Part shown: one piece after another, positions 1 through 64,000 of the stretch
How the letters are laid out: each line of letters opens with the position of its first letter
Numbering within the stretch: position 1 is the stretch's first letter
NCBI GenBank assembly: GCA_030949565.1
Contig: JAUZSK010000051.1
Coordinates: 62,001 to 126,000 of the forward strand
Length of the DNA: 64,000 nucleotides
Direction: 5' to 3'
DNA from: Enterobacterales bacterium
Lineage (GTDB): Bacteria; Pseudomonadota; Gammaproteobacteria; Enterobacterales; Kangiellaceae
Program-made: the position numbers and the translations under genes
Notes under the pieces: generated by a model
What the model was told of the DNA's origin: nothing
What the model saw: only the letters and a program-made list of their open reading frames with translations
Databases searched by the model: none

Positions 1-213
1 CTCACCAATAACCGCACCAAGGTAGGCTGATAAGACCACAGGATAGAAGCTGAGTAGATCCGCTCCTATCAGTCCTCCAACGCCGACTAACAATACCCAA
101 CCAGGAACAAAAAGACCAATAATTGCCATTGATTCCGAGAAAGCGATCAGAAAAATAATGAGCAATGCCCAAGTACTATTTTGCTGCATAATTTGAAGCA
201 ATGAGTCAGTCAT
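1..213 (-). CDS. DedA family membrane protein, N-terminal part only
   Basis: The start codon and the first 71 codons are in the window; the rest runs off the left edge. The translation begins MTDSLLQIMQQ and has a hydrophobic stretch, then the acidic-serine / P-G-W arrangement (FSESMAIIGLFVPGW) typical of the DedA/SNARE-associated (VTT) family. These inner-membrane proteins are implicated in flipping or transporting polyprenyl phosphate and phospholipids. The ATG lies 16 nt after the stop of the DUF3667 gene on the same strand, so the two are probably co-transcribed. Family assignment comes from the N-terminus only; the conserved C-terminal half cannot be checked. Confidence 0.7.
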   Translation of the reverse strand, partial: MTDSLLQIMQQNSTWALLIIFLIAFSESMAIIGLFVPGWVLLVGVGGLIGADLLSFYPVVLSAYLGAVIGE

Positions 214-229
214 AAAAAATATTTACACC

Positions 230-1498
230 CTAGGCTTGATAGGCACCCACTACAAGCGCAAAAACAAATCCAAAAATTAGCAGAATAAAATAGATAAATC
301 CCATCGCCATGGACTTAATGATCGTAATTTTCCAAGACTGTTGGTAGAATCGTTTTACAGCTATAAAAATATAAAGAAAAATCCAAATTAAAGTCAACGA
401 TTTAATCAATGAAAAAAATAGGCTTCCCTGTTGCAACAACCAAGTATCACTAGCAATTAAAACCTCTTCAAGTTTCAATGAAACTAACCGAGTAATCAAC
501 AATAAATAGGCAAATGAATGGTTATGTAGAAGAAAAATCAAATGCTCGGTGTAATAGCGTTTGGAAGACATATAAAATAATTTTAGAATAATCCCAAATA
601 ATGGTAATAAAATAAACATCATATAAGGCAGTGATTCTATAACGCTCTCATTCAAAGGTTTTGGATTTTTTTTCCATTGGTTTATTTTTGGCTCAATGAC
701 TGTAAGGAATGTTTTAAAAATACCATCGTCTAATTTATCAAGGCCGATAAATTTTTGCGTTTCATCATCCCATTCAAGGCTTACTGATTGATCGATATCC
801 TCCTCATTACTTGCTGAATCCTTTTTACGGATATGTTTAGCCTCTACCAGATTATTATTGGCTGTTTCTATAAATACTGGATCTTTGGCTTGCTTTGTAT
901 CCTTTAAACTGTAATTAATATCTTTCTTGCTTTTGGGAATATCTTCAACCATTTCCTGATTCGCTTGAATAATAGCTGGATCGGTTTCTGAGTTATTGCC
1001 AATCTTTGCTATATCACTATCAATGTTAGTTGCTGTTTTAGCCACTTCATCGCTGATGGTAACGCTGTTATCGAACTGTATTACTGGGTCAGGATTGATG
1101 CTTTTTATAGTAATGATTAGTAAAAGACTAGTAATCAGGTAAAGACGAAAAGGCAATACATAATGGAAACGCCGACCTTTAATATATTCCAGACTTAATT
1201 TAGCGGGTTTGAAAATTAAAGGGATAATGGAATGCTTAAGTCTTGAATCATAGCCCAAGGTATCATCTAGCAATTCTTTGATAACTTCACCAAAGAATTT
1301 AATCATGCTTTTTGATGATTGACCACATTCATGACAAAAAAGTCCCGACAAGGCGGTACCACAATTAGAACAGGCTATTTGTTTTGACGTTTGCTTTTCT
1401 GGTGTTGTCGATGGCCCTTCATTGACCGAAATATCATCTGAGGTAGCAGTTTGATTCATAAAAGGATGGTCCGTAACAATATCGAGACTTAAATTCAA
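230..1498 (-). CDS. DUF3667 domain membrane protein with N-terminal zinc ribbon
   Basis: A 422-residue protein. A CxxC...CxxC zinc-ribbon-like motif near residue 43 (CSNCGTAL, then CHECGQS) is followed by a segment resembling the DUF3667 signature (LGYDSRLKHS, then LIFKPAKLSLEYIKG). One membrane segment lies near residues 117-133 and about three more in the C-terminal 140 residues. Between them is a polar, acidic linker of about 150 residues. The function of DUF3667 proteins is not established. The stop is 16 nt before the DedA start on the same strand, suggesting a two-gene unit. Start chosen at the first ATG; a second ATG follows 13 codons later (MNQTATSD). Confidence 0.7.
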   Translation of the reverse strand: MNLSLDIVTDHPFMNQTATSDDISVNEGPSTTPEKQTSKQIACSNCGTALSGLFCHECGQSSKSMIKFFGEVIKELLDDTLGYDSRLKHSIIPLIFKPAKLSLEYIKGRRFHYVLPFRLYLITSLLLIITIKSINPDPVIQFDNSVTISDEVAKTATNIDSDIAKIGNNSETDPAIIQANQEMVEDIPKSKKDINYSLKDTKQAKDPVFIETANNNLVEAKHIRKKDSASNEEDIDQSVSLEWDDETQKFIGLDKLDDGIFKTFLTVIEPKINQWKKNPKPLNESVIESLPYMMFILLPLFGIILKLFYMSSKRYYTEHLIFLLHNHSFAYLLLITRLVSLKLEEVLIASDTWLLQQGSLFFSLIKSLTLIWIFLYIFIAVKRFYQQSWKITIIKSMAMGFIYFILLIFGFVFALVVGAYQA

Positions 1499-1598
1499 GA
1501 GATAACATCGCCGGATGATACGACATTAATGCCTTATCTACAAATTTCTGAAGTGATTAAAATACCAATAAGCTTAAAAAACATTTTATGCAGTCTTT

Positions 1599-3068
1599 CT
1601 AGCTAAAAGGTAATCCAAACCGAAAGATGGCCCCGCCAGCAGAGTGATTACTTGCCCGGATATCGCTTCCCAGTAGTGCTATTAACTTTTTGCTAATCGT
1701 CAGACCTAAGCCAATGTGTCGCTGGTCATCATCCACTGCCTTGTCACCTCGATAACGAGCATCGAATATGAAGGGGATATCTTCTTCAGCAATGCCCTCT
1801 CCGGTATCCTGAATACTGATAATGACTTGCTGACTTGAATCGGCCTTTTGTGCGCGTAATATTATTTTTCCTTTATTTGGTGTATGCCGTAAAGCGTTCT
1901 CCAGTAAATTGGTTAAAACTCTTTCAAGCTTTGCGATATCCGTAGTGACTCTGAGTGAGTCATCTGCAATATCAATGACCAGTTGGATGCTCTTTTTATC
2001 CGCCTTTTGTGATAACTTATCTTTAAGATCATAAAGAAGTTCTGCAATAGGGAAAGTTTCTAAAGTGACAGTAACATGGCCAGATTCAAGATGAGCCAAC
2101 TCAAAAATCTGGTCCACAAAACCATTGATTGACTTGGCGCTTTTTAAACAAAAACCCACATAACGTTCAATTTCATCGGTGGTTAGTTTGGCCCGCCTAA
2201 TTTGAATTGTTTCGAGAAAACCTTGTAATGAAGCAAGCGGCGTTCGCAAGTCGTGCGATAAGTGTGCTAACAGTTCTCTACGTTCGCCATCAACTTTTTC
2301 TAGCAGATTAAATTGTTGGTTAACTTTATCGATTAGTTGGTTAAATACGAGTGTTAACGCCTCTACTTCACCACTCGACGTTTTTGTCTCTATTCTTGGC
2401 AATTCATTATCAAAATCAGTCTCCCTTAGACTATTCACCTGCTGGGTAAGTTGTTTAAGTGGACTCACAAAAAAATGAAAACTAACCAAAAGAATTAACA
2501 AAAGAAAAAGTAGTGAGGTTGCCCCTATCACACCGATGACTTGTATACTCTCATTGCTTCTTACTCCGGCAAAAATACTATCATAAATTTTACCACCGAT
2601 AATTACAAATAGATAACCTTTAACTTGGTCGTTTTCAACAATAGGAGCCAGCGAAAATATTTTTTGTTGGTCGCTACGGGGATCATCCGCATAAATAGGA
2701 AAGGCGGCACCTTGTAAATATTCATTAAGCAAGGGCTGCATGTCAATTTTTTTACGTACCACTTCGCCCGGTTTTGCTGAATAGGATAAAATGTGTCCTT
2801 TCGGGTCGATCACATAAAACTCAAAATTTGGCCCTAAAATCATCATTGAATGAAATAGGTTTTCAAGCGCCTTAGAATCGTGAATACCTTTTTTAAGCAG
2901 CGGATTGTCGCCAACTAAGTGAGTTGCCAACGATTGATGTAATGCTTGCTCTGCCTTGTCCCTTGAGATTGATTCTAATGCTCTAGTCACATAAACAAAA
3001 GACACCACAATTAATAAAAATATACTGAGTAGCGTCACGGAAAGTTTTTGGTAAAGTGATAATTTCAT
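1599..3068 (-). CDS. Membrane sensor histidine kinase, partner of the adjacent OmpR-type regulator
   Basis: The protein has an N-terminal membrane helix, a periplasmic sensor region of about 150 residues, a second membrane helix, a HAMP linker, a HisKA domain with the phospho-acceptor histidine in LSHDLRTPLA, and a HATPase_c domain (N box NLLENALRHTP, G1 DTGEGI, G2 GLGLTIS). It should autophosphorylate on histidine and pass phosphate to the regulator. The ORF track starts at 3119, inside the regulator gene. I prefer the ATG at 3068 (MKLSLYQKL), which places the start 7 nt after the regulator's stop and gives a normal membrane-anchor N-terminus. Regulator and kinase form one operon. The spondin genes upstream on the same strand are plausible targets; the signal is unknown. 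Confidence 0.9.
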   Translation of the reverse strand: MKLSLYQKLSVTLLSIFLLIVVSFVYVTRALESISRDKAEQALHQSLATHLVGDNPLLKKGIHDSKALENLFHSMMILGPNFEFYVIDPKGHILSYSAKPGEVVRKKIDMQPLLNEYLQGAAFPIYADDPRSDQQKIFSLAPIVENDQVKGYLFVIIGGKIYDSIFAGVRSNESIQVIGVIGATSLLFLLLILLVSFHFFVSPLKQLTQQVNSLRETDFDNELPRIETKTSSGEVEALTLVFNQLIDKVNQQFNLLEKVDGERRELLAHLSHDLRTPLASLQGFLETIQIRRAKLTTDEIERYVGFCLKSAKSINGFVDQIFELAHLESGHVTVTLETFPIAELLYDLKDKLSQKADKKSIQLVIDIADDSLRVTTDIAKLERVLTNLLENALRHTPNKGKIILRAQKADSSQQVIISIQDTGEGIAEEDIPFIFDARYRGDKAVDDDQRHIGLGLTISKKLIALLGSDIRASNHSAGGAIFRFGLPFS

Positions 3069-3075
3069 GATTATC

Positions 3076-3813
3076 CTATTGCTTAATAAAGCAGCTTTTT
3101 TCGCTAAGACGATAACCAACGCCCCAGACGGTTTGGATTATTTTGTCACCACCATCGGCTATTTGCAGCTTATTCCTGAGTCGATTTATATGGGAATTAA
3201 CCGTATGCTCATAACCTATATGATCATAGCCCCAAACATTGTCCAGTAATTGGCTGCGAGAAAAGACTCGCTCAGGGTGACGGATAAAATAGTAAATCAA
3301 ATCAAATTCTAAAGCGGTTAAATCGACTATTTGATCTTGAATACTGGCCAATCGCTTGCTAGGATCGATGATTAAATCACCCATAACAACCTTGGCTGAA
3401 GATTCTTCCTTGGCTGTTGGATTAGTCGATAATAAATAGCTTTTGCTTCGCCGAATAATCGCTCGAACCCGCGCCTGCAACGCCGGAACGCTAAAGGGTT
3501 TGGTCATATAATCATCGGCCCCTTGCTCCAAACCAATAATTTGGTCCAGCTCAGAACTCTTAGCGGTTAACATTAAAATCGGCTGCGCCGGTTTTTTAAC
3601 GCGTACTTCTTTACACACTTCAAGACCTGACAAGCCCGGCAGCATAATATCTAAGATAATTAAATCAAAATCCTGACGGCTAATTCGCTCAACTGCATGA
3701 CTACCATTGTCACAAATTTCACAATGAAATGAAATATCTTCAAGGCTTACACGAAGCAATTCAGCGATATCGCTATCATCTTCAACAATTAGTATTTTCT
3801 GTTCTGATTGCAT
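3076..3813 (-). CDS. OmpR/PhoB-family response regulator
   Basis: A 245-residue two-domain regulator. The receiver domain has the acidic pair after VEDD, the phospho-acceptor aspartate in LIILDIMLPG and the conserved lysine in TKPFS. The C-terminal winged-helix DNA-binding domain contains LTALEFDLIYYF and ends with the typical VWGVGYRL. This is the usual length for the family. The kinase gene follows after 7 nt. Upstream, a strong stem-loop separates it from two spondin-domain genes. A triple 11-bp direct repeat before those genes has the geometry expected of OmpR-family binding sites, so I infer that this regulator controls them. Confidence 0.92.
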   Translation of the reverse strand: MQSEQKILIVEDDSDIAELLRVSLEDISFHCEICDNGSHAVERISRQDFDLIILDIMLPGLSGLEVCKEVRVKKPAQPILMLTAKSSELDQIIGLEQGADDYMTKPFSVPALQARVRAIIRRSKSYLLSTNPTAKEESSAKVVMGDLIIDPSKRLASIQDQIVDLTALEFDLIYYFIRHPERVFSRSQLLDNVWGYDHIGYEHTVNSHINRLRNKLQIADGGDKIIQTVWGVGYRLSEKSCFIKQ

Positions 3814-3874
3814 GACTCTTTTTCACTGGGTTATTTAAAAAACCGAATAATCATCTTTTGAAATGGCGGTAAGC

Positions 3875-3916
3875 AAAAAGCAAACGAGATTTGTCACCTC
3901 GTTTGCTCTCTTTTTT
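3875..3916 (-). terminator. Bidirectional-looking intrinsic terminator between the spondin genes and the two-component genes
   Basis: A perfect 9-bp stem, GCAAACGAG ... CTCGTTTGC, has a 9-nt loop. On the minus strand five Ts follow directly; on the plus strand TCTCTTTTTT follows. It sits just after the stop of the spondin lipoprotein gene and before the regulator gene, so regulator and kinase may be expressed mainly from their own promoter or by read-through. Confidence 0.8.
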
Positions 3917-3949
3917 ATCCATTGGATTAAAACTTCAATCCATTAGTAA

Positions 3950-4675
3950 CTACTGAACTCGGGTGATTTTGACTAGTATAACCGGATTATCAAATCGATG
4001 CGATTCATTCAGTACCGAAGTCGCTAGTCCGTCATCTTGAGTCACGACACCTGAATGAAGAGTTAAGAAATCACGATCATCTCTTTGGCTGTTAAATCCT
4101 TCGCCTCCATCCGCGGGGCCGGGGATTGTGCCGGACATTTCACTGTTAGACTCAGTTCCAGCATCATAGGCTGCCTTGTTAAAGGCTAATGTTTCTCCCA
4201 CGGCTAAAGTATCAACAGCAATTCGATTGATGCCACTGAAGGCATCATTAGTATTGACCAGCATGGTTGCGGCTGATAAATACAGATTGCTAAAGTTAGT
4301 GCTGGTGATAAATGCAGAAGCGCTAGCGCCTGGCAGCAATATACCTGCTGTTGAGACCGAGTTATCCGCCATTGCACTTTGCAGCATTTGACTATTATCA
4401 CCACCTTCTGCCAGGGTTTCAATAGCGACACTAACGGGCTGTCCGATTTGCCAGAAATCACCACTAGTATGCAGCACCACTGCCACTGGAGACATAGGTT
4501 GATTGGCGGTTAGATTGGTGGCATCCAAGCGAAATATTTTTGTAGGAACTATTGTTACAGGTGCTGGATCAGTAGTGTCATTACATGCTGATACAAAAAA
4601 TACCGCTGCTAAAACTATCCCTATTTGTCTAAAATTACGCGATAGCCTACTATTCTCTTTAGAAAATTTCATCAT
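3950..4675 (-). CDS. Spondin-domain lipoprotein
   Basis: The protein starts MMKFSKEN, has a signal peptide ending in a lipobox (FFVSAC) and therefore should be lipidated. The rest resembles the bacterial spondin_N fold: an initial strand FRLDATNLT, a QPMSPVAVVLHT segment, the IGQPVSVAIETLAEGGD helix region, and later DTLAVGETL and DAGTESNSE. The track start (4696) overlaps the upstream gene. I prefer the tandem ATGs at 4675/4672, preceded by AAGGAG and lying 7 nt after the upstream stop. Bacterial spondin-domain proteins are secreted or envelope proteins of unknown function. The paired gene upstream encodes a second, non-lipidated member. Confidence 0.78.
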   Translation of the reverse strand: MMKFSKENSRLSRNFRQIGIVLAAVFFVSACNDTTDPAPVTIVPTKIFRLDATNLTANQPMSPVAVVLHTSGDFWQIGQPVSVAIETLAEGGDNSQMLQSAMADNSVSTAGILLPGASASAFITSTNFSNLYLSAATMLVNTNDAFSGINRIAVDTLAVGETLAFNKAAYDAGTESNSEMSGTIPGPADGGEGFNSQRDDRDFLTLHSGVVTQDDGLATSVLNESHRFDNPVILVKITRVQ

Positions 4676-4682
4676 AGTCTCC

Positions 4683-5378
4683 TTATAGAACTTCAACGCG
4701 AAGTTTTAATACTGGATTTAACCAACGATGGATGCGGCTATCTAGATCGCTGGATCCGCCTGTCGCGTCGGTATCACCCAAGCTACCACGGTGAACATGG
4801 ATGTTGGTATTGGTTTCTTGGCTAGTTACACCTGTGCCATTTACTCCACCATCCATTCCTGGTGCTGCAGGGATCCCCGGAACACCAGGGGCGCCGCCGC
4901 CGTTAATGATTTCATCATTGGCTTCGGTACCAGCATCATAAGCGTCCACATCAATCCAATAAACACCGGCCGTGGTTGGTACTTTCCATGCGTCAATGCC
5001 CGCAAATCCGTCATTGGTAGGCAAAAGCATTGAAGTTAAGGATAAATAACCATTCATTCCTGTATCCAGCATTAAATTAGTGCTTTGACCTGGCATCAGT
5101 AGTCCGCCGGCTGGATTGACAGATACAGCCGCATTGGCGGTGTTTAATAATCCGACAACACCACTCGGATCGCCGCCTTCCGCCTGCATTTGCAGTTCGC
5201 TAGACGCCGCTTGGCCGACTTGAAATATATGAGTATTGGCATCATGCCCCGCCACTACAAAGGGTGTAAAGATGATGCCATGAGTTTGGTTATAAATAGT
5301 GATGTCCAGCTGCTGAGCACTGGCCATAAGAGATGATAACGCAATGGAGCTTGCGATGAGTAGTTTTGATAGTTGCAT
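4683..5378 (-). CDS. Secreted spondin-domain protein
   Basis: A 231-residue protein with a Sec signal peptide (MQLSKLLIASS..., likely cut after MASA). The mature part follows the spondin_N pattern: LDITIYNQTHG, then FTPFVVAGHD, FQVGQAASSELQMQAEGGD and a late DAGTEANDE. A Gly/Pro-rich stretch lies near residues 165-180 (GGGAPGVPGIPAAPG). The start ATG has AGAGGAT upstream. It is the first gene of a two-gene unit with the lipoprotein paralogue (7-nt gap), and it lies behind three direct repeats proposed as the binding site of the neighbouring response regulator. Biological role unknown. Confidence 0.8.
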   Translation of the reverse strand: MQLSKLLIASSIALSSLMASAQQLDITIYNQTHGIIFTPFVVAGHDANTHIFQVGQAASSELQMQAEGGDPSGVVGLLNTANAAVSVNPAGGLLMPGQSTNLMLDTGMNGYLSLTSMLLPTNDGFAGIDAWKVPTTAGVYWIDVDAYDAGTEANDEIINGGGAPGVPGIPAAPGMDGGVNGTGVTSQETNTNIHVHRGSLGDTDATGGSSDLDSRIHRWLNPVLKLRVEVL

Positions 5379-5432
5379 AAGCTTATCCTCTGGTTTAATG
5401 AAGATGACAGCTTATCGACTATGCTTCCCAGT

Positions 5433-5465
5433 AAGGTCACGAAAGTATCACAAATTGGTCACAGC
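5433..5465 (-). promoter_or_regulatory. Three tandem 11-bp direct repeats, likely response-regulator operator
   Basis: The core TCAC occurs at 5437, 5448 and 5459, an exact 11-bp period, within AAGGTCACGAA / AGTATCACAAA / TTGGTCACAGC. Direct repeats one helical turn apart are the standard binding geometry of OmpR/PhoB-family regulators. The array lies about 55-90 bp upstream of the first spondin gene. Assignment to the neighbouring regulator is inference. Confidence 0.55.
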
Positions 5466-5636
5466 TGATTGGCTTAGCTATTTTCTAATAGAATATTTGG
5501 GCATTGCGAGCTATACAAATTTATGCGCTACTCTGCGGGAAATGCAGCGGCGTGGCAAAATACTGGTTTTATCTTTGAACTTCGAATATTTTTCTGACTG
5601 CATGGAATTGTTGGCACCTCTTTTTTTTACAACGCC

Positions 5637-5664
5637 ATTGCGAGGAGAAGCGACGCGGCAATCT
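5637..5664. repeat. REP-like unit, copy 1
   Basis: The sequence begins ATTGCGAGGAG and ends GACGCGGCAATCT, with outer inverted ends ATTGC...GCAAT. A related copy lies about 360 bp away. Such short palindromic units are often mobilised by REP-associated tyrosine transposases, of which two copies lie 4-6 kb downstream; a direct link is not shown. Confidence 0.5.
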
Positions 5665-5830
5665 GCTTAATTGAATGGCAGTTTTCGTAGGTTGGCTGTT
5701 GAGCATTAGCGAAACCCAATAATCACGGATTGAATTTTCTAAATTTAAGGCTGTTTCGCACCGCTGCGCTTGCGTGCGACATTCTTTTTTTCAAGAGCTA
5801 AAAAAGAACGCAAAAAAGCCCTGACGCTCG

Positions 5831-5950
5831 CCGCTGGGTACGGACGCCTACTGTCCTGTTTTGATATGATGTTTGATTGTGCACCCACCGCATGTTTTGA
5901 TATTTGGACCGGATGGGTGTGTTTATGCTGGATGGTGGCTAGCTAAATTG
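5831..5950. repeat. Dispersed intergenic repeat, copy A
   Basis: Roughly 120 bp aligns by eye with 20071-20190: CGCTGGGTACGGACGCC against CGCTGGGCACGGACTCC, then a TTTTGATATT block, a CGGATGG block and GGATGGTGG in the same order and spacing. Neither copy is coding. It may be a decayed mobile or regulatory repeat. Confidence 0.5.
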
Positions 5951-5997
5951 GTGGCTTTCTAACGATCTATAACCGTTACTTTCTTGGTTCTGAGTCT

Positions 5998-6026
5998 TTG
6001 CGAGAAGCGCTGCGACGCGGCAATCT
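5998..6026. repeat. REP-like unit, copy 2
   Basis: The sequence TTTGCGAGAAGCG, followed by GACGCGGCAATCT, is a variant of the unit at 5637-5664 in the same orientation, with a few extra central bases. Only two copies were noticed in this window. Confidence 0.45.
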
Positions 6027-6336
6027 ATCAGCTTTTAGATGTATATTGTAGGAAATTGTCCCGGTTCCATGTGAGATATCTCTCAATAGTGCCTGTCTAG
6101 TTTTGTTTTTGGCAAATAGCCTTCACCGCTTGATTGCGCAAGATGCGCAAATAGAATGGCTATTTAAGAATAAATTTGCAGCCCTGCGTGGACGCAAAAA
6201 TGTTGGAAGAGGTTTTTTGAGTGCTACTAAATTGCATATTGAATTGTGTGTTTTATTTTATCTGCTAAAAGAATTAGTCTATTTTTATCATCTGTAAACG
6301 GGAAAGTAAAGTAAAAATTAAAATATCAAGCCCGCT

Positions 6337-7143
6337 TTATTCCCAAGACTGTTGCTCATATTCTGGAAAAACTAAACTTTTAGTTTCAGATTTTGAAGAG
6401 GCAATGGCGATAGCCTGCTTTCTTAATTGCTCAACGTCGCTACTAACTTGGTAGCGGAAAGCCGAAAAAGCCTTCCAGGACTGCTCAAAACCTTTAACCT
6501 CTTTACCCGCGACACGATCGGATAATAGCGGTGAAATCATTGCAAAGCCTTGATATAATCGTCTAGCAAGTCGGCGTTCAAACTTTTGAATTTTTTTATT
6601 TAATGACGATAGCTTTTGACGATCAATTAAAGGATCTACGGTTTTTTGGACATCTACATAGCCCGTAAAATAGTCTAAAACCTGTTGTTTCGACACCTTG
6701 GCCGCATCTCGCCATAAATTCATATTATCCCGATTGAGGATCTCAAGACTCGACGGTTCCACAATTAGTACCGTAGGCGTCGCGTAGATTACGGGCACTG
6801 AAAGGTGAGTGATCGCTGGTTTTATTTGATCAAGATACCCAACATCTACATACAAAAGCTGATAGTTTTGTTCAATATAAGTCTTAATTTCCGTAGATTC
6901 AATATTGGCCGCAAGTCCGCGACTATCATGACACCAATTGGCACCTAAAATAATTAAACCTAAACGGTTATTTTCTGATGCTTTAGTGAGAGTTTCATTA
7001 ATGGCTAGTTGAACGTCTTTCACCGGATTAAACACTTCACCAGCGCCCGTTTCGTGCTTCTTTTGACTGGTGGAAGACTGTTCATTTGCCCAGCTATCAC
7101 CGCTAGTCAATAATAAAACAAGAATAAATAAAATCGCCTTCAT
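6337..7143 (-). CDS. Exported thioredoxin-like protein
   Basis: A 268-residue protein with a signal peptide (MKAILFILVLLLTSG, likely cut after DSWA). A thioredoxin-fold region follows at about residues 40-160: the central strand and active-site segment LGLIILGANWCHDSRG, then LLYVDVGYLDQ and the cis-proline-like YATPTVLIVE. The active site has only one cysteine in the usual place (WCHDS, not CxxC), so a simple disulfide oxidoreductase is doubtful. The C-terminal 90 residues are helical and basic. It stands alone on the minus strand. Likely periplasmic; substrate unknown. Confidence 0.65.
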   Translation of the reverse strand: MKAILFILVLLLTSGDSWANEQSSTSQKKHETGAGEVFNPVKDVQLAINETLTKASENNRLGLIILGANWCHDSRGLAANIESTEIKTYIEQNYQLLYVDVGYLDQIKPAITHLSVPVIYATPTVLIVEPSSLEILNRDNMNLWRDAAKVSKQQVLDYFTGYVDVQKTVDPLIDRQKLSSLNKKIQKFERRLARRLYQGFAMISPLLSDRVAGKEVKGFEQSWKAFSAFRYQVSSDVEQLRKQAIAIASSKSETKSLVFPEYEQQSWE

Positions 7144-7305
7144 AATGGAATTCCCTTGGTAATAGATTGCTACCTCATTTTAAAGTGGCCGCACAGAACG
7201 TCATTCTACAACAAAATACTTAGAATCAACACATTTCAATTGCCGCTTAGGGTTTAGCACTTTCAATACAAGTAACAACAAAATTGGTATGAGTAACCGA
7301 CGAGG

Positions 7306-7686
7306 TTATTCTTCTGTAACAATCACACGCTCTAAATGCCAAACCTTTGCTACAATCACCCAGCCCTTTTCACCTTTAACAAAGCTAAGATGATCAACAA
7401 AAATATTGTTCTGAGCGCGTAATCTTAATTTCACTACAGCACTTTTCTCGCTTAACCAATCAATTAATATCACCTGATCTTCGCGGGGGCTATTGCTGCT
7501 AGCAGGAGAAGGTCTACTAGCAACATCTTGGCGGAAACTAGCGATGGGATCGGTAAATACCTTGCCCTGATCAACATCAAATAGACTGGCACTGTGATGG
7601 AATACACTATCAAGTGCTGCCACATCACACTCATAGATCGCATCGAAATAGGTCTGGATTGCCTGCCACAAAGCTTTATCTTGCAT
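7306..7686 (-). CDS. NTF2-like / SnoaL-like small protein
   Basis: A 126-residue protein with the alpha+beta cone pattern of the NTF2 superfamily: an initial helix WQAIQTYFDAIYECDVAALDSVFHH, then a hydrophobic strand series ending DHLSFVKGEKGWVIVAKVWHLE. The pattern matches small lumazine-binding/DUF4440-like NTF2 proteins, which are enzymes or ligand-binding domains without a single shared reaction. Divergently transcribed from the AraC-type regulator next door, sharing a 127-bp intergenic region, so it is a plausible target of that regulator. No catalytic residues can be assigned. Confidence 0.7.
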   Translation of the reverse strand: MQDKALWQAIQTYFDAIYECDVAALDSVFHHSASLFDVDQGKVFTDPIASFRQDVASRPSPASSNSPREDQVILIDWLSEKSAVVKLRLRAQNNIFVDHLSFVKGEKGWVIVAKVWHLERVIVTEE

Positions 7687-7813
7687 ATTTTTTTCCTCAA
7701 GTATTATCGCCAGGGTCTATGATAGAGCATTTTCGGCCATTGACCATTGGCTTAAAAGACAATATAAGATATTATCAAGCCATTCTTCTTTACCAACCGC
7801 TCAGTTTTGCCAT

Positions 7814-8821
7814 TTGATGAATAATTACCCGTTAAGCAAGAGCCAGCAGATCCATCACATCCCTAAGGTCGCGATATTAACTTGTGAGCAGGTTTCTCTA
7901 TTTGAATTAGCTTGTGCGGTAGAACTTTTCGCCCTTGAAAGACCAGAGTTTGAAACTTGGTATCAAACAGAGGTGGTGACATTAAACGATTCGAAATCCC
8001 TGCACCAGAAAGCCGCTGGCAATATCAGCATTCAGTGTAAAAACATTAAAACTTTACAGGGTTATGATCTTTTAGTGATCCCCAGTTGGCCTATCTATCG
8101 ATCAGTGGATAAGCAGCTTGCCACCGAGATCCAGCATCTCTACCAGAGCAACGCTCGAATTATTTCATTTTGCTCTGGTGCTTTTCTATTGGCTGAAATA
8201 GGTTTATTGAAGCAGCATTCAGCCACTACCCACTGGCGTTATGCCGATCAATTTAAGCAAAGATTCCCACAAATCAATTTTAAACCCGATCAACTTTTTG
8301 TGCTTGATGAGAAAATAGGTTGTTCCGCCGGTAGTTCAGCGGCAATTGACTTAGGATTAGAAATTATCCGTCAGGATTTTGGTTATAAAATAGCGAATCA
8401 GGTTGCAAGACGATTAGTATTAGCCGCACACCGCGATGGTGGTCAATCACAGTTTGTACAAGCACCTATATTTAAAACAAAAAATCAATTTTCAGAAACC
8501 CTCGATTGGGCGGTTAAAAATCTTGACCAGGCGTTAAGTGTTGAACAACTTGCAACCAAAGCTAATATGTCCCGTAGAAGTTTCGATCGTAAGTTTCGTG
8601 CTGCGTTAAATATGAGTGCAAAACAGTGGCTAATCAAACAACAAATAGAAAGCGCCAAACAATTATTAGAAAGCACTCATTATCCTATAGAGAAAATAGC
8701 AAATGCTTGCGGTTTTGAAACAGCGTTGAGTTTAAGACTGCATTTTAAAAAACAGCTGGATATTTCGCCAAGTCAATTTCGTGGACAGTTTCTGTCAAAG
8801 AATAGGACTAAAATCAGCTAA
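7814..8821 (+). CDS. GlxA/FtrA-type transcriptional regulator (DJ-1/PfpI domain plus AraC HTH)
   Basis: A 335-residue protein. Residues ~18-200 form a DJ-1/PfpI-like domain (KVAILTCEQVSLFELA, GYDLLVIPSW, and the nucleophile-elbow-like ISFCSGAFLLAEIGLL). Residues ~225-325 form an AraC/XylS double helix-turn-helix (LSVEQLATKANMSRRSFDRKF, then YPIEKIANACGFE). Both domains are full length for the family. GlxA/FtrA-like proteins are one-component regulators, often of amine or amino-acid catabolism, though the ligand cannot be inferred here. The divergent NTF2-like gene is the obvious candidate target. The tandem transposase/lipoprotein repeat begins 10 bp after its stop. Confidence 0.88.
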   Translation: MMNNYPLSKSQQIHHIPKVAILTCEQVSLFELACAVELFALERPEFETWYQTEVVTLNDSKSLHQKAAGNISIQCKNIKTLQGYDLLVIPSWPIYRSVDKQLATEIQHLYQSNARIISFCSGAFLLAEIGLLKQHSATTHWRYADQFKQRFPQINFKPDQLFVLDEKIGCSAGSSAAIDLGLEIIRQDFGYKIANQVARRLVLAAHRDGGQSQFVQAPIFKTKNQFSETLDWAVKNLDQALSVEQLATKANMSRRSFDRKFRAALNMSAKQWLIKQQIESAKQLLESTHYPIEKIANACGFETALSLRLHFKKQLDISPSQFRGQFLSKNRTKIS

Positions 8822-8829
8822 CCAACTAC

Positions 8830-9222
8830 CTAGTCATCAAAAGATGCATTAAACACCTCTGAAGTTGTATCGCATATCGTCTCTATCCCATCTGCTTGAT
8901 TGTAAATGCTCATTTCAAGATGACGTGTTGTTTCATAGGGTTCTAAATTATAAATTCGGTAGTGCTCATCCTCAAAAGTTACCTTGACTCGACAATACTG
9001 GCTCCCGGTATTGTCAAAATACTGAAATCCCTCACCATTTCTAACACCAGAGACCCATTTTATATCGCCGACATAGTCGGTGGAACTTTGATTAGGATAG
9101 GACACTGAATAACCATTTTGCTTATTTAGCACATCATTTAATTGCCTTAGTTCACCGCTAGTACAACCCAACATAAAAAACAGGATAAAGACTGCGGCTA
9201 GATAATTGAAACTCGACTTCAT
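8830..9222 (-). CDS. Small lipoprotein in RAYT repeat unit, copy 1 (intact)
   Basis: Starting at the ATG at 9222 (MKSSFNYLAAVF), which has AAAGGTAA upstream, the protein is 130 residues with a lipobox (FFMLGC) and a polar mature part that I do not recognise. The track start (9276) adds an unlikely 18-residue extension. It is divergent from the HUH transposase gene, and both are duplicated together 1.74 kb away. Its association with the transposase in both units suggests a cargo or passenger gene carried by the repeat. The last residues are EVFNASFDD. Confidence 0.6.
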   Translation of the reverse strand: MKSSFNYLAAVFILFFMLGCTSGELRQLNDVLNKQNGYSVSYPNQSSTDYVGDIKWVSGVRNGEGFQYFDNTGSQYCRVKVTFEDEHYRIYNLEPYETTRHLEMSIYNQADGIETICDTTSEVFNASFDD

Positions 9223-10574
9223 AACATTACCTTTTGTTTTCATCGAAAAATACCGGACCAAAAATATAACAGACACTCAAACTATGGCTAATATCCTACA
9301 ACAATCCGGGTCAATTTCCTACACGCATTGCAGAAATAGCTTACAAAGTGAATGGCTGATTGATGATATTATTTCATTTATGGAGTTTTCTTCAAGGATG
9401 AAGCATGGCAATCAAGCGCAGTGAATTAATTGATGATGAAAACGCGGGTTATTATCACCTGATGAGTCGTTGTGTTCGGCGGACTTTTCTGTGCGGTAAA
9501 GATAAAGAAACGGGCAGAAGTTATGAACATAGAAGGCAATGGATTGAAAACCGTATATTGGAACTGGCGAATGTATTTGCCATTGAGGTTTATGCTTATG
9601 CGGTTATGAGCAACCACTATCACCTTGTCGTTTACTTTGACCCAAAAGCGCCCAATCAATTGACTGATTTAGAGGTCGCGGAGCGATGGCTAAAGGCTTA
9701 TCCTGGTAAGCTGGATAAACCCAAGTATCAACAGCAACGGGAGTTAAGGCTTCAAGCCATTATCAATAACCCTAAACAGCTAAAGACCATTAGAAACAGG
9801 CTCGGCAGCTTGTCTTGGCTCATGAGCAGAATCAATGAGCCCATTGCAAAAAAGAGTAATAAAGAGGATTTTGTCAGCGGGCATTTTTGGGAGAGTCGCT
9901 TTAAATCCCAAGCATTATTAGATGAAGCCGCCCTACTAACCTGCATGGCTTATGTCGACCTAAACCCCATTCGTGCCAACATGACTAAAACGCTGGAAGA
10001 AAGCAACCATACCAGTATTCAAAAACGAGTTAGAAACATGACGGAGGAGCAACTCAATCAAGCCGTCAAAAGCCTTTCCGGTGAAATTAAAAACCGCTCT
10101 ATGGTTTTGAAACTGAAAGATTATATCGAGCTGGTGGAATGGTGCGGAAAATCCATAGCCTACCCTAACAAATCAAAAATGCCCGCCTATATCGAGTCCA
10201 CCCTTGCTCACCTCAATCTACAACCCAATCAATGGCTCGGACAAGTACAACACTTTGGTACGCATCAAGGTTATTTCGTTGGTAAACTGATTTTACTTCA
10301 GAAAAAAGCCGAAGAGTTAAAGAAAAAATGGTTAAAAGGCTTTAAAACCTGCCGGAAATTAACGATTTAACAACACAAAAAGTAAAACCCATCATCGTAA
10401 TGCCTTTCTTAGCTATTAAGAGATTGAACCTCGCTTGAGATTCGGATAATTAAGCGATATTCAAACAAAACGCCTTCCGTCCTGAAAAAATAATTAATTT
10501 CATCACCAAACCTCAAAAAAAACGCTACTCAAGGAAGACGCCTTCTGAATTTTGACTGTCTATTATTTTTTCCC
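8831..10574. repeat. Tandem direct repeat unit 1 (lipoprotein + HUH transposase)
   Basis: About 1744 bp, followed head-to-tail by unit 2 with no spacer. The unit starts TAGTCATCAAAAGATGC and ends in the non-coding tail after the transposase. The first ~1.3 kb is essentially identical to unit 2, while the last ~450 bp (3' end of the transposase gene and tail) shows many substitutions. Confidence 0.9.
9405..10370 (+). CDS. REP-associated tyrosine transposase-like protein (Y1/HUH), copy 1
   Basis: A 321-residue protein of the IS200/IS605-related Y1_Tnp group. The N-terminus YYHLMSRCVRRTFLCG, the HUH metal-binding motif in MSNHYHLVVYF (H-Y-H) and the AYVDLNPIRANM segment with the likely catalytic tyrosine are all present. 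These enzymes nick and join single-stranded DNA at hairpins and are often domesticated as RAYTs. The start ATG has AAGGATGA upstream. The protein differs from copy 2 at about four positions (C/S, Y/H, A/S, K/Q), all near the C-terminus. It looks intact and may be active. Confidence 0.88.
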   Translation: MAIKRSELIDDENAGYYHLMSRCVRRTFLCGKDKETGRSYEHRRQWIENRILELANVFAIEVYAYAVMSNHYHLVVYFDPKAPNQLTDLEVAERWLKAYPGKLDKPKYQQQRELRLQAIINNPKQLKTIRNRLGSLSWLMSRINEPIAKKSNKEDFVSGHFWESRFKSQALLDEAALLTCMAYVDLNPIRANMTKTLEESNHTSIQKRVRNMTEEQLNQAVKSLSGEIKNRSMVLKLKDYIELVEWCGKSIAYPNKSKMPAYIESTLAHLNLQPNQWLGQVQHFGTHQGYFVGKLILLQKKAEELKKKWLKGFKTCRKLTI

Positions 10575-10964
10575 TAGTCATCAAAAGATGCATTAAACAC
10601 CTCTGAAGTTGTATCGCATATCGTCTCTATCCCATCTGCTTGATTGTAAATGCTCATTTCAAGATGACGTGTTGTTTCATAGGGTTCTAAATTATAAATT
10701 CGGTAGTGCTCATCCTCAAAAGTTACCTTGACTCGACAATACTGGCTCCGGTATTGTCAAAATACTGAAATCCTCACCATTTCTAACACCAGAGACCCAT
10801 TTTATATCGCCGACATAGTCGGTGGAACTTTGATTAGGATAGGACACTGAATAACCATTTTGCTTATTTAGCACATCATTTAATTGCCTTAGTTCACCGC
10901 TAGTACAACCCAACATAAAAAACAGGATAAAGACTGCGGCTAGATAATTGAAACTCGACTTCAT
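10574..10964 (-). pseudogene. Small lipoprotein, copy 2, frameshifted
   Basis: The gene is identical to copy 1 from its start through the lipobox and most of the mature part, but two single C deletions (CTCCCGG to CTCCGG, and TCCCTC to TCCTC, near 10745-10775) shift the frame. The track therefore shows a 100-residue product with an aberrant tail. Both indels shorten a CCC run. They may be real decay of a redundant copy or base-calling error. Confidence 0.75.
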
Positions 10965-12313
10965 AACATTACCTTTTGTTTTCATCGAAAAATACCGGAC
11001 CAAAAATATAACAGACACTCAAACTATGGCTAATATCCTACAACAATCCGGGTCAATTTCCTACACGCATTGCAGAAATAGCTTACAAAGTGAATGGCTG
11101 ATTGATGATATTATTTCATTTATGGAGTTTTCTTCAAGGATGAAGCATGGCAATCAAGCGCAGTGAATTAATTGATGATGAAAACGCGGGTTATTATCAC
11201 CTGATGAGTCGTTGTGTTCGGCGGACTTTTCTGTGCGGTAAAGATAAAGAAACGGGCAGAAGTTATGAACATAGAAGGCAATGGATTGAAAACCGTATAT
11301 TGGAACTGGCGAATGTATTTGCCATTGAGGTTTATGCTTATGCGGTTATGAGCAACCACTATCACCTTGTCGTTTACTTTGACCCAAAAGCGCCCAATCA
11401 ATTGACTGATTTAGAGGTCGCGGAGCGATGGCTAAAGGCTTATCCTGGTAAGCTGGATAAACCCAAGTATCAACAGCAACGGGAGTTAAGGCTTCAAGCC
11501 ATTATCAATAACCCTAAACAGCTAAAGACCATTAGAAACAGGCTCGGCAGCTTGTCTTGGCTCATGAGCAGAATCAATGAGCCCATTGCAAAAAAGAGTA
11601 ATAAAGAGGATTTTGTCAGCGGGCATTTTTGGGAGAGTCGCTTTAAATCCCAAGCATTATTAGATGAAGCCGCCCTACTAACCTGCATGGCTTATGTCGA
11701 CCTAAACCCCATTCGTGCCAACATGACTAAAACGCTGGAAGAAAGCAACCATACCAGTATTCAAAAACGAGTTAGAAACATGACGGAGGAGCAACTCAAT
11801 CAAGCCGTCAAAAGCCTTTCCGGTGAAATTAAAAACCGCTCTATGGTTTTGAAACTGAAAGACTATATCGAGCTGGTGGAATGGAGCGGAAAATCCATAG
11901 CCTACCCCAACAAATCAAAAATGCCCGCCCATATCGAGTCCACCCTCTCTCATCTCAATCTACAACCCAATCAATGGCTCGGACAAGTTCAACACTTTGG
12001 TACACATCAAGGTTATTTCGTTGGTAAACTGATTTTATTGCAGCAAAAAGCTGAAGAATTAAAGAAAAAATGGTTAAAAGGCTTTAAAACCTGCCGGAAA
12101 TTAACGATTTAACAACACAAAAAGTAAAACCCATCATCGTAATGCCTTTCTTAGCTCTTAGGAGATAGAGCCTCGCTTGAAATTCGGATAACTAAGCGAT
12201 ATTAAAACAAAACAGATCCCTTCCTAAAAAAATAATTAACTTCATCACCAAACTTCAAAAAAAGCGCTATTCAACGAAGATGCCTTCTGATTTCTGCCTG
12301 TCCATTATTTTTT
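10575..12313. repeat. Tandem direct repeat unit 2 (lipoprotein + HUH transposase)
   Basis: About 1739 bp, directly abutting unit 1. Its right boundary is near 12313, where similarity to the end of unit 1 (CTATTATTTTTTCC against CCATTATTTTTTGC) stops. The tail differs from that of unit 1 by many substitutions, so the two units are not a single recent perfect duplication. Confidence 0.88.
11147..12112 (+). CDS. REP-associated tyrosine transposase-like protein (Y1/HUH), copy 2
   Basis: 321 residues, nearly identical to the copy at 9405-10370, with the same HUH motif (SNHYHLV) and tyrosine-containing AYVDLNPIRA. Differences cluster in the last quarter: WSGKS in place of WCGKS, AHIES in place of AYIES, LSHLN in place of LAHLN, LLQQKAEE in place of LLQKKAEE. 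The synonymous differences also cluster there. Same start context as copy 1. Intact reading frame. Confidence 0.88.
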   Translation: MAIKRSELIDDENAGYYHLMSRCVRRTFLCGKDKETGRSYEHRRQWIENRILELANVFAIEVYAYAVMSNHYHLVVYFDPKAPNQLTDLEVAERWLKAYPGKLDKPKYQQQRELRLQAIINNPKQLKTIRNRLGSLSWLMSRINEPIAKKSNKEDFVSGHFWESRFKSQALLDEAALLTCMAYVDLNPIRANMTKTLEESNHTSIQKRVRNMTEEQLNQAVKSLSGEIKNRSMVLKLKDYIELVEWSGKSIAYPNKSKMPAHIESTLSHLNLQPNQWLGQVQHFGTHQGYFVGKLILLQQKAEELKKKWLKGFKTCRKLTI

Positions 12314-12405
12314 GCGATGATCGTCAAGCGGCGCGTTGAGGGAGCTATGTTACCCATCGATAAGCAAGCAAATCACAGCTAAAAAAATAAGCCACTAAAA
12401 AGACA

Positions 12406-12433
12406 AAAGCCCTCTCATTTCTGACAGGGCTTT
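12406..12433 (-). terminator. Terminator-like stem-loop downstream of the Rhs immunity gene (distal)
   Basis: An 8-bp stem AAAGCCCT ... AGGGCTTT. On the minus strand the stem is followed by TGTCTTTTTAG. A related motif (AAAGCCTTCTCATTCTGACAG) occurs near 15111, between the ISKra4 remnant and the small ORF, suggesting a repeated cassette-end sequence. Confidence 0.55.
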
Positions 12434-12569
12434 AGGCCGATCTTTCTCTACTATTTATAAACAATCAACAATTAGAAACTCTAATATATGACTGTCCCTT
12501 ATCGCTTTAGAGTTTTTCTCTGGCTGAGGTGGTCTAGTTGAAGGTTTAAAATAAACCACTAGAAATGAA

Positions 12570-12595
12570 AAAGCCTAACTAAATTGCTAGGCTTT
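12570..12595 (-). terminator. Intrinsic terminator of the Rhs lipase/immunity unit
   Basis: Perfect 8-bp stem AAAGCCTA ... TAGGCTTT, followed on the minus strand by TTCATTTC. It sits 20 bp after the stop of the three-helix candidate immunity gene. Confidence 0.7.
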
Positions 12596-12615
12596 GGGTG
12601 GTTCTTTGTCTGCTA

Positions 12616-12909
12616 TTATTCTATATAAAATTTTACAGGTAACAGAGTAAATAATAAAACAGGGGCTGCGATTGTTGCCCAATATGCAATCGTTAACTTT
12701 GTTCTTTCGCTATCAAGTAAAAACGCTACAAACCAAATAATAGTTGAGATTGTGGCATAAACTCCAGCCCAGAGCACAGCGAAAGATCCAACTCCTTTTC
12801 CTGAGAAAATAAACTCCCAACCAATTATAAGTATTGCCAAAAAGTTAAGAACACTAAATGCAATCGCTAGCCAATATAGTACATTAGCTATTTTTTGTTT
12901 TTTATTCAT
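12616..12909 (-). CDS. Small three-helix membrane protein, candidate immunity to the Rhs lipase-like tip
   Basis: 97 residues with three hydrophobic segments (about 11-32, 42-63, 70-91) and little else; I recognise no named family. The ATG starts 5 nt after the stop of the Rhs gene on the same strand, with GAGGTAG at the end of that gene as a ribosome site, so translation is probably coupled. Position immediately 3' of an Rhs C-terminal toxin is where cognate immunity genes sit, and a membrane protein would suit a toxin with a lipase-like domain. Immunity function is inferred from position only. Confidence 0.6.
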   Translation of the reverse strand: MNKKQKIANVLYWLAIAFSVLNFLAILIIGWEFIFSGKGVGSFAVLWAGVYATISTIIWFVAFLLDSERTKLTIAYWATIAAPVLLFTLLPVKFYIE

Positions 12910-12914
12910 AGTAG

Positions 12915-14583
12915 CTACCTCAACCCTGATTTATAAAGATCATTTGCTAGTTCACGTCGACGACCTTGAGAAACCTTATCACCACCAGCATAATAAAAAT
13001 GCCCCGTTCCTGTCATCTGTTGATAGAATAATTTGGGTGCAGATAAAGCTACTGACAACCCACTCATTCCGGCACGAATTGGATCACCTCGACTAGTTAA
13101 ATCACGGACGAGTACATTTTTAATACCAGGAGTGTTGCGTAGAGTATTAAGAAATTCAGAAGTGATCGGAGAGCCAATGAGAACAAGGTTATCGACCGTA
13201 CCGCCTTTTTGAACACGAGTCATAGCTACATGAGCAGCGACTAAAGAACCATAAGAATATCCAACGAGATTGAGCTGTCCTTCTCCATCTCCCTTTCCTT
13301 CAAACTTCTCACGCATTGTTGTAATTTTGTCACTTACATCAACTTCTTCATTCAGTGCTAGAACACCAATGGCAGCATCAGCAGCAGAACCACCAGACCA
13401 TTCATCAGTGTTAACAGCGTGAACATCTGATATACCAGCTCCCTCTAATTGCTCAACCATATCATCAACATAATCACCATTCATTCCGGCGCCGCCAAAG
13501 AAATATGTTCCATCTTTTTTGCCAGTTGTCAGATTGGTGCCAACATCCACCTGCCCTTTTGAACCTAAATCCGTATTATCCGGCTTTAATGTTATCGGCG
13601 TTATTTTGAAAGCCCTTTCACTCCCATTGCGTGCTACCGTGTAGACATAATTACTCGACTTTCCACTCTCATCGGTTACCGTTGCAGTGATGGTTCGAGA
13701 GGTATCTCTTTTTATTCTTGAGCCTGTTGGCGCACTACGGGTTCTTGACTGGCTCGTAACTTTGACTTCTAATTTGTCTTGGTCTATATCTGCGGCGTAT
13801 CCACTCGGATCCGTCCCCGCCAATGGGTTATTCATAATGTATGAATAAGGGTTCATTGACTGTGAATTACCCGGTGCTTGTATAAAGGGATCGACACTCA
13901 AGAATCTTCCGAGGTTGTAATCATACACCCGTCCATTCATGTGGATCAACTGCGCATCGTCTAAATGTTCATGATCGGTAAAGCCGCGGTTGGTGGTCTC
14001 TGAGCCGAGAATGTTTTGTGGGATGGTGATCCCTGTTAAAACATCGGTGAAATTATCCCTTAATCGCCCATCTCGCGGCTTGCCGAAGGGATCATAACTG
14101 TGGTGTTGCAGTAGATTGCCCTGCTCATCAAAGCTGCCAATCATCGAGCCTAGTCGGTCGCGGTGAAGGTAGCGTACCTGCTCATTGGTGGTGCCGGCGA
14201 TCTGGATGACAACCGCAATATCGCCGACATAAGCTTTTTTGGTTACTTGACCATTTTGGGTGATCTGCTCGAAGTGTTTACCAATATAAATGGTCGTGGT
14301 TTCAACGCCGTTGATGGTTTTGACTTGTTTGTAGCGTAATTGATCGGCGCCATAGTAAAAACGAGAGGTATTGGCTGAACTTGTCAGCGTATCAAACGGA
14401 TTAAGCCGTTGATTGGCTGAAACGGTTATCAAACTTGGCTTGTTATAGGCATTATAAATAATTGACCGAGAGCCATCATTGGTCAGGTTGCCGTTATTAT
14501 CATAGTGGTAATGACGGATCCCTTTACCATTGGCTAACGTCACACTGCGCACCGCATTAGGACCCGCATTGCCACCCGCGGAT
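12915..14583 (-). CDS. 5'-truncated Rhs protein with lipase-like (alpha/beta hydrolase) toxin tip
   Basis: The frame is open from the break near 14583; the first ATG in frame (14552) gives 545 residues. It starts in the YD-repeat region, passes through the Rhs core (YLHRDRLGSMIGSFDEQG; YNLGRFLSVDPF; NNPLAGTDPSGYA), then an ~85-residue linker shared with the other Rhs gene. After GTNL it diverges into a tip of ~200 residues. The tip has GYSYGS (G-x-S-x-G nucleophile elbow), SRGDPI (acid) and GTGHFYY (histidine) in the order of an alpha/beta-hydrolase triad, suggesting lipase or esterase activity. The usual N-terminal half is absent: homology stops within GCGGATT, after which the DNA is unrelated. 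Likely an orphan tip module, silent unless recombined onto a full-length Rhs. Confidence 0.75.
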
Positions 14584-14735
14584 TGTTTGGTAAATCTTCA
14601 GGTTTCAATTTGGGAAAGTGAAAATAAGTTACGATGAGAAAGTGGTAAAACGGTCATAAGATCGCGAAATCGTATGACCAATAATTTGGCAATTTATACG
14701 ATAGCAATTCGGACGGCTACAATTATTGTAACCTT
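14584..14735. other. Rhs break-point flank
   Basis: Homology to the second Rhs gene ends at about 14583. The next 150 bases contain no feature I recognise. Together with 14898-15164 this is junction DNA between the orphan Rhs module and the ISKra4 remnant. Confidence 0.4.
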
Positions 14736-14897
14736 TTATAGCTTAGATTTTTTCTGGATAGCTTTAGCACTTGCCATTGCTATCTCCATTTGTTCTCTTT
14801 GTTTTGTGGTTGTATAAAATAGCGGAGGCTCAAAAGTATACGAAGAGTTGTTATCAAGCTCATCATCTGATTCATCCACAAACCTAACTGCTTTCAT
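14736..14897 (-). CDS. Short hypothetical ORF in the Rhs junction
   Basis: A 53-residue ORF too short for the track: MKAVRFVDESDDELD at the N-terminus and a basic C-terminus SAKAIQKKSKL. The N-terminal half is acidic, with no signal peptide or membrane segment. The upstream context is an A-rich run with no good ribosome site. It could be a remnant of an IS accessory gene, a toxin-module leftover, or chance. I recognise no family. Confidence 0.3.
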   Translation of the reverse strand: MKAVRFVDESDDELDNNSSYTFEPPLFYTTTKQREQMEIAMASAKAIQKKSKL

Positions 14898-15164
14898 TTG
14901 TTTTTTTTGTCATTTTATAAACTCGTAGAGTGGTTTTAAAAGGGTTAAAGGGAACCCCTTTGTACGCGACTGTATTAATATTACGAAGTAATTGTATACA
15001 TTCGACAGCGTGCCTATATATATTAAATTACTCTATTGATAATTGCGCCTTGAACTACAAAAGAATTACAAACGAATAACAACAGGATGCGAAATGACTT
15101 ACAAAAAAACTACAAAAGCCTTCTCATTCTGACAGGGTTTAGAGGGGTGTAACTCTCACACTGA

Positions 15165-16537
15165 TCAAAATTGCCCCAATCGTACGACGTTATTAGGTGG
15201 TGCGATTGGTCTCAAGTAGACGTTTTTTATCAATTCCCAAGCATTATCTAATTGTTTGCTTAGTAAAATAGCGCGAAAGTCAAGATAGCTTGCCCTCCCT
15301 TATTTTCCCAACGTTGGCCTGACCGTTTACAGCGCATTTGTAAAACTGTTTTACAAGCTGACTCTACAATCCCTGATCCGATCGGTTTATTTTGATCGGC
15401 CAATCGCGCATATTGGCAACGTTTTTTATTTCGTGAGAAGTAGGTGATTTCAGTTTTGAGCTTTTCTTTCTTTGGATTTTTTTGAGTTGGTATTTTAGAT
15501 GATTGATGATTTTATCCACGCCTTTTTCATCGTGTCGTAAAATATGGCGATATTTTTTATGCTCTGTGATGGCTTCGACAGTGTTCTTTCCATAAATAAG
15601 TTCCATTGCATTATAAAGATGTGTAGATGCGTGGTAAAAATCGAGAACACATTCACCGTCCTTAATTTCATCACTAAAAAATGTCCAATTGTCTCGCGCA
15701 CCATCCGCGACTTTAATCATTTCAAGTTCAGGTCTCAGTTTTTTAACCTGCTCGATCTGCATCAAAAGTTGCGATTTTAACGTTTTCTTTTTATGCTCTG
15801 GCATTCTAGCGAGAAATCGAGTGTATAATAATTCACCCTGCTTATCTAAGATAACTGACCGTTCCGCAACATGCCTCATACCAGCGAGAATCGCCCGGGA
15901 GCACTTGTGCATAGCGGGTTGAAATCATCACGCCATCCAGCGAAAAAGCACACATCGTCGCTTCTTTAGGGATCTCAAAGACATCCAATAATTTTTTCTC
16001 TAAGATCAGTCGGTTAGCTTCCCAATGTTCATTGAGACTTTTAGGGAGTCTATCTAAACTACTTTTGGAGGGCGACATCAAACCAAATTCTTTAAATATT
16101 TGCTCTGAATCGGCGGGTGTATTTAAGCTGACTAAATGGATCGCTTGCTTAGCGGCTTGTGGTGTCCAAAAACCTTCAATAAGACCTGTATTGAGTTCTA
16201 AGGGGCAATGAGTTGAACCATTTCGCTCAGTACGATATAACGAACGCTCTAAGGTGACGTTACCGGCTAAGGTCATGTAGGTTTTTTTGTTTCGAGACAC
16301 TTTTTTGTAAATTTTATCGCCTGAAAAAAATGATGGATAGTTCCAATCGTATTGCTCAAGTAATTTGGCCATACACTGGCGCTCTGCTTCGGCAAATTTT
16401 TGATGAAGCTCAATCTCTAGGTTAGCAAACGCTTCTTGCTGTGTCTGATTATAGAGCGATTTCACAGAATTCGATAATTGTGTGAATAATTGTGATGTCG
16501 ATATTGTAGTTTCTGACTGAGCGTGAGATAGTGACAT
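15165..16537 (-). pseudogene. ISKra4-family transposase, broken by several frameshifts
   Basis: The N-terminal piece (start ATG 16537, AGAGGTG upstream; MSLSHAQSE) includes FFSGDKIYKKVSRNKKTYMTLAG and FSLDGVMISTR (probable first DDE aspartate). The frame then breaks near 15850, after CGTVSYL; it resumes as DKQGELLYTRFLARMPE with KVADGARDNWTF (second aspartate) and FYHASTHLYNA. It breaks again near 15440-15490, resumes as ARLADQNKPIGSGIVESACK (glutamate region) and KRSGQRWENKGGQA, and breaks once more near 15270 before the C-terminal FRAILLSKQLDNAWELI. Reassembled, this is a full-length ISKra4-type transposase. At least three single-base shifts make it inactive as written. It separates the two Rhs modules. 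Confidence 0.82.
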
Positions 16538-17065
16538 GGAAAGCACCTCTGTTAATAAAGTTTGTGTTTATTGGTGAAAACAGATGGTGCTTTTTTTATT
16601 TGAGTAATACTGTGATGGTTTGATCAAATTTGAGAAAAACTTAAGCCTAAGTGATTGATTTTATGCGCAGAGCGAGATCTGCACCCGTTTAGAGCACCTT
16701 TTCTCTACTATAAAGACAACCACCTTTCTTTTTTTGTCTGACACTACATGCCTTTAAATTCACGCTGTTCAGCCAAATTTGTCCGACAGGCAAAATCACG
16801 TGGATGGCAATTGTCCGACACATGATGCCTTATGTTTACTGGCTTGCAGGCTTTTTTTCATTAGCATCGTCAGATGCGTATGGTGTGATTAAAACTATCG
16901 GGAGATTTCAGCAACGCTGGAATCGAAAGCGGGAAGGTAAAAATAGTTTGTTCAGCAGGCTTAATCAGAATTTAATTCAATGATTAACGGATATAAAAAT
17001 GCCCTCGTTAAAGGGCAGATATTGAAAGTGAGTTAATTCAATTGGCGACCAATATTATTATGCTA
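16538..17065. other. Intergenic stretch between ISKra4 remnant and Rhs immunity gene
   Basis: About 530 bases without a supportable gene. It holds three copies of the near-palindrome TTGTCYGACA (listed separately) and short patches that look like decayed coding DNA (for example around 16860-16980) but that I cannot assign. Confidence 0.5.
16735..16820. repeat. Three copies of the palindrome TTGTCYGACA
   Basis: TTGTCTGACA at 16735, TTGTCCGACA at 16779 and at 16811. The core TGTC-N-GACA is a perfect inverted repeat. Several short transposase-binding repeats at irregular spacing are typical of the ends of complex transposons such as the IS21 or Tn7 groups. No matching transposase is visible here, so this may be an orphan element end. 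Confidence 0.45.
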
Positions 17066-17704
17066 TTAATAATGAGGATTTAAAAATTTACCTGCGTCAT
17101 CATCTAATAACGTATCGTTAAAACTTACATTTGCTCCGTGAATAGCAATCTCTCTTTTTATCAATTGCTTTCCTATAAGCACATAAACTTCCCCAACAAA
17201 CCCTTTTTTACTTTTTCTCATTTCAATTTGACTTGGCTGTAAGTCAAATTGAATAGAGTCATTTAGCCACTCTTTCACTTTTTCTTGGTTATCTATCAGT
17301 ACAAACAACTTATAAAATGGTCGAGTCAAATATAAAAACTCTCTAGCGACAGTAATAGCTTGCTCTTCATTTGAAGCTTCATTTATGAGCAATGCATTAA
17401 AGTTTTTTAATGACTCAGTTAATAAAATTATTTTTTCCGAGTTTGTTTCTTTAGCAAAAATAAAATCATGCTCATTAAACAAAGGCTCAAAACTAGTGAA
17501 CTTATAAAAGCTATAGTTATCAATAGATTCTGATGATACCAACTCTATATCATAGAGTTTTGAGCCCTTACTACTGCGTAAATAGTCCATATCATGTAAA
17601 GAACTAACAAGTGCTTCTCGCAAATCAGATTTATTCATTTTGTTAATAGCTCCAACAGAACATGAAACAATAAAAATAATAGAAAACATTAGTAAATTTT
17701 TCAT
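17066..17704 (-). CDS. Candidate immunity lipoprotein for the Rhs metallopeptidase-like tip
   Basis: Starting at the ATG at 17704 (MKNLLMFSIIFIVSCS), the protein is 212 residues with a short signal peptide and a lipobox-like IVSCS, so it should be anchored on the periplasmic side. The rest has no family I recognise. The start is 7 nt after the Rhs stop, with GGTGGT in the Rhs tail as a possible ribosome site. The track extends the ORF into the Rhs gene (to 17770), which I reject. A periplasmic lipoprotein directly after an Rhs toxin is a standard immunity arrangement. The function is inferred from context. Confidence 0.6.
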   Translation of the reverse strand: MKNLLMFSIIFIVSCSVGAINKMNKSDLREALVSSLHDMDYLRSSKGSKLYDIELVSSESIDNYSFYKFTSFEPLFNEHDFIFAKETNSEKIILLTESLKNFNALLINEASNEEQAITVAREFLYLTRPFYKLFVLIDNQEKVKEWLNDSIQFDLQPSQIEMRKSKKGFVGEVYVLIGKQLIKREIAIHGANVSFNDTLLDDDAGKFLNPHY

Positions 17705-17711
17705 AATTAAT

Positions 17712-19898
17712 TTAACCACCATTATGGTTTTTATTAACTTTATCCCAGAAATTCCCATACTTGACATCATATGTAAGCCCTGACGATGATCCTTTATAAA
17801 CTGCTTTAGGCCCTACAAACCGATCTTTAATAGTCTGTATTCTTTGTGACGAAGGCGTAGACTCCCAGCTATTTTGTCCGTAAGGCTTGGCCATAATATT
17901 TGTATTTTTTCCTAACTCAACAAAAACCTCATGACGAACAGCATCGGCCATAACTTCATTCATTACCATTCCTTCTACATACGCACTTCTTAAGGACTTT
18001 GTAGCACTAGGCCAGTTAACTTTATTTTTTACCTGAATAACATGTCCCAGTTCGTGTGCCAAACTACTAACATTTTCTTCACGTGTCCCGCCCTTAAAAA
18101 GATGAATGGTATCCGTATTAGGATCGTAGTAAGCACCTTTCGCACTATCAATCGAAATTTTTGGTGTATAAATATCTAGAATAGCTTCAGCAGTTGCGCT
18201 TGCAGATATATCCTTAATCAAGTCTTGTGAAGTATAAGTAGGGCTTGTAGTTTTATTTGCGGAGGCTGAAGTTGGAGCATCAACGCTACTCAGATTGGTG
18301 CCAACACCCACCTGCCCTTTTGAACCTAAATCCGTATTATCCAGCTTTAACGCTATCGGCGTTATTTTGAAAGCGCTTTCACTCCCATTGCGTGCTGCCG
18401 TGTAGACATAATTACTCGACTTTCCACTCTCATCGGTTACCGTTGCAGTGATGGTTCGAGAGGTATCTCTTTTTATTCTTGAGCCTGTTGGCGCACTACG
18501 GGTTCTTGATTGGCTCGTAACTTTGACTTCTAATTTGTCTTGGTCTATATCTGCGGCGTATCCACTCGGATCCGTCCCCGCCAATGGGTTATTCATAATA
18601 TACGAATAAGGGTTCATTGACTGTGAATTACCCGGTGCTTGTATAAAGGGATCGACACTCAAAAACCGTCCGAGGTTGTAATCATACACCCGTCCATTCA
18701 TATGGATCAACTGCGCATCGTCTAAATGTTCATGATCGGTAAAGCCACGGTTGGTGGTCTCTGAACCGAGGATATTTGCACCGATAGGCTGACTGAGAGC
18801 ATTGCTGGTTAAGTTATAGGTGAAATTATCCCTTAATCGTCCATCTCGCGGCTTGCCGAAGGGATCATAACTGTGGTGTTGCAGTAGATTGCCCTGCTCA
18901 TCAAAGCTGCCAATCATGGAGCTTAGTCGGTCGCGGTGAAGGTAGCGTACCTGCTCATTGGTGGTGCCGGCGATCTGGATGACAACCGCAATATCGCCGA
19001 CATAAGCTTTTTTGGTTACTTGACCATTTTGGGTGATCTGCTCGAAGTGTTTACCAATATAAATGGTCGTGGTTTCAACGCCGTTGATGGATTTGACTTG
19101 TTTATAGCGTAATTGATCGGCGCCATAGTAAAAACGAGAGGTATTGGCTGAACTTGTGAGCGTATCAAACGGATTAAGCCGTTGATTGGCTGAAACGGTT
19201 ATCAAACTTGGCTTGTTATAGGCATTATAAATAATTGACCGAGAGCCATCATTGGTCAGGTTGCCGTTATTATCATAGTGGTAATGACGGATCCCTTTAC
19301 CATTGGCTAACGTCACACTGCGCACCGCATTAGGACCCGCATTGCCACCCGCGGATTTAGCCTGATTGCCCTGTTGATAGGCGTTGACGGATTGCACTGA
19401 AAAATCTGACTTATATCGAAAGTTACCCACCGCATCGTAGGCGTAGTTGTATTCATTATAACTGCCGTTATCAAACACTACATTGGAGCGAATTAAGCGG
19501 TGTAAATCATCATAGGCATAACTTTCCGTATCGATGGTGAAGGTATTGCCCCCTTGGTTACCCATTTGCATTTGAGTTAAATTACCAAAAACATCATAAC
19601 CTCCGGCATAACTCGCTGATTGTTGCAAACCACTTGCATTTCGAACCTCGGTGCTCACCATTTGACCCGTTTCGGGATGATAGCGTCGGTTTAACTCAAA
19701 GGCTTGATTCGACTGGAGAGCTTTGGTCCATTGCCCCGAGTAATCTTGACTCAGGATCTCTCTATAAACCGTGCCCTTTAATGCGTCTTTGGTCAGTACC
19801 TGTTGACCGCGCTCATTGTACTGATATTCAACCACGAGACCATTGGGATAAATCAAGCCTTTAAGCCGGTTATAGCCATTATCAAAAAGTGACTGCAT
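17712..19898 (-). CDS. Rhs-repeat protein with HELGH metallopeptidase-like toxin tip (5'-truncated)
   Basis: 728 residues. YD/RHS repeats fill the N-terminal half (LIYPNGLVVEYQYNERG; LIRSNVVFDNGSYNEYNYAYD), then the Rhs core (YLHRDRLSSMIGSFDEQG, YNLGRFLSVDPF, NNPLAGTDPSGYA), then an ~85-residue linker shared with the other Rhs gene. After GTNL comes a unique ~190-residue tip with a zincin signature: SSLAHELGHVIQ (HExxH) and a downstream NEVMADAV supplying a third acidic ligand. It should be a zinc-dependent protease or related hydrolase effector. The frame stays open ~60 nt upstream of the first ATG and Rhs-like residues continue there, so the gene is probably cut off at its 5' end near 19940-19965, without the usual PAAR, membrane or plug N-terminus. 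Confidence 0.78.
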   Translation of the reverse strand: MQSLFDNGYNRLKGLIYPNGLVVEYQYNERGQQVLTKDALKGTVYREILSQDYSGQWTKALQSNQAFELNRRYHPETGQMVSTEVRNASGLQQSASYAGGYDVFGNLTQMQMGNQGGNTFTIDTESYAYDDLHRLIRSNVVFDNGSYNEYNYAYDAVGNFRYKSDFSVQSVNAYQQGNQAKSAGGNAGPNAVRSVTLANGKGIRHYHYDNNGNLTNDGSRSIIYNAYNKPSLITVSANQRLNPFDTLTSSANTSRFYYGADQLRYKQVKSINGVETTTIYIGKHFEQITQNGQVTKKAYVGDIAVVIQIAGTTNEQVRYLHRDRLSSMIGSFDEQGNLLQHHSYDPFGKPRDGRLRDNFTYNLTSNALSQPIGANILGSETTNRGFTDHEHLDDAQLIHMNGRVYDYNLGRFLSVDPFIQAPGNSQSMNPYSYIMNNPLAGTDPSGYAADIDQDKLEVKVTSQSRTRSAPTGSRIKRDTSRTITATVTDESGKSSNYVYTAARNGSESAFKITPIALKLDNTDLGSKGQVGVGTNLSSVDAPTSASANKTTSPTYTSQDLIKDISASATAEAILDIYTPKISIDSAKGAYYDPNTDTIHLFKGGTREENVSSLAHELGHVIQVKNKVNWPSATKSLRSAYVEGMVMNEVMADAVRHEVFVELGKNTNIMAKPYGQNSWESTPSSQRIQTIKDRFVGPKAVYKGSSSGLTYDVKYGNFWDKVNKNHNGG

Positions 19899-19960
19899 CT
19901 CAAAGCTATCGCCATCAATAAAACTACGGCGAATGCTTGGACGACAACGTATTCTTAGGG

Positions 19961-20008
19961 TCAGGTCTTTGGAGGTGCGTTATTTTCGGTGCACGATGAA
20001 AGACCTGA
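19961..20008. repeat. 10-bp perfect inverted repeat at the Rhs 5' break
   Basis: TCAGGTCTTT (19961-19970) and AAAGACCTGA (19999-20008) form a perfect 10-bp stem around a 28-nt loop that itself holds a short GTGC/GCAC pair. It coincides with the point where Rhs-like coding sequence stops. It could be a recombination or transposon-end hairpin. It has no T-run to mark it as a terminator. Confidence 0.5.
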
Positions 20009-20070
20009 TAATCATACTGACTGTCTGGAATTGTTGATTTCTATTTTCAAGGGCAATTTCGCATCGCTGG

Positions 20071-20190
20071 GCACGGACTCCTGATGTCCTTATTAGATGT
20101 GAAATTTCTATTGTGCACTCACTTTTTATTTTGATATTGAGAACGGATGGAGTGGTTTTGTTGGATGGTGGTTGGTTAAAACGTTTCTGA
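20071..20190. repeat. Dispersed intergenic repeat, copy B
   Basis: Homologous by eye to 5831-5950, with the same ordered blocks (CGCTGGG.ACGGAC, TTTTGATATT, CGGATGG, GGATGGTGG). It lies between the Rhs break point and the M24 peptidase gene. Confidence 0.5.
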
Positions 20191-20218
20191 ATATCTATTT
20201 TTATTTAATCCAATAATT

Positions 20219-21067
20219 TTATTTAACACCCAACTCATACGCTTCCCAAGTCCGGCTATGCGGCAACTCATCGTCCAACCAATAGGCGTTATCTTTTTCT
20301 ATCACTAGAATTTCTTCAAATTTAACGCCAATTCCATCTATGCAAAAATGAGGCTCAACCGCCCATAACCCTTCTGCCGGAGGACGGTCAGAAGTTCTTC
20401 GATGATTCCAATTAGGTGAGTCAAAAATCCAACCTTTTTTAGTGGCTAAACTTTTCCAAACAAGCCAAAGAACATGTTTTAAACTTAATTGTTTGTAGGT
20501 GATTTTACGCCAAAATTGACGGCTTTCATTAAATATACGATGGCCTAAAACCTCTCCAATATGTTTGCGATGACAATTTACAGCACCTATATCCTGCATC
20601 TTTTGATTGACCGCCTGCTCGATTATTTGGAAACTTTCACCCTTTTTCACCATTGCTAAAATCATTTTTCTAAAAGACTTAAGCTGGTGATACATGGCTT
20701 GATACGGCTCATCATCGCCGAAACTAAAAGATAAGGAGGTATCAACAATATAGCCATCATAAATTGGTGCAGCATCAAGAATAACAGGCATGCCTTTTTC
20801 AAGTTTATGCTCTGTCGCCAAGGCTTCGAATGCACCAAAATCACCCGGATAACCGGTTCGTTTACCAAACAGTACCACTGGAACATGAAAATAACTATGG
20901 ACGCCTTGCTGATGAAATAGTTTACGCAGCCTACGCGCTATTTTTATCTCGGAGTCCCCTACTTGTAACATCGACCGTGCTTCTTCAAGCGTTTGGTAGG
21001 ACTTTTGTTGATACTGTTTGAACAGCTTAAGCTGTTGCTGGGAAAAGCTTCTATATTGAATACTCAT
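20219..21067 (-). CDS. M24-family metallopeptidase (Xaa-Pro aminopeptidase-like, catalytic domain only)
   Basis: 282 residues with the pita-bread metallopeptidase ligands: two aspartates in VILDAAPIYDGYIVDTS, the histidine in KHIGEVLGHR, and glutamates in LWAVEPHF and GVKFEEILVIE. These bind a dinuclear metal centre for N-terminal residue removal. It lacks the N-terminal creatinase-like domain of full aminopeptidase P enzymes. The ATG at 21067 (MSIQYRSFSQQQ) is a reasonable start. Cytoplasmic. It stands alone, divergent from the DUF1800 gene. The exact substrate cannot be read from sequence. Confidence 0.8.
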   Translation of the reverse strand: MSIQYRSFSQQQLKLFKQYQQKSYQTLEEARSMLQVGDSEIKIARRLRKLFHQQGVHSYFHVPVVLFGKRTGYPGDFGAFEALATEHKLEKGMPVILDAAPIYDGYIVDTSLSFSFGDDEPYQAMYHQLKSFRKMILAMVKKGESFQIIEQAVNQKMQDIGAVNCHRKHIGEVLGHRIFNESRQFWRKITYKQLSLKHVLWLVWKSLATKKGWIFDSPNWNHRRTSDRPPAEGLWAVEPHFCIDGIGVKFEEILVIEKDNAYWLDDELPHSRTWEAYELGVK

Positions 21068-21271
21068 TGGATTTTCATTGCCTAAAAGTCAATTGTTCAC
21101 CCTAAATAAGGGGTAATTCATGCTATTTGTCACAATATCACATAAAAAAGTCTAGAAATATGTAATCTTTATTACCTCGACGGCGTTATAAAGAAAAATA
21201 CTTAAAATTCGAGTGTTTTAAGTTTTCAGTTCAGCCATGTTTTATAGTATGGCGGTTTATAGGAGATGATT

Positions 21272-22945
21272 ATGCAGCCTGTTGTTTTGTCCACCCAATC
21301 CCATCGATCTTGGCTATTAAATACCTTACTTGGTATGTCCTTGACACTATTTTTAGCCGCCTGTGGCGGTGGGGGCTCTGAAACCACCACACCGCCACCG
21401 CCTCCGCCACCAGACAAATCAATTTCCCAAATGCAGGCCGCTCGTTTTTTGACACAGGCTACTTTTGGTGCAGACGAAGCTTCCATTAATCAATTAGCAG
21501 CCCTTGGTTATGATGATTGGTTACAACAACAATTTACCCTGCCACCAAGCCTGCATTTGCCTTTAGTAATGGAATATCCTGATGACAATACGCTAGACCA
21601 AACAATGCGCTATGAAGTCTGGTGGCGCCAAGCGATTACGGCTAATGATCAATTGCGACAAAGGGTGGCTTGGGCATTGAGTCAAATTTTTGTTATTTCC
21701 GATAAGAGTGCCCTAAATCAAACGCCCTATGGTATTGCTAATTATTACGATATTTTAGTGGCAAATGCTTTTGGTAATTATCGAGATCTAATGCAACAAG
21801 TCACTTTAAGCCCCATGATGGGGGTTTATCTCTCAATGCTAGGTAATGAAAAACCAAATATTGCACTCAATATCCGGCCCGATGAAAACTATGCCCGTGA
21901 ACTCATGCAACTGTTTACTATTGGTCTAGTGAAGCTCAATATTGATGGTTCGCCACAGCTCGATAACAATGGTCAGCCGACTAATACTTATGATCAAGAT
22001 ACCATTAAAGGCTTCGCCCATGTATTCACAGGCTGGCACTTTGCCGATAATCCCAGTTGGTATCAAGTACGAATTAATGTTTTTGATCCCATGAAAGCGT
22101 TTGAGGATTTTCACGATACCAGTGAGAAAAGACTGCTGGATGGATTTATTATTCCTGCTGGTGGTAGTGCTTTGTCTGATCTTAATAGCGCCTTAGATAA
22201 TGTATTTAATCATCCCAATGTAGGGCCTTTTGTAGCACATCGGCTTGTCCAACAACTGGTGACTAGCAACCCTTCCCCTGCCTACGTTCAGCGAGTAGCC
22301 ACCGTTTTTAATAACAATGGTCAAGGTGTACGCGGTGATCTCAAAGCAGTAATCAAAGCGATCTTAACCGACAATGAAGCCATTTCCACAAACACGCTGA
22401 CTGACCCGACTTTCGGCAAACTAAAAGAACCACTTTTGCGTTTTACACAGCTTTGGCGCGCATTCCATGCCACCGCTGAATCAGGTAAATATTGGTTTGG
22501 TTTTAGTGAATATTTTACCGGCCAAGCGCCCCTATCGGCTCCTCATGTATTTAACTTTTATTCGCCAAGTTACTCACCTTCAGGCCCCATTGCTGACGCT
22601 GGACTTGTCGCTCCAGAATTTGAAATTCTGAATGAAACCTTTATCACCCATACCCTAAATTGGTTGGCCTATTCGACCTATATTGGCTATCAAGGCATTC
22701 CACTCGACCCACCGGATCCTGACCGAATACTGATTAACATTGACCAAGAATTAATCCTCGCCGCCAATCCGGTCGCACTGGTTGATCGATACAATCTGTT
22801 ATTGCTTTCTGGACAAATGGATACCAACATGAAAGCCGAACTAGTTGCCTCGATTGAAGCCATCCCCGCTAGTGAGCCCTTACTAAGAGTACTTAATAGC
22901 CTCTTTTTAACCGTCGCTTCCCCTCAATACTCCATACAAAAGTGA
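21272..22945 (+). CDS. DUF1800 domain lipoprotein
   Basis: I place the start at the second ATG (MQPVVLST), 5 nt after AGGAGA, rather than the track ATG that overlaps that ribosome site. A signal peptide ends in a lipobox LFLAAC, followed by a glycine run and a proline-rich linker (TTPPPPPPP). The DUF1800 signature follows: AARFLTQATFGADEASI, then RQRVAWALSQIFVIS and NYARELMQLFTIGLVKL. About 557 residues, usual for the family. It is immediately followed (10 nt) by a DUF1501 gene. This pair is a widespread conserved operon thought to act in envelope or surface biology, but no molecular function is proven. Confidence 0.9.
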   Translation: MQPVVLSTQSHRSWLLNTLLGMSLTLFLAACGGGGSETTTPPPPPPPDKSISQMQAARFLTQATFGADEASINQLAALGYDDWLQQQFTLPPSLHLPLVMEYPDDNTLDQTMRYEVWWRQAITANDQLRQRVAWALSQIFVISDKSALNQTPYGIANYYDILVANAFGNYRDLMQQVTLSPMMGVYLSMLGNEKPNIALNIRPDENYARELMQLFTIGLVKLNIDGSPQLDNNGQPTNTYDQDTIKGFAHVFTGWHFADNPSWYQVRINVFDPMKAFEDFHDTSEKRLLDGFIIPAGGSALSDLNSALDNVFNHPNVGPFVAHRLVQQLVTSNPSPAYVQRVATVFNNNGQGVRGDLKAVIKAILTDNEAISTNTLTDPTFGKLKEPLLRFTQLWRAFHATAESGKYWFGFSEYFTGQAPLSAPHVFNFYSPSYSPSGPIADAGLVAPEFEILNETFITHTLNWLAYSTYIGYQGIPLDPPDPDRILINIDQELILAANPVALVDRYNLLLLSGQMDTNMKAELVASIEAIPASEPLLRVLNSLFLTVASPQYSIQK

Positions 22946-22955
22946 GGACTAATCA

Positions 22956-24323
22956 ATGAATATTAAACGTCGAAATTTTATAAAACGATCAATCTTATCA
23001 ACCGCTGGAACGGCTAGTTGGATGGCAATGGGTAATCAATTTAGCTTGGTCTCTGCCGCTAAAGCCAATGCGATGGCTCCACCAACCGGATACAAAGCCT
23101 TAGTCTGTTTGTTCTTACATGGCGGCAATGACTCTTTTAATATGGTGATCCCAAGTTCACCAAGTGGTTATGCAACTTACCAAGCCACCCGTCAGAACAT
23201 GGCAATTGATCAGCAAAGCTTAATCCCAATCAATCCGCTGAATGTGAGTGGTGAAAGCTATGGTTTAAACCCCGCGTTAGCCCCTGTCGCCACACTGTTC
23301 AATCAACAAAAGCTTGCCTTTGTGCAGAATGTGGGAACGCTCATTCAACCGACCAGTAAGTTACAGATACAACAGGGCTCTGCAGTATTGCCACCACAAC
23401 TATTTTCACACAATGATCAACAAAGACATTGGCAAACCGCATGGCCTCAGGAAAATCAAAAAACTGGCTGGGCCGGTCGAATGGCCGATCTGATCGCCGA
23501 TACTAATACTAACTTGTCTATGAATATTTCATTTAGTGGTATCAATAAATTACAGACAGGATTTACTAGTTCAGCTTACTCCATGAGCGACCAGGGCGCA
23601 CCCTTGATGGCTGCTTTATCTGCGGGTGCCGAGCCTGGCAACGAGGAACGCATGGCCCTGATCCAACGATTAACTCAACAAACCCAACATGTAATGGAAA
23701 AAACCTATGGTCAAACCATAGAAAGAGCTTCAGATTTAGCCATTTTGGTGAACAATGCCTTGACCTTAGCACCAGATATGTCAGCATTTTTCAACAACAA
23801 TAATTCATTATCTCGTGATCTTGAAATGGTGTCTAAGATGATCGCCATCGAGCAACAACTACCTCAGCAACAACAGATCTTTTTTGTTGGGGTGGGAGGC
23901 TGGGACACCCATGATGATCAAATTGTTAATCATGCTAATTTATTAAACCGATTATCTCAGGCCATGTCCGACTTTAATGATGCCTTAACTTCAATTGGCA
24001 TGGATTCCAATGTCACAACATTTACCATGTCTGATTTTGGTCGCACACTTACCAGTAATGGCGATGGTACTGATCATGGTTGGGGCGGCGTGCAAATGGT
24101 TATGGGTGGCGCTGTGAATGGAGGTAATTTCTACGGAAATATTCCGGATCTAACCTTAGGTAGCAACGATGATTTTGCCGATGGAAGAATGATTCCAACC
24201 ACATCGGTGGATCAATATGCCGCGACACTCGCCAAGTGGTTCGGATTAACGCCGACGGAGCTCAGTAGCATATTCCCTAATCTTGTTAACTTTAATTCCA
24301 GTGACCTAGGTTTTATGGTTTAA
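22956..24323 (+). CDS. DUF1501 domain protein, Tat-exported
   Basis: 455 residues. The N-terminus [11 protein letters not shown] is a twin-arginine signal followed by a hydrophobic stretch and an AKANA cleavage site. DUF1501 features include [19 protein letters not shown], the GGWDTHDDQ motif and the C-terminal [22 protein letters not shown]. The family belongs to the alkaline-phosphatase/sulfatase-like superfold. The start has GAGGACT upstream and lies 10 nt after the DUF1800 stop, consistent with co-expression of the pair. Substrate unknown. Confidence 0.9.
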
Positions 24324-24364
24324 ACTGATTTAATCGGTAACCTTAGCTAGGCCCCGAAAATAAT

Positions 24365-24402
24365 AATCTTCAATCAATTCTCATCAAGAAAGATTGAAGG
24401 TT
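24365..24402 (+). terminator. Stem-loop after the DUF1800/DUF1501 operon
   Basis: AATCTTCAATC pairs with GATTGAAGGTT (10 of 11 bp) across a 16-nt loop. The downstream T-tract is weak (ATTAAGCTTTATT). It lies between convergent genes (DUF1501 and lipA). Confidence 0.5.
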
Positions 24403-24432
24403 ATTAAGCTTTATTGAGCACAAAAAAAGCGC

Positions 24433-25437
24433 TTAAGCCTTGTTAACAATCCCAGCATTGTTACCTTCCAGTGCGCGTTCAGCGCGATAGCTGGATCGCA
24501 CAAAGGGCCCCGCAACGACCTCTCTAAAACCTAAATCAAGCCCCCAATTTCTATATTGATCAAACTCGCTGGGGTTAACATATCTTTCCACTTTCAAATG
24601 ATTGGGCGTTGGTCTTAAATATTGTCCAAGCGTGATGATATCAACTCCAATATCAATTAAATCTTGCAGTGTTTGTTTTATTTCTTGGTCGGTTTCACCC
24701 AGCCCTAACATTAAACTGGTTTTGGTTAGAATATCAGGTCGGTATAATTTTGCATGGGCCAGCATATCTAACGTGCGCTGGTAACTGGCTCGTGGATCTC
24801 TTACCGGGTGAGTTAAGCGCTTAACGGTTTCAATATTTTGTGCAAAGACGACGATGCCTGAATCCAAGACTTCTTCTAACGCAATTAGATTGCCGCTAAA
24901 GTCTGGCGTTAAAACTTCGACCTTAGTTTGTGGATTACGTTTAACCACCGCTTTGACACATTCTGCATAATGATGCGCGCCACCATCCTCTAAGTCATCT
25001 CTATCGACCGAGGTAAATACGATATATTTTAAACCCATTAATTCAACTGACTCAGCGGAATTTTCGGGTTCATTTAAATCCAGCCAGCCGTTAGGGTTAC
25101 CGGTATCCACAGAACAAAAGCGACAAGCTCGAGTACAAACAGAACCCATAAGCATAATTGTAGCGGTACCCGCTGTCCAACATTCACCTATATTAGGGCA
25201 TTTTGATTCTTCACAGACCGTACTTAGTTTATTGTTTCTGACATTATTTTTAACTTGCTGATAACCTTTACCGCTCGGCAGCGATACTTTTAACCAACTG
25301 GGTTTTTTATTAGCTTTCACCGACTCTACAGAATTATGCTTTTTAACACCATCCTTTATGGCCGAAAAACCCTGTTGGGTTTTAAATTTTTTGCCACTTT
25401 CAATCAGCGTAATAGGAATATTTTTTTCTCGTGTCAT
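24433..25437 (-). CDS. lipA: Lipoyl synthase
   Basis: Radical-SAM enzyme that inserts two sulfurs into protein-bound octanoate. Both iron-sulfur motifs are present: the auxiliary cluster motif [12 protein letters not shown] and the radical-SAM motif [17 protein letters not shown] and the C-terminal [13 protein letters not shown] are also typical. I start at the ATG at 25437 (MTREKN); the track start is a TTG four codons earlier that would overlap lipB. It follows lipB by 8 nt in the conserved lipB-lipA order. It has a longer than usual basic N-terminal extension before [10 protein letters not shown]. Confidence 0.96.
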
Positions 25438-25445
25438 GATTTTAC

Positions 25446-26108
25446 TCAATCTAAAAATTGCAAACGACTAGCTGTATCGTAGCTTTTATAATCCAAATTT
25501 TTCATGATGGATTTCAGCAATATTGGCTGTAATTTTTCTAGGCTATTAATTTCTGATAATTCTGACAATTGCGTAACCGCTAAACCGGCATAACCGCAAG
25601 GATTAATTTGCTCAAACGGGGTTTTATCCATCGCAACGTTAAGTGCTAAGCCATGAAAAGAACAACCTCGTTTTATTTTTAAACCGACTGAGGCGATTTT
25701 TTTTTGAGCAACATAAACGCCAGGAGCATCCGCTCTAGACATGGCGTCAATTTTTAGCTCGTTCAGTAACCCAACCACGCTTTGTTCAATCGCTGTGACT
25801 AGCTTTCTTACACCAAAATTCTTTCGTTTTAGATCAATTAAAAAATATACCACCTGTTGACCAGGTCCATGGTAGGTAATTTGCCCACCGCGATCAACTT
25901 GAATTACGGGAATATCACTCATGCTAAGCAAATGCTCAGATTTTCCAGCCTGCCCTTGGGTAAATACTGGTTCATGCTCAACCAACCAAATTTCATCACT
26001 AGTCATTTGATCGCGTTGTTGGGTAAAATTTTGCATAGCCTTCCAAACAGGAAGGTAAGCTTGTCGATTAAGTTGCCGAACAATACAGTAATCTTGCTGG
26101 CTATTCAT
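25446..26108 (-). CDS. lipB: Octanoyl-[ACP]:protein octanoyltransferase
   Basis: Transfers octanoate from acyl carrier protein to lipoyl domains, the step before LipA. 220 residues, normal length. Recognisable motifs: [34 protein letters not shown], the lysine-containing [22 protein letters not shown] and the catalytic cysteine in [13 protein letters not shown]. It lies between ybeD and lipA as in E. coli. The ORF is intact. Confidence 0.96.
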
Positions 26109-26129
26109 AGCAGTATCTCTTAGGTTAAG

Positions 26130-26387
26130 CTACAAACAAACTTTAACGCAGTCTAGCTCATTAACGGCTAAATAGATTTCATCAAGTTGCTGCTTTGAGG
26201 TTGCCATAAGGTTTACCGTAACTGCGACATAATTACCATTTTTACTATGATTAAGTTTAGCCACATAGTCACCGGGAATATGTCGATTGATCACTGTAAT
26301 AATTTCATCTTCTGCGTTTCGATTGGCGTGTGCCATGGCTTTAAACATAAAGTCACAGGGGAACTGCCATAACTCATCTTCGCTCAT
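26130..26387 (-). CDS. ybeD: DUF493 / YbeD family protein
   Basis: 85 residues matching the YbeD (UPF0250) family: MFKAMAHANRNAEDEI followed by an ACT-like fold (SKNGNYVAVTVNLMATSKQQLDEIY). The function is not established; the fold suggests a small regulatory domain. It sits in its conserved place between dacA and lipB, 21 nt before lipB. Confidence 0.9.
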   Translation of the reverse strand: MSEDELWQFPCDFMFKAMAHANRNAEDEIITVINRHIPGDYVAKLNHSKNGNYVAVTVNLMATSKQQLDEIYLAVNELDCVKVCL

Positions 26388-26419
26388 ATTTTACCTAACC
26401 ATTAAAATAAAAATCTAAC

Positions 26420-27610
26420 TCAAAATAAAGAACCAAACCACCGTGCAACCTTGTCCGACATACGACCAAAGAATCCCGCTTCTTTCACTTCTTCAAGTGC
26501 GACTAACGGATATTCAGCAATGGTTTTATCATTGATAGTAAAAAATATTTTTCCTATAAATTGTCCTTTATTAATGGGAGCTTCAATGTCTTTTTCAACC
26601 ACGTAGCGAGCTTTAATCTTTTTGGCACTACCTCTTGGTATGGTTAAATAAATATCTTTTGCAATACCAAGACTGATCTTTTCTTTATCTCCCATCCAAA
26701 TTTTTTGTTGGTGCAGCTTTTTACCCGCTTGCAAAGGGTTAACTGTTTCAAAAAAACGAAATCCATAAGCCAAGAGTTTTTTACTTTCATTTTTTCGAGC
26801 TCGCTTACTCTTCGTACCCATCACTACCGATACAAGCCGCATACTATTTTTTATAGCCGATGAAACTAGGCAATAGCCTGCGGCATCAGTATGTCCTGTT
26901 TTAATACCGTCAACCTTCATACTTTCATCCCAGAGTAGAGAATTGCGATTGGGTTGCTTTATCGCATTGAAGGTGAACCATTTTTCTTTATAGTATTTGT
27001 ATTCGCTGGGGAAATCACGAATCATTGCAGCAGCTAGAATAGCCAAATCTTTTGCCGTAGAGGTATGTCCATCAGCGGGCAAACCATTAGAGTTTACAAA
27101 ATGGGTATTCAGCATACCGAGTCTGACGGCATGTTGATTCATCAATTTTGCAAAAACATCCTCGCTACCGGCAATATGTTCCGCTAACGCCACCGATGCA
27201 TCATTACCTGATTGAATAATGACACCTTTAAGTAAATCTTCAACTGATACCTCGGTATTGACTTCAACCCAAGTAAGAGAACTACCTTTAAATAAGGGGT
27301 TTTGAGCCCATGCATTCTCACTAATATGGACCATGTCTGCTAACTTGAGATTGCCCGATTCTATTTCGGCTGAAACCACATAACTAGTCATCATTTTAGT
27401 GAGACTAGCCGGCGGCAAAGGCATGTCCGCATTATGTTCGGCGATAATTTTACCGCTATGAAAGTCCATAACTATATAGGATTTGGCGGACAATTCTGGC
27501 GCAGCGGGTGTAATTGCTTGAGCAAAACCGAACATAAAAGAGAGCATAAAGACTAAGCCGATTAGGCTATGCTTTACGGTTTGTGGAGTTTTTCTGCCTA
27601 ATTTAAACAA
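26420..27610 (-). CDS. dacA: D-alanyl-D-alanine carboxypeptidase (PBP5/6 type)
   Basis: Trims the terminal D-Ala from peptidoglycan stem peptides in the periplasm. 396 residues with a signal peptide (LIGLVFMLSFMFGFAQA), the catalytic motifs SxxK (PASLTKMM), SxN (QSGNDASVAL) and KTG (GIKTGHTDAAGYC), the PBP5 C-terminal beta domain, and an amphipathic membrane anchor at the end (SDKVARWFGSLF). The gene order rlpA-dacA-ybeD-lipB is conserved. Frame intact, unlike its three upstream neighbours. Confidence 0.95.
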   Translation of the reverse strand: MFKLGRKTPQTVKHSLIGLVFMLSFMFGFAQAITPAAPELSAKSYIVMDFHSGKIIAEHNADMPLPPASLTKMMTSYVVSAEIESGNLKLADMVHISENAWAQNPLFKGSSLTWVEVNTEVSVEDLLKGVIIQSGNDASVALAEHIAGSEDVFAKLMNQHAVRLGMLNTHFVNSNGLPADGHTSTAKDLAILAAAMIRDFPSEYKYYKEKWFTFNAIKQPNRNSLLWDESMKVDGIKTGHTDAAGYCLVSSAIKNSMRLVSVVMGTKSKRARKNESKKLLAYGFRFFETVNPLQAGKKLHQQKIWMGDKEKISLGIAKDIYLTIPRGSAKKIKARYVVEKDIEAPINKGQFIGKIFFTINDKTIAEYPLVALEEVKEAGFFGRMSDKVARWFGSLF

Positions 27611-27765
27611 TGCTGACTTACCTTAATTAATATGATCGTTTGAAGCGGTTAATCGAAATTTTTAGCCTGATAATATATCTTCTACCAACTAATTGCGCGG
27701 ATTATACCACTATTTGACCAACACAATAGTCCGAAACACTAATAAAATAGGGGTTATAAGGCTTT

Positions 27766-28681
27766 CTATTCTTGATAGACAATACTTGGTTTACCGAGTT
27801 CTGTATGTTTGATAGTTTCAACCAGCTTGTTAGCCATGGAAAGATCATCAACTGGTCCAATTCTTACGCGATATAGTTTCTTACCGGATCGCTGAATCAA
27901 GCTGATTTTAACCGGTAATTGAATTTCGCGAGCAAGAATTTTCTGCAGGGTTTCAGCTCGCTGACGGCTAGAATAAGCACCTACTTGAACAAAGCGCTTT
28001 CTGTCACTTTGGCCTTTATTTGATGCCATTAAGAGCGGTTTAGTCTTCACTTGTCCCAAAACTGATATAGGCCGTTTGGTCGAAGGTCTTGAATTAGAAT
28101 GCAATGTTGTTTGAGAATCAAAACCAATGCTTTCAATTGAAACGTTTGCTGTTCCTTTTTCAGCCATGCCCAATTTATAGGCCGCTGCGTAAGAAAGGTC
28201 AATAATTCGTGACTTGATAAAGGGACCTCGATCGTTCACTCTAACAATTATTTCACGCCCATTATCATGATTAGTCACTTTAACATAACAGGGTATTGGC
28301 AGCGTTTTATGCGCCGCAGTTAGTTTTAACATATCATAGGTTTCACCACTGGAGGTTCGGCGCCCATGAAAATTTGAACCGTACCAGCTAGCGACACCTT
28401 TTTGTTTAAAATGATTGGCGCTTGGAAGAACGTGGTACACCTGACCATAGACTTCATAGCTTTTGGGGTTGCCGTAACGACTGGGAGATACTGCTCTAGG
28501 CACAGCAGGCTTAACCTGCGTCCAATCGACCGGTCCTTTTGGCCCGGCATCAACTTGCCCAGTTTTTTTTATTCGCACAAGAGAACAAAATGACAAGTAG
28601 CAATACAGAAAATACCGCTTTCAAGCAAATACCGAGTGGTTGAAAAAAGTTAAGAATTTTGGCTGATGATAGCTGTTTCAT
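27766..28681 (-). pseudogene. rlpA: RlpA septal-ring lipoprotein / lytic transglycosylase, frameshifted in an A8 tract
   Basis: The track ORF (27766-28596) contains the double-psi beta-barrel domain (GVASWYGSNFHGRRTSSGETYDM, VKVTNHDNGREIIVRVNDRGPF) and a C-terminal SPOR domain (RFVQVGAYSSRQRAETLQ). It begins from a TTG and lacks any export signal. In another frame, an ATG at 28681 with GAGGA upstream encodes MKQLSSAKI..., ending in the lipobox ILFSCAN. Removing one A from the A8 run at about 28563-28570 joins the two as CANKKTGQVDAG. Hence a full lipoprotein gene with a one-base insertion. Either a sequencing artefact or a slippage-prone switch. RlpA cleaves naked glycan strands at the septum. 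Confidence 0.85.
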
Positions 28682-28704
28682 TTCCTCAAATATCTTGTAT
28701 GTTA

Positions 28705-29828
28705 TTATCCGGGTAACAGTTTTTTATGTGTTTGAATACCCATTAATATGCCGAAGGATGCCATTAAAGTTACCATGGAGGTACCGCCATAACTGACCAA
28801 GGGTAGAGGCAGACCAACCACAGGTAAAATTCCCGTCACCATGCCTATATTCACGAAAACATAGACAAAAAAGGTTAAAGTAATCGCGCCTGCAAGTAAT
28901 CGGGTGTAGGTATCTTGAGCATTGATGGCAATTAAAAAACCTCTACCAATAATCCAAAGATAAATACTTATTAGTAATAATACACCATAAAAACCAAATT
29001 CTTCACCTAATACCGCAAAAATGAAGTCTGTATTTCTTTCGGGTAAAAATTCCAATTGTGACTGCGTGCCTTCTAACCATCCTTTGCCATTCATTCCGCC
29101 TGAACCAATGGCTATTTCTGATTGGATAATGTGATAACCGCTCCCTAAACGATCTTTTTCAGGATCTAAGAAGGTTAAGACCCTCTGCTTTTGATAGGGT
29201 TGCATCACAAAAATCCAGTGAATTGGTGCATAGACTACGACCACCAAAAAACAAGAGAGTAAAATACGCCAGCTAATTCCCGCCAAAAAAATGACAAAAG
29301 CGCCAGAACTTGCAATAAGAATAGCGGTGCCCAAGTCCGGTTGAATTAATATCAAATAACTAGGAATACCGATTAGAATAGCCGCTACAAACAATTCCCT
29401 TAAATTCGGTGGCAATTTACGTTCACTAAAATACCAAGCGACCATCATTGGAACAGCTATCTTCATAATTTCCGATGGTTGAAAGCGGAAAAAGCCTAGA
29501 TTAAGCCAACGTTGCGCACCTTTGCCCATTTGCCCAAAAACAATCACCATCAATAAGAGAATAATACCACCGGCAAAAATAAAAGGCGTCCAAGTTTTGT
29601 AAATTCTCGGTGGGATCCACGCCATAAAAAACATGGCGCCGAAGGCAACCGCGAGACGAATAATTTGCCTCTGCAATTGTGACATATTTTCTCCAGAAGC
29701 ACTGTATAGGATAATCAAACCAAATCCCATCAGGACTAGCAACCAGCCAACAAGGGTAAATCTAAATGCAGCCTCATGGCTAGAGACTTACGCCGTTGAT
29801 AAGCAAAATCACTTTCTAGATAGGTCAT
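28705..29828 (-). pseudogene. rodA: RodA peptidoglycan glycosyltransferase (SEDS), one-base frameshift near the N-terminus
   Basis: The bulk (28705-29742) is a clear SEDS protein: GSGGMNGKGWLEGTQSQLEFLPERNTDFIFAV, LPLPLVSYGGTSM and about ten membrane helices. The true start is the ATG at 29828 (MTYLESDFAYQRR), overlapping the mrdA stop as ATGA. Its frame stops after LPLLAG because one base is missing near 29741 (GGTTGCTAG where GGTTTGCTAG would read through to LLVLMGFG). With PBP2 it builds the lateral wall of rod-shaped cells. Probable sequencing error, given the family's importance, but see the finding on the whole cluster. Confidence 0.88.
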
Positions 29829-31706
29829 GGCTTAGTGCTCCCATTAAAATAAGCATCAAACACTTTGCGCGCAACTGGCGCTGCGCTTTCTCCTCCATGA
29901 CCACCATTTTCAGCCACTACCACTATCGCTACTTCAGGTTGTTTGATTGGTGCATAGCCGACATAAATTGCATTATCGTGATATTTTTTATCAATTTTAC
30001 TAGCGTCATAAACTCTATCTTCATTTAATTTTCTCAATTGTACTGTACCGGTTTTTCCGGCCGATTGATAACTAGCGCCAGCAAATGCTTTTTTTGCCGT
30101 ACCCCAAGGATAGCGAGTAACTTCCTCCATCGCTGTACGTACAATTTTTTAAGTTTTTTCCATCCCCAAAGTCAACTTGATTTTTAGCCATGGTTGCAGG
30201 TTTCGTAACCCATTGACCCTTTATTTTTTCATTGGTCACTAAACGTAGATTATATCGATGCTCGCCATTGGCTAGAACCGCAATAGCATTAACCAATTGC
30301 AATGGTGTCGCATTCCAGTAACCTTGACCAATACCAGTGATGACCGTTTCACCGGGAAACCAATCAATTCCTCGTTGTGATTTTTTCCATTGGCGCGACG
30401 GCATAATCCCCGTCAATTCTTCTCCCATATCAATACCAGTGGACACGCCAAATCCAAAACCTTCCATACTTTTTGATATTAAATCTATTCCCATCTTGTA
30501 GGCCAGCTCATAAAAAAACGGATCGCAAGATTGAGTAATCGCTTTTGCGACTTTTACCTTGTCGCCATGACCTCTTGGCGTCCAATCATGGTAAATTCTT
30601 TCTTCTTTATTAGGTATTACCCAATAGCCTGGATCTTTGATACTTGTATTTTTATTAATAGTTTTACTTTGTAAACCAGCGAAAGCGAGCATAGGTTTAA
30701 TCGTCGACCCTGGAGAATATAAACCTCGAAGAGCTCGATTGAATAAAGGGTGAGCCTTAGAGTTAATTAATTTTGCATAATCTTTTTGAGAGATGCCTGT
30801 CACAAACTCATTTGGATCATAACCTGGGTTACTGACTAACGCTAAATTTCGCCATTACGTGGATCAACCACAATAACAGAACCTCTAAATCCTTCAATCG
30901 CTTTAGTAGCCGCCAGTTGTATATTTATGTCGATAGAAAGGCGCAAATTATGCCCTGGAATTGGTGGCGTTTCGTTAAGAGGCTGACCAATTACTCTACC
31001 CTGAACATCGATCTCAACAGTACGACTACCAATTTTTCCATGCAGAACTTCTTCATAAAATTTTTTCTAGGCCGACTTTGCCAATATATCGAGTCGCTTT
31101 GTAATTAGACTGGTCAATGCGTTTCAGATCTTGATCATTTATTTGCCTTACCGAGCCAATAGCATGAACAATTTTTTTGCCAAAAGGATAATACCTGACC
31201 AGTCGCGCCTCAATATGAACGCCTTTGAGTTGGTGTCCATTAACTGAAAATATAGCCACTTCTTTTTCACTAAGGCGCGTTCTTAATACCACGCTTTTAA
31301 AACGCCGCTTTCCTTTAAGACGTTTTTTAAAACGCAGAATATCCTCATCACTAATAAGCTCTAAACCACGCATGATGTGCAATTCTTGTTCGAGATTTGT
31401 GGCTTGTTCGGGAATGATTTCGAGTGAATAAATTGACCTGTTTTCAGCTAATAACACGCCGTTGCGGTCATAGATTAATCCCCTATTGGGTGCGACGCTC
31501 TGTACACTGATCCGGTTATTATTGGAGCGTGTTTGAAAATCATCATAACGTATAACTTGTAGATACCAGCCACGAGATAACAGCACCATCATTAAAATAA
31601 TAACGACGACAAAAGCAAACATGCTACGAGAAGCCAAAATCTGCTTTTCGTTACGATGGTCTTTAAACGCAAAACTACTTCGTATATGATTAGTATTTTT
31701 TAGCAT
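29825..31706 (-). pseudogene. mrdA: Penicillin-binding protein 2 (PBP2), split by three one-base frameshifts
   Basis: The reading frame is spread over three track ORFs plus an uncovered stretch: the N-terminal anchor and dimerisation domain (31053-31706, MLKNTNHIRSS..., RGLIYDRNGVLLAENR), a middle part with the catalytic SxxK (SPGSTIKP), and a C-terminal part with the KTG motif (SAGKTGTVQL). Shifts lie at about 31061-31066 (extra base in a T6/A6 run), 30844-30849 (one base short) and 30145-30150 (extra base in a T6/A6 run). Correcting each restores a continuous PBP2 of normal size (~625 residues). Transpeptidase of lateral wall synthesis, anchored in the inner membrane, acting with RodA. Confidence 0.88.
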
Positions 31707-31724
31707 AGTGCCAAATGTTTCGCC

Positions 31725-32195
31725 CTATTCTCGGTGGTAGGGATGATTAACCGTGATGCTCCATGCTCGATAGATAGCCTCGGCCAACACCACACGTGCC
31801 AATGGATGCGGAAAAGTTAACGCTGACAAAGACCAAGATTGCTGCGCTCGTTTCAAGCAAGCTTGAGATAAACCGTCTGGGCCGCCAACTAGCAGCGCAA
31901 TATTACAGCCTTTGCCTTGCCAATTTTCTATTTCTTTAGCCAGCTTCTCGGTGGTCCAGCTAGCACCATTAACGTCTAACGCAACCACCCAATCTGACGC
32001 TGCAATGGCTTTAAGAATCAGCTCACCTTCTTGTTCACACCACTTGTTTGCCAGTTGGTTCTTGCTTCTTTTAGCTGCCGCAATCTCAATAAGTTCCAAT
32101 TGGCAATCTTTGGGTAAACGCTGAGCATAGGTATGAAATGCTTGCTCTACCCATTGAGGCATTTTATGTCCAACGGCTATTAACTTAATCTTCAT
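31725..32195 (-). CDS. rlmH: 23S rRNA pseudouridine(1915) N3-methyltransferase
   Basis: 156 residues, SPOUT methyltransferase fold. It starts MKIKLIAVGHKMPQWV, has the SAM-binding knot LLVGGPDGLS and the conserved C-terminal LTFPHPLARVVLAEAIYRAWSI...HPYHRE. It modifies m3-psi1915 in helix 69 of 23S rRNA. It lies directly upstream of mrdA (18-nt gap) and downstream of rsfS, the common gammaproteobacterial order. Intact. Confidence 0.96.
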   Translation of the reverse strand: MKIKLIAVGHKMPQWVEQAFHTYAQRLPKDCQLELIEIAAAKRSKNQLANKWCEQEGELILKAIAASDWVVALDVNGASWTTEKLAKEIENWQGKGCNIALLVGGPDGLSQACLKRAQQSWSLSALTFPHPLARVVLAEAIYRAWSITVNHPYHRE

Positions 32196-32254
32196 TCACT
32201 TAAAATCCGAACTTGATGTGACCTAGACATTTTGAATAAATCATGGTCTAAGGA

Positions 32255-32572
32255 CTACTGCCAAAGTTTTTCTAATTGATAATATTCACGGCTAGAAGGC
32301 TGCATAATATGAACAATAACGTCGCCACAATCGACCAGTATCCATTCAGACGCATCCTCACCTTCAACTCCAATAGGTGGGCGATCATTTTCTTTAAGGC
32401 TTTTGATTAGTAATATAGCAATGGATTTAACATGCCTAGATGAGGTTCCACTGGCAATGATCATATAGTCAGTGATGCTACTATCATCAGGCATTTCAAT
32501 CACAGTGATGTCTTTCGCTTTAATTTCTTCCAATTGTTGTAGGACAAAATCTTTTAAGGTGTCATTTTTCAT
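32255..32572 (-). CDS. rsfS: Ribosome silencing factor RsfS
   Basis: 105 residues of the RsfS/YbeB/Iojap family: KAKDITVIEMPDDSSITDYMIIASGTSSRHVKSIA, and later GEDASEWILVDCGDVIVHIM. It binds ribosomal protein L14 and blocks subunit joining under nutrient limitation. It follows nadD by 13 nt, in the conserved nadD-rsfS-rlmH order. Confidence 0.95.
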   Translation of the reverse strand: MKNDTLKDFVLQQLEEIKAKDITVIEMPDDSSITDYMIIASGTSSRHVKSIAILLIKSLKENDRPPIGVEGEDASEWILVDCGDVIVHIMQPSSREYYQLEKLWQ

Positions 32573-32585
32573 TAATGGGTTACTC

Positions 32586-33257
32586 TTACCTATAAATTGA
32601 GTGGGTTTGTATATAGTTTTCTACCTCGAGAGGCAATTGTCTATATTGATTCATTTGTATTGCATTTTTTTTGCTTTTGGAAGCCTTGGCACCTGCTCGG
32701 ATCTGACTCGAAGAAACATTTTCCTCGATATCTTGCAATCGGTAATATTTACCTTGCCTGTGCTCCGAAAATTGTTGCCAGCTATCCACCGAAATAAAAC
32801 TTATTTCGGCCATTATTTGTTCAAGTTTATCAACCGAATAGCCTGGCCGATTGATCACTAGGCAGTGACAAAATTGATGTAGCTGTTCACTCTTATGCCA
32901 TTGTTTCAACTCCGATAAATTATCGTCCCCGATCACTAGCACAAAATGATGTTCAGGATAATCGTTTCTCAAACTTTTTAGCGTTTCTATAGTATAGCTT
33001 GGTCCTGATCTTTTACCTTCTCTTGGATCAACCACCAATTGAGGTATTTTTGAACTAATTAATTTAAGCATTTCGAGGCGCTGCTCAAAACTGGCAGAAT
33101 TTGGTTTTTTAAGTGCCGGAGTCGAGCAAGGCAATAGCCGTATCGGCCAGTCACTCGCTAAACGTCTTAAACGGTTGATAATCGTCAAATGGCCCATATG
33201 AATAGGGTCAAAGCTACCACCAAAAAGCCATTGCATATGACTAGTATGAACTGACAT
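32586..33257 (-). CDS. nadD: Nicotinate-nucleotide adenylyltransferase
   Basis: Adds AMP to nicotinate mononucleotide in NAD synthesis. 223 residues with the nucleotidyltransferase motif GGSFDPIHMGHLTI, the FVLVIGDDNL segment and the C-terminal SSSQIRAG. Two starts are possible: ATG 33257 (MSVHTSHMQW) or ATG 33236 (MQWLFGGSF). The latter is nearer the family N-terminus. Located between holA and rsfS. Confidence 0.95.
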   Translation of the reverse strand: MSVHTSHMQWLFGGSFDPIHMGHLTIINRLRRLASDWPIRLLPCSTPALKKPNSASFEQRLEMLKLISSKIPQLVVDPREGKRSGPSYTIETLKSLRNDYPEHHFVLVIGDDNLSELKQWHKSEQLHQFCHCLVINRPGYSVDKLEQIMAEISFISVDSWQQFSEHRQGKYYRLQDIEENVSSSQIRAGAKASKSKKNAIQMNQYRQLPLEVENYIQTHSIYR

Positions 33258-33281
33258 TATCGGACCAAAATAGTAAACTTA

Positions 33282-34259
33282 TCACTTGGCATTCCATATT
33301 CGCTTACCGCTAAGTAACCATAAACAGGATTCCATCTCTCGCCAAATGTCGCCTTTTTCTTGACCTTTTATCATGCGGTCCAAAAAAGCAAATCGGATCA
33401 ATATTTTCTGAAAAAGCACCAGAGGTAAACTTTGGGTGGCTTTGTTAATAGCGAGCTTAGTATCTCCCCAAACCCTATTTTGATTAAGGATGCTATCTGC
33501 CGACTGATTTTTTTGTTTTGCCTGCGATACCTGTGAACAAATTCTCACGCTTCTCGAAAGAGCTGAAAGTACAAGAATAGGATGCAGCGATTCCTGTTTA
33601 ACCGAGTTTAAAATTCTTACTGCTTTCTCGCCATTACCCAACAATGCTTGGTCGCAACACTGAAAGACGCTATAGCGACTCGAATCAGAAATCACTGCTG
33701 TAAGCCGATCTAAGCCGATCGCCTGACTTGGGTACAATATCGCCAGTTTGTTAATGGCTTGACTGGCAGCGAGTAAATTTCCTTCTGTTTGCTCGGCTAA
33801 CAATAAAGCAGCATCCGCCTCTAGCTGAACCGATTCATTTTTTGCTCGTTGCATAATCCAATATTGATACTGATTAGAATTTGGTGGATAAATAACTTCG
33901 ACCGACGCGACTTGACTAAGCGATTTAAACCACTTTGCCGACAGTTGTTTTTTTAATAAAAGCGGTAAACGAATTAAATAGCGATTGTCTTCATTCGCAT
34001 GACTGGTTAACTCGACTAAAACTTTTTTGGCTTGAGTATCGGGTACCGAAGAAAAACGGATGTCAAAAAGCTGAGCCTGAGCAAATAAAGACAAACTCTG
34101 ACTGGCATAAATCATCTCATCCCAATTAAAGGACTTTCCAACATCAACGATTTGTCGGTCCAGTTCATTATTTTGAGCGATTGAGGCAATTATTTTATCG
34201 CAAGCTTCTTGCTGCAAAAGCACCTCATCACTCACAATAATATAGACCAATTGCGCCAT
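33282..34259 (-). CDS. holA: DNA polymerase III delta subunit
   Basis: 325 residues, matching HolA: the wrench subunit of the clamp loader that opens the beta clamp. Typical segments are VYIIVSDEVLLQQEACDKI, the IYPPNSNQYQYWI region, EQTEGNLLAASQAINKLAILYP and a C-terminal helical LIRFAFLDRMIKGQEKG. It starts 2 nt after the lptE stop. Intact. Confidence 0.94.
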   Translation of the reverse strand: MAQLVYIIVSDEVLLQQEACDKIIASIAQNNELDRQIVDVGKSFNWDEMIYASQSLSLFAQAQLFDIRFSSVPDTQAKKVLVELTSHANEDNRYLIRLPLLLKKQLSAKWFKSLSQVASVEVIYPPNSNQYQYWIMQRAKNESVQLEADAALLLAEQTEGNLLAASQAINKLAILYPSQAIGLDRLTAVISDSSRYSVFQCCDQALLGNGEKAVRILNSVKQESLHPILVLSALSRSVRICSQVSQAKQKNQSADSILNQNRVWGDTKLAINKATQSLPLVLFQKILIRFAFLDRMIKGQEKGDIWREMESCLWLLSGKRIWNAK

Positions 34260-34261
34260 GC

Positions 34262-34819
34262 TTACCCTTGCTTCTCATTGCTTAATTGTACAGCAATTAT
34301 TTGATTGAGCTGTGCCAAAACCTTGTCGGTCATTTTTTGATATAATTGTTGATGAATCATCTTCAACTCAGCTCGCTTACCAATAACATCATTGGCATCA
34401 ATATAAACACTCTGCTGCAGTTGATGGCTAAAACTATATTGGTCCAATAATTCATCCTCAAACTTTTGTTCTGTTTGCTTGGGTAGTATTAAATATTTTG
34501 TAAATAAGCTGACTTCAAATTCATTGTTGCGACCTAAGTCATCAATGCCAATCGCTTTTTGTTGTATTTTGATATTAATAATCATTAATTGGTAGTCCGC
34601 ATTATCAGCTTCTTTTGTAATAGAAAATTGCGCCTGCTGGAGTGCGAGGGTTATTTGCTTGGCAAATGATTGTCCAATATTGCTAGAAGGCACATAAATC
34701 ACGGTATCGGAATTATCTACCGTTAATTTATGATCAGACTGTCCACGCAAGTGAAAGCCACATCCACTTAATATCAGTAGCGTTAAATAGCATAATAGAA
34801 ATCGAATCAATGGTTTCAA
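34262..34819 (-). CDS. lptE: LPS-assembly lipoprotein LptE
   Basis: 185 residues with a lipobox (LLILSGC) followed by GFHLRGQ, the hallmark N-terminus of LptE (RlpB). It forms the outer-membrane LPS translocon plug with LptD. The remaining beta/alpha pattern and length fit. It lies between leuS and holA as in other gammaproteobacteria. Confidence 0.93.
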   Translation of the reverse strand: MKPLIRFLLCYLTLLILSGCGFHLRGQSDHKLTVDNSDTVIYVPSSNIGQSFAKQITLALQQAQFSITKEADNADYQLMIINIKIQQKAIGIDDLGRNNEFEVSLFTKYLILPKQTEQKFEDELLDQYSFSHQLQQSVYIDANDVIGKRAELKMIHQQLYQKMTDKVLAQLNQIIAVQLSNEKQG

Positions 34820-34849
34820 TGGTTACTCCTCTTATTGCTTTAAGAACCC

Positions 34850-37462
34850 TTAGTTGGCCACAATATTAATCAAGCGACCCGGTACAAGAATCACTTTTCG
34901 GATATTTTTATCCTGAATAAACTTAGTCACATTCGGATCTTCTAAAGCTAACTTTTCAATACTTTCTTTATCGGCATCCGCTGACACCTCAATTTTGCCT
35001 CGGGTTTTACCATTAACTTGAAGAATGATTAACACCTCATCTTTGGCTAACGAATCGGCATCACATTGCGGCCACTGGGCATCAATAATTAGTTGCTCAT
35101 TGCCGGCTAATCGCCATAATTCTTGGCACAGATGAGGCACCACCGGAGATAGTAGTAAAACGCTGCAATCTAATGCATGTTTAACTAGACTTTTATCGAT
35201 ATCACTTTCTATTTTGAACTTAGCCACAGAATTAATCAGTTCCATCACCGCTGAAATGGCGGTATTAAATGAATGGCGACGCTCAAAATCATCGGTGACT
35301 TTAACGATGGTTTGGTTACTTTTTCGATACAATTCTTTTTGCATTTTGGAAAGACTGTCTAAATTGATTTCGCAAGCCGGAATCAATGCATTTTCAACAT
35401 AGAGTTTCCAGAGGCGTTTTAAAAACTTATGCGAGCCATTCACACCATCATCACGCCATTCCAAAGTTTGATCGGGAGGTGAAGCAAACATAGTATACAA
35501 ACGCGAAGTATCAGCACCGTACTGATTGATTAAGGCTTGAGGATCAACCCCATTATTTTTTGATTTTGACATCTTTTCCATACCAGCCAAGATCACAGGT
35601 TCACCGGTTGATTTTAATTTGGCACTGACGGCCTTGCCTTTGGAGTCTTTTTCGACATCGACCTCTTCAATTGAATGGTACTGATTGGTACCTTTGCTAT
35701 CTTTGGTGACAAAGGTATCAGATAACACCATACCTTGAGTTAATAATCGTTTGGCCGGTTCATCCGAATCAACCAAACCTGCATCGCGCATGAGTTTATG
35801 AAAAAATCGAAAATACAGTAAATGCATGGTGGCATGTTCGATTCCACCGACATATTGATCAACCGGTAACCAATAGTTGGCTTCGTCACTATCCAGCATT
35901 GCAGTATCGCAATTGGGTGAGGTGTAACGCGCATAATACCAACTAGATTCCATAAAAGTATCAAAGGTATCCGTTTCTCTTTTACCTTTAATACCATCTA
36001 CCATAACATCTTGAAAATCAGGGTTATCAATTAGCGGCGAATTGGCACCATCTAACTTCAAGTCAATGGGTAATTCCACTGGAAATTCCTTAGCCGTAAC
36101 CATCTCACCATTTTCGAGTTTAATCATTGGAATAGGTGCGCCCCAAAATCTTTGCCGTGACACACCCCAATCTCTAATTCGATAATTCACCTGTCGTTTA
36201 CCAAGATTTTCTTGCTCCAGCCAATCAGCCATTTTTTGTAAAGCTTGGTCGGAAGAAAGACCATCAAAATCCGCCGAATTAATCAGTTCGCCTTTTTCGG
36301 TGAAGGCTTCTTTATCAATATCGCAGGCAAGTTTAGATGTCGCACTCGGCTGAATAACCTGTTTTATTTCAATGCCATATTTATGCGCGAATTCCCAATC
36401 TCGTTGGTCATGTCCAGGAACCGCCATAACCGCGCCCGAACCATAATCCATCAGTACAAAATTGGCGATCCAAATTTCAACCTTTTTCCCAGTCACTGGA
36501 TGCATCGCATAGATACCTGTCGCGATACCCTTTTTCTCCATCGTCGCGATATCAGCTTCTGCCGTGGTGCTTTGATTACATTCGGCAATAAATTTGGCGA
36601 TGGCTGGGTTTTGATTGGCTGCGGCAGCGGCAATAGGATGTTTGGCCGCCACCGCTAGATAGGTCACACCCATTAGCGTGTCTACACGAGTGGTATAGAT
36701 GGAAACATCCGACAACGGCTTAGCAAGAGTTTGGTGGCTAAGGCTAGATTGATCCAATGCAAACACCATTTCAACCCCTTCCGAGCGACCAATCCAATTT
36801 CTTTGCTGAGTTTTAACACTATCGGGCCAGCCATCCAAACCGTCAATACTGGAAAGTAGCTCTTCGGCATATTCTGTAATTCGCAAAAACCACTGATCAA
36901 TTTCTTTTTTCTCCACTGGCGTTTCACAGCGCCAACAAAGACCATCATGCACCTGCTCGTTAGCCAGAACGGTTTCATCTTTTGGGCACCAGTTAACCGC
37001 CGAGGTCTTTTTATAAGCCAGATCTTTTTCAATCAATTGAGTAAAGAACCACTGCTCCCACTTGTAATAATCAGGTTGGCAGGTGGTTACTTCACGCTCC
37101 CAGTCATAGGCAAAACCGAGGCTTTGTAGCTGTTTTTTCATGTAGGCTATATTTTCAACGGTCCAACTGTGTGGTTCGGCTTTATTTTTGATGGCCGCAT
37201 TTTCCGCTGGTAAGCCAAAAGCATCCCAACCCATGGGTTGTAATACGTTTTTTCCTTGCATACGCTGAAAACGAGAAATAACATCGCCGATAGTGTAGTT
37301 TCGCACGTGCCCCATATGTAACCGACCACTCGGATAAGGCAACATGGAGAGGCAATAGAATTTCTGCTTTGAAGCATCCTTAACCGCTTTAAAAACCTTT
37401 TTCTGGTTCCATAACTGTTGAACGTTTACTTCTATTTGTTGGGGATTGTATTCACTTTGCAT
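34850..37462 (-). CDS. leuS: Leucyl-tRNA synthetase
   Basis: 870 residues. Class I signature HIGH is present as HMGH in [19 protein letters not shown], with KMSKS in [13 protein letters not shown]. The CP1 editing domain (threonine-rich [28 protein letters not shown]) and the C-terminal [14 protein letters not shown] are intact. The 2.6-kb frame is uninterrupted. First gene of the long minus-strand cluster reaching lipA. Confidence 0.97.
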
Positions 37463-37656
37463 GCTTGTGGATCTCAGTGCCTTAAGGCTAATTTCTGTCG
37501 TTTCGTATCAAGTGCGTGAGTCTTTAACTTGGCACACTCTAAAAAACAGCAATTTTAACGATTTTCTGGGCTGAGGGACAGCAATAGCGACAATTTGAGG
37601 CAAATATAGAACCTTTTTTTGTTTGCTAACGTCTTATTTGATAAATAATCAACAAT

Positions 37657-37857
37657 ATGGGACGCAAGATGCGAAAAAAACACTGGCTCAACCCGCTGCT
37701 TGCCCTGCTGGCTAGTTTATTCATGTGTATCATTCTGGCTTTAAGTCACGATCGAGCATTTTTATGGCAGGCAGAATGGGAATCGATGAGTCCAAACTGT
37801 TGGCAACACTCTCTTCATAATATCCATCGTCCACAATTCAATAAATCCAGCGTTTAG
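37657..37857 (+). CDS. Small hypothetical membrane-anchored protein
   Basis: Up to 66 residues (the second ATG, MRKKHW, gives 62). One hydrophobic helix (NPLLALLASLFMCIILALS) is followed by a short polar tail with an NCWQHS segment. No family is recognised. It sits alone between leuS and ftsY on the plus strand. Neither ATG has a strong ribosome site. Could be a real small membrane protein or chance. Confidence 0.3.
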   Translation: MGRKMRKKHWLNPLLALLASLFMCIILALSHDRAFLWQAEWESMSPNCWQHSLHNIHRPQFNKSSV

Positions 37858-37937
37858 TCTGGGATATGGTTCATTTGTTAGGAAATATAATGTTAAACTA
37901 AGCGCTGATAATGACTTCAAAGTAGAAATAATACGTA

Positions 37938-39002
37938 ATGACCCAAGATTCACCAAAAAAATCCGGTATTTTTGGCTGGTTTGGTAGTAAAAAATCAGCT
38001 CAAGAGATTGATCAATCTGAAACTAGCGAGCAAGCATTAACTGAAGGCACAACCTCCAGTTCAAACCACGATGATATTGAACCTCAAGGACTTTTTGGTC
38101 GTTTAAAGCAAGGTCTAGCGAAAACTCGCGCCCAGTTTTCATCGGGCTTAGCCGAGTTACTTTTAGGTCAAAAAGAAATCAACCATGAATTGCTGGAAGA
38201 AGTTGAAACGCTGCTATTAATGGCTGATTTAGGGGTGGATACTACCGAACAAATCATTCATGAACTCACCGAGCGTAGCGCCCGAAAAGAACTAAAAAAT
38301 TCTGAAGCACTGCTAGAAAAATTAAAATCAATATTACTCGAAACCGCCTTGTCGGTAGAACAACCACTGGTTATTCCGCAACAGGATAAACCCTTTGTGA
38401 TCCTTATGGTCGGCGTCAATGGCGTTGGCAAAACCACCACCATCGGTAAACTGGCCCACCAATTTATGGACCAGGGTAAAAGCGTGATGTTGGCAGCTGG
38501 TGATACTTTTAGAGCCGCAGCGGTGGAACAGTTGAAAGCTTGGGGCGACCGAAATGAAGTGCCCGTGGTAGCGCAACATACCGGCGCCGACAGTGCTTCC
38601 GTCATTTATGACGCACTTGAAAAGGCCAGTGCAAAAAATATTGATATTGTCATTGCCGATACAGCTGGGCGCTTACATAACAAGGGCAACCTTATGGACG
38701 AGTTAAAAAAGATCAAACGGATTATGGGAAAGATCGATGCCGAAGCGCCACATGAAGTTATGCTAGTGGTCGATGCAGGAACCGGGCAAAATGCCTTGGT
38801 TCAGGCGGTGGAATTTGATAAGGTCGTTAAATTGACCGGCGTAACCATTAGTAAGCTCGATGGCACCGCTAAAGGTGGGGTCGTTTTTGCTCTTGCAGAT
38901 AAGCTCAAATTACCCATACGCTACATCGGCGTTGGAGAATCAAAACAAGATCTACGCCAATTTAATGCTAAAGACTATGTCAACGCATTGTTTGAAAGCT
39001 AG
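37938..39002 (+). CDS. ftsY: Signal recognition particle receptor FtsY
   Basis: 354 residues: a short acidic A domain, then the NG GTPase domain with G1 GVNGVGKTTTIGKL, AAGDTFRAAAVEQL, DTAGRLHNKGNLMDEL and SKLDGTAKGG. It docks SRP-ribosome complexes at the membrane. First gene of ftsY-ftsE-ftsX; ftsE follows after 25 nt. Frame intact. Confidence 0.97.
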   Translation: MTQDSPKKSGIFGWFGSKKSAQEIDQSETSEQALTEGTTSSSNHDDIEPQGLFGRLKQGLAKTRAQFSSGLAELLLGQKEINHELLEEVETLLLMADLGVDTTEQIIHELTERSARKELKNSEALLEKLKSILLETALSVEQPLVIPQQDKPFVILMVGVNGVGKTTTIGKLAHQFMDQGKSVMLAAGDTFRAAAVEQLKAWGDRNEVPVVAQHTGADSASVIYDALEKASAKNIDIVIADTAGRLHNKGNLMDELKKIKRIMGKIDAEAPHEVMLVVDAGTGQNALVQAVEFDKVVKLTGVTISKLDGTAKGGVVFALADKLKLPIRYIGVGESKQDLRQFNAKDYVNALFES

Positions 39003-39027
39003 ACAACCTCAATAAGAGATTTTATCC

Positions 39028-39750
39028 ATGATCGAATTTGCCCATGTCTCCAAACGCTACCCCAACGGGCAAATTGCACTAAGGAATATTGATTTACAGA
39101 TCGGTGCTGGGGAAATGGCTTTTTTAACTGGCCATTCAGGCGCGGGTAAAAGCACCATGCTTAAGCTTATCAGCCTAATGGAACGGCCGACCGCTGGGCA
39201 AGTAATCATTAATGGTAAAAACCTGAACCGAATAAAGCCCCGGAAAATCCCCGCAATAAGACGTGATATCGGCATGATTTTTCAGGATCATAGGCTCCTG
39301 TTTGACCGCAGCGTGTTCGATAACGTGGCATTACCGCTAATGATTGCCGGTTATGATCACCGAGAAATTGGCCGCCGCGTTCGTGCTGCGTTGGATAAAG
39401 TTGGTTTGTTATCGAAAGAGAAAAGTACACCAATCATGCTATCGGGTGGTGAGCAGCAACGAGTTGGCATTGCAAGAGCGGTAGTCAACAAACCACCTCT
39501 TTTGTTGGCAGATGAACCGACCGGAAATCTCGATCCAGAACTGTCCGCCGAAATCATGCGTTTATTTGAGCAGTTTAATCAAGTGGGCGTAAGTCTGCTG
39601 ATCGCTTCCCATGATTTAAGCCTGTTAGCTAAAATGCATTATCGAACACTAGTCATGAAAGACGGCCAATTGATTCAAGATCGCTCAGATACGCCGCAAG
39701 GTTTAGACTTACCACCCGCGCAATTGCTGGGGGCTGATAATGAATCCTGA
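39028..39750 (+). CDS. ftsE: Cell division ATP-binding protein FtsE
   Basis: 240 residues, ABC ATPase: Walker A GHSGAGKST, signature LSGGEQQRVGIARA, Walker B LLLADEPTGNLDP. With FtsX it controls periplasmic amidases at the septum. The C-terminus is slightly long (~20 residues beyond the core). Its end overlaps the ftsX start by 11 nt, implying translational coupling. Confidence 0.96.
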   Translation: MIEFAHVSKRYPNGQIALRNIDLQIGAGEMAFLTGHSGAGKSTMLKLISLMERPTAGQVIINGKNLNRIKPRKIPAIRRDIGMIFQDHRLLFDRSVFDNVALPLMIAGYDHREIGRRVRAALDKVGLLSKEKSTPIMLSGGEQQRVGIARAVVNKPPLLLADEPTGNLDPELSAEIMRLFEQFNQVGVSLLIASHDLSLLAKMHYRTLVMKDGQLIQDRSDTPQGLDLPPAQLLGADNES

Positions 39751-40714
39751 TCAACTCACTGGCGCCAGACTAACGCAGGGCGCTAGTTTAAAAGCACGCT
39801 TTAAAATGCTGATTAGACTGCATAAACTTGAAGCAAAACGCGGTATTCAAGACATTTTCGATAATCCTTTATCCAATTTTATGACGGTTTTGGTCATTGC
39901 CATCGCCCTTGCGCTGCCTACTGGCCTCCAAATTATGCTGGATAATGGCAAACAACTCAGCCAAAGCTGGGATGGAGCCAGTCGGATCTCTTTGTTTTTA
40001 ACACTTGAGACCAGCAAAAAACAAACTATCGACTTATCCAACAAGATTCGACAGAATTTAGCTATTAAAAATGTCGAAGTTATTTTGCCTGATCAAGCGC
40101 TTAAAGATTTTAGTCAGCAATCGGGGTTCGTTGATGCCATAGGAGAGCTTGATCAAAACCCTCTACCACCAACTTTGGTGGTTCAACCGGTAGAAGCCTA
40201 TTCAACACCCTTTGAATCAGGCAAATTATTGGCTATTTACGCAAAGTTGCCACAGGTTGAAAAAGCCCAATTAGATTTGGATTGGGTACGCAAGCTCTAC
40301 GCCTTAATCCAACTCGCTGAAAAAGCGGCGGCCGCTTTGGGCTTGGCTTTAGGACTGGCCGTGTTACTGATAATAGGTAATACCATACGCTTATCAGTGC
40401 AAAACCGGCGTGATGAAATTGAAATCGTCAAACTCATCGGTGCCACTAACGCATTTATTCGACGCCCCTTCCTCTATACCGGCTTTTGGTATGGGTTATT
40501 TGCAGGTATTAGCTGTTGGCTACTTGTCGAAATATCACTTTTCTGGTTACAGCAACCAATTGCTAACTTAGCAGGGCTCTATCAGAGTGATTTTACTCTT
40601 AGCGGACTCAGTTGGAGCCAAAGTATACAACTCATCAGTATCAGTTGTGGATTAGGTCTGCTAGGTTCTTGGCTCAGCGTAGGCCGCCACATTCGGGCAA
40701 TTGAACCAAGATAA
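39740..40714 (+). CDS. ftsX: Cell division protein FtsX
   Basis: 324 residues with four membrane helices: one after the cytoplasmic N-terminus (FMTVLVIAIALALPTGLQI) and three at the end. The large periplasmic loop (for activator binding) lies between. NRRDEIEIVKLIGATNAFIRRPF is the typical FtsX coupling segment. Partner of FtsE. The downstream 220 bp hold the CIRCE operators of rpoH. Confidence 0.95.
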   Translation: MNPDQLTGARLTQGASLKARFKMLIRLHKLEAKRGIQDIFDNPLSNFMTVLVIAIALALPTGLQIMLDNGKQLSQSWDGASRISLFLTLETSKKQTIDLSNKIRQNLAIKNVEVILPDQALKDFSQQSGFVDAIGELDQNPLPPTLVVQPVEAYSTPFESGKLLAIYAKLPQVEKAQLDLDWVRKLYALIQLAEKAAAALGLALGLAVLLIIGNTIRLSVQNRRDEIEIVKLIGATNAFIRRPFLYTGFWYGLFAGISCWLLVEISLFWLQQPIANLAGLYQSDFTLSGLSWSQSIQLISISCGLGLLGSWLSVGRHIRAIEPR

Positions 40715-40792
40715 GCCACGATAACCAGATAAAAAATAACGTCGTTTGCAGCGTTTGTAACAATCTAATTCAAGCTGAAACTTTTAGCTTTT

Positions 40793-40819
40793 TTAGCACT
40801 CTTAGTAAATAACTGCTAA
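40793..40819 (+). promoter_or_regulatory. CIRCE-type HrcA operator, imperfect copy
   Basis: TTAGCACTC, 9-nt spacer, AACTGCTAA: 16 of 18 arm positions match the CIRCE consensus (TTAGCACTC-N9-GAGTGCTAA). Its start is 31 bp before that of the perfect copy, almost exactly three helical turns, so both could be occupied on one DNA face. Confidence 0.75.
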
Positions 40820-40823
40820 AAAG

Positions 40824-40850
40824 TTAGCACTCTCTATAAAAGAGTGCTAA
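40824..40850 (+). promoter_or_regulatory. CIRCE HrcA operator, perfect copy
   Basis: TTAGCACTC, spacer TCTATAAAA (9 nt), GAGTGCTAA: an exact match to the CIRCE consensus. It lies ~90 bp upstream of the rpoH start codon. The heat-labile repressor HrcA binds CIRCE. The spacer contains a TATAAA that could be part of a -10 element, in which case binding would block the promoter directly. Confidence 0.93.
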
Positions 40851-40938
40851 AATTATCCCAATTAGACAGAATTATAACGCTTTTCAATCGAGAATTTTTA
40901 TTTTAGGTCTCTTGAAAACCGATGATAGGAGTAGGTAA

Positions 40939-41799
40939 ATGACTATTGACAGCAAAAAAAGATTAAAGCCCCTTAATCTCTTGGTTCCACAGGGTAATAT
41001 TGAATCTTATGTGACGGCTATTCATGCAATCCCGGTATTATCCGCGGAAGAAGAGAGAAGCCTTGCGATTCACTACAAAGAAACCGGCGATCTCGATGCG
41101 GTTCGTAACTTAATCATGTCGCATTTACGCTTTGTCGCTCATATCGCAAGAAGTTACAGTGGTTACGGTTTACCACAAGCTGATTTAATTCAAGAAGGTA
41201 ACGTCGGCCTGATGAAAGCGGTTAAACGCTTCGACCCCGAAGTAGGTGTTCGTTTAATTTCCTTTGCGGTTCATTGGATTAAAGCTGAAATACATGAGTT
41301 TGTGCTTAAAAACTGGCGTGTGGTGAAAATTGCAACCACCAAAGCGCAGCGAAAATTATTTTTTAACCTTCGTAGCGCTAAAAAATCACAGAACTGGTTA
41401 ACGAACGATGAAGTTAAAGCCGTAGCTGATGATTTAGGTGTGGCTGAAATCGAAGTAAGGCGTATGGAAAGTCGTTTAAACTCTCGTGATACAGCTTTTG
41501 ACTTACCCGCTGATGCGGATGATGAAACTAGCTATGCTCCCGCTGCCTACTTAGAATCAGCAAACAGCGATCCAGCCGATGTCTTAGAGAAAGAAGATTG
41601 GCAAGACCATAATCAGCAGATGCTTATGGGGGCTCTTAAAGATCTCGACAGCCGTAGCCAAGCGATTTTGGCGGCCCGTTGGCTCAGTGATGAAAAAGCC
41701 ACCTTGCAAGAGCTTGCTGACCGTTACCAAGTGTCCGCCGAAAGGATCAGACAACTTGAAAAAAATGCGATGAAAAAGCTAAAGGCGAGCATGCAGTAA
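40939..41799 (+). CDS. rpoH: RNA polymerase sigma-32 heat-shock factor
   Basis: 286 residues with sigma70-family regions 2 ([51 protein letters not shown]), the RpoH-specific region C ([11 protein letters not shown]) and region 4 ([28 protein letters not shown]). The start has TAGGAG upstream. It directs heat-shock gene transcription. Two CIRCE operators precede it, so heat induction here seems to be coupled to HrcA. Confidence 0.97.
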
Positions 41800-41822
41800 G
41801 TAGATATTCTTACAATTAATTT

Positions 41823-41849
41823 AAAAAAGCGCCTACGGGCGCTTTTTTA
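41823..41849 (+). terminator. Intrinsic terminator of rpoH
   Basis: AAAAAAGCGCC-TAC-GGGCGCTTTTTTA: GC-rich stem, tiny loop and T6 tract, about 25 bp after the rpoH stop. Confidence 0.92.
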
Positions 41850-42127
41850 TTGCTAAGACACTAATATTTAATGCTTTTCTAATGGATTTATCGGTAAAAA
41901 CGAACTCAAAGCTTGATTCTATTGATCCAGATCCTCGCATATTGACAAAAATAAGGATAATATGGCATATCGACAATTTCTAGAAGGTAAATCCGTTACA
42001 AACATTGAGTAGTACCCGACCCGTTAACTCGCAGTAAAGCTGATACTGACAGATGTCTGTAATCCTGCTCGTCGAGATTCAATGCTGAATTCTAGGATCA
42101 AATCGATTCAACTAGGAGGCATTATCA

Positions 42128-42966
42128 ATGAAAAAAAATAACCCAAACACTCATATTGACCCTTAGTGTTTTGTTCATTATTTCTTGTGGTGAACAAGCC
42201 GCACAAAAAAGAAACTGACAAAACACCACCAGCTGTAGCGAAAGATACCGCAATCCCGGAAAAACATCAGTGTAACCTAACATTAGGTTGGGACCCTTGG
42301 GAACCCTACCAATACTTAACACCCGACGATACAGTTCAAGGTCTTGAAATTGATCTAATCACAGCCATGGCTAATCAGGTTGGCTGTCAAATTGACTTTG
42401 TACAGCATGACTGGATGCATCTGCTACAAGGCATAAAGAATGGCAGCATCGATATGCTCGGTGGTGCGAGTGAAACTGAAAACAGAAAATCCTTTGCTTA
42501 TTTTTCTGCACCCTATCGACAAGAATCGTTTGTGCTCTATGTGCGAACCAAGCAACTCGATAAATATAATGACCATACTCTAATACAACTGCTTGATAAC
42601 CAGTTCCGTGTGGGAGTGACGGAAGATTATATTTATGGCGATCAGGTCTCTGACATTCAAGATCAAGAAAAATATAAAAATCTGATTGTTACCGTACCTA
42701 TCACCGAGGTGAATTACTATAACCTAATCCAAAATAATATTGATGGTTTTTTGGAAGATCCTTTTGTTGCCGGCTATACCATTAAACGTAAAGGGCTTAG
42801 TCGACAAATACAGGCGACCAATATTGAAGTGAACAGCGGTACTGTTTCCATAATGTTTAGCAAGGCCAGTATTCAACCGGAAAAAGTTGAAGCGTTTAAT
42901 AAAGCACTGGAAGCTATAAAAGCATCCGGCGACTATCAGAAGATATTGGATAAGTATAGTAGTTAA
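42128..42966 (+). pseudogene. Solute-binding lipoprotein (SBP_bac_3 type), two one-base frameshifts at the N-terminus
   Basis: The track ORF (42166-42966) encodes an amino-acid-type periplasmic binding domain: LTLGWDPWEPYQYL, GLEIDLITAMANQVGCQIDFV, WMHLLQGIKNGSIDMLGGASETENR, and so on. It lacks a credible start. Upstream, an ATG at 42128 with a perfect AGGAGG would encode MKKITQTLILTLS...FIISCGEQ, a lipoprotein signal peptide, if one A is removed from the A8 run after the ATG. Removing another A from a later A6 run restores the frame into QKETDKTPP. Both are +1 indels in A tracts. No permease or ATPase gene is adjacent, so it may serve an unlinked transporter or a sensor. Confidence 0.75.
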
Positions 42967-42995
42967 AACTCCATTTCCAATACCTAACCTGGGCT

Positions 42996-43032
42996 AAAAA
43001 AATGCTTCCTTAAATCGCTTTAAGGAAGCATT
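42996..43032 (-). terminator. Intrinsic terminator of hsp20 (minus strand)
   Basis: A 14-bp perfect stem (AATGCTTCCTTAAA / TTTAAGGAAGCATT) with a 4-nt loop, followed on the minus strand by a run of Ts (plus strand AAAAAAA at 42996). It lies ~50 bp beyond the hsp20 stop and between convergent genes, so it may also stop plus-strand transcripts, though there is no T-run in that direction. Confidence 0.85.
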
Positions 43033-43079
43033 AAACGGAGTAACTACAAAACTTTAAATGATAGTTTTTCAGATCAAAT

Positions 43080-43503
43080 CTAGTGAATTTCAATTTGTTT
43101 TAATTGCTGCTTTTCAACCGTTTTCGGAATGGTCAAATACAGCATTCCATTTTTGTTTTCGGCTCGAATATTGTCGCCATCAACATTTTTAGGCAGTGAG
43201 AAACTGCGGTTGAAATGTCCATAAGAACGCTCAATTCGATGCGGTTTTTGATCTTTTTTCTATTGTTCTTTCACCGCTAATGGTTAATATATATTTTTCA
43301 AGGCTAACCTTTACGTCTTCTTTATTGACTTCAGGAAGTTCTGCCTTAATTAAAAATGCATCGCTATTCTCAGTAACATCAACGGCAGGAACCCAATCGG
43401 CTGACAATGTATCTTCCTCATTAGGACGATTGATAACGGCGCGATTTAAGCCATTAAAAAGATCGTCAAAATGTCTAAATGACTGCCAAGGTGTAATATT
43501 CAT
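43080..43503 (-). pseudogene. Small heat-shock protein, Hsp20 family, one-base frameshift
   Basis: The track ORF (MNITPWQSFRHFDDLFNGL...) holds the N-terminal arm and the start of the alpha-crystallin domain (WVPAVDVTENSDAFLIKAELPEV...VSLEKYILTISGER). One extra base in a T6/A6 run at 43254-43259 ends it early. Correcting it continues through QKPHRIERSYGHFNRSFSLP and NKNGMLYLTIPK to a stop at 43080, giving ~140 residues, the usual length. ATP-independent chaperone that holds unfolding proteins. GAGGAG precedes the ATG. Confidence 0.88.
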
Positions 43504-43525
43504 AATAGTATCTCCTCATATTTAC

Positions 43526-43547
43526 TGTTAGCTTTTATGCGCTAACA
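43526..43547 (-). promoter_or_regulatory. Inverted repeat in the hsp20 leader
   Basis: TGTTAGC and GCTAACA form a perfect 7-bp stem with an 8-nt loop, just upstream of the hsp20 ribosome site on the minus strand. It could be an operator or part of a structured leader. It shares TTAGC/GCTAA with CIRCE arms but lacks the ACTC/GAGT part and the right spacing, so I do not call it CIRCE. Confidence 0.35.
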
Positions 43548-43680
43548 ATATAAATTAAAATCTGAAATAGAAACTATAAAACCGGTTTTAGTTGTTTCTT
43601 CTAGTAACTTTAATATGGGAGCACTTTTATTTTTTTCAAGGTTAGATTTTTAATTTTTTTATTGCTAGCCAAAGTCGTTA

Positions 43681-44175
43681 CTATAAAAAGTTATTAAAAA
43701 AACGCATAAACTCTGTCGCCTCAGGGTTTGATTGAATTACCGAAGCATTAGCTATAATTTCCAAGCCTAAATCATTTAGAATATGCCTTGACTCAATAGG
43801 AATAAATCCGTGAAATTCGATAATCACTAGTGCCCCGGGTGCAAGCTTGCTCAGTCGTATTTCATTGCCATCCTGCATATATTGATTTTCAAAAATAGGA
43901 TCTTGCAGTCGAGGTTTAGATGCGTTGAGATTTTTAAGACGTATTTTCATAGTGAATTTTTGTGGGAAATGTTTATAGCTGATTAACACCTTATTTAAAG
44001 TTTCACTTCCCGTATTAGCCAGTTTTACCTGACTATTAAAAAAACACTGAGCTTCACTTTTAATACAAAAGATGATTCCGCTACCGTATTCATAAAGGAT
44101 TTCTCTATCAGATCCCCAGAGGATAGATTTTAATGAAGCATTAAATATTGTAAAAAGAAAGGTAACTACTCGCAC
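43681..44175 (-). pseudogene. Hypothetical gene split from its start by the IS66 element
   Basis: The track ORF of 164 residues begins from a GTG supplied by the IS end (MRVVT), so its apparent start is an artefact. Removing the IS and one copy of the 8-bp duplication rejoins the frame to ATG TTC TTT CTT TTT ACA (MFFLFTIFNASLKS), whose ATG lies just beyond the right side of the IS. The product has a hydrophobic N-terminus and a body with VKLANTGSETLNKVLISY and APGALVIIEFHGFIP, resembling DUF11/CARDB-like beta-sandwich envelope proteins. I do not recognise a named family. Confidence 0.6.
44154..44161. repeat. Left target-site duplication of the IS66 element
   Basis: AAAGAAAG, identical to 45896-45903. 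Eight base pairs is the standard IS66-family target duplication. Confidence 0.92.
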
Positions 44176-45895
44176 CCTACATCATTAATTTTACCAGCCA
44201 AAGCCATTTGAATGGCAATTAATGGATTATATCCTTTGTTTGCCATAGTCTGAAGATAACTTGAAATTCGACAATAAGCTTGAGCGTATCTAACGGTTCT
44301 AAAACAACCCGACACCTTTTGCTTTACCTTGGCCATTCTTAAATCACGCTCGGCTCGATTATTGGTAAATGAAACATGAGAGTTCTTCGCAAACAATAAT
44401 ACAGATTGTTCATTCTCACTCATTCTTTCCCATAAATTATGAGCCTCTGATTTTGCTATTCTACCGCGCTTACCGCTGGGTTTGGGTGGCACAGGCGGTA
44501 ATTCTTTTTCTCCGCGCGTGATAATATTTCTAAACCGTTTCTGTAAATTAGCATAATCTTTATCGGTCAGTTTCTTTTGCTCATTCTTCGAGACCTTGGC
44601 ACAGGTTTCTTTTAGAAGACGCTTCATATTTTTAGCCCAAACATACCCATTGGACTCAACAACAAACGTCAACTCACGCATCAAATGTGAAACCACATAA
44701 CCCATGCCCACAATGTCGATAGGAAAAATAAGATGCCCAACAATCATGGATGATCACGCCGCCATAACGCGGCACAATATCAATCGTATCAATGGCTTTA
44801 ATGCCCCTCCCGCGATCTAGGCATTTTAACGTAATATCGCCAGCTGAATAAACATGGACCCAGTGGTTCTTTTTATCCACTCTTAGTGAGGTTTCATCGA
44901 CATTCATTGCCGGCATTTTTAATAATGCTTCTTTGGCTGAAACCTCCCACTCTTCTAAGGCTTGATGAAGGCGCCATACAAACTTCAATAAGCTTGCTTC
45001 TGCAAGTGTGACATCCATCATTGATTTGACTAATTTCTGAACACGGTTAAGTGCCACCATCTGACAAACTAGCAAATTGATCACAAAAGCCTTTAGGCCA
45101 TCGCCATACTGAAGCGGGCCATGCAAGCCGGCAGGAAACGATGCTTTTACGGTTGAATCACACGATGGACACTGTTTAATTTGAACATCAACATGCTCAA
45201 CCACTTTTTCAAAAACAATATCAATTTTTGTGCGTCGTTCAGACTCAGTGCTGGCAGTGGCGTTTAAGTCTTCACCACACCGATCACAGTTATAAACTTC
45301 AATGGTAGTAACCGTTTCTATCGTGCGTGTATTGTTAGCCGTGAGTGGGTTTTCTGTTTTCCCTTTACCATTGCTTCCCTGAACAGGCTTTAAAGCGGAC
45401 TCATCTTTATCTGTTTGTGAGGAAGGAATACTCGAATTCTTATTATTTTTCTTGGTGGATTTTTCAAGAAATATGGAAAGCATGAGTTCCATGATCATAA
45501 ACATACTGTTCATCAGAAATTTTATTTCAGTTGTGATTTTTCCGCTGGCACACAATTGTTCAAAGTCAGCCTTGATGCGACTGACTTCATTACGAACAGT
45601 TGTTTTGTCTACGTTTGACACTAAGAAAATCACCTTAAACCTTTGCTGTAGGTTTGATGATAACATGGCTTTTTTCGACTCTCTGAGCGGTGCTCTGCTA
45701 GACGTTCTCTGTCGGGTTGAAGCTTGGAATCAAAGTTTTTAGGAAACGATCTTATTTGATCCGTTTGGGATCTCTAGCGATCTATTTTATACGGACTTAG
45801 GAAAGTAGTTTTTTTTCGTCCAAAAAACTGTCAAGTATTATTTTTATTTTTTCTGAATATGTTCAGTTTTTAGATGCTACTGGGTGAGTAGTTAC
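44162..45895 (-). mobile_element. IS66-family insertion sequence (single transposase gene), complete ends
   Basis: 1734 bp. The ends are inverted: GTAACTACTC at 44162 and GAGTAGTTAC at 45895, with further CACCC/GGGTG similarity inwards. It is flanked by perfect 8-bp direct repeats AAAGAAAG. It carries only the large DDE transposase; the small TnpA/TnpB genes of classical IS66 are absent. The exact duplication shows that it arrived by transposition and has not rearranged since. Confidence 0.93.
44166..45666 (-). pseudogene. IS66-family DDE transposase, one-base frameshift
   Basis: The N-terminal part (44674-45666) has the helical leader, the zinc-finger-like region (YNCDRCGEDL; KQCPSCDSTV), LHGPLQYGDGLKAFVINLLV and the first catalytic aspartate in MNVDETSLRV, with the second in VIIHDCWASYFSYRHCGHGLCG. 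An extra T in GGTTTCACA (at ~44690) breaks the frame. The C-terminal ORF continues SHLMRELTFVVESNG...NNRAERDLRMAKVKQKVSGCFRT, including the catalytic glutamate. If the indel is an assembly error the transposase is intact. Confidence 0.88.
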
Positions 45896-45903
45896 AAAGA
45901 AAG
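45896..45903. repeat. Right target-site duplication of the IS66 element
   Basis: AAAGAAAG, identical to the left copy. It lies within the first codons of the interrupted gene. Confidence 0.92.
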
Positions 45904-46196
45904 AACATAAAAACGATGATTAAAATTTTTCTATAATATAAAAATTTCCAAGCAAACATAAATAGACTCATTTTTAGTATCACTATGCCAGTGGTACCTT
46001 GTGGCACTGACCCGACCACATATCTTGCACCATAAATAGGATAGTTTAAACTCTTGCAATCCCACCCTAGCCCCTGTAAAATCCCGCCTCCATGATGCTA
46101 ATTGGTCTAATTTTAGGCTATTTACATTAAATATGCATATGGTATTTGACCAATCAAGGCTCATTTGGCGATATGCAACAGAAAAGAGATAAAATC

Positions 46197-46415
46197 ATGA
46201 AAGCAGATATCCATCCAAATTACGCGCCAATGACTGCCACTTGCAGTTGTGGTAACAAAATCGAAGTAGGGTCTACCCTTGGTAAAGACATCCATTTGGA
46301 CGTCTGTTCTGAATGTCACCCTTTTTACACAGGTAAGCAGAAGACCGCTGAAACCGGTGGACGTGTTGATAAGTTCCGTAAGCGTTTTGCAGCACGATCG
46401 CTTAAGAAAGCTTAA
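46197..46415 (+). CDS. rpmE: 50S ribosomal protein L31 (zinc-binding form)
   Basis: 72 residues from the ATG at 46197 ([20 protein letters not shown]). The cysteine set CSCG...[10 protein letters not shown] marks the C+ (zinc-containing) L31 type. [13 protein letters not shown] is the basic tail. The track start 17 codons earlier is not supported. AAAGAGAT precedes the ATG. A clear terminator follows. Confidence 0.95.
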
Positions 46416-46436
46416 GGTTTTCTTAATCACACAAGA

Positions 46437-46462
46437 AAAGGTGCTTTTTAGCACCTTTTTTA
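46437..46462 (+). terminator. Intrinsic terminator of rpmE
   Basis: AAAAGGTGCTTTTTAGCACCTTTTTTATT: 7-bp stem, T-rich tail, ~20 bp after the rpmE stop. Confidence 0.88.
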
Positions 46463-46498
46463 TTACTTGGGACTCGACGATTGCGTGAACACGCCCTT

Positions 46499-48195
46499 TT
46501 AAAAAGACGTACGACGATATTCGCGATATTCAGGCTTCCAAAAGCTCTTTTCAATACGGCTGGTCAATAAATCATCAGGAATATCAATTGCGACGCCCTC
46601 TTGCATCGCTTGTTTCGCGACTTTAAAAGCGATAGTTAGACTAACCTCTCGTATTTTTGATAGTGCCGGTAGTAACTCATCACCGTGACCAGTGACCATT
46701 GGTGAAGCCTCCGCAAGTGCTTCACTCGCCGCCATAAACATTGACTCAGTAATTCGGCTCGCTTTTGCGGCAATAACACCTAAACCGATACCTGGAAAAA
46801 TATAACTATTGTTACACTGAGCAATCTTATGTGTTTTAGCTTCAAACATAACCGGGTCGAAAGGGCTACCGGTCGCCACAATGGCATTACCATCGGTCCA
46901 TTCAATCACATCCTTAGGCTGCGCTTCGACTCTTGACGTGGGGTTAGATAAAGGCATGACAATCGGTTTACGGCAATGATCATACATGGATTTAATCACA
47001 GCCTCACTCATAAGCCCTGGTTGACCGGAAACACCGATCATGATGGTTGGTTTAGCCTGTTTGGCTAAATCTAATAGGCTAATACGCCCATCATCACTGC
47101 TACTCCAGTCCCCTACTTGCGACATAGGTTTAACGAAATCTTGTTGAAAATCCCTTAAACCTTCCGTTTTATCCGTCAGCAGCCCTTTACTGTTGGTTAA
47201 AAAGATCTGGTTTAGCGCCTGCTCTCGCGTAAGACCATCTTTAACCATATGCGCCACTATCTGTTGTGCGATACCACAACCGGCGGAACCAGCACCGGCA
47301 AACACCACACGATGGTCTTTAAGCGATGTATTTTGCGCACTACAGGCGGCTAATAAGGTGCCAACGGTGACACAAGCAGTGCCCTGAATATCGTCGTTAA
47401 AACAACACAGCTTATCTTGATATTTTTTAAGCAGTGGTGTGGCATTGCCCTGAGCGAAGTCCTCAAACTGTACGATGGCATAGGGCCAACGGTCAGTCAC
47501 CACTTTTATAAAACGGTCAACGAAATCAAAATACTCATCACCGGTGATACGCTTATGCCGCCACCCCATATACATAGGGTCATCAAGTAACTCTTGATTA
47601 TTAGTGCCGACATCAAGCGTAACCGGTAAACAATGCGCTGGACTAATGCCACCGCAAGCTGAATAAAGGGCTAATTTACCGATAGGGATCCCCATGCCAC
47701 CAATACCCTGATCGCCCAAACCTAAAATACGTTCACTGTCGGTCACCACGATCACTTTCACATTCTGTTTGGTCGCATTTTGTAAGGCATAGTCCATTCT
47801 TTCACGGTTTGGATAGGATAAGAAGATGCCACGCTTGCGACGATAGATGCGAGAAAACTGCTGGCAAGCAAGGCCTACGGTTGGGGTATAGATGATCGGC
47901 ATCATTTCTTCTAAATAACTACTAATAAGACTGTAATAAGCGTCTCATTGGTGTCTTGAATGTTTCTAAGATAAATGTGCTTATCAAGATCCTCTTCAAA
48001 CTGAGAATACTGCTCATAGGCTCGTAGCGTTTGTTCTTCAATGGTTTCTACCGCGTGCGGCAGCAATCCTTCAAGATTAAATATTTGTTTTTCTGTTTCG
48101 CTAAATGCACTCCCCTTATTAAGAAGTGGCGTTTCTAGCAGAATAGGGCCTGCATAACGAATATACAGAGGTCGTTTTTTATGATTGGTTGGCAT
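46499..48195 (-). pseudogene. maeA: NAD-dependent malic enzyme, one-base frameshift
   Basis: Two ORFs make one protein of ~565 residues, the size of E. coli MaeA/SfcA. The N-terminal piece (47911-48195) is [23 protein letters not shown]...[15 protein letters not shown]. The main piece has [43 protein letters not shown], the Rossmann motif [13 protein letters not shown] and [13 protein letters not shown] missing base near 47938 (CTTATTACAG for CTTTATTACAG) separates them; correction reads [18 protein letters not shown]. It decarboxylates malate to pyruvate with NAD. Confidence 0.9.
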
Positions 48196-48528
48196 AGCAT
48201 TTCACTTTTATCTTTGATTAATGATTAAATCGGCAGAATAGGTGCCTTTTGGCTCTTTTTGTTGTTTTGACTCTTTTGAAATGATGGAAACAGGTTGAGA
48301 TTATTCCTCTAAGGAATCCTATAATTTTAGTCCATTCAGAGCCACTAAACAAAAGACTTATCCCTTTTTGTTTCAATAAAATCAAAATACTTATAGCTTT
48401 AGCCTATTTGAGCACAAAAAAATCCAATTTTAGCCCAAACCCGTGTAACCTAAGCCTCTTTAAACAGTTGAATAGTCAATAGGTTTAATAAAACACATCA
48501 CCTTAAAACAATCAAAAAGGACAATTCC
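48196..48528. other. Intergenic region, maeA / peroxiredoxin (divergent)
   Basis: About 330 bases between divergent genes. I see no ORF or RNA I can support; it presumably holds both promoters. It is AT-rich with no strong inverted repeats. Confidence 0.5.
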
Positions 48529-49126
48529 GTGGCAACTTCAAGTAACCTCCCCAGCTTATCTCCATCAAAAAATATCCCTGACGCTGAGTTTGCTAGCTCT
48601 TTTGCTATTGAGCAACTGGGCCATAGCCAAACAACCACCAATGAATACCGGTCCAGCCATTGGTAGTAAACTACCGGCATTGGCAGTAGTAGATCAATTC
48701 GGTGACAAGCAACAACTATCCAACATTATGGGTGATCAAGGCGCCATTATCGTATTATTTCGTTCCGCCGATTGGTGCCCCTTCTGTAAACGTCATTTGC
48801 TTGAGCTCAATCCTGTGGTTAAGGATTTTAAAAAGCTTGGTTACGGGGTTATTGGCATCTCCTATGATAGCCCTAAAACCCTTAAGAGTTTTAGCCAGAG
48901 CAAAAAACTTAATTTCGCCTTACTTTCTGATCAAAATGTTGCTACCTTTAGCGCTTTTAATGTCCTAAACTCGGCCCATCAGCCTGGTCACAAACATTAT
49001 GGGATCCCTTATCCCGGTGTTATTGTGGTCGATGCTAACGGCATTGTGAAGCATACCTATTTTTTTGAAGGCTATAAAAAACGCGTAAAATTTAAAAAAC
49101 TGCTTAAACAGTTGGAACAAGGGTAA
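48529..49126 (+). pseudogene. Exported AhpC/TSA-type peroxiredoxin-like protein, one-base shift in the signal peptide
   Basis: The track ORF starts at a TTG inside a signal peptide (LLALLLLSNWAIA, cut before KQPP). With one A removed from the A6 run at 48567-48572, the frame joins a GTG at 48529 (AAAAAGGA upstream) encoding MATSSNLPSLSPSK followed by ISLTLSLLALLLL, a complete signal peptide. The mature domain is thioredoxin-fold: SADWCPFCKRHLLELNPVV (CxxC), GISYDSPKTLKSFS and GIPYPGVIVVDANGIV. It likely acts as a periplasmic thiol peroxidase or reductase; the CPFC motif allows either. Confidence 0.75.
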
Positions 49127-49287
49127 GGAAAGGAACTAGGAATAAATTTGATATACTAATAAACTGATTAAGCGATCAAACGGGGTGATTACTTCAGATT
49201 GTTCAATTTCTGCGGATTTAGCCTTGTTATCCCCTACGCCATAGTAGAAAATAGCCATCTTGTTTCATTCTATGATGGTCTTTTTAT

Positions 49288-51525
49288 TTGTCGTCTTCCG
49301 CCACATTACAGGATACCAATATCGAGACGCAATTTTTAAGTGTGGCGATTAATGTACCTCTGCGTCGTCTATTTGAGTATTCCTTTAGGCTTGATAGTGC
49401 AATAGCACCACAGATTGGCATGCGGGTTGAGGTACTGTTTGCCGGAAGGGTTAAAATAGGCATCATCCTCAAAGTGTCTAGCAAAGCACAGTTTGATCGC
49501 AACAAAATAAAACCTATTCAACGGCTGTTAGAAGCCTTCCCCATCGCTAGTCCATCTTTACTCGCTATTTATGATTGGATGCAAAAGTATTATCACGCGC
49601 CGCCGGGGGAAATTTGGCAAACTTTGCTACCAAACAAACTGCTTAAAGGTGAAGACTGCCAACTTAAAAGAAGTAGTGTTTGGCGTATTACATCGCAAGG
49701 ACAGGAGATTCTGCAACAAAATAAACTCCCTAAAAAGGCAGTACAACAACACAAAATACTGCACCTTTTAAATCAAACCGAACAAGGCATTGCCCATGAC
49801 TCGCTAAAATATTTTGCCATCAGTCACAGCAGTATGAAAAGCCTGGCCGGTAAAAAGTACGTCGAGAAGACCTTCACACAAACAATCATCTCCTCGAAGT
49901 TGCAGTTTCAACAACAAGATTTACAACTTAACACTGAGCAATCAGAAGCCATCAAATCCGTTTGTGAAAAACTAGACCGATACCAAAGCTGGTTGCTTTT
50001 TGGCGTTACCGCTAGTGGTAAAACGGAAGTTTACATTCGTATTATTTGGCAAATCATCAAGCAGGGTAAACAAGCTTTATTGCTGGTTCCTGAGATAGGG
50101 CTTACGCCGCAAACGGTTAAGCGTTTTGCTGATCGTTTTAATACAAAGATAGAGCTACTTCACTCAGCGATTAGCGATCAACAAAGGTTGCAAGTGTGGC
50201 TTAAAGCCCAGTCTGGGGAAGCTAAAATAATTATCGGAACACGTTCAGCTTTATTTGTTCCTATGAAACACCCTGGCATTATTATTATTGATGAAGAGCA
50301 TGATTTATCCTTTAGACAGCAACAGGGCTTTCGCTATTCAGCACGTGATATCGCCATGGTTCGAGGGCATATAGAATCAATCCCAGTGCTGCTCGGCAGC
50401 GCCACTCCCTCCATTGAAACCTTAGCCAATGTTGACAAGGGTAAGATCAAACAACTCAGCCTAAGACACAAGGCTATGACCGCACAGCAACTTAAATATC
50501 GAGTGATCGATCTTAAAAATCAATCCATGCGCCAAGGATTATCGCTTGAGTTAATTCAAGTCATCCAGCATCATCTCAAACAACAAGGGCAAGTCTTATT
50601 GTTTTTAAATAGGCGCGGTTATTCGCCGGTGTTGTTATGTCATCTCTGTGGTTGGAGTAGCGAATGTAAGCGCTGTGAAAGTCATTTCACCTATCACCAT
50701 GCGAGCCAGTATTTACAATGCCATCATTGTGGGTCCAGTCGCCGCGCACCAGACACCTGCCCCCAGTGCTCCGGACAACAAATGGTTCCGGTTGGGCTAG
50801 GAACTGAACGCTTAGAAGAATCCGTGCAGCAAATATTTAGCCATGCAAAAATTAGACGGATTGATCGAGATACCACAAGAAAAAAACAAGCAATGGATAA
50901 CTATGTTGAAGAAATTAAAAGCGGTGAAGTTGATCTATTAATTGGTACTCAAATGCTCGCTAAAGGGCATCATTTTCCAAAAGTAACACTGGTTGCACTA
51001 GTGGATATGGACGGCGCACTTTATAGTAGTGATTTTCGAGCACCTGAATTTGCCGCGCAGCTGATTACCCAAGTCTCTGGTCGTGCCGGGCGCAGTGATC
51101 AGCAAGGTGAGGTGGTGATTCAAACACATCATATAGAGCACCCGATGTTATCTCAAATTATTCAACAAGGCTATTCCGCATTCGCCAAACAATGTATAGC
51201 AGAAAGAAAACAAACTCTGCTACCACCTTTTTCATATCACGCTTTATTTCAAGCAGAGGCTCCACAAATTCCTGCAGTAAAACAATTTTTACATGAAGCA
51301 AAAAACATACTCAATCAATACCACACGACGCAAGTCGACTTACTAGGTCCAGTACCATCTTTTTATACAAAAAAAGCCGGTAAATATCGCTACCAACTGT
51401 TTTTAGAATCCGCTAACCGCAAACAATTGCATCAACTTTTAGCCAAATCAATCAGCCAGATTGAACAATTAAAATCGTCCACACGTGTTAGGTGGCGATT
51501 AGAAGTTGATCCCATTTCCGATTAG
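49288..51525 (+). CDS. priA: Primosomal replication restart helicase PriA
   Basis: 745 residues. N-terminal 3'-end-binding domain (INVPLRRLFEYSF), Walker A in GVTASGKTEVYIRI, DEEHD helicase motif II, GSATPSIETL, and the paired zinc-binding cysteines (CHLCGWSSECKRC ... CHHCGSS ... CPQC). The C-terminal DEAH-like LIGTQMLAKGHHFP and QVSGRAGRS are intact. The only in-frame upstream start is the TTG at 49288; a GTG at the SVAINVPL segment is an alternative nearer the family N-terminus. Restarts stalled replication forks. Confidence 0.96.
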   Translation: MSSSATLQDTNIETQFLSVAINVPLRRLFEYSFRLDSAIAPQIGMRVEVLFAGRVKIGIILKVSSKAQFDRNKIKPIQRLLEAFPIASPSLLAIYDWMQKYYHAPPGEIWQTLLPNKLLKGEDCQLKRSSVWRITSQGQEILQQNKLPKKAVQQHKILHLLNQTEQGIAHDSLKYFAISHSSMKSLAGKKYVEKTFTQTIISSKLQFQQQDLQLNTEQSEAIKSVCEKLDRYQSWLLFGVTASGKTEVYIRIIWQIIKQGKQALLLVPEIGLTPQTVKRFADRFNTKIELLHSAISDQQRLQVWLKAQSGEAKIIIGTRSALFVPMKHPGIIIIDEEHDLSFRQQQGFRYSARDIAMVRGHIESIPVLLGSATPSIETLANVDKGKIKQLSLRHKAMTAQQLKYRVIDLKNQSMRQGLSLELIQVIQHHLKQQGQVLLFLNRRGYSPVLLCHLCGWSSECKRCESHFTYHHASQYLQCHHCGSSRRAPDTCPQCSGQQMVPVGLGTERLEESVQQIFSHAKIRRIDRDTTRKKQAMDNYVEEIKSGEVDLLIGTQMLAKGHHFPKVTLVALVDMDGALYSSDFRAPEFAAQLITQVSGRAGRSDQQGEVVIQTHHIEHPMLSQIIQQGYSAFAKQCIAERKQTLLPPFSYHALFQAEAPQIPAVKQFLHEAKNILNQYHTTQVDLLGPVPSFYTKKAGKYRYQLFLESANRKQLHQLLAKSISQIEQLKSSTRVRWRLEVDPISD

Positions 51526-51589
51526 CTGCGTTGGTTAAACTACCAGTAAATTAGGATTCAGTTGGGTTTCATGATAATGGTTTTACCGG

Positions 51590-51613
51590 TTAACCAGTAT
51601 TATTGCTGGTTAA
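51590..51613. promoter_or_regulatory. Perfect 8-bp inverted repeat after priA
   Basis: TTAACCAG, 8-nt spacer, CTGGTTAA, about 65 bp after priA and 80 bp before the small exported protein. There is no T-run, so it looks more like an operator than a terminator. A partial repeat of TTACCGG motifs surrounds it. Regulator unknown. Confidence 0.35.
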
Positions 51614-51694
51614 ATTGATTTACCGGCGGTTGGATTGCCTTTACTGACTGGATAGCCATTTAGTCAAACACAATTTTATTCGGAGAAATCAGTT

Positions 51695-52014
51695 ATGAAA
51701 ATAAAATTATATTGATATCCCTTAGTTTAAGCGGTGCGCTACTTGCTAAAGATGGATTTAAATACCGTAAACTAAAGCCAGCTGAACCACCCTGCCTTTT
51801 TTTACTTGACGAAGATACCGGACAACCTACAGGTAACCCTGTTAACACTCCTTGCGCTTTAGGTACTGTGTCAGTCAAACCCGGACAAAGCGTCAACCCA
51901 GCATTACGAAAAAAGTATGGCCAAGGCAATGATATTCGAGTTCGTAAAAAGCCCAGACGTAAACTAATGAAACCTAAAGGTATTGAAAAATCAGATATTA
52001 AAAGATTCTTCTAG
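51695..52014 (+). pseudogene. Small basic exported protein, one-base shift in the signal peptide
   Basis: The ATG at 51695 (GGAGAAAT upstream) encodes MKIKL and then hits a stop. Adding one base (TTATATTG to TTAATATTG) joins it to the track ORF as MKIKLILISLSLSGALLAKDG, a typical signal peptide. The mature ~90 residues are lysine/proline rich, with two cysteines (PPCLFLLDEDTGQPTGN, TPCALGTVSVKPG) and a basic tail (RVRKKPRRKLMKPKG). No family is recognised. A terminator follows. Confidence 0.55.
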
Positions 52015-52043
52015 CGATGGGAAAGGTTAAGGTACTAACTGCT

Positions 52044-52079
52044 AAAAAAGGAGCGCCTGTTTAGAGTCGTTCCTTTTTT
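52044..52079 (+). terminator. Terminator after the small exported protein
   Basis: AAAAAAGGA pairs with TCCTTTTTT, with a weak GCG/CGT extension. The T-rich 3' arm doubles as the U-tract. About 30 bp after the stop. Confidence 0.65.
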
Positions 52080-52104
52080 AGTTAAATCAATTAAATTTAC
52101 TAGC

Positions 52105-52188
52105 TCACTTGTCAGTTTGACCTTTTGCCGTTTGTTTTTCTGGTAGCAACGCCGTAATAAAAGCACCTAGTCCTATATATAATAGCAT
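52105..52188 (-). CDS. Possible 27-residue membrane peptide
   Basis: Too short for the track. It begins MLLYIGLGAFITALLP, a potential membrane helix, and ends in a polar lysine-containing tail (EKQTAKGQTDK). AGGA lies close upstream of the ATG. It could be a genuine small membrane protein or chance; it has no neighbour on the same strand to support it. Confidence 0.25.
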   Translation of the reverse strand: MLLYIGLGAFITALLPEKQTAKGQTDK

Positions 52189-52338
52189 TATCCTAACCTA
52201 ATCTTAGCAATGATTGCTACATGCTATCGGGAATGCCGGAATATTACAAGAATACAATTATCAGCCTTTCAATTAAAGCCAGCCAATCGATGGGCTATCA
52301 TAAAAATTATTTATCAATATATTTATAAACACCTATCT

Positions 52339-53448
52339 TTATTTAATCCAGCTCCGCTTTTGTAATTCTTCTCTTAATCGTTGCAAAGCTAATTTTTCAC
52401 TCGCGTCATAATTGCTTAAACCTAAGGTCCATAAATAATATTTAAAGGAATTTTCATTGGCTTGTCCGCTCATACCAAAATCAATTACCCATTGATCAAC
52501 CGTCGCTTCATCGACATCATACTGCCATGAAAAATCAATCAGATTAATACGGCTGATGTACTTATCCCATGCATTAAATACTGCTGAAATGAAATCTGCT
52601 TGGGTTAGTTCACTCGAATTATTAACGCTGCTTGAAGGGTAGCCACATTCTTGTAATAAGATCGGTTTACCACTAATGCTATTTGCCATTAAGTCAAAAT
52701 CGGCTTCTATGCTAAAAGTAGAACGCACTGTAAAATCTGAATTTAGCGGATAATAGGTTAATACCGCACTATCTAGATCCGGTAATAGATTAAGATATAA
52801 ATTTTTTGAATCGCGATTGGTTAATGCCGAGAATTGAATAATACTGCTGACCTCAATCCCTGCGCCCCACAAACTTTCTATTTTTGCTTTGGCAGCGACA
52901 AAAAAAGTTTGCCACTGCGACCACTTAGTTGCATCTAGCCCTAAATTAGCATCAATTTCATTGCCTACATGGATCCATTTTAGTTTTCCGCTAGAATTCA
53001 AACTTGGAAAAATACTGTGAAGATGAATAAGAAAATTCTCAAATGCGTTAATCACCGCAGGATCATCAAATGCTAAACCAGTTAAATCAGCGGGTAATCT
53101 CGGTCCTGGCGTATCTAAAGGGCGTAATACAAGTGTTAAATTGGCGTTTTGTTGTGGATAAAAACTTTCAATAATATTAGCAATCGTATCGTCATAATTA
53201 CCAACAGTTGGCTCCAGCAATAGCCAATCGAGAGATACGGATACCTCTCTGACACCTAAGCTCACTGCTTGGTTATAAGCTGACGCATAGGTGGCCGCAG
53301 GCACCTCCTTGACATCCATACCTAAGACTCTATTACCCTGAGCAACCGATGATTGTCCTGGTGGAACAGAAGTATCCAAACTTGCGCCGCCTCCACAGCC
53401 TAAAAAGCCGAGCAGGAAAATAGAAATAGAACTGAGTCTTAGAGACAT
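52339..53448 (-). CDS. Lipoprotein with glycoside-hydrolase-like TIM barrel
   Basis: 369 residues. The signal peptide ends in a lipobox-like FLGC followed by GGGAS. The body fits a clan GH-A (beta/alpha)8 barrel: REVSVSLDWLLLEP at an early strand, the acid/base-type KWIHVGNEIDAN after strand 4 and a nucleophile-type KPILLQECGYPSS after strand 7. FSWQYDVDE is a plausible strand-8 segment. I cannot assign the family number or substrate. It stands alone on the minus strand, with the candidate Csr-type RNA upstream. Confidence 0.65.
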   Translation of the reverse strand: MSLRLSSISIFLLGFLGCGGGASLDTSVPPGQSSVAQGNRVLGMDVKEVPAATYASAYNQAVSLGVREVSVSLDWLLLEPTVGNYDDTIANIIESFYPQQNANLTLVLRPLDTPGPRLPADLTGLAFDDPAVINAFENFLIHLHSIFPSLNSSGKLKWIHVGNEIDANLGLDATKWSQWQTFFVAAKAKIESLWGAGIEVSSIIQFSALTNRDSKNLYLNLLPDLDSAVLTYYPLNSDFTVRSTFSIEADFDLMANSISGKPILLQECGYPSSSVNNSSELTQADFISAVFNAWDKYISRINLIDFSWQYDVDEATVDQWVIDFGMSGQANENSFKYYLWTLGLSNYDASEKLALQRLREELQKRSWIK

Positions 53449-53667
53449 AACATCACCCGAATTATCCTACTTTATAAGAAAAATGAAATCTTTCGGCTCA
53501 TTATAGACCGAATAGGATAAGAATTTTGCTGAATGGATAACAGATTGGGTAAAATCTAAGTAGATTGATGCCAAGGATATTTTTAAAGGCATAATTTTGC
53601 ATTTTAATTAGTTATAGGTATTTCAAAGACAACTTAGGATACAAGAAAGCGTACTTTTTAGCAGGCA

Positions 53668-53807
53668 AAAGAAAGGGCGATAAAATCGCCCATATCCGTT
53701 TCTTCATCCGATGAAAAATTCGCTCCCTGCTATGTCCCTATTTATCAAATCCTTGATAAGAGCTCCTTGCTCTTGTTCCTTTATTCCGGCGTCTTCCCTG
53801 TCGCTTG
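53668..53807 (-). ncRNA. Candidate CsrB/RsmY/RsmZ-type CsrA-sequestering small RNA
   Basis: On the minus strand nine GGA motifs occur within ~105 nt, seven of them in the ANGGA form bound by CsrA/RsmA (for example CAGGGAAG, AAAGGAAC, CAAGGAGC, CAAGGATT, TAGGGACA, CAGGGAGC, ACGGATA). Several fall in hairpin loops: GAGC-AAGGA-GCTC, TATCAA-GGAT-TTGATA and TTCAT-CGG-ATGAA. The RNA ends in a clean terminator (GGGCGA-TTTTA-TCGCCC then TTTCTTTT). A promoter (TTGCTA-16-TATTCT) gives a ~140-nt transcript, in the size range of RsmY/RsmZ. No ORF competes. It would titrate CsrA and so control translation genome-wide. Ends are predicted, not mapped. Confidence 0.82.
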
Positions 53808-53813
53808 ATAGAT

Positions 53814-53841
53814 AGAATAGTCGAATAAAAAGCTTTAGCAA
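53814..53841 (-). promoter_or_regulatory. Sigma-70 promoter of the candidate Csr RNA
   Basis: Minus strand -35 TTGCTA (53841-53836), 16-bp spacer, -10 TATTCT (53819-53814). The transcription start is expected near 53807. Confidence 0.55.
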
Positions 53842-53989
53842 CCCAGTATTTTAAAATATTTTGGGCTATATTAGGATTTTCTTATGTAGAAAATTACTCT
53901 ATTATCTTATTATTCAATGATTTAAGCTATTTTTTGACCTCCTACGGTCATTTGTCTTACAGTCAAAATGGTGTATTTCCCTAGTCAAT

Positions 53990-54006
53990 TGCAGAGATCT
54001 CGCACA
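53990..54006 (-). promoter_or_regulatory. GacA/UvrY-like upstream palindrome
   Basis: Minus strand TGTGCGAGATCTCTGCA, centred on the perfect palindrome GAGATCTC. It resembles the inverted-repeat UvrY site described upstream of enterobacterial csrB (TGTGAGAGATCTCTTACA). It lies about 190 bp upstream of the predicted RNA start, a distal position like that reported for csrB. Assignment to a GacA/UvrY orthologue is inference. Confidence 0.6.
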
Positions 54007-54154
54007 CCAACTATGGACAATGTCTCACAAGTTGTTAGTACCTACTAACCAAATTAAACTTTAATTTAGCTTAAAACTTGACAAAAACCACTTATTTGAG
54101 TAGTGTTTATACGCCTAGTAAATATGTCTAACCTCCATTTTGAGGATATTAAAT

Positions 54155-55108
54155 ATGCTTCCCCTTATAAAAGTTATTGCTCATCAGAGCCCCCAAGTTC
54201 AAATTCAACAGCTAGTTGATGCGCTCTATCAATTTATGGAGCAATCATCAATCGCACAAAATAGGGCCCGATGTTATATTCAATGGATGCTTCAATTATC
54301 CAGATTTCATAATTTTCAGCATCCTTCTGATCTCTGTCAATCCGATATAGAGACCTATTTATCCTCTCTAGCGATCGATGGCAGCTACTCCCCTCAAACT
54401 CAACAACAAGCCGTTAACGCCTTTTACTTTTTGTATGAACACTTTCTACAAATTCCACTGCCTAATCTCCGCTACTCACAAATCAAAAATCGTCGCAGTT
54501 TTAACGACCGATTTGGCGCAGCAAATTGTCAAAAAATAGTAGCCCTTTTAAAGCCAACCAGCCGATTAATTGCTGAATTAGCACTTTTAGGTAAGCTTAA
54601 GTTACCGCAGGTTGTGAAATTAAGACTTGCTGATGTTGATATTAAAGCTAACCGCATTGCGGTACGTGACGCTCAAGGTAAAACAGCCTTTTGTTTAGCT
54701 ATCCCACTCAAATTAATATTGGATCTTCGAATCCAGTTAATGCGAGTAAAGCAATCAAGTAATGAATTCGCTGGTTTAAATAATTTATCCAATAGTAAAG
54801 CATTGCTATTCCCTTTAATGAATCAAGCAAATAATAGCCAATCATCACGATCCATGCTGTTACTATTGGTCAAAAACGATATTAAGATAGCGATCGCTAA
54901 CTATGCTCAGCAGAACCAACAGAAAAATAGAAAGAAAGTGCCTCAAGTCCTATCACGGAGTTTATTAGGTGGGCTTTCAGCTTCGTCAAAGCTCTATCGT
55001 GCCTCTACGCGGTTAGAAAAGGAATCAATTAACAAGGACCGGCAAATAGCCTTTCAGTTGGATACAGTTTTTTCACAAGCTCAGCAGTACAAAAGAGGAG
55101 CAGCTTAA
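54155..55108 (+). CDS. Integrase-like protein lacking the recombinase catalytic residues
   Basis: 317 residues from the ATG at 54155 (MLPLIKVIAH), 8 nt after TGAGGA; the track TTG start overlaps that site. Residues ~15-110 look like the N-terminal SAM-like core-binding domain of integron-type tyrosine recombinases (YIQWMLQLSRFHNFQHP, SPQTQQQAVNAFYFLYEHFL, then FNDRFGAANCQKIVALL). The next segment (LALLGKLKLPQVVKLRLADVDIKANRIAV) aligns with the catalytic-domain start, but the expected arginine of the RISE-like motif is a lysine (KLPQ). I find no H-x-x-R and no C-terminal tyrosine motif. It is therefore a derived DNA-binding protein or a decayed recombinase, though the frame is open and has a good start. 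Confidence 0.6.
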   Translation: MLPLIKVIAHQSPQVQIQQLVDALYQFMEQSSIAQNRARCYIQWMLQLSRFHNFQHPSDLCQSDIETYLSSLAIDGSYSPQTQQQAVNAFYFLYEHFLQIPLPNLRYSQIKNRRSFNDRFGAANCQKIVALLKPTSRLIAELALLGKLKLPQVVKLRLADVDIKANRIAVRDAQGKTAFCLAIPLKLILDLRIQLMRVKQSSNEFAGLNNLSNSKALLFPLMNQANNSQSSRSMLLLLVKNDIKIAIANYAQQNQQKNRKKVPQVLSRSLLGGLSASSKLYRASTRLEKESINKDRQIAFQLDTVFSQAQQYKRGAA

Positions 55109-55734
55109 ACGACGATACGGATCGCTAATAGCAATAAAAGGACACCCATCAGCCAATCAATATAGTAACCGTGCTGTTGGTACCAATTAAGTATTTTAGG
55201 ACCCGAAAATGCCCAAGCGATCAGTGAAAACCAAGCAATCACATAGACGAAAATCCACAGTGCGTAAAGTAGCATCGAGGACATGGCTGTAGCCGGGTTA
55301 ACAATGGTGGTAAAAATGGCTATGAAAAATAAAGTGGCTTTGGGATTAAGTACATTGACCAAAAAGCCTTGTTTTAAACCCAGAGCGATAGGTCCCTTTG
55401 AAACATGCGGCAAGGTATCAGTTTTGGTCAGATTGGTAGTATTTTTTATTTCTTTTTTAGCCGACTTAAAACTCATAAACGCAAGGTAAACTAGATAAGC
55501 AGCACCAGCCCACTTAATAATGGCATAAATCAATGCAGATTTAGATAGAATAAAACCAATACCGAGCAGGGTATAGGTCAAGTGAACCAAGATCCCAAGT
55601 CCTATACCAAAAGCCGTTGCTATGCCATGCTTGCGCCCTGATTGCAGAGTATTTTTCAGTACCATCGCAAAATCAGGGCCGGGGCTAGCGACCGCTATCA
55701 TGTTCACAGTCGCAAGAATAAGAAACTGCTCCAC
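55105..55734 (-). CDS. LysE/RhtB family amino-acid exporter
   Basis: About 209 residues from the GTG at 55734 (VEQFLILATVNMIAVASPGPDFAMV), with GAAAGG upstream; the track start (55767) lies inside glnS. Six predicted membrane helices. The N-terminal SPGPDF and GLKQGFLVNVLNPKATLFFIAIF are hallmark LysE/RhtB sequences. It begins 5 nt after glnS and should be co-transcribed with it; its end overlaps the integrase-like gene by 4 nt. Exports an amino acid or homoserine lactone-like solute; the substrate is not predictable. Confidence 0.9.
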   Translation of the reverse strand: MEQFLILATVNMIAVASPGPDFAMVLKNTLQSGRKHGIATAFGIGLGILVHLTYTLLGIGFILSKSALIYAIIKWAGAAYLVYLAFMSFKSAKKEIKNTTNLTKTDTLPHVSKGPIALGLKQGFLVNVLNPKATLFFIAIFTTIVNPATAMSSMLLYALWIFVYVIAWFSLIAWAFSGPKILNWYQQHGYYIDWLMGVLLLLLAIRIVV

Positions 55735-55739
55735 CGAGG

Positions 55740-57422
55740 TTAGCCTTTCGCTTCGATTTTGACCCAACTATCGCGCAAAGTAACGGTTCGATTAAAAACT
55801 AAGTTAGCTTCACTATGCACATAGCGGTCAGCACAAAAATAACCTTCTCGCTCAAATTGAAAAACCTCTTCTGGCTTTGCATCTTTTAATGATAATTCAA
55901 CTCTCGCCTGCTCTATTGTCACCAAACAATCCGGGTTAAGCGCATCCAAAATATTAGTTTCGGCAGCCGGGTTAGAAACATTAAAGAGTCTGTCATAGAG
56001 CCGCACCTTAGCAACTGCAGAGTGCTGCTCGGAAACCCAATGAATGACACCTTTGGCTTTGTAATCTGCCGGATTTTTGCCTAGCGTATTTTCGTCATAG
56101 CGACAAAGCAGCTCACAAATTTCGCCCTGCTCATCTAACTTAATTTCATCGCAAGTAATCACATAGGCATTACGCAATCTGACCGCCTTACCTAGCACTA
56201 AACGTTTGTATTTTTTATTAGCGCTTTCTCTAAAATCAGCTCGGTCGATATAGAGTGTTTTGCTAAAGGTAATTTTACGTTTCCCCATCGCTTCTTTTTG
56301 TGGGTGACGAGGCGCTAGCAACTCTTCGGTTTTATCTTCAGCATAGTTAGTGAGAGTTATTTTTAACGGATTAAGCACCGCCATTGCACGCGGTGCGTTT
56401 TCACCTAAGTCCTCACGCACCGAGTTTTCCAATAGGCTCATTTCAACGGTGTGAACTTTTTTAGTCACGCCGGTTCGGGCAATAAAATCTCTAATAGCCG
56501 TGGCGGAATAACCTCTACGGCGCATCCCAGAAATGGTGGGCATTCTTGGGTCATCCCAGCCATCAACCACTTCTTCCGTCACCAGTTGATTTAACTTACG
56601 TTTGCTGGTGATGGTATGTTCTAGATTTAGTCGCGAAAACTCGATTTGCTGTGGATGGCATTCGATACTAATGTTATCCAAAAACCAATCATAAAGTGGC
56701 CGGTGATCTTCAAACTCTAGCGTACACAGCGAGTGAGTGATCCCTTCAATGGCATCAGAAATACCATGAGTAAAATCATAAGTCGGATAAATACACCATT
56801 GATCACCTGTACGAATATGATGCGCCTTTTTTATCCGATAAATGACGGGGTCACGCATATTAATATTGGGGGAGCTCATATCTATCTTAGCTCTCAACGC
56901 CAGACTACCGTCGTCAAATTTTCCTGCTTTCATTTTTCGCAAAAGTGCTAAATTCTCATCAACCGGTCGCTCACGGAAAGGGCTGTTTTTGCCTTTTTCC
57001 GTCAAGGTACCGCGATATTCACGCATTTGTTGCATGGAAAGCTCACAAACATAAGCTAAACCCTTTTCAATCAACTCTTCAGCATAGCCATAAAGACGAT
57101 CAAAGTAGTCGGCGGAATGGCGTATTTCACCATCCCACTGAAAACCTAACCACTGAACATCCTTAGCAATCGCCTCAGCATAAGCTGATTCTTCTTTCGC
57201 TGGATTGGTGTCATCAAAACGTAAATTACAGCGACCTTGATAATCCTCTGCAATTCCAAAATTAAGGCAAATCGACTTAGCGTGGCCGATGTGTAGAAAT
57301 CCGTTGGGCTCTGGCGGGAATCGAGTTATTATCGACTGGTGTTTGCCGCTAGAAATGTCATTATCAATCATTGTTCTAATGAAATTAGTGGGTTTATTCC
57401 CGATATTTTCTGACTCACTCAT
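55740..57422 (-). CDS. glnS: Glutaminyl-tRNA synthetase
   Basis: About 560 residues from the ATG at 57422 ([19 protein letters not shown]). Class I motifs are present: HIGH in [18 protein letters not shown] and the KMSKS-equivalent in [32 protein letters not shown] and the C-terminal anticodon-binding beta-barrels ([11 protein letters not shown] at the end) are intact. The track start is a TTG six codons earlier. Frame continuous. Confidence 0.97.
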
Positions 57423-57810
57423 AGTTTTGCTAGTTTCCAATTAAACTTAATATCTATATTCAATGGTAGAAAGGCTCATTCTTAATGCTCAATGAGGAGG
57501 ATTTCTAATTAATGATTACTAAAAGAGGCTATTTAGGCGAGTAAATGCCTACTTCTGCGCAGCTTCTTTCGGCCCGTTACTTTAATGGCGTGATTTTACC
57601 TTAGATTGAATAAAGGGCGAAGAATTTATTACTCAATTTATCGATGAATTACACCGTAGATAACAATTAAATCCTATCTTTGCTATCAGTTAGTCTATCT
57701 TTGTCTAAAATCTATGGGCATTGAACTCAGTATTCGCTAGCCTAAGTGGTGTTTATTGCTTAAAATGCCTAATTGTTCGTCTAATTTGACTTTGAGATAG
57801 TTGCCTTACT
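57423..57810. other. Intergenic region, glnS / plsB (divergent)
   Basis: About 390 bases with no supportable gene. The part near 57620-57660 could encode KGEEFITQFIDELHRR in one frame, but it is short and flanked by stops, perhaps a relic. It presumably carries the glnS and plsB promoters. Confidence 0.45.
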
Positions 57811-60285
57811 ATGTTTTTAAGCCGTATATATCAAAAGCTCGTTGAAATACCGTTAAAATTGCTTGTTAGTAGCAAGCTTGTTCCGGAAGATCCTATCCAA
57901 GATCTGGCGATTGACCCCAACTCGCCTATCTATTATATATTACAACGGCGCTCTACCAGCAGCTTTCTTATTTTAAAGGAAAAAGCCCAGCGACTAAATC
58001 TGCCCGCACCCAAATTAATTTCTGTAGATGATAGTAAGATTGAACAAGGCGCTGTTTTCTTTTTACAAAGCAAGACAATCCTTGGCTTAGGCGGTAAACC
58101 TGTCAAAAAATATCAAAAGCTATTTGCTAAACTGATAGACACACAGAAATCAGATCCTAAACGTAAGCATCAGCTCATTCCTCTTTCAATTTATTGGGGA
58201 AGAAACCCAGGTAAAGAAAATTCACTGTTAAAACTGCTCTTTACCGATACCGAAAGCGCCAACCCTATAAGAAAGTTCTTCCTATTTATTTTTCAAGGTC
58301 GTAATACGTTTGTTCGTATTGCTAAACCAGTGGATCTACAGAAAATGGTATTTTCCGATACCAGTGAAGAAATGCAAGTGACTAAATTAACCCGCACTCT
58401 ACGGGTACACTTTCATCGTTTACGCCAAGTAGCGATGGGCCCCTTGATTACGAATCGCGGCCAAGTTGTCACCAATATTGTGGTCAGTGATAATGTTAAG
58501 GCTGCTATTAAAAAAGAAGCGAGCGCGAAAAAAATCAAACCCGCTAAAGCAAAAAAACTGGCCGAAAAATATGTTAAAGAAATAGCCTCTGCCTATAGTT
58601 ACAAAGCCGTTCGTTTTATGGAATCAAGCCTAACCCATCTATGGAACCGAATTTACGATGGCGTTTTAGTTAACAATGCTGAAATGGTACGAGATATCGC
58701 CTCGACCCATGAAATTGTTTATGTACCCTGTCACAGAAGCCATATTGATTATCTATTACTGTCTTACACTCTTTATCACGAAGGCCTGGTACCGCCGCAC
58801 ATAGCCGCCGGAATTAATCTAAATTTCTGGCCAGCAGGTCCTCTTTTACGCCGCGGTGGTGCGTTTTTTCTTCGCCGTAGCTTTGGCGGTAACAAACTCT
58901 ACACTTCGGTATTTAATGAATATATATACCAGTTAATGGATCGCGGCATTCCATTAGAGTTTTTCCTTGAAGGTGGCAGGAGCCGAACCGGTCGACTACT
59001 ACCACCGAAAACAGGGTTGCTCGCCATGGTGGTGCAATCATTGTTACGAGGCACAAGAAAACCTGTTGCTATCATTCCGGTTTATATTGGTTATGAACGG
59101 ATGTTTGAGGGTAAAAGTTATTTAAATGAATTACGCGGCGCAGATAAAAAGAAAGAATCTTTTGGCCAACTGTTAGGCATTAGAAAAACCCTCAAGCAAA
59201 ATTTTGGTAAAGTACACCTTAACTTCGCTAAGCCTATATTTTTAAACCAATACTTAGATAAAGAGCAGGCAGACTGGCATGATTACAAGGGTCAGGTTGG
59301 TGCAAAGCCCTCTTGGCTTACACCACAGGTTTCAAGCTTATCTGAATTGATTATGCAACATATTAATTCTGCGGTTACTATCAATGCCATCAGCTTGGTT
59401 GCCCTAGTTTTGCTCTCGACCGAGCGTATGGCGATTGGTAAAAAAGAACTTGAAACACAGTTAAATTTACTCTTGGCTCTACTTAAATCAGCCCCCTACA
59501 GTGATAATACTCAAATACCCAATGAAAATGGTATGGATCTTATCAAACAGGCCGAAGCACTCGGTGTGATTTTCTGTGTAAAAAACCCTATGGGTGATAT
59601 TGTCACAACCGATGAACAAACAGCAATACTGTTAACCTATTATCGAAATAATATTCTCCATGTGTTTATCGGATATTCTTTAGTCGCAAGCTGTTTTTTA
59701 AATTGTAAAGGCGTCACCAAAAGCGCTTTAATTAAAAAATGTCAGGCAATTTTTCCGTTACTAAAACGAGAACTTTATATTCACTGGGACGACGCTGAAT
59801 TAAAAATAAACATTCAACTAGCCATTGAGTTTTTCATTGATAAGGAGCTAGTCAGTGAAAAAGGCGATCAATTAATTCGTGCGGATGAAGCCACAGAAAA
59901 ATTTGATCAACTCATGTCAGTGGCCCAGTTTGTCCGTCCATCTTTACTTAGATATGGTATTTTGTTAACACTATTATCTAATCAAGCAGGGCAAGGTCGT
60001 TGTAGCCGCCGCGATCTCGAAAGACAAAGTCAGCAGGTTGCGCAGAGACTAGCAGCGCTATACAGCCTTAATGCTCCCGAGTCCTTTGATAAAAATCTTT
60101 TTAAAACTACCATAAGTGTTTTGAAAGATGCCAACCTTATTCAAATCGCCAAGGATAACTCATTTGATATTGACCCAAAAGTCGCGCTACTCAATCAGCG
60201 ATTATTGGAAAATGTGAATCAAAGTTCAAAACACATTATGCAAAAAACTGCTAACTGGGCAAGGAAACATTGGGAACAAAATTAA
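57811..60285 (+). CDS. plsB: Glycerol-3-phosphate acyltransferase
   Basis: 824 residues, typical PlsB length. Acyltransferase motif I VPCHRSHIDYLLLSY (HX4D), motif II-type GAFFLRRSFGGNKLY, motif III FFLEGGRSRTGRLLPPKTG and motif IV VAIIPVYIGYERM are all present. It acylates sn-1 of glycerol-3-phosphate at the inner membrane, the first step of phospholipid synthesis. It stands alone, with a terminator directly after the stop. Confidence 0.96.
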   Translation: MFLSRIYQKLVEIPLKLLVSSKLVPEDPIQDLAIDPNSPIYYILQRRSTSSFLILKEKAQRLNLPAPKLISVDDSKIEQGAVFFLQSKTILGLGGKPVKKYQKLFAKLIDTQKSDPKRKHQLIPLSIYWGRNPGKENSLLKLLFTDTESANPIRKFFLFIFQGRNTFVRIAKPVDLQKMVFSDTSEEMQVTKLTRTLRVHFHRLRQVAMGPLITNRGQVVTNIVVSDNVKAAIKKEASAKKIKPAKAKKLAEKYVKEIASAYSYKAVRFMESSLTHLWNRIYDGVLVNNAEMVRDIASTHEIVYVPCHRSHIDYLLLSYTLYHEGLVPPHIAAGINLNFWPAGPLLRRGGAFFLRRSFGGNKLYTSVFNEYIYQLMDRGIPLEFFLEGGRSRTGRLLPPKTGLLAMVVQSLLRGTRKPVAIIPVYIGYERMFEGKSYLNELRGADKKKESFGQLLGIRKTLKQNFGKVHLNFAKPIFLNQYLDKEQADWHDYKGQVGAKPSWLTPQVSSLSELIMQHINSAVTINAISLVALVLLSTERMAIGKKELETQLNLLLALLKSAPYSDNTQIPNENGMDLIKQAEALGVIFCVKNPMGDIVTTDEQTAILLTYYRNNILHVFIGYSLVASCFLNCKGVTKSALIKKCQAIFPLLKRELYIHWDDAELKINIQLAIEFFIDKELVSEKGDQLIRADEATEKFDQLMSVAQFVRPSLLRYGILLTLLSNQAGQGRCSRRDLERQSQQVAQRLAALYSLNAPESFDKNLFKTTISVLKDANLIQIAKDNSFDIDPKVALLNQRLLENVNQSSKHIMQKTANWARKHWEQN

Positions 60286-60314
60286 AGGCCTCGTTTAATA
60301 TAACAAGGCTTTTT
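60284..60314 (+). terminator. Intrinsic terminator of plsB
   Basis: AAAGGCCTCGTT pairs imperfectly with AACAAGGCTTTTT (one mismatch in the 8-bp core). The T5 tail and the overlap with the stop codon fit an immediate terminator. Confidence 0.75.
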
Positions 60315-60348
60315 AAGCTATGACAGTTCATTTAGTACACTGTTATTT

Positions 60349-61287
60349 TTAGATATCACCTTCAATATTAAATTTTTTGACCTGTTTTTTACTCATACCT
60401 TTGACCATTGCTTGTATAAAAACCTTATATTTTATAGGTTTTGAGGGCGATAAGGAAAACTGTGCTGAGTCTATAGAGCCATCCTTCAAAAAACATATCA
60501 TTCGATTAAACATTTCCCCAAAATTTCTATCTAAACAAGCAGCAAGGTAGTCAATTTCAGTTGGTACTATACTTTGATAAACCTTTTGATTGTACGAAGA
60601 ATAGTGATAATAATAGCCTCTATCCTCTATACCGAAATCAGCTTCAACAACCTTTATTTTCTGCATCTTGTTTTTTAAAGTATCCAGTAGAATAACTATC
60701 GGTGAAGCACTTCTGCTATAAGCATTATAGTTTCTAGATTGAGTGAGCAGTTCCAAATCTATATCCTGCAACTTATTCAACTCTCGCATGAATGAATTAA
60801 TTCTTAAAATACTAAAATTAGAAGAAAAATGCCATAATCTGTCAGCATCTAGTTCAAATGAAATATCTGCAGAATTATCTGATTTATCTCGGTCAATGTT
60901 TATAATCATCGTCGAGGAGAGAGTATCATCTTCAAGAAAGCGAAGATATTCATCGCTAAAAAACTGTGAGCCAAGTTTACCCTGTCCGATTTCAATACCT
61001 TCAAGTGCAATATATGTTGAGTTCCCATCCATGGAAAAATTAGTCACAAGGCTTTCAATAACGGGTATTTTATCTTCACTAAACAGCTGATTTAGTAATG
61101 GAATTTCAACCTCTTTTAGATCAAAATTTCCAGTAAATGGATTAAATGAGACCCTATCATATTCTAACCAATCAGGTGCGTTAGCCTGAAAACTTTTCTC
61201 CGCCGATGATTTGTAGTAGAAGAGTCCGCCTAGGATTACGGCTAGACTTGTGACAACGGCGATAATTATCTTTAAACGATTATCCAT
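60349..61287 (-). CDS. Membrane-anchored periplasmic protein, AsmA-like N-terminus
   Basis: 312 residues. One N-terminal membrane helix (LKIIIAVVTSLAVILGGLFYY) is followed by WLEYDRVSFNPFTGNFDLKEVEIPLL, which resembles the start of AsmA-like or related lipid-transport/envelope proteins. The remainder is not recognised. The ATG has AAAGGAGG upstream and overlaps the preceding gene's stop by 8 nt (ATGGATAA), so it is the last gene of a coupled three-gene operon. Confidence 0.6.
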   Translation of the reverse strand: MDNRLKIIIAVVTSLAVILGGLFYYKSSAEKSFQANAPDWLEYDRVSFNPFTGNFDLKEVEIPLLNQLFSEDKIPVIESLVTNFSMDGNSTYIALEGIEIGQGKLGSQFFSDEYLRFLEDDTLSSTMIINIDRDKSDNSADISFELDADRLWHFSSNFSILRINSFMRELNKLQDIDLELLTQSRNYNAYSRSASPIVILLDTLKNKMQKIKVVEADFGIEDRGYYYHYSSYNQKVYQSIVPTEIDYLAACLDRNFGEMFNRMICFLKDGSIDSAQFSLSPSKPIKYKVFIQAMVKGMSKKQVKKFNIEGDI

Positions 61288-63121
61288 TATTTGCCTCCTT
61301 TGATTTTCTCTTGAAAATATAATCGATTAAAAACCGATCGGACTCTAGCTCTTTGCACTGATCTTGTTTGCATTGATAGGTCTTAAAAACCTCGAGCTCC
61401 GGCATTAAACCATCGTCCCCCTCAGATGCGTAGACAGCGGCATTGACAATAACCCAACCGTCTACAACATCCTCACCGGATTCATCTCGAAAATCTTGGA
61501 TATAGCTATCGGGCCATTCAATCTTATGATCAGCAACCTTTAACATATAATAGCGACTGCTAACCGCCTTTTCAGAGGCTTCTTTACGGTAAAGAAAGCT
61601 ATCCCATGCTGACCTTAGAGAGACTTGGGATGGCTTTAGCTTATAAGAAGAAATTGAGTAGTAACCTTCCACATCATCCACCGTTGGTGGTGGTTTTATT
61701 TCAGCAAATACATAACCGCCTCGCTGTACAAAACCTATATTTTTTAACTCACTTTTAAACTCCGATCGGGCTTGAATTTTCGCGTTTTGATAATCCTTTA
61801 GTGCCGCATCAAGTTTTTTTTGTAGTCGTTTGAGTTTTGCTGCAGCAAGACGCTTTTCTTTTTTCTCCTGTTTAATTCGGTTTGATACATGGTTTATATA
61901 TTTCAACTTGGTCCATTTTTTACGAGTTGATAAATATTCCATACCATCACTGATTAAATAAGCCGAATACTTTGGGTAGTCATAAATATCAGAAACGGCT
62001 AGGTAAGTTTTTTTGTAGCTGGTTGACCTCCATGATTTTTCAACCTTAGAATCATAATGTTCTTGAGAAAATTTATTAAGTTTTTTTCTAACGCTATTTA
62101 TTTTTTTTCTATTTGTTAAATCCAAAGGAGCAATATCAGTTAAGATTAGGTTATTATCCCACGACCAGGTTTTAAGGGTTATGCCTGAATGTTGGTAATT
62201 GGCTATACTATGCACCGCGAGCGCGTAGGTTCCCTGACCATTATTTTTACCATCCCAGGTTATTAAATGGCGTTTACCATCGCTTTCAAATTGTTTTACT
62301 GCCACCGCAGCACTGTTTGTAAAGCTATAATCGGCAAACAATATACCTCTTATCACTCGCGTGTTTATGCTTATCAGTTTGCTGCCATCTTCTTCAGTAA
62401 TCCAAAAATCACCTTTACCCGTTAAATATCCATCGCGACATTTAAAACCTTTACCAACTTTAAAGAATAGATCTTCAGCGTCAAATTGGGATGACTCCAA
62501 ATCAAAAACTCTGATGCTACAATCCAAGCTTAATCCAGATATCATGATTTCTTCCTTTGCTTCTGGAAACAAGCCGACACGACTACCCGACCTAAGGAAA
62601 GAAGTTTTATGACTAGTTCGTTTAGATTTTGATTCAGTTTTACGAGAGGCTAGATTGTTGCTCGAATAGCCTGTACTCAATTGGCTGGTATTAGAATTCA
62701 CACTGGTGGCGTTCTTATTATTCGAACTTGTATTGTTAGCAACAATCGAGGAACTGTTACCAACCGATTGCTCTGCCTCTGTCAGAGCCCATAAAGCTGA
62801 CTTTTCCGCCTCACCGGAATATAGTAGGTCGCCCGCCTTAGACACACCTTCAAGGGTTAAAGATGCCGCTTTTTTACACTCTCGCTTAAATAAAGCGCCA
62901 AGTTTTTTAACCAGTTTGCCTACAGCTTTTCCCTGAAATACCTCATCATTATCTGCAACCATTCGTAGTTGCAATTGATCCTGACACCATTGACTAGTGT
63001 CCGACGTAACATAAATGGTTACCCCGACCGATTTAGAATAGGCCAATTTTTTTTCAACAGCGCCAAGATTAGCGCAAAGCCCTCCTAAAAGGGCAAATAT
63101 TAAGTAGTTTTTTAGTCTCAT
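61280..63121 (-). CDS. Large secreted hypothetical protein with central coiled coil
   Basis: 613 residues from the ATG at 63121 (MRLKNYLIFALLGGL), with GGGAG upstream; the track start 6 codons earlier abuts the previous stop. A signal peptide ends near NLGA. Features: a cysteine-containing N-terminal part (WCQDQLQLRM, KRECKKAASL); an Asn/Ser-rich low-complexity linker (about residues 130-165); a central beta-rich part with LDCSIRVFDLESSQ; and a lysine/alanine-rich coiled coil (KEKRLAAAKLKRLQKKLDAAL) at about 430-470. The C-terminus has YQCKQDQCKELESDRF. No family recognised. Middle gene of the right-end operon. Confidence 0.6.
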   Translation of the reverse strand: MRLKNYLIFALLGGLCANLGAVEKKLAYSKSVGVTIYVTSDTSQWCQDQLQLRMVADNDEVFQGKAVGKLVKKLGALFKRECKKAASLTLEGVSKAGDLLYSGEAEKSALWALTEAEQSVGNSSSIVANNTSSNNKNATSVNSNTSQLSTGYSSNNLASRKTESKSKRTSHKTSFLRSGSRVGLFPEAKEEIMISGLSLDCSIRVFDLESSQFDAEDLFFKVGKGFKCRDGYLTGKGDFWITEEDGSKLISINTRVIRGILFADYSFTNSAAVAVKQFESDGKRHLITWDGKNNGQGTYALAVHSIANYQHSGITLKTWSWDNNLILTDIAPLDLTNRKKINSVRKKLNKFSQEHYDSKVEKSWRSTSYKKTYLAVSDIYDYPKYSAYLISDGMEYLSTRKKWTKLKYINHVSNRIKQEKKEKRLAAAKLKRLQKKLDAALKDYQNAKIQARSEFKSELKNIGFVQRGGYVFAEIKPPPTVDDVEGYYSISSYKLKPSQVSLRSAWDSFLYRKEASEKAVSSRYYMLKVADHKIEWPDSYIQDFRDESGEDVVDGWVIVNAAVYASEGDDGLMPELEVFKTYQCKQDQCKELESDRFLIDYIFKRKSKEANNG

Positions 63122-63139
63122 GGCAAAACTCCCTATCAA

Positions 63140-64000
63140 TTAAGATAATTCCCAAGAACCATCGGCCGCTTTACACGCACTAAAATTCTCTTTCTTCTGC
63201 TTATTTTTATTTTCGATGTTGATTTCAAGGTCTCGACATTCAGTTTCTGCAACGATTGTTTCATCGACTAAATCCATTGAATCTAGATCAAACCCATCAA
63301 GATCGATACCTTCTATGGAGGACTCAACATCAGCCATGCTATCCAAATCAAATGCTTTCTGCCTTAGGCCTGGTGATGTTTGAGTATTGCGCTGTTGAGA
63401 CTCTATGGCTAGAGGAGCGTACACATAACCTAAGGTAATATTATTTTGTGAGACCAACAACCAATTATTTGGCGTTATACCAACAGCTTTAAATGACGAG
63501 CCTTTAGCCATACCACCCACAACAGCTGTTTGGGTTGATGTACCAGCACGCACATTAGTGCTAACCAATGTCTCGTAATCTTTACCGATTAGTTTAACGA
63601 AAGGGACTGTTTGAACCTGCTTTAGTTTAACAATTCCGATATTGGCATTTTTTTTGCTGACCGCAGAGGCATGGATACTTGCACTCGCCTGACTATGGTC
63701 ACTTTTCCAGTTTTCAGATAATTCTTGCCCCTTAGACGAATTGAGCATGGCTAAAGATTTTTTATGCAAAGCTGCTTGATCCTTTTTATCCAACGATGCC
63801 CCTATTTTACCACCAATGTAAGAGCCTAGCGTTGCGCCAAGTACCGTAGCTATAATCTTTCCGTTGCCCTTACCAATTTTCGAACCCAGCACAGCGCCAC
63901 CAACAGCACCGATAAATTGACCAAATTCCTCTTTGGTAACACCCATTGATTTACATCCAGACAGCGTAAAAATCGTCAATAAGACAATTATTGTTATTCT
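63140..64000 (-). CDS. Lipoprotein with glycine-zipper and SH3-like domains (start outside window)
   Basis: The frame stays open to the window edge; the upstream residues ITIIVLLTIFTLSGC form the end of a signal peptide with lipobox, so the true start lies just beyond 64000. A glycine zipper (GAVGGAVLGSKIGKGNGKI, TLGSYIGGKIGASL) resembles 17-kDa-antigen-type outer-membrane lipoproteins. It is followed by a bacterial SH3-like domain (STNVRAGTSTQTAVVGGM...NNWLLVSQNNITLGYVYAPL) and an acidic DLDSMDLVDE repeat-like stretch. First visible gene of a three-gene operon. Probably binds the cell wall or envelope. Confidence 0.7.
   Translation of the reverse strand, partial: RITIIVLLTIFTLSGCKSMGVTKEEFGQFIGAVGGAVLGSKIGKGNGKIIATVLGATLGSYIGGKIGASLDKKDQAALHKKSLAMLNSSKGQELSENWKSDHSQASASIHASAVSKKNANIGIVKLKQVQTVPFVKLIGKDYETLVSTNVRAGTSTQTAVVGGMAKGSSFKAVGITPNNWLLVSQNNITLGYVYAPLAIESQQRNTQTSPGLRQKAFDLDSMADVESSIEGIDLDGFDLDSMDLVDETIVAETECRDLEINIENKNKQKKENFSACKAADGSWELS

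What the first reader, a model, noticed from the sequence alone, without database searches (positions are those of the whole stretch)
12616..14552. Rhs toxin tip with a complete lipase-like triad and a three-helix membrane partner
The variable C-terminus after the shared linker contains GYSYGS, then SRGDPI, then GTGHFYY, in alpha/beta-hydrolase order, in a ~200-residue tip. A 97-residue three-helix protein starts 5 nt after it. A lipase or phospholipase effector guarded by a membrane-embedded immunity protein would be a distinctive toxin/antidote pair.
Basis: partly seen in the sequence, partly recalled or inferred. Interest (0 to 1): 0.75.

Follow-up and report, generated by a model that had tools for sequence, protein, structure and literature searches.

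The report
Detached Rhs lipase-like toxin with membrane antidote
The window holds a detached piece of a bacterial weapon gene whose tip is a small lipase-like enzyme followed by a three-helix membrane protein; the same pair sits on unrelated delivery machines in dozens of bacteria and is most likely a membrane-attacking toxin with its antidote, a pairing that curated protein-family libraries do not yet name.

Summary
Observation confirmed: a 204-residue tip (window 12918-13529, minus) carries GYSYGS, SRGDPI and GTGHFYY in alpha/beta-hydrolase order; a 97-aa protein follows 5 nt later. The tip belongs to a family (45 aligned homologues) in which S92, D149, H177 and a GGAG turn are invariant. 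AlphaFold2 (pLDDT 85) gives a minimal alpha/beta hydrolase; nearest solved folds include cutinase and B. subtilis LipA. In 42 of 48 loci the next gene encodes a small protein with at least two predicted membrane helices, usually three (26/33 against 4/162 for other ORFs, p about 1e-21). The pair occurs on Rhs proteins, beside or fused to PAAR proteins, inside T6SS operons and inside Mu-like tail operons: a mobile toxin/immunity module. Correction: here the gene is a 5'-truncated orphan rhs-CT/immunity cassette without a ribosome site; a Sec-exported master rhs gene lies elsewhere in the genome, in which no VipB or PAAR was detected. Known separately: Rhs orphans, alpha/beta-hydrolase toxins, and one phospholipase effector with a two-TM immunity protein. 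New here, as far as tested: this family and its three-TM partner. Substrate and protection remain inferred.

The parts
12918..13529 (-). Rhs-CT tip: minimal alpha/beta-hydrolase toxin domain (204 aa)
   Evidence: Pfam Abhydrolase_8 24.4 bits against cut-off 20.5; AF2 pLDDT 84.9, pTM 0.85; Foldseek to cutinase and LipA, E 1e-4 to 1e-3; 45-member family
13485..13496 (-). GGAG turn after strand 1, candidate oxyanion-hole loop (tip residues 12-15)
   Evidence: invariant in 45/45; after strand 7-11 in the model
13245..13262 (-). nucleophile elbow GYSYGS, Ser92 of the tip at 13254-13256
   Evidence: Ser invariant in 45/45; lies between strand 86-91 and helix 93-107 in the model
13077..13094 (-). SRGDPI, candidate catalytic Asp149 at 13083-13085
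   Evidence: Asp invariant in 45/45; follows strand 136-142
12990..13010 (-). GTGHFYY, candidate catalytic His177 at 12999-13001
   Evidence: His invariant in 45/45
12616..12909 (-). 97-aa three-helix membrane protein, candidate immunity protein
   Evidence: three hydrophobic segments; AF2 pLDDT 91.5; GAGGT ribosome-site-like sequence before its ATG; adjacent homologues or analogues at 42 of 48 loci
13530..14584 (-). truncated Rhs core plus shared linker, 98% identical to the master rhs gene at G000:C8
   Evidence: TIGR03696 57.6 bits; blastn 14584-13535 at 98.1% to C8 and 97.8% to C61; 14584-13529 at 96.0% to the neighbouring window cassette
14581..14600 (-). junction where rhs homology stops; in-frame TGA 15 codons before the GTG
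   Evidence: (open frame 560)
12570..12595 (-). terminator-like hairpin closing the cassette (10-pair stem, T run)
   Evidence: consensus scan; count not above shuffles, so suggestive only

Best explanation
This is an orphan rhs-CT/immunity cassette. Its toxin is a lidless, cutinase/LipA-sized serine hydrolase (Ser92-Asp149-His177) that most likely attacks membrane lipids of rival bacteria from the periplasmic face of the inner membrane. Its antidote is a three-helix inner-membrane protein whose conserved first loop and C-terminus face the periplasm and block the enzyme there. The cassette itself cannot start translation of the toxin; the antidote has its own ribosome site. The toxin would be used only after homologous recombination of the 1-kb shared rhs segment into the Sec-exported master rhs gene, as shown for Salmonella orphan rhs. 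Shown here: homology, fold prediction, invariant triad, gene coupling, module mobility, truncation, purifying selection. Inferred: lipid substrate, periplasmic site, protection, recombination into use.
For: Family with invariant S/D/H and GGAG in 45 members. Fold and nearest structures. Small membrane protein directly downstream: 26/33 against 4/162, Fisher p 6.6e-22; 42/48 loci, many overlapping by 1-4 nt. K/R distribution favours N-in for 22 of 31 three-segment proteins, 5 against, 4 ties. Same module on Rhs proteins, PAAR-fused and PAAR-adjacent, in a T6SS VipB-gp25-PAAR operon and in a Mu-like tail operon. On the tip tree the Rhs label alone needs 4 changes, at least 3 forced by well-supported branches. 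Tip dN 0.17-0.19 with saturated dS, partner dN 0.33-0.35. The tip ends a long (at least 2190 aa) Rhs protein in Rheinheimera (L012). Orphan precedent PMC3967940; membrane immunity guarding a periplasm-active phospholipase: PMC12994826.
Against: No enzyme or protection data. Cutinase-like folds also hydrolyse thioesters, polyesters and other acyl substrates; sequence-profile hits to the PDB are weak (E 0.015 at best). TM-scores to cutinase are only 0.38-0.49, partly because residues 41-80 are modelled with low confidence. The partner has no detectable fold relative. A few members lack an obvious membrane partner (L015, L023; L039 lies near a contig end). The genome is a 94-contig draft, so absence of T6SS genes is not absolute.
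Confidence: 0.66

Rival explanations
1. The tip is a serine hydrolase toxin but not a phospholipase: it cleaves another acyl substrate (thioester, lipoprotein or lipid-linked precursor) and the membrane protein protects by blocking entry or a membrane docking site.
For: Pfam Thioesterase scores about as high as Abhydrolase_8; TesA and other thioesterase domains are among the best Foldseek matches; Zhang et al. 2012 left the substrate of Tox-ABhydrolase-2 open.
Against: Membrane-embedded partners nearly everywhere point to a target at the membrane; lidless lipases and cutinases dominate the fold matches.
Confidence: 0.22
2. The three-helix protein is not an immunity protein but a helper of the hydrolase, such as a membrane anchor, foldase or permeabiliser.
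For: Coupling is as strong as for any obligate partner; phage-tail loci would allow a lysis role.
Against: The partner is encoded next to PAAR- and Rhs-borne cargo, the normal place of immunity genes; it evolves faster than the enzyme, as immunity proteins do; some family members do without it.
Confidence: 0.08
3. The cassette is a decaying relic with no present function.
For: No start-codon context, no promoter signal beyond chance, flanked by a broken ISKra4-like transposase and duplicated REP-associated transposase copies.
Against: Both reading frames are intact; strong purifying selection between species (which does not date when the window copy was detached); the shared rhs DNA is 98% identical to the master gene; the partner keeps a ribosome site.
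Confidence: 0.12

Closest known systems
Orphan rhs-CT/rhsI modules (Dickeya, Salmonella; PMC3150448, PMC3967940)
   Same: 5'-truncated rhs fragment with tip and small downstream gene, no translation start, shared near-identical DNA with a main rhs gene
   Different: there they lie downstream of the main gene; here cassettes are also scattered over several other contigs, some beside REP-associated transposases
Tox-ABhydrolase-1, -2 and -3 (Zhang et al. 2012, PMC3482391)
   Same: alpha/beta-hydrolase toxin domains at the C-terminus of polymorphic toxins
   Different: type 1 is DUF2235, which is not detected here; the paper's table ties types 2 and 3 to soluble immunity families such as SUKH, not three-helix membrane proteins; whether our family is type 2 could not be tested
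T6SS phospholipase effectors Tle1-4
   Same: GxSxG serine hydrolases with an immunity gene nearby; some of our relatives are in T6SS operons
   Different: no Tle-type Pfam family or Tle structure is matched; the domain is about 200 aa; the described Tle immunity proteins that I read about are lipoproteins or soluble (PMC13133936, PMC9860674), not three-helix membrane proteins
Tox-Act1/Imm-Act1 (PMC12994826)
   Same: phospholipase toxin active from the periplasm, with an immunity protein embedded in the membrane
   Different: papain-like NlpC/P60 fold and two TM helices
Colicin E1-type immunity proteins such as ImS5 (described in PMC9846239)
   Same: small three-helix inner-membrane immunity protein
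   Different: they guard against pore-forming toxins, not hydrolases; no homology found

Membership tests
Rhs polymorphic toxin (C-terminal tip) | Rhs-associated core domain before a variable tip | tested here: met
   TIGR03696 57.6 bits, cut-off 32.5; the same core carries different tips at other loci of the genome
Rhs polymorphic toxin (C-terminal tip) | complete, exportable carrier protein | tested here: not met
   rhs homology stops at 14584; a full-length carrier exists elsewhere in the genome and in Rheinheimera L012
Orphan rhs-CT/immunity module | truncated rhs fragment without translation start, plus small downstream gene | tested here: met
   stop 15 codons before the GTG, no Shine-Dalgarno
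Orphan rhs-CT/immunity module | near-identical DNA shared with a main rhs gene, allowing recombination | tested here: met
   1053 bp at 98.1% identity to G000:C8
Orphan rhs-CT/immunity module | cognate immunity neutralises the toxin | not testable with these tools
   needs expression
Alpha/beta-hydrolase fold serine hydrolase | parallel sheet with nucleophile elbow and Ser-Asp-His in order | tested here: met
   model, fold matches, invariance; triad distances were not measured
Pfam Abhydrolase_8 (PF06259) | score above the curated cut-off | tested here: inconclusive
   window tip 24.4 against 20.5, but only residues 41-122, and several relatives fall below
T6SS lipase effectors Tle1-4 | membership of a Tle sequence family | tested here: not met
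   no such Pfam match in 22 members; no Tle chain among PDB hits
T6SS lipase effectors Tle1-4 | T6SS in the genome | tested here: not met
   no VipB or PAAR match in G000; met for relatives such as L042
Tox-ABhydrolase-2 (Zhang 2012) | sequence membership | not testable with these tools
   alignment is in a supplementary file that is not held

The most novel reading that the evidence does not exclude
One small lipase-like toxin with an integral-membrane antidote forms a portable module used by three kinds of delivery machine: Sec-exported Rhs proteins, T6SS PAAR spikes and Mu-like phage tail spikes. The antidote works inside the bilayer by shielding the enzyme's lipid access site, an inhibition mode that I did not find described for alpha/beta-hydrolase toxins.
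Probability: 0.35. Interest if true: 0.75.

Novelty: new variant of a known kind. Interest (0 to 1): 0.56.

Why it matters
It defines a testable lipase-like toxin family that curated Pfam, NCBIfam, PADLOC and PHROGs models do not name, with a consistent membrane antidote. If the antidote works within the membrane, it would be a second example, with an unrelated toxin fold, of guarding membrane lipids at the bilayer rather than by a soluble inhibitor. Its presence on Rhs, T6SS and Mu-like tail spikes shows one payload moving between delivery machines.

Tried and rejected
Tip as a member of Tle1-4: no Pfam or PDB support. T6SS delivery in this genome: no VipB or PAAR. Tip relatives in annotated phages: none by tblastn, though viral contigs gave five. 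PADLOC: nothing for the window pair; one weak family hit in one of 45 members. NCBIfam has no model for the tip. PHROGs: nothing for either protein. Solved-structure or Pfam relatives of the three-helix protein: none convincing. Relatives of the tip in the 39 other genomes of the same family: none. Within the class, 3 of 369 genomes including this one: the module is rare. Promoter scan: no excess over shuffles.

Full report
OBSERVATION. Comparison with the other rhs copies of the genome shows that shared DNA ends at 13529-13535, so the variable tip is 204 residues. It contains GGAG (residues 12-15), GYSYGS (90-95), SRGDPI (146-151) and GTGHFYY (174-180).

A REAL FAMILY. tblastn found two plasmid relatives, 39-41% identical, in Moraxella bovis and Cupriavidus campinensis. 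Their alignment was used to scan genomes (42 loci) and viral contigs (5 loci). In the 45-row alignment Ser92, Asp149, His177, the GGAG turn, Asn87, Gly90-Tyr91 and Asp51 are invariant. The Ser-to-Asp distance is the same in nearly all members. From general knowledge, the Ser-Asp-His spacing (57 and 28 residues) is close to that of B. subtilis LipA (S77, D133, H156). The motif order is therefore a conserved active site, not a chance GxSxG.

FOLD. AlphaFold2 with 43 rows gave mean pLDDT 84.9 and pTM 0.85. Strands 7-11, 36-38, 86-91, 112-118 and 136-142 alternate with helices; Ser92 sits exactly between strand 86-91 and helix 93-107, Asp149 follows the last strand, His177 precedes the last helix. 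Residues 41-80 are poorly determined. Foldseek against the PDB returned Legionella RavL, TesA thioesterase, B. subtilis lipase A and many cutinases at E 1.7e-4 to 1e-3, probability about 1, TM 0.35-0.49. Pfam Abhydrolase_8 passes its cut-off for the window tip, with Thioesterase, Abhydrolase_1 and PGAP1 just under theirs. The triad distances could not be measured because coordinates are not exposed.

THE PARTNER. The 97-aa protein is predicted as three long helices plus a short one, pLDDT 91.5, with no fold relative in the PDB. In 42 of 48 distinct loci the gene directly after the hydrolase encodes a protein of 82-149 aa with at least two hydrophobic segments, usually three; many pairs overlap by 1-4 nt. 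With crude gene calls as a control, 26 of 33 hydrolase genes but 4 of 162 other close gene pairs have such a neighbour. The control uses ORFs, not annotated genes, so the rate is approximate. Four partners of the nearest relatives are clearly homologous (42-58% identity) and others much less so (20-27%). Positive charges favour N-in in 22 of 31, which would place the conserved FI-xGxGxGxF loop and the C-terminal PxKF on the periplasmic side.

DELIVERY CONTEXTS. The hydrolase is the tip of an Rhs protein with SpvB, FG-GAP and TcdB-type domains in Rheinheimera and of an Rhs/FG-GAP protein in a viral contig, and of a signal-peptide-bearing Rhs protein in Moraxella. It is fused to PAAR (L021, L036) or encoded right after a PAAR gene (L032, L041, L057, L029, L042). 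L042 lies in a T6SS operon with VipB and gp25, and L045, L047 and L050 look the same by sequence. In Haematospirillum (L021) and Azospirillum (L023) a PAAR or PAAR-like hydrolase gene sits between the spike gene and baseplate-wedge genes of a Mu-like contractile tail, with hub proteins upstream. On the tip tree the Rhs label alone needs 4 changes, at least 3 of them forced by well-supported branches, and all five context labels together need 14 (the labels include an unassigned class). The module moves between carriers.

THE LOCUS ITSELF. The window copy is not a complete gene. Rhs homology begins at 14584 in all three closest comparisons; the reading frame opens only 15 codons before the GTG; there is no Shine-Dalgarno sequence before the GTG, while the antidote's ATG is preceded by GAGGT. 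The same core with other tips occurs on contigs C8, C10, C35, C61 and C93 and a second time in the window. The apparent master gene at C8 (about 18.9-25.4 kb) has a Sec-like signal sequence, SpvB, FG-GAP, TcdB mid-region and RHS repeats. VipB and PAAR were not found in the genome, so T6SS delivery is unlikely here. This matches orphan rhs-CT/rhsI modules of Salmonella and Dickeya, where recombination with the main gene brings an orphan toxin into use (PMC3967940, PMC3150448). The tip is under purifying selection between species (dN 0.17-0.19 with saturated dS), and the antidote evolves about twice as fast.

MECHANISM. Most likely a lipid-directed serine hydrolase acting at the inner membrane of a rival cell, neutralised in kin by a membrane-embedded inhibitor. 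Steps shown: active-site conservation, predicted fold, gene coupling, modular delivery, truncation. Steps inferred: substrate, compartment, inhibition, recombinational activation. Tox-Act1/Imm-Act1 (PMC12994826) is a direct precedent for a phospholipase toxin with a membrane-embedded antidote, but with an unrelated fold; described Tle antidotes are lipoproteins or soluble (PMC13133936, PMC9860674).

NOVELTY. Alpha/beta-hydrolase tips of polymorphic toxins were predicted in 2012 as Tox-ABhydrolase-1 to -3 (PMC3482391). Type 1 is DUF2235 and not this family; whether this is type 2 could not be tested because the alignment is in a supplement. No Pfam, NCBIfam, PHROGs or PADLOC model names the family or its partner. 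I rate it a new variant of a known kind.

Noticed in passing
window 17066-19898 (-): A second orphan rhs cassette with the same core but a zincin-like tip containing HELGH (Pfam DUF6782 4e-6, Zn_peptidase_2 3e-5) and a 234-aa downstream protein that looks like a lipoprotein: a possible peptidase toxin with a periplasmic antidote.
   Followed up: partly
window 8829-12313: A 1.74-kb tandem duplication (97.8% identical) of a small lipoprotein gene plus a REP-associated tyrosine transposase (Y1) gene. The same transposase lies beside other rhs cassettes of the genome (C8, C35).
   Followed up: partly
window 15364-16546 (-): ISKra4-like transposase split into two overlapping frames, directly 5' of the orphan cassette; probably inactive.
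   Followed up: no
L021:615-10505 and L023:2824-8278: PAAR(-like)-hydrolase genes inside Mu-like tail operons (tape measure, hub, spike, wedge, fiber). L021 has a 125-aa membrane partner; L023 has none. Possibly a phage or tailocin spike that carries a lipase-like payload.
   Followed up: partly
L042:59-3373, also L045, L047, L050: Pseudomonas-type T6SS operons in which VipB, gp25-like and PAAR genes are followed by this hydrolase (with an insert of about 60 residues) and a membrane partner.
   Followed up: partly
L059 (G000:C8:15001-35000): Master rhs gene followed by several further core-plus-tip cassettes with small downstream genes; its reading frame is broken near the end of the core, either an assembly fault or a real frameshift.
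   Followed up: no
L011:4592-5621: Cupriavidus campinensis plasmid copy in which the PAAR part and the hydrolase part are in different frames; a related strain has one fused frame (L036).
   Followed up: no
L053:3846-6606: Phenylobacterium member of the family encoded just after a P22-like portal protein gene.
   Followed up: no
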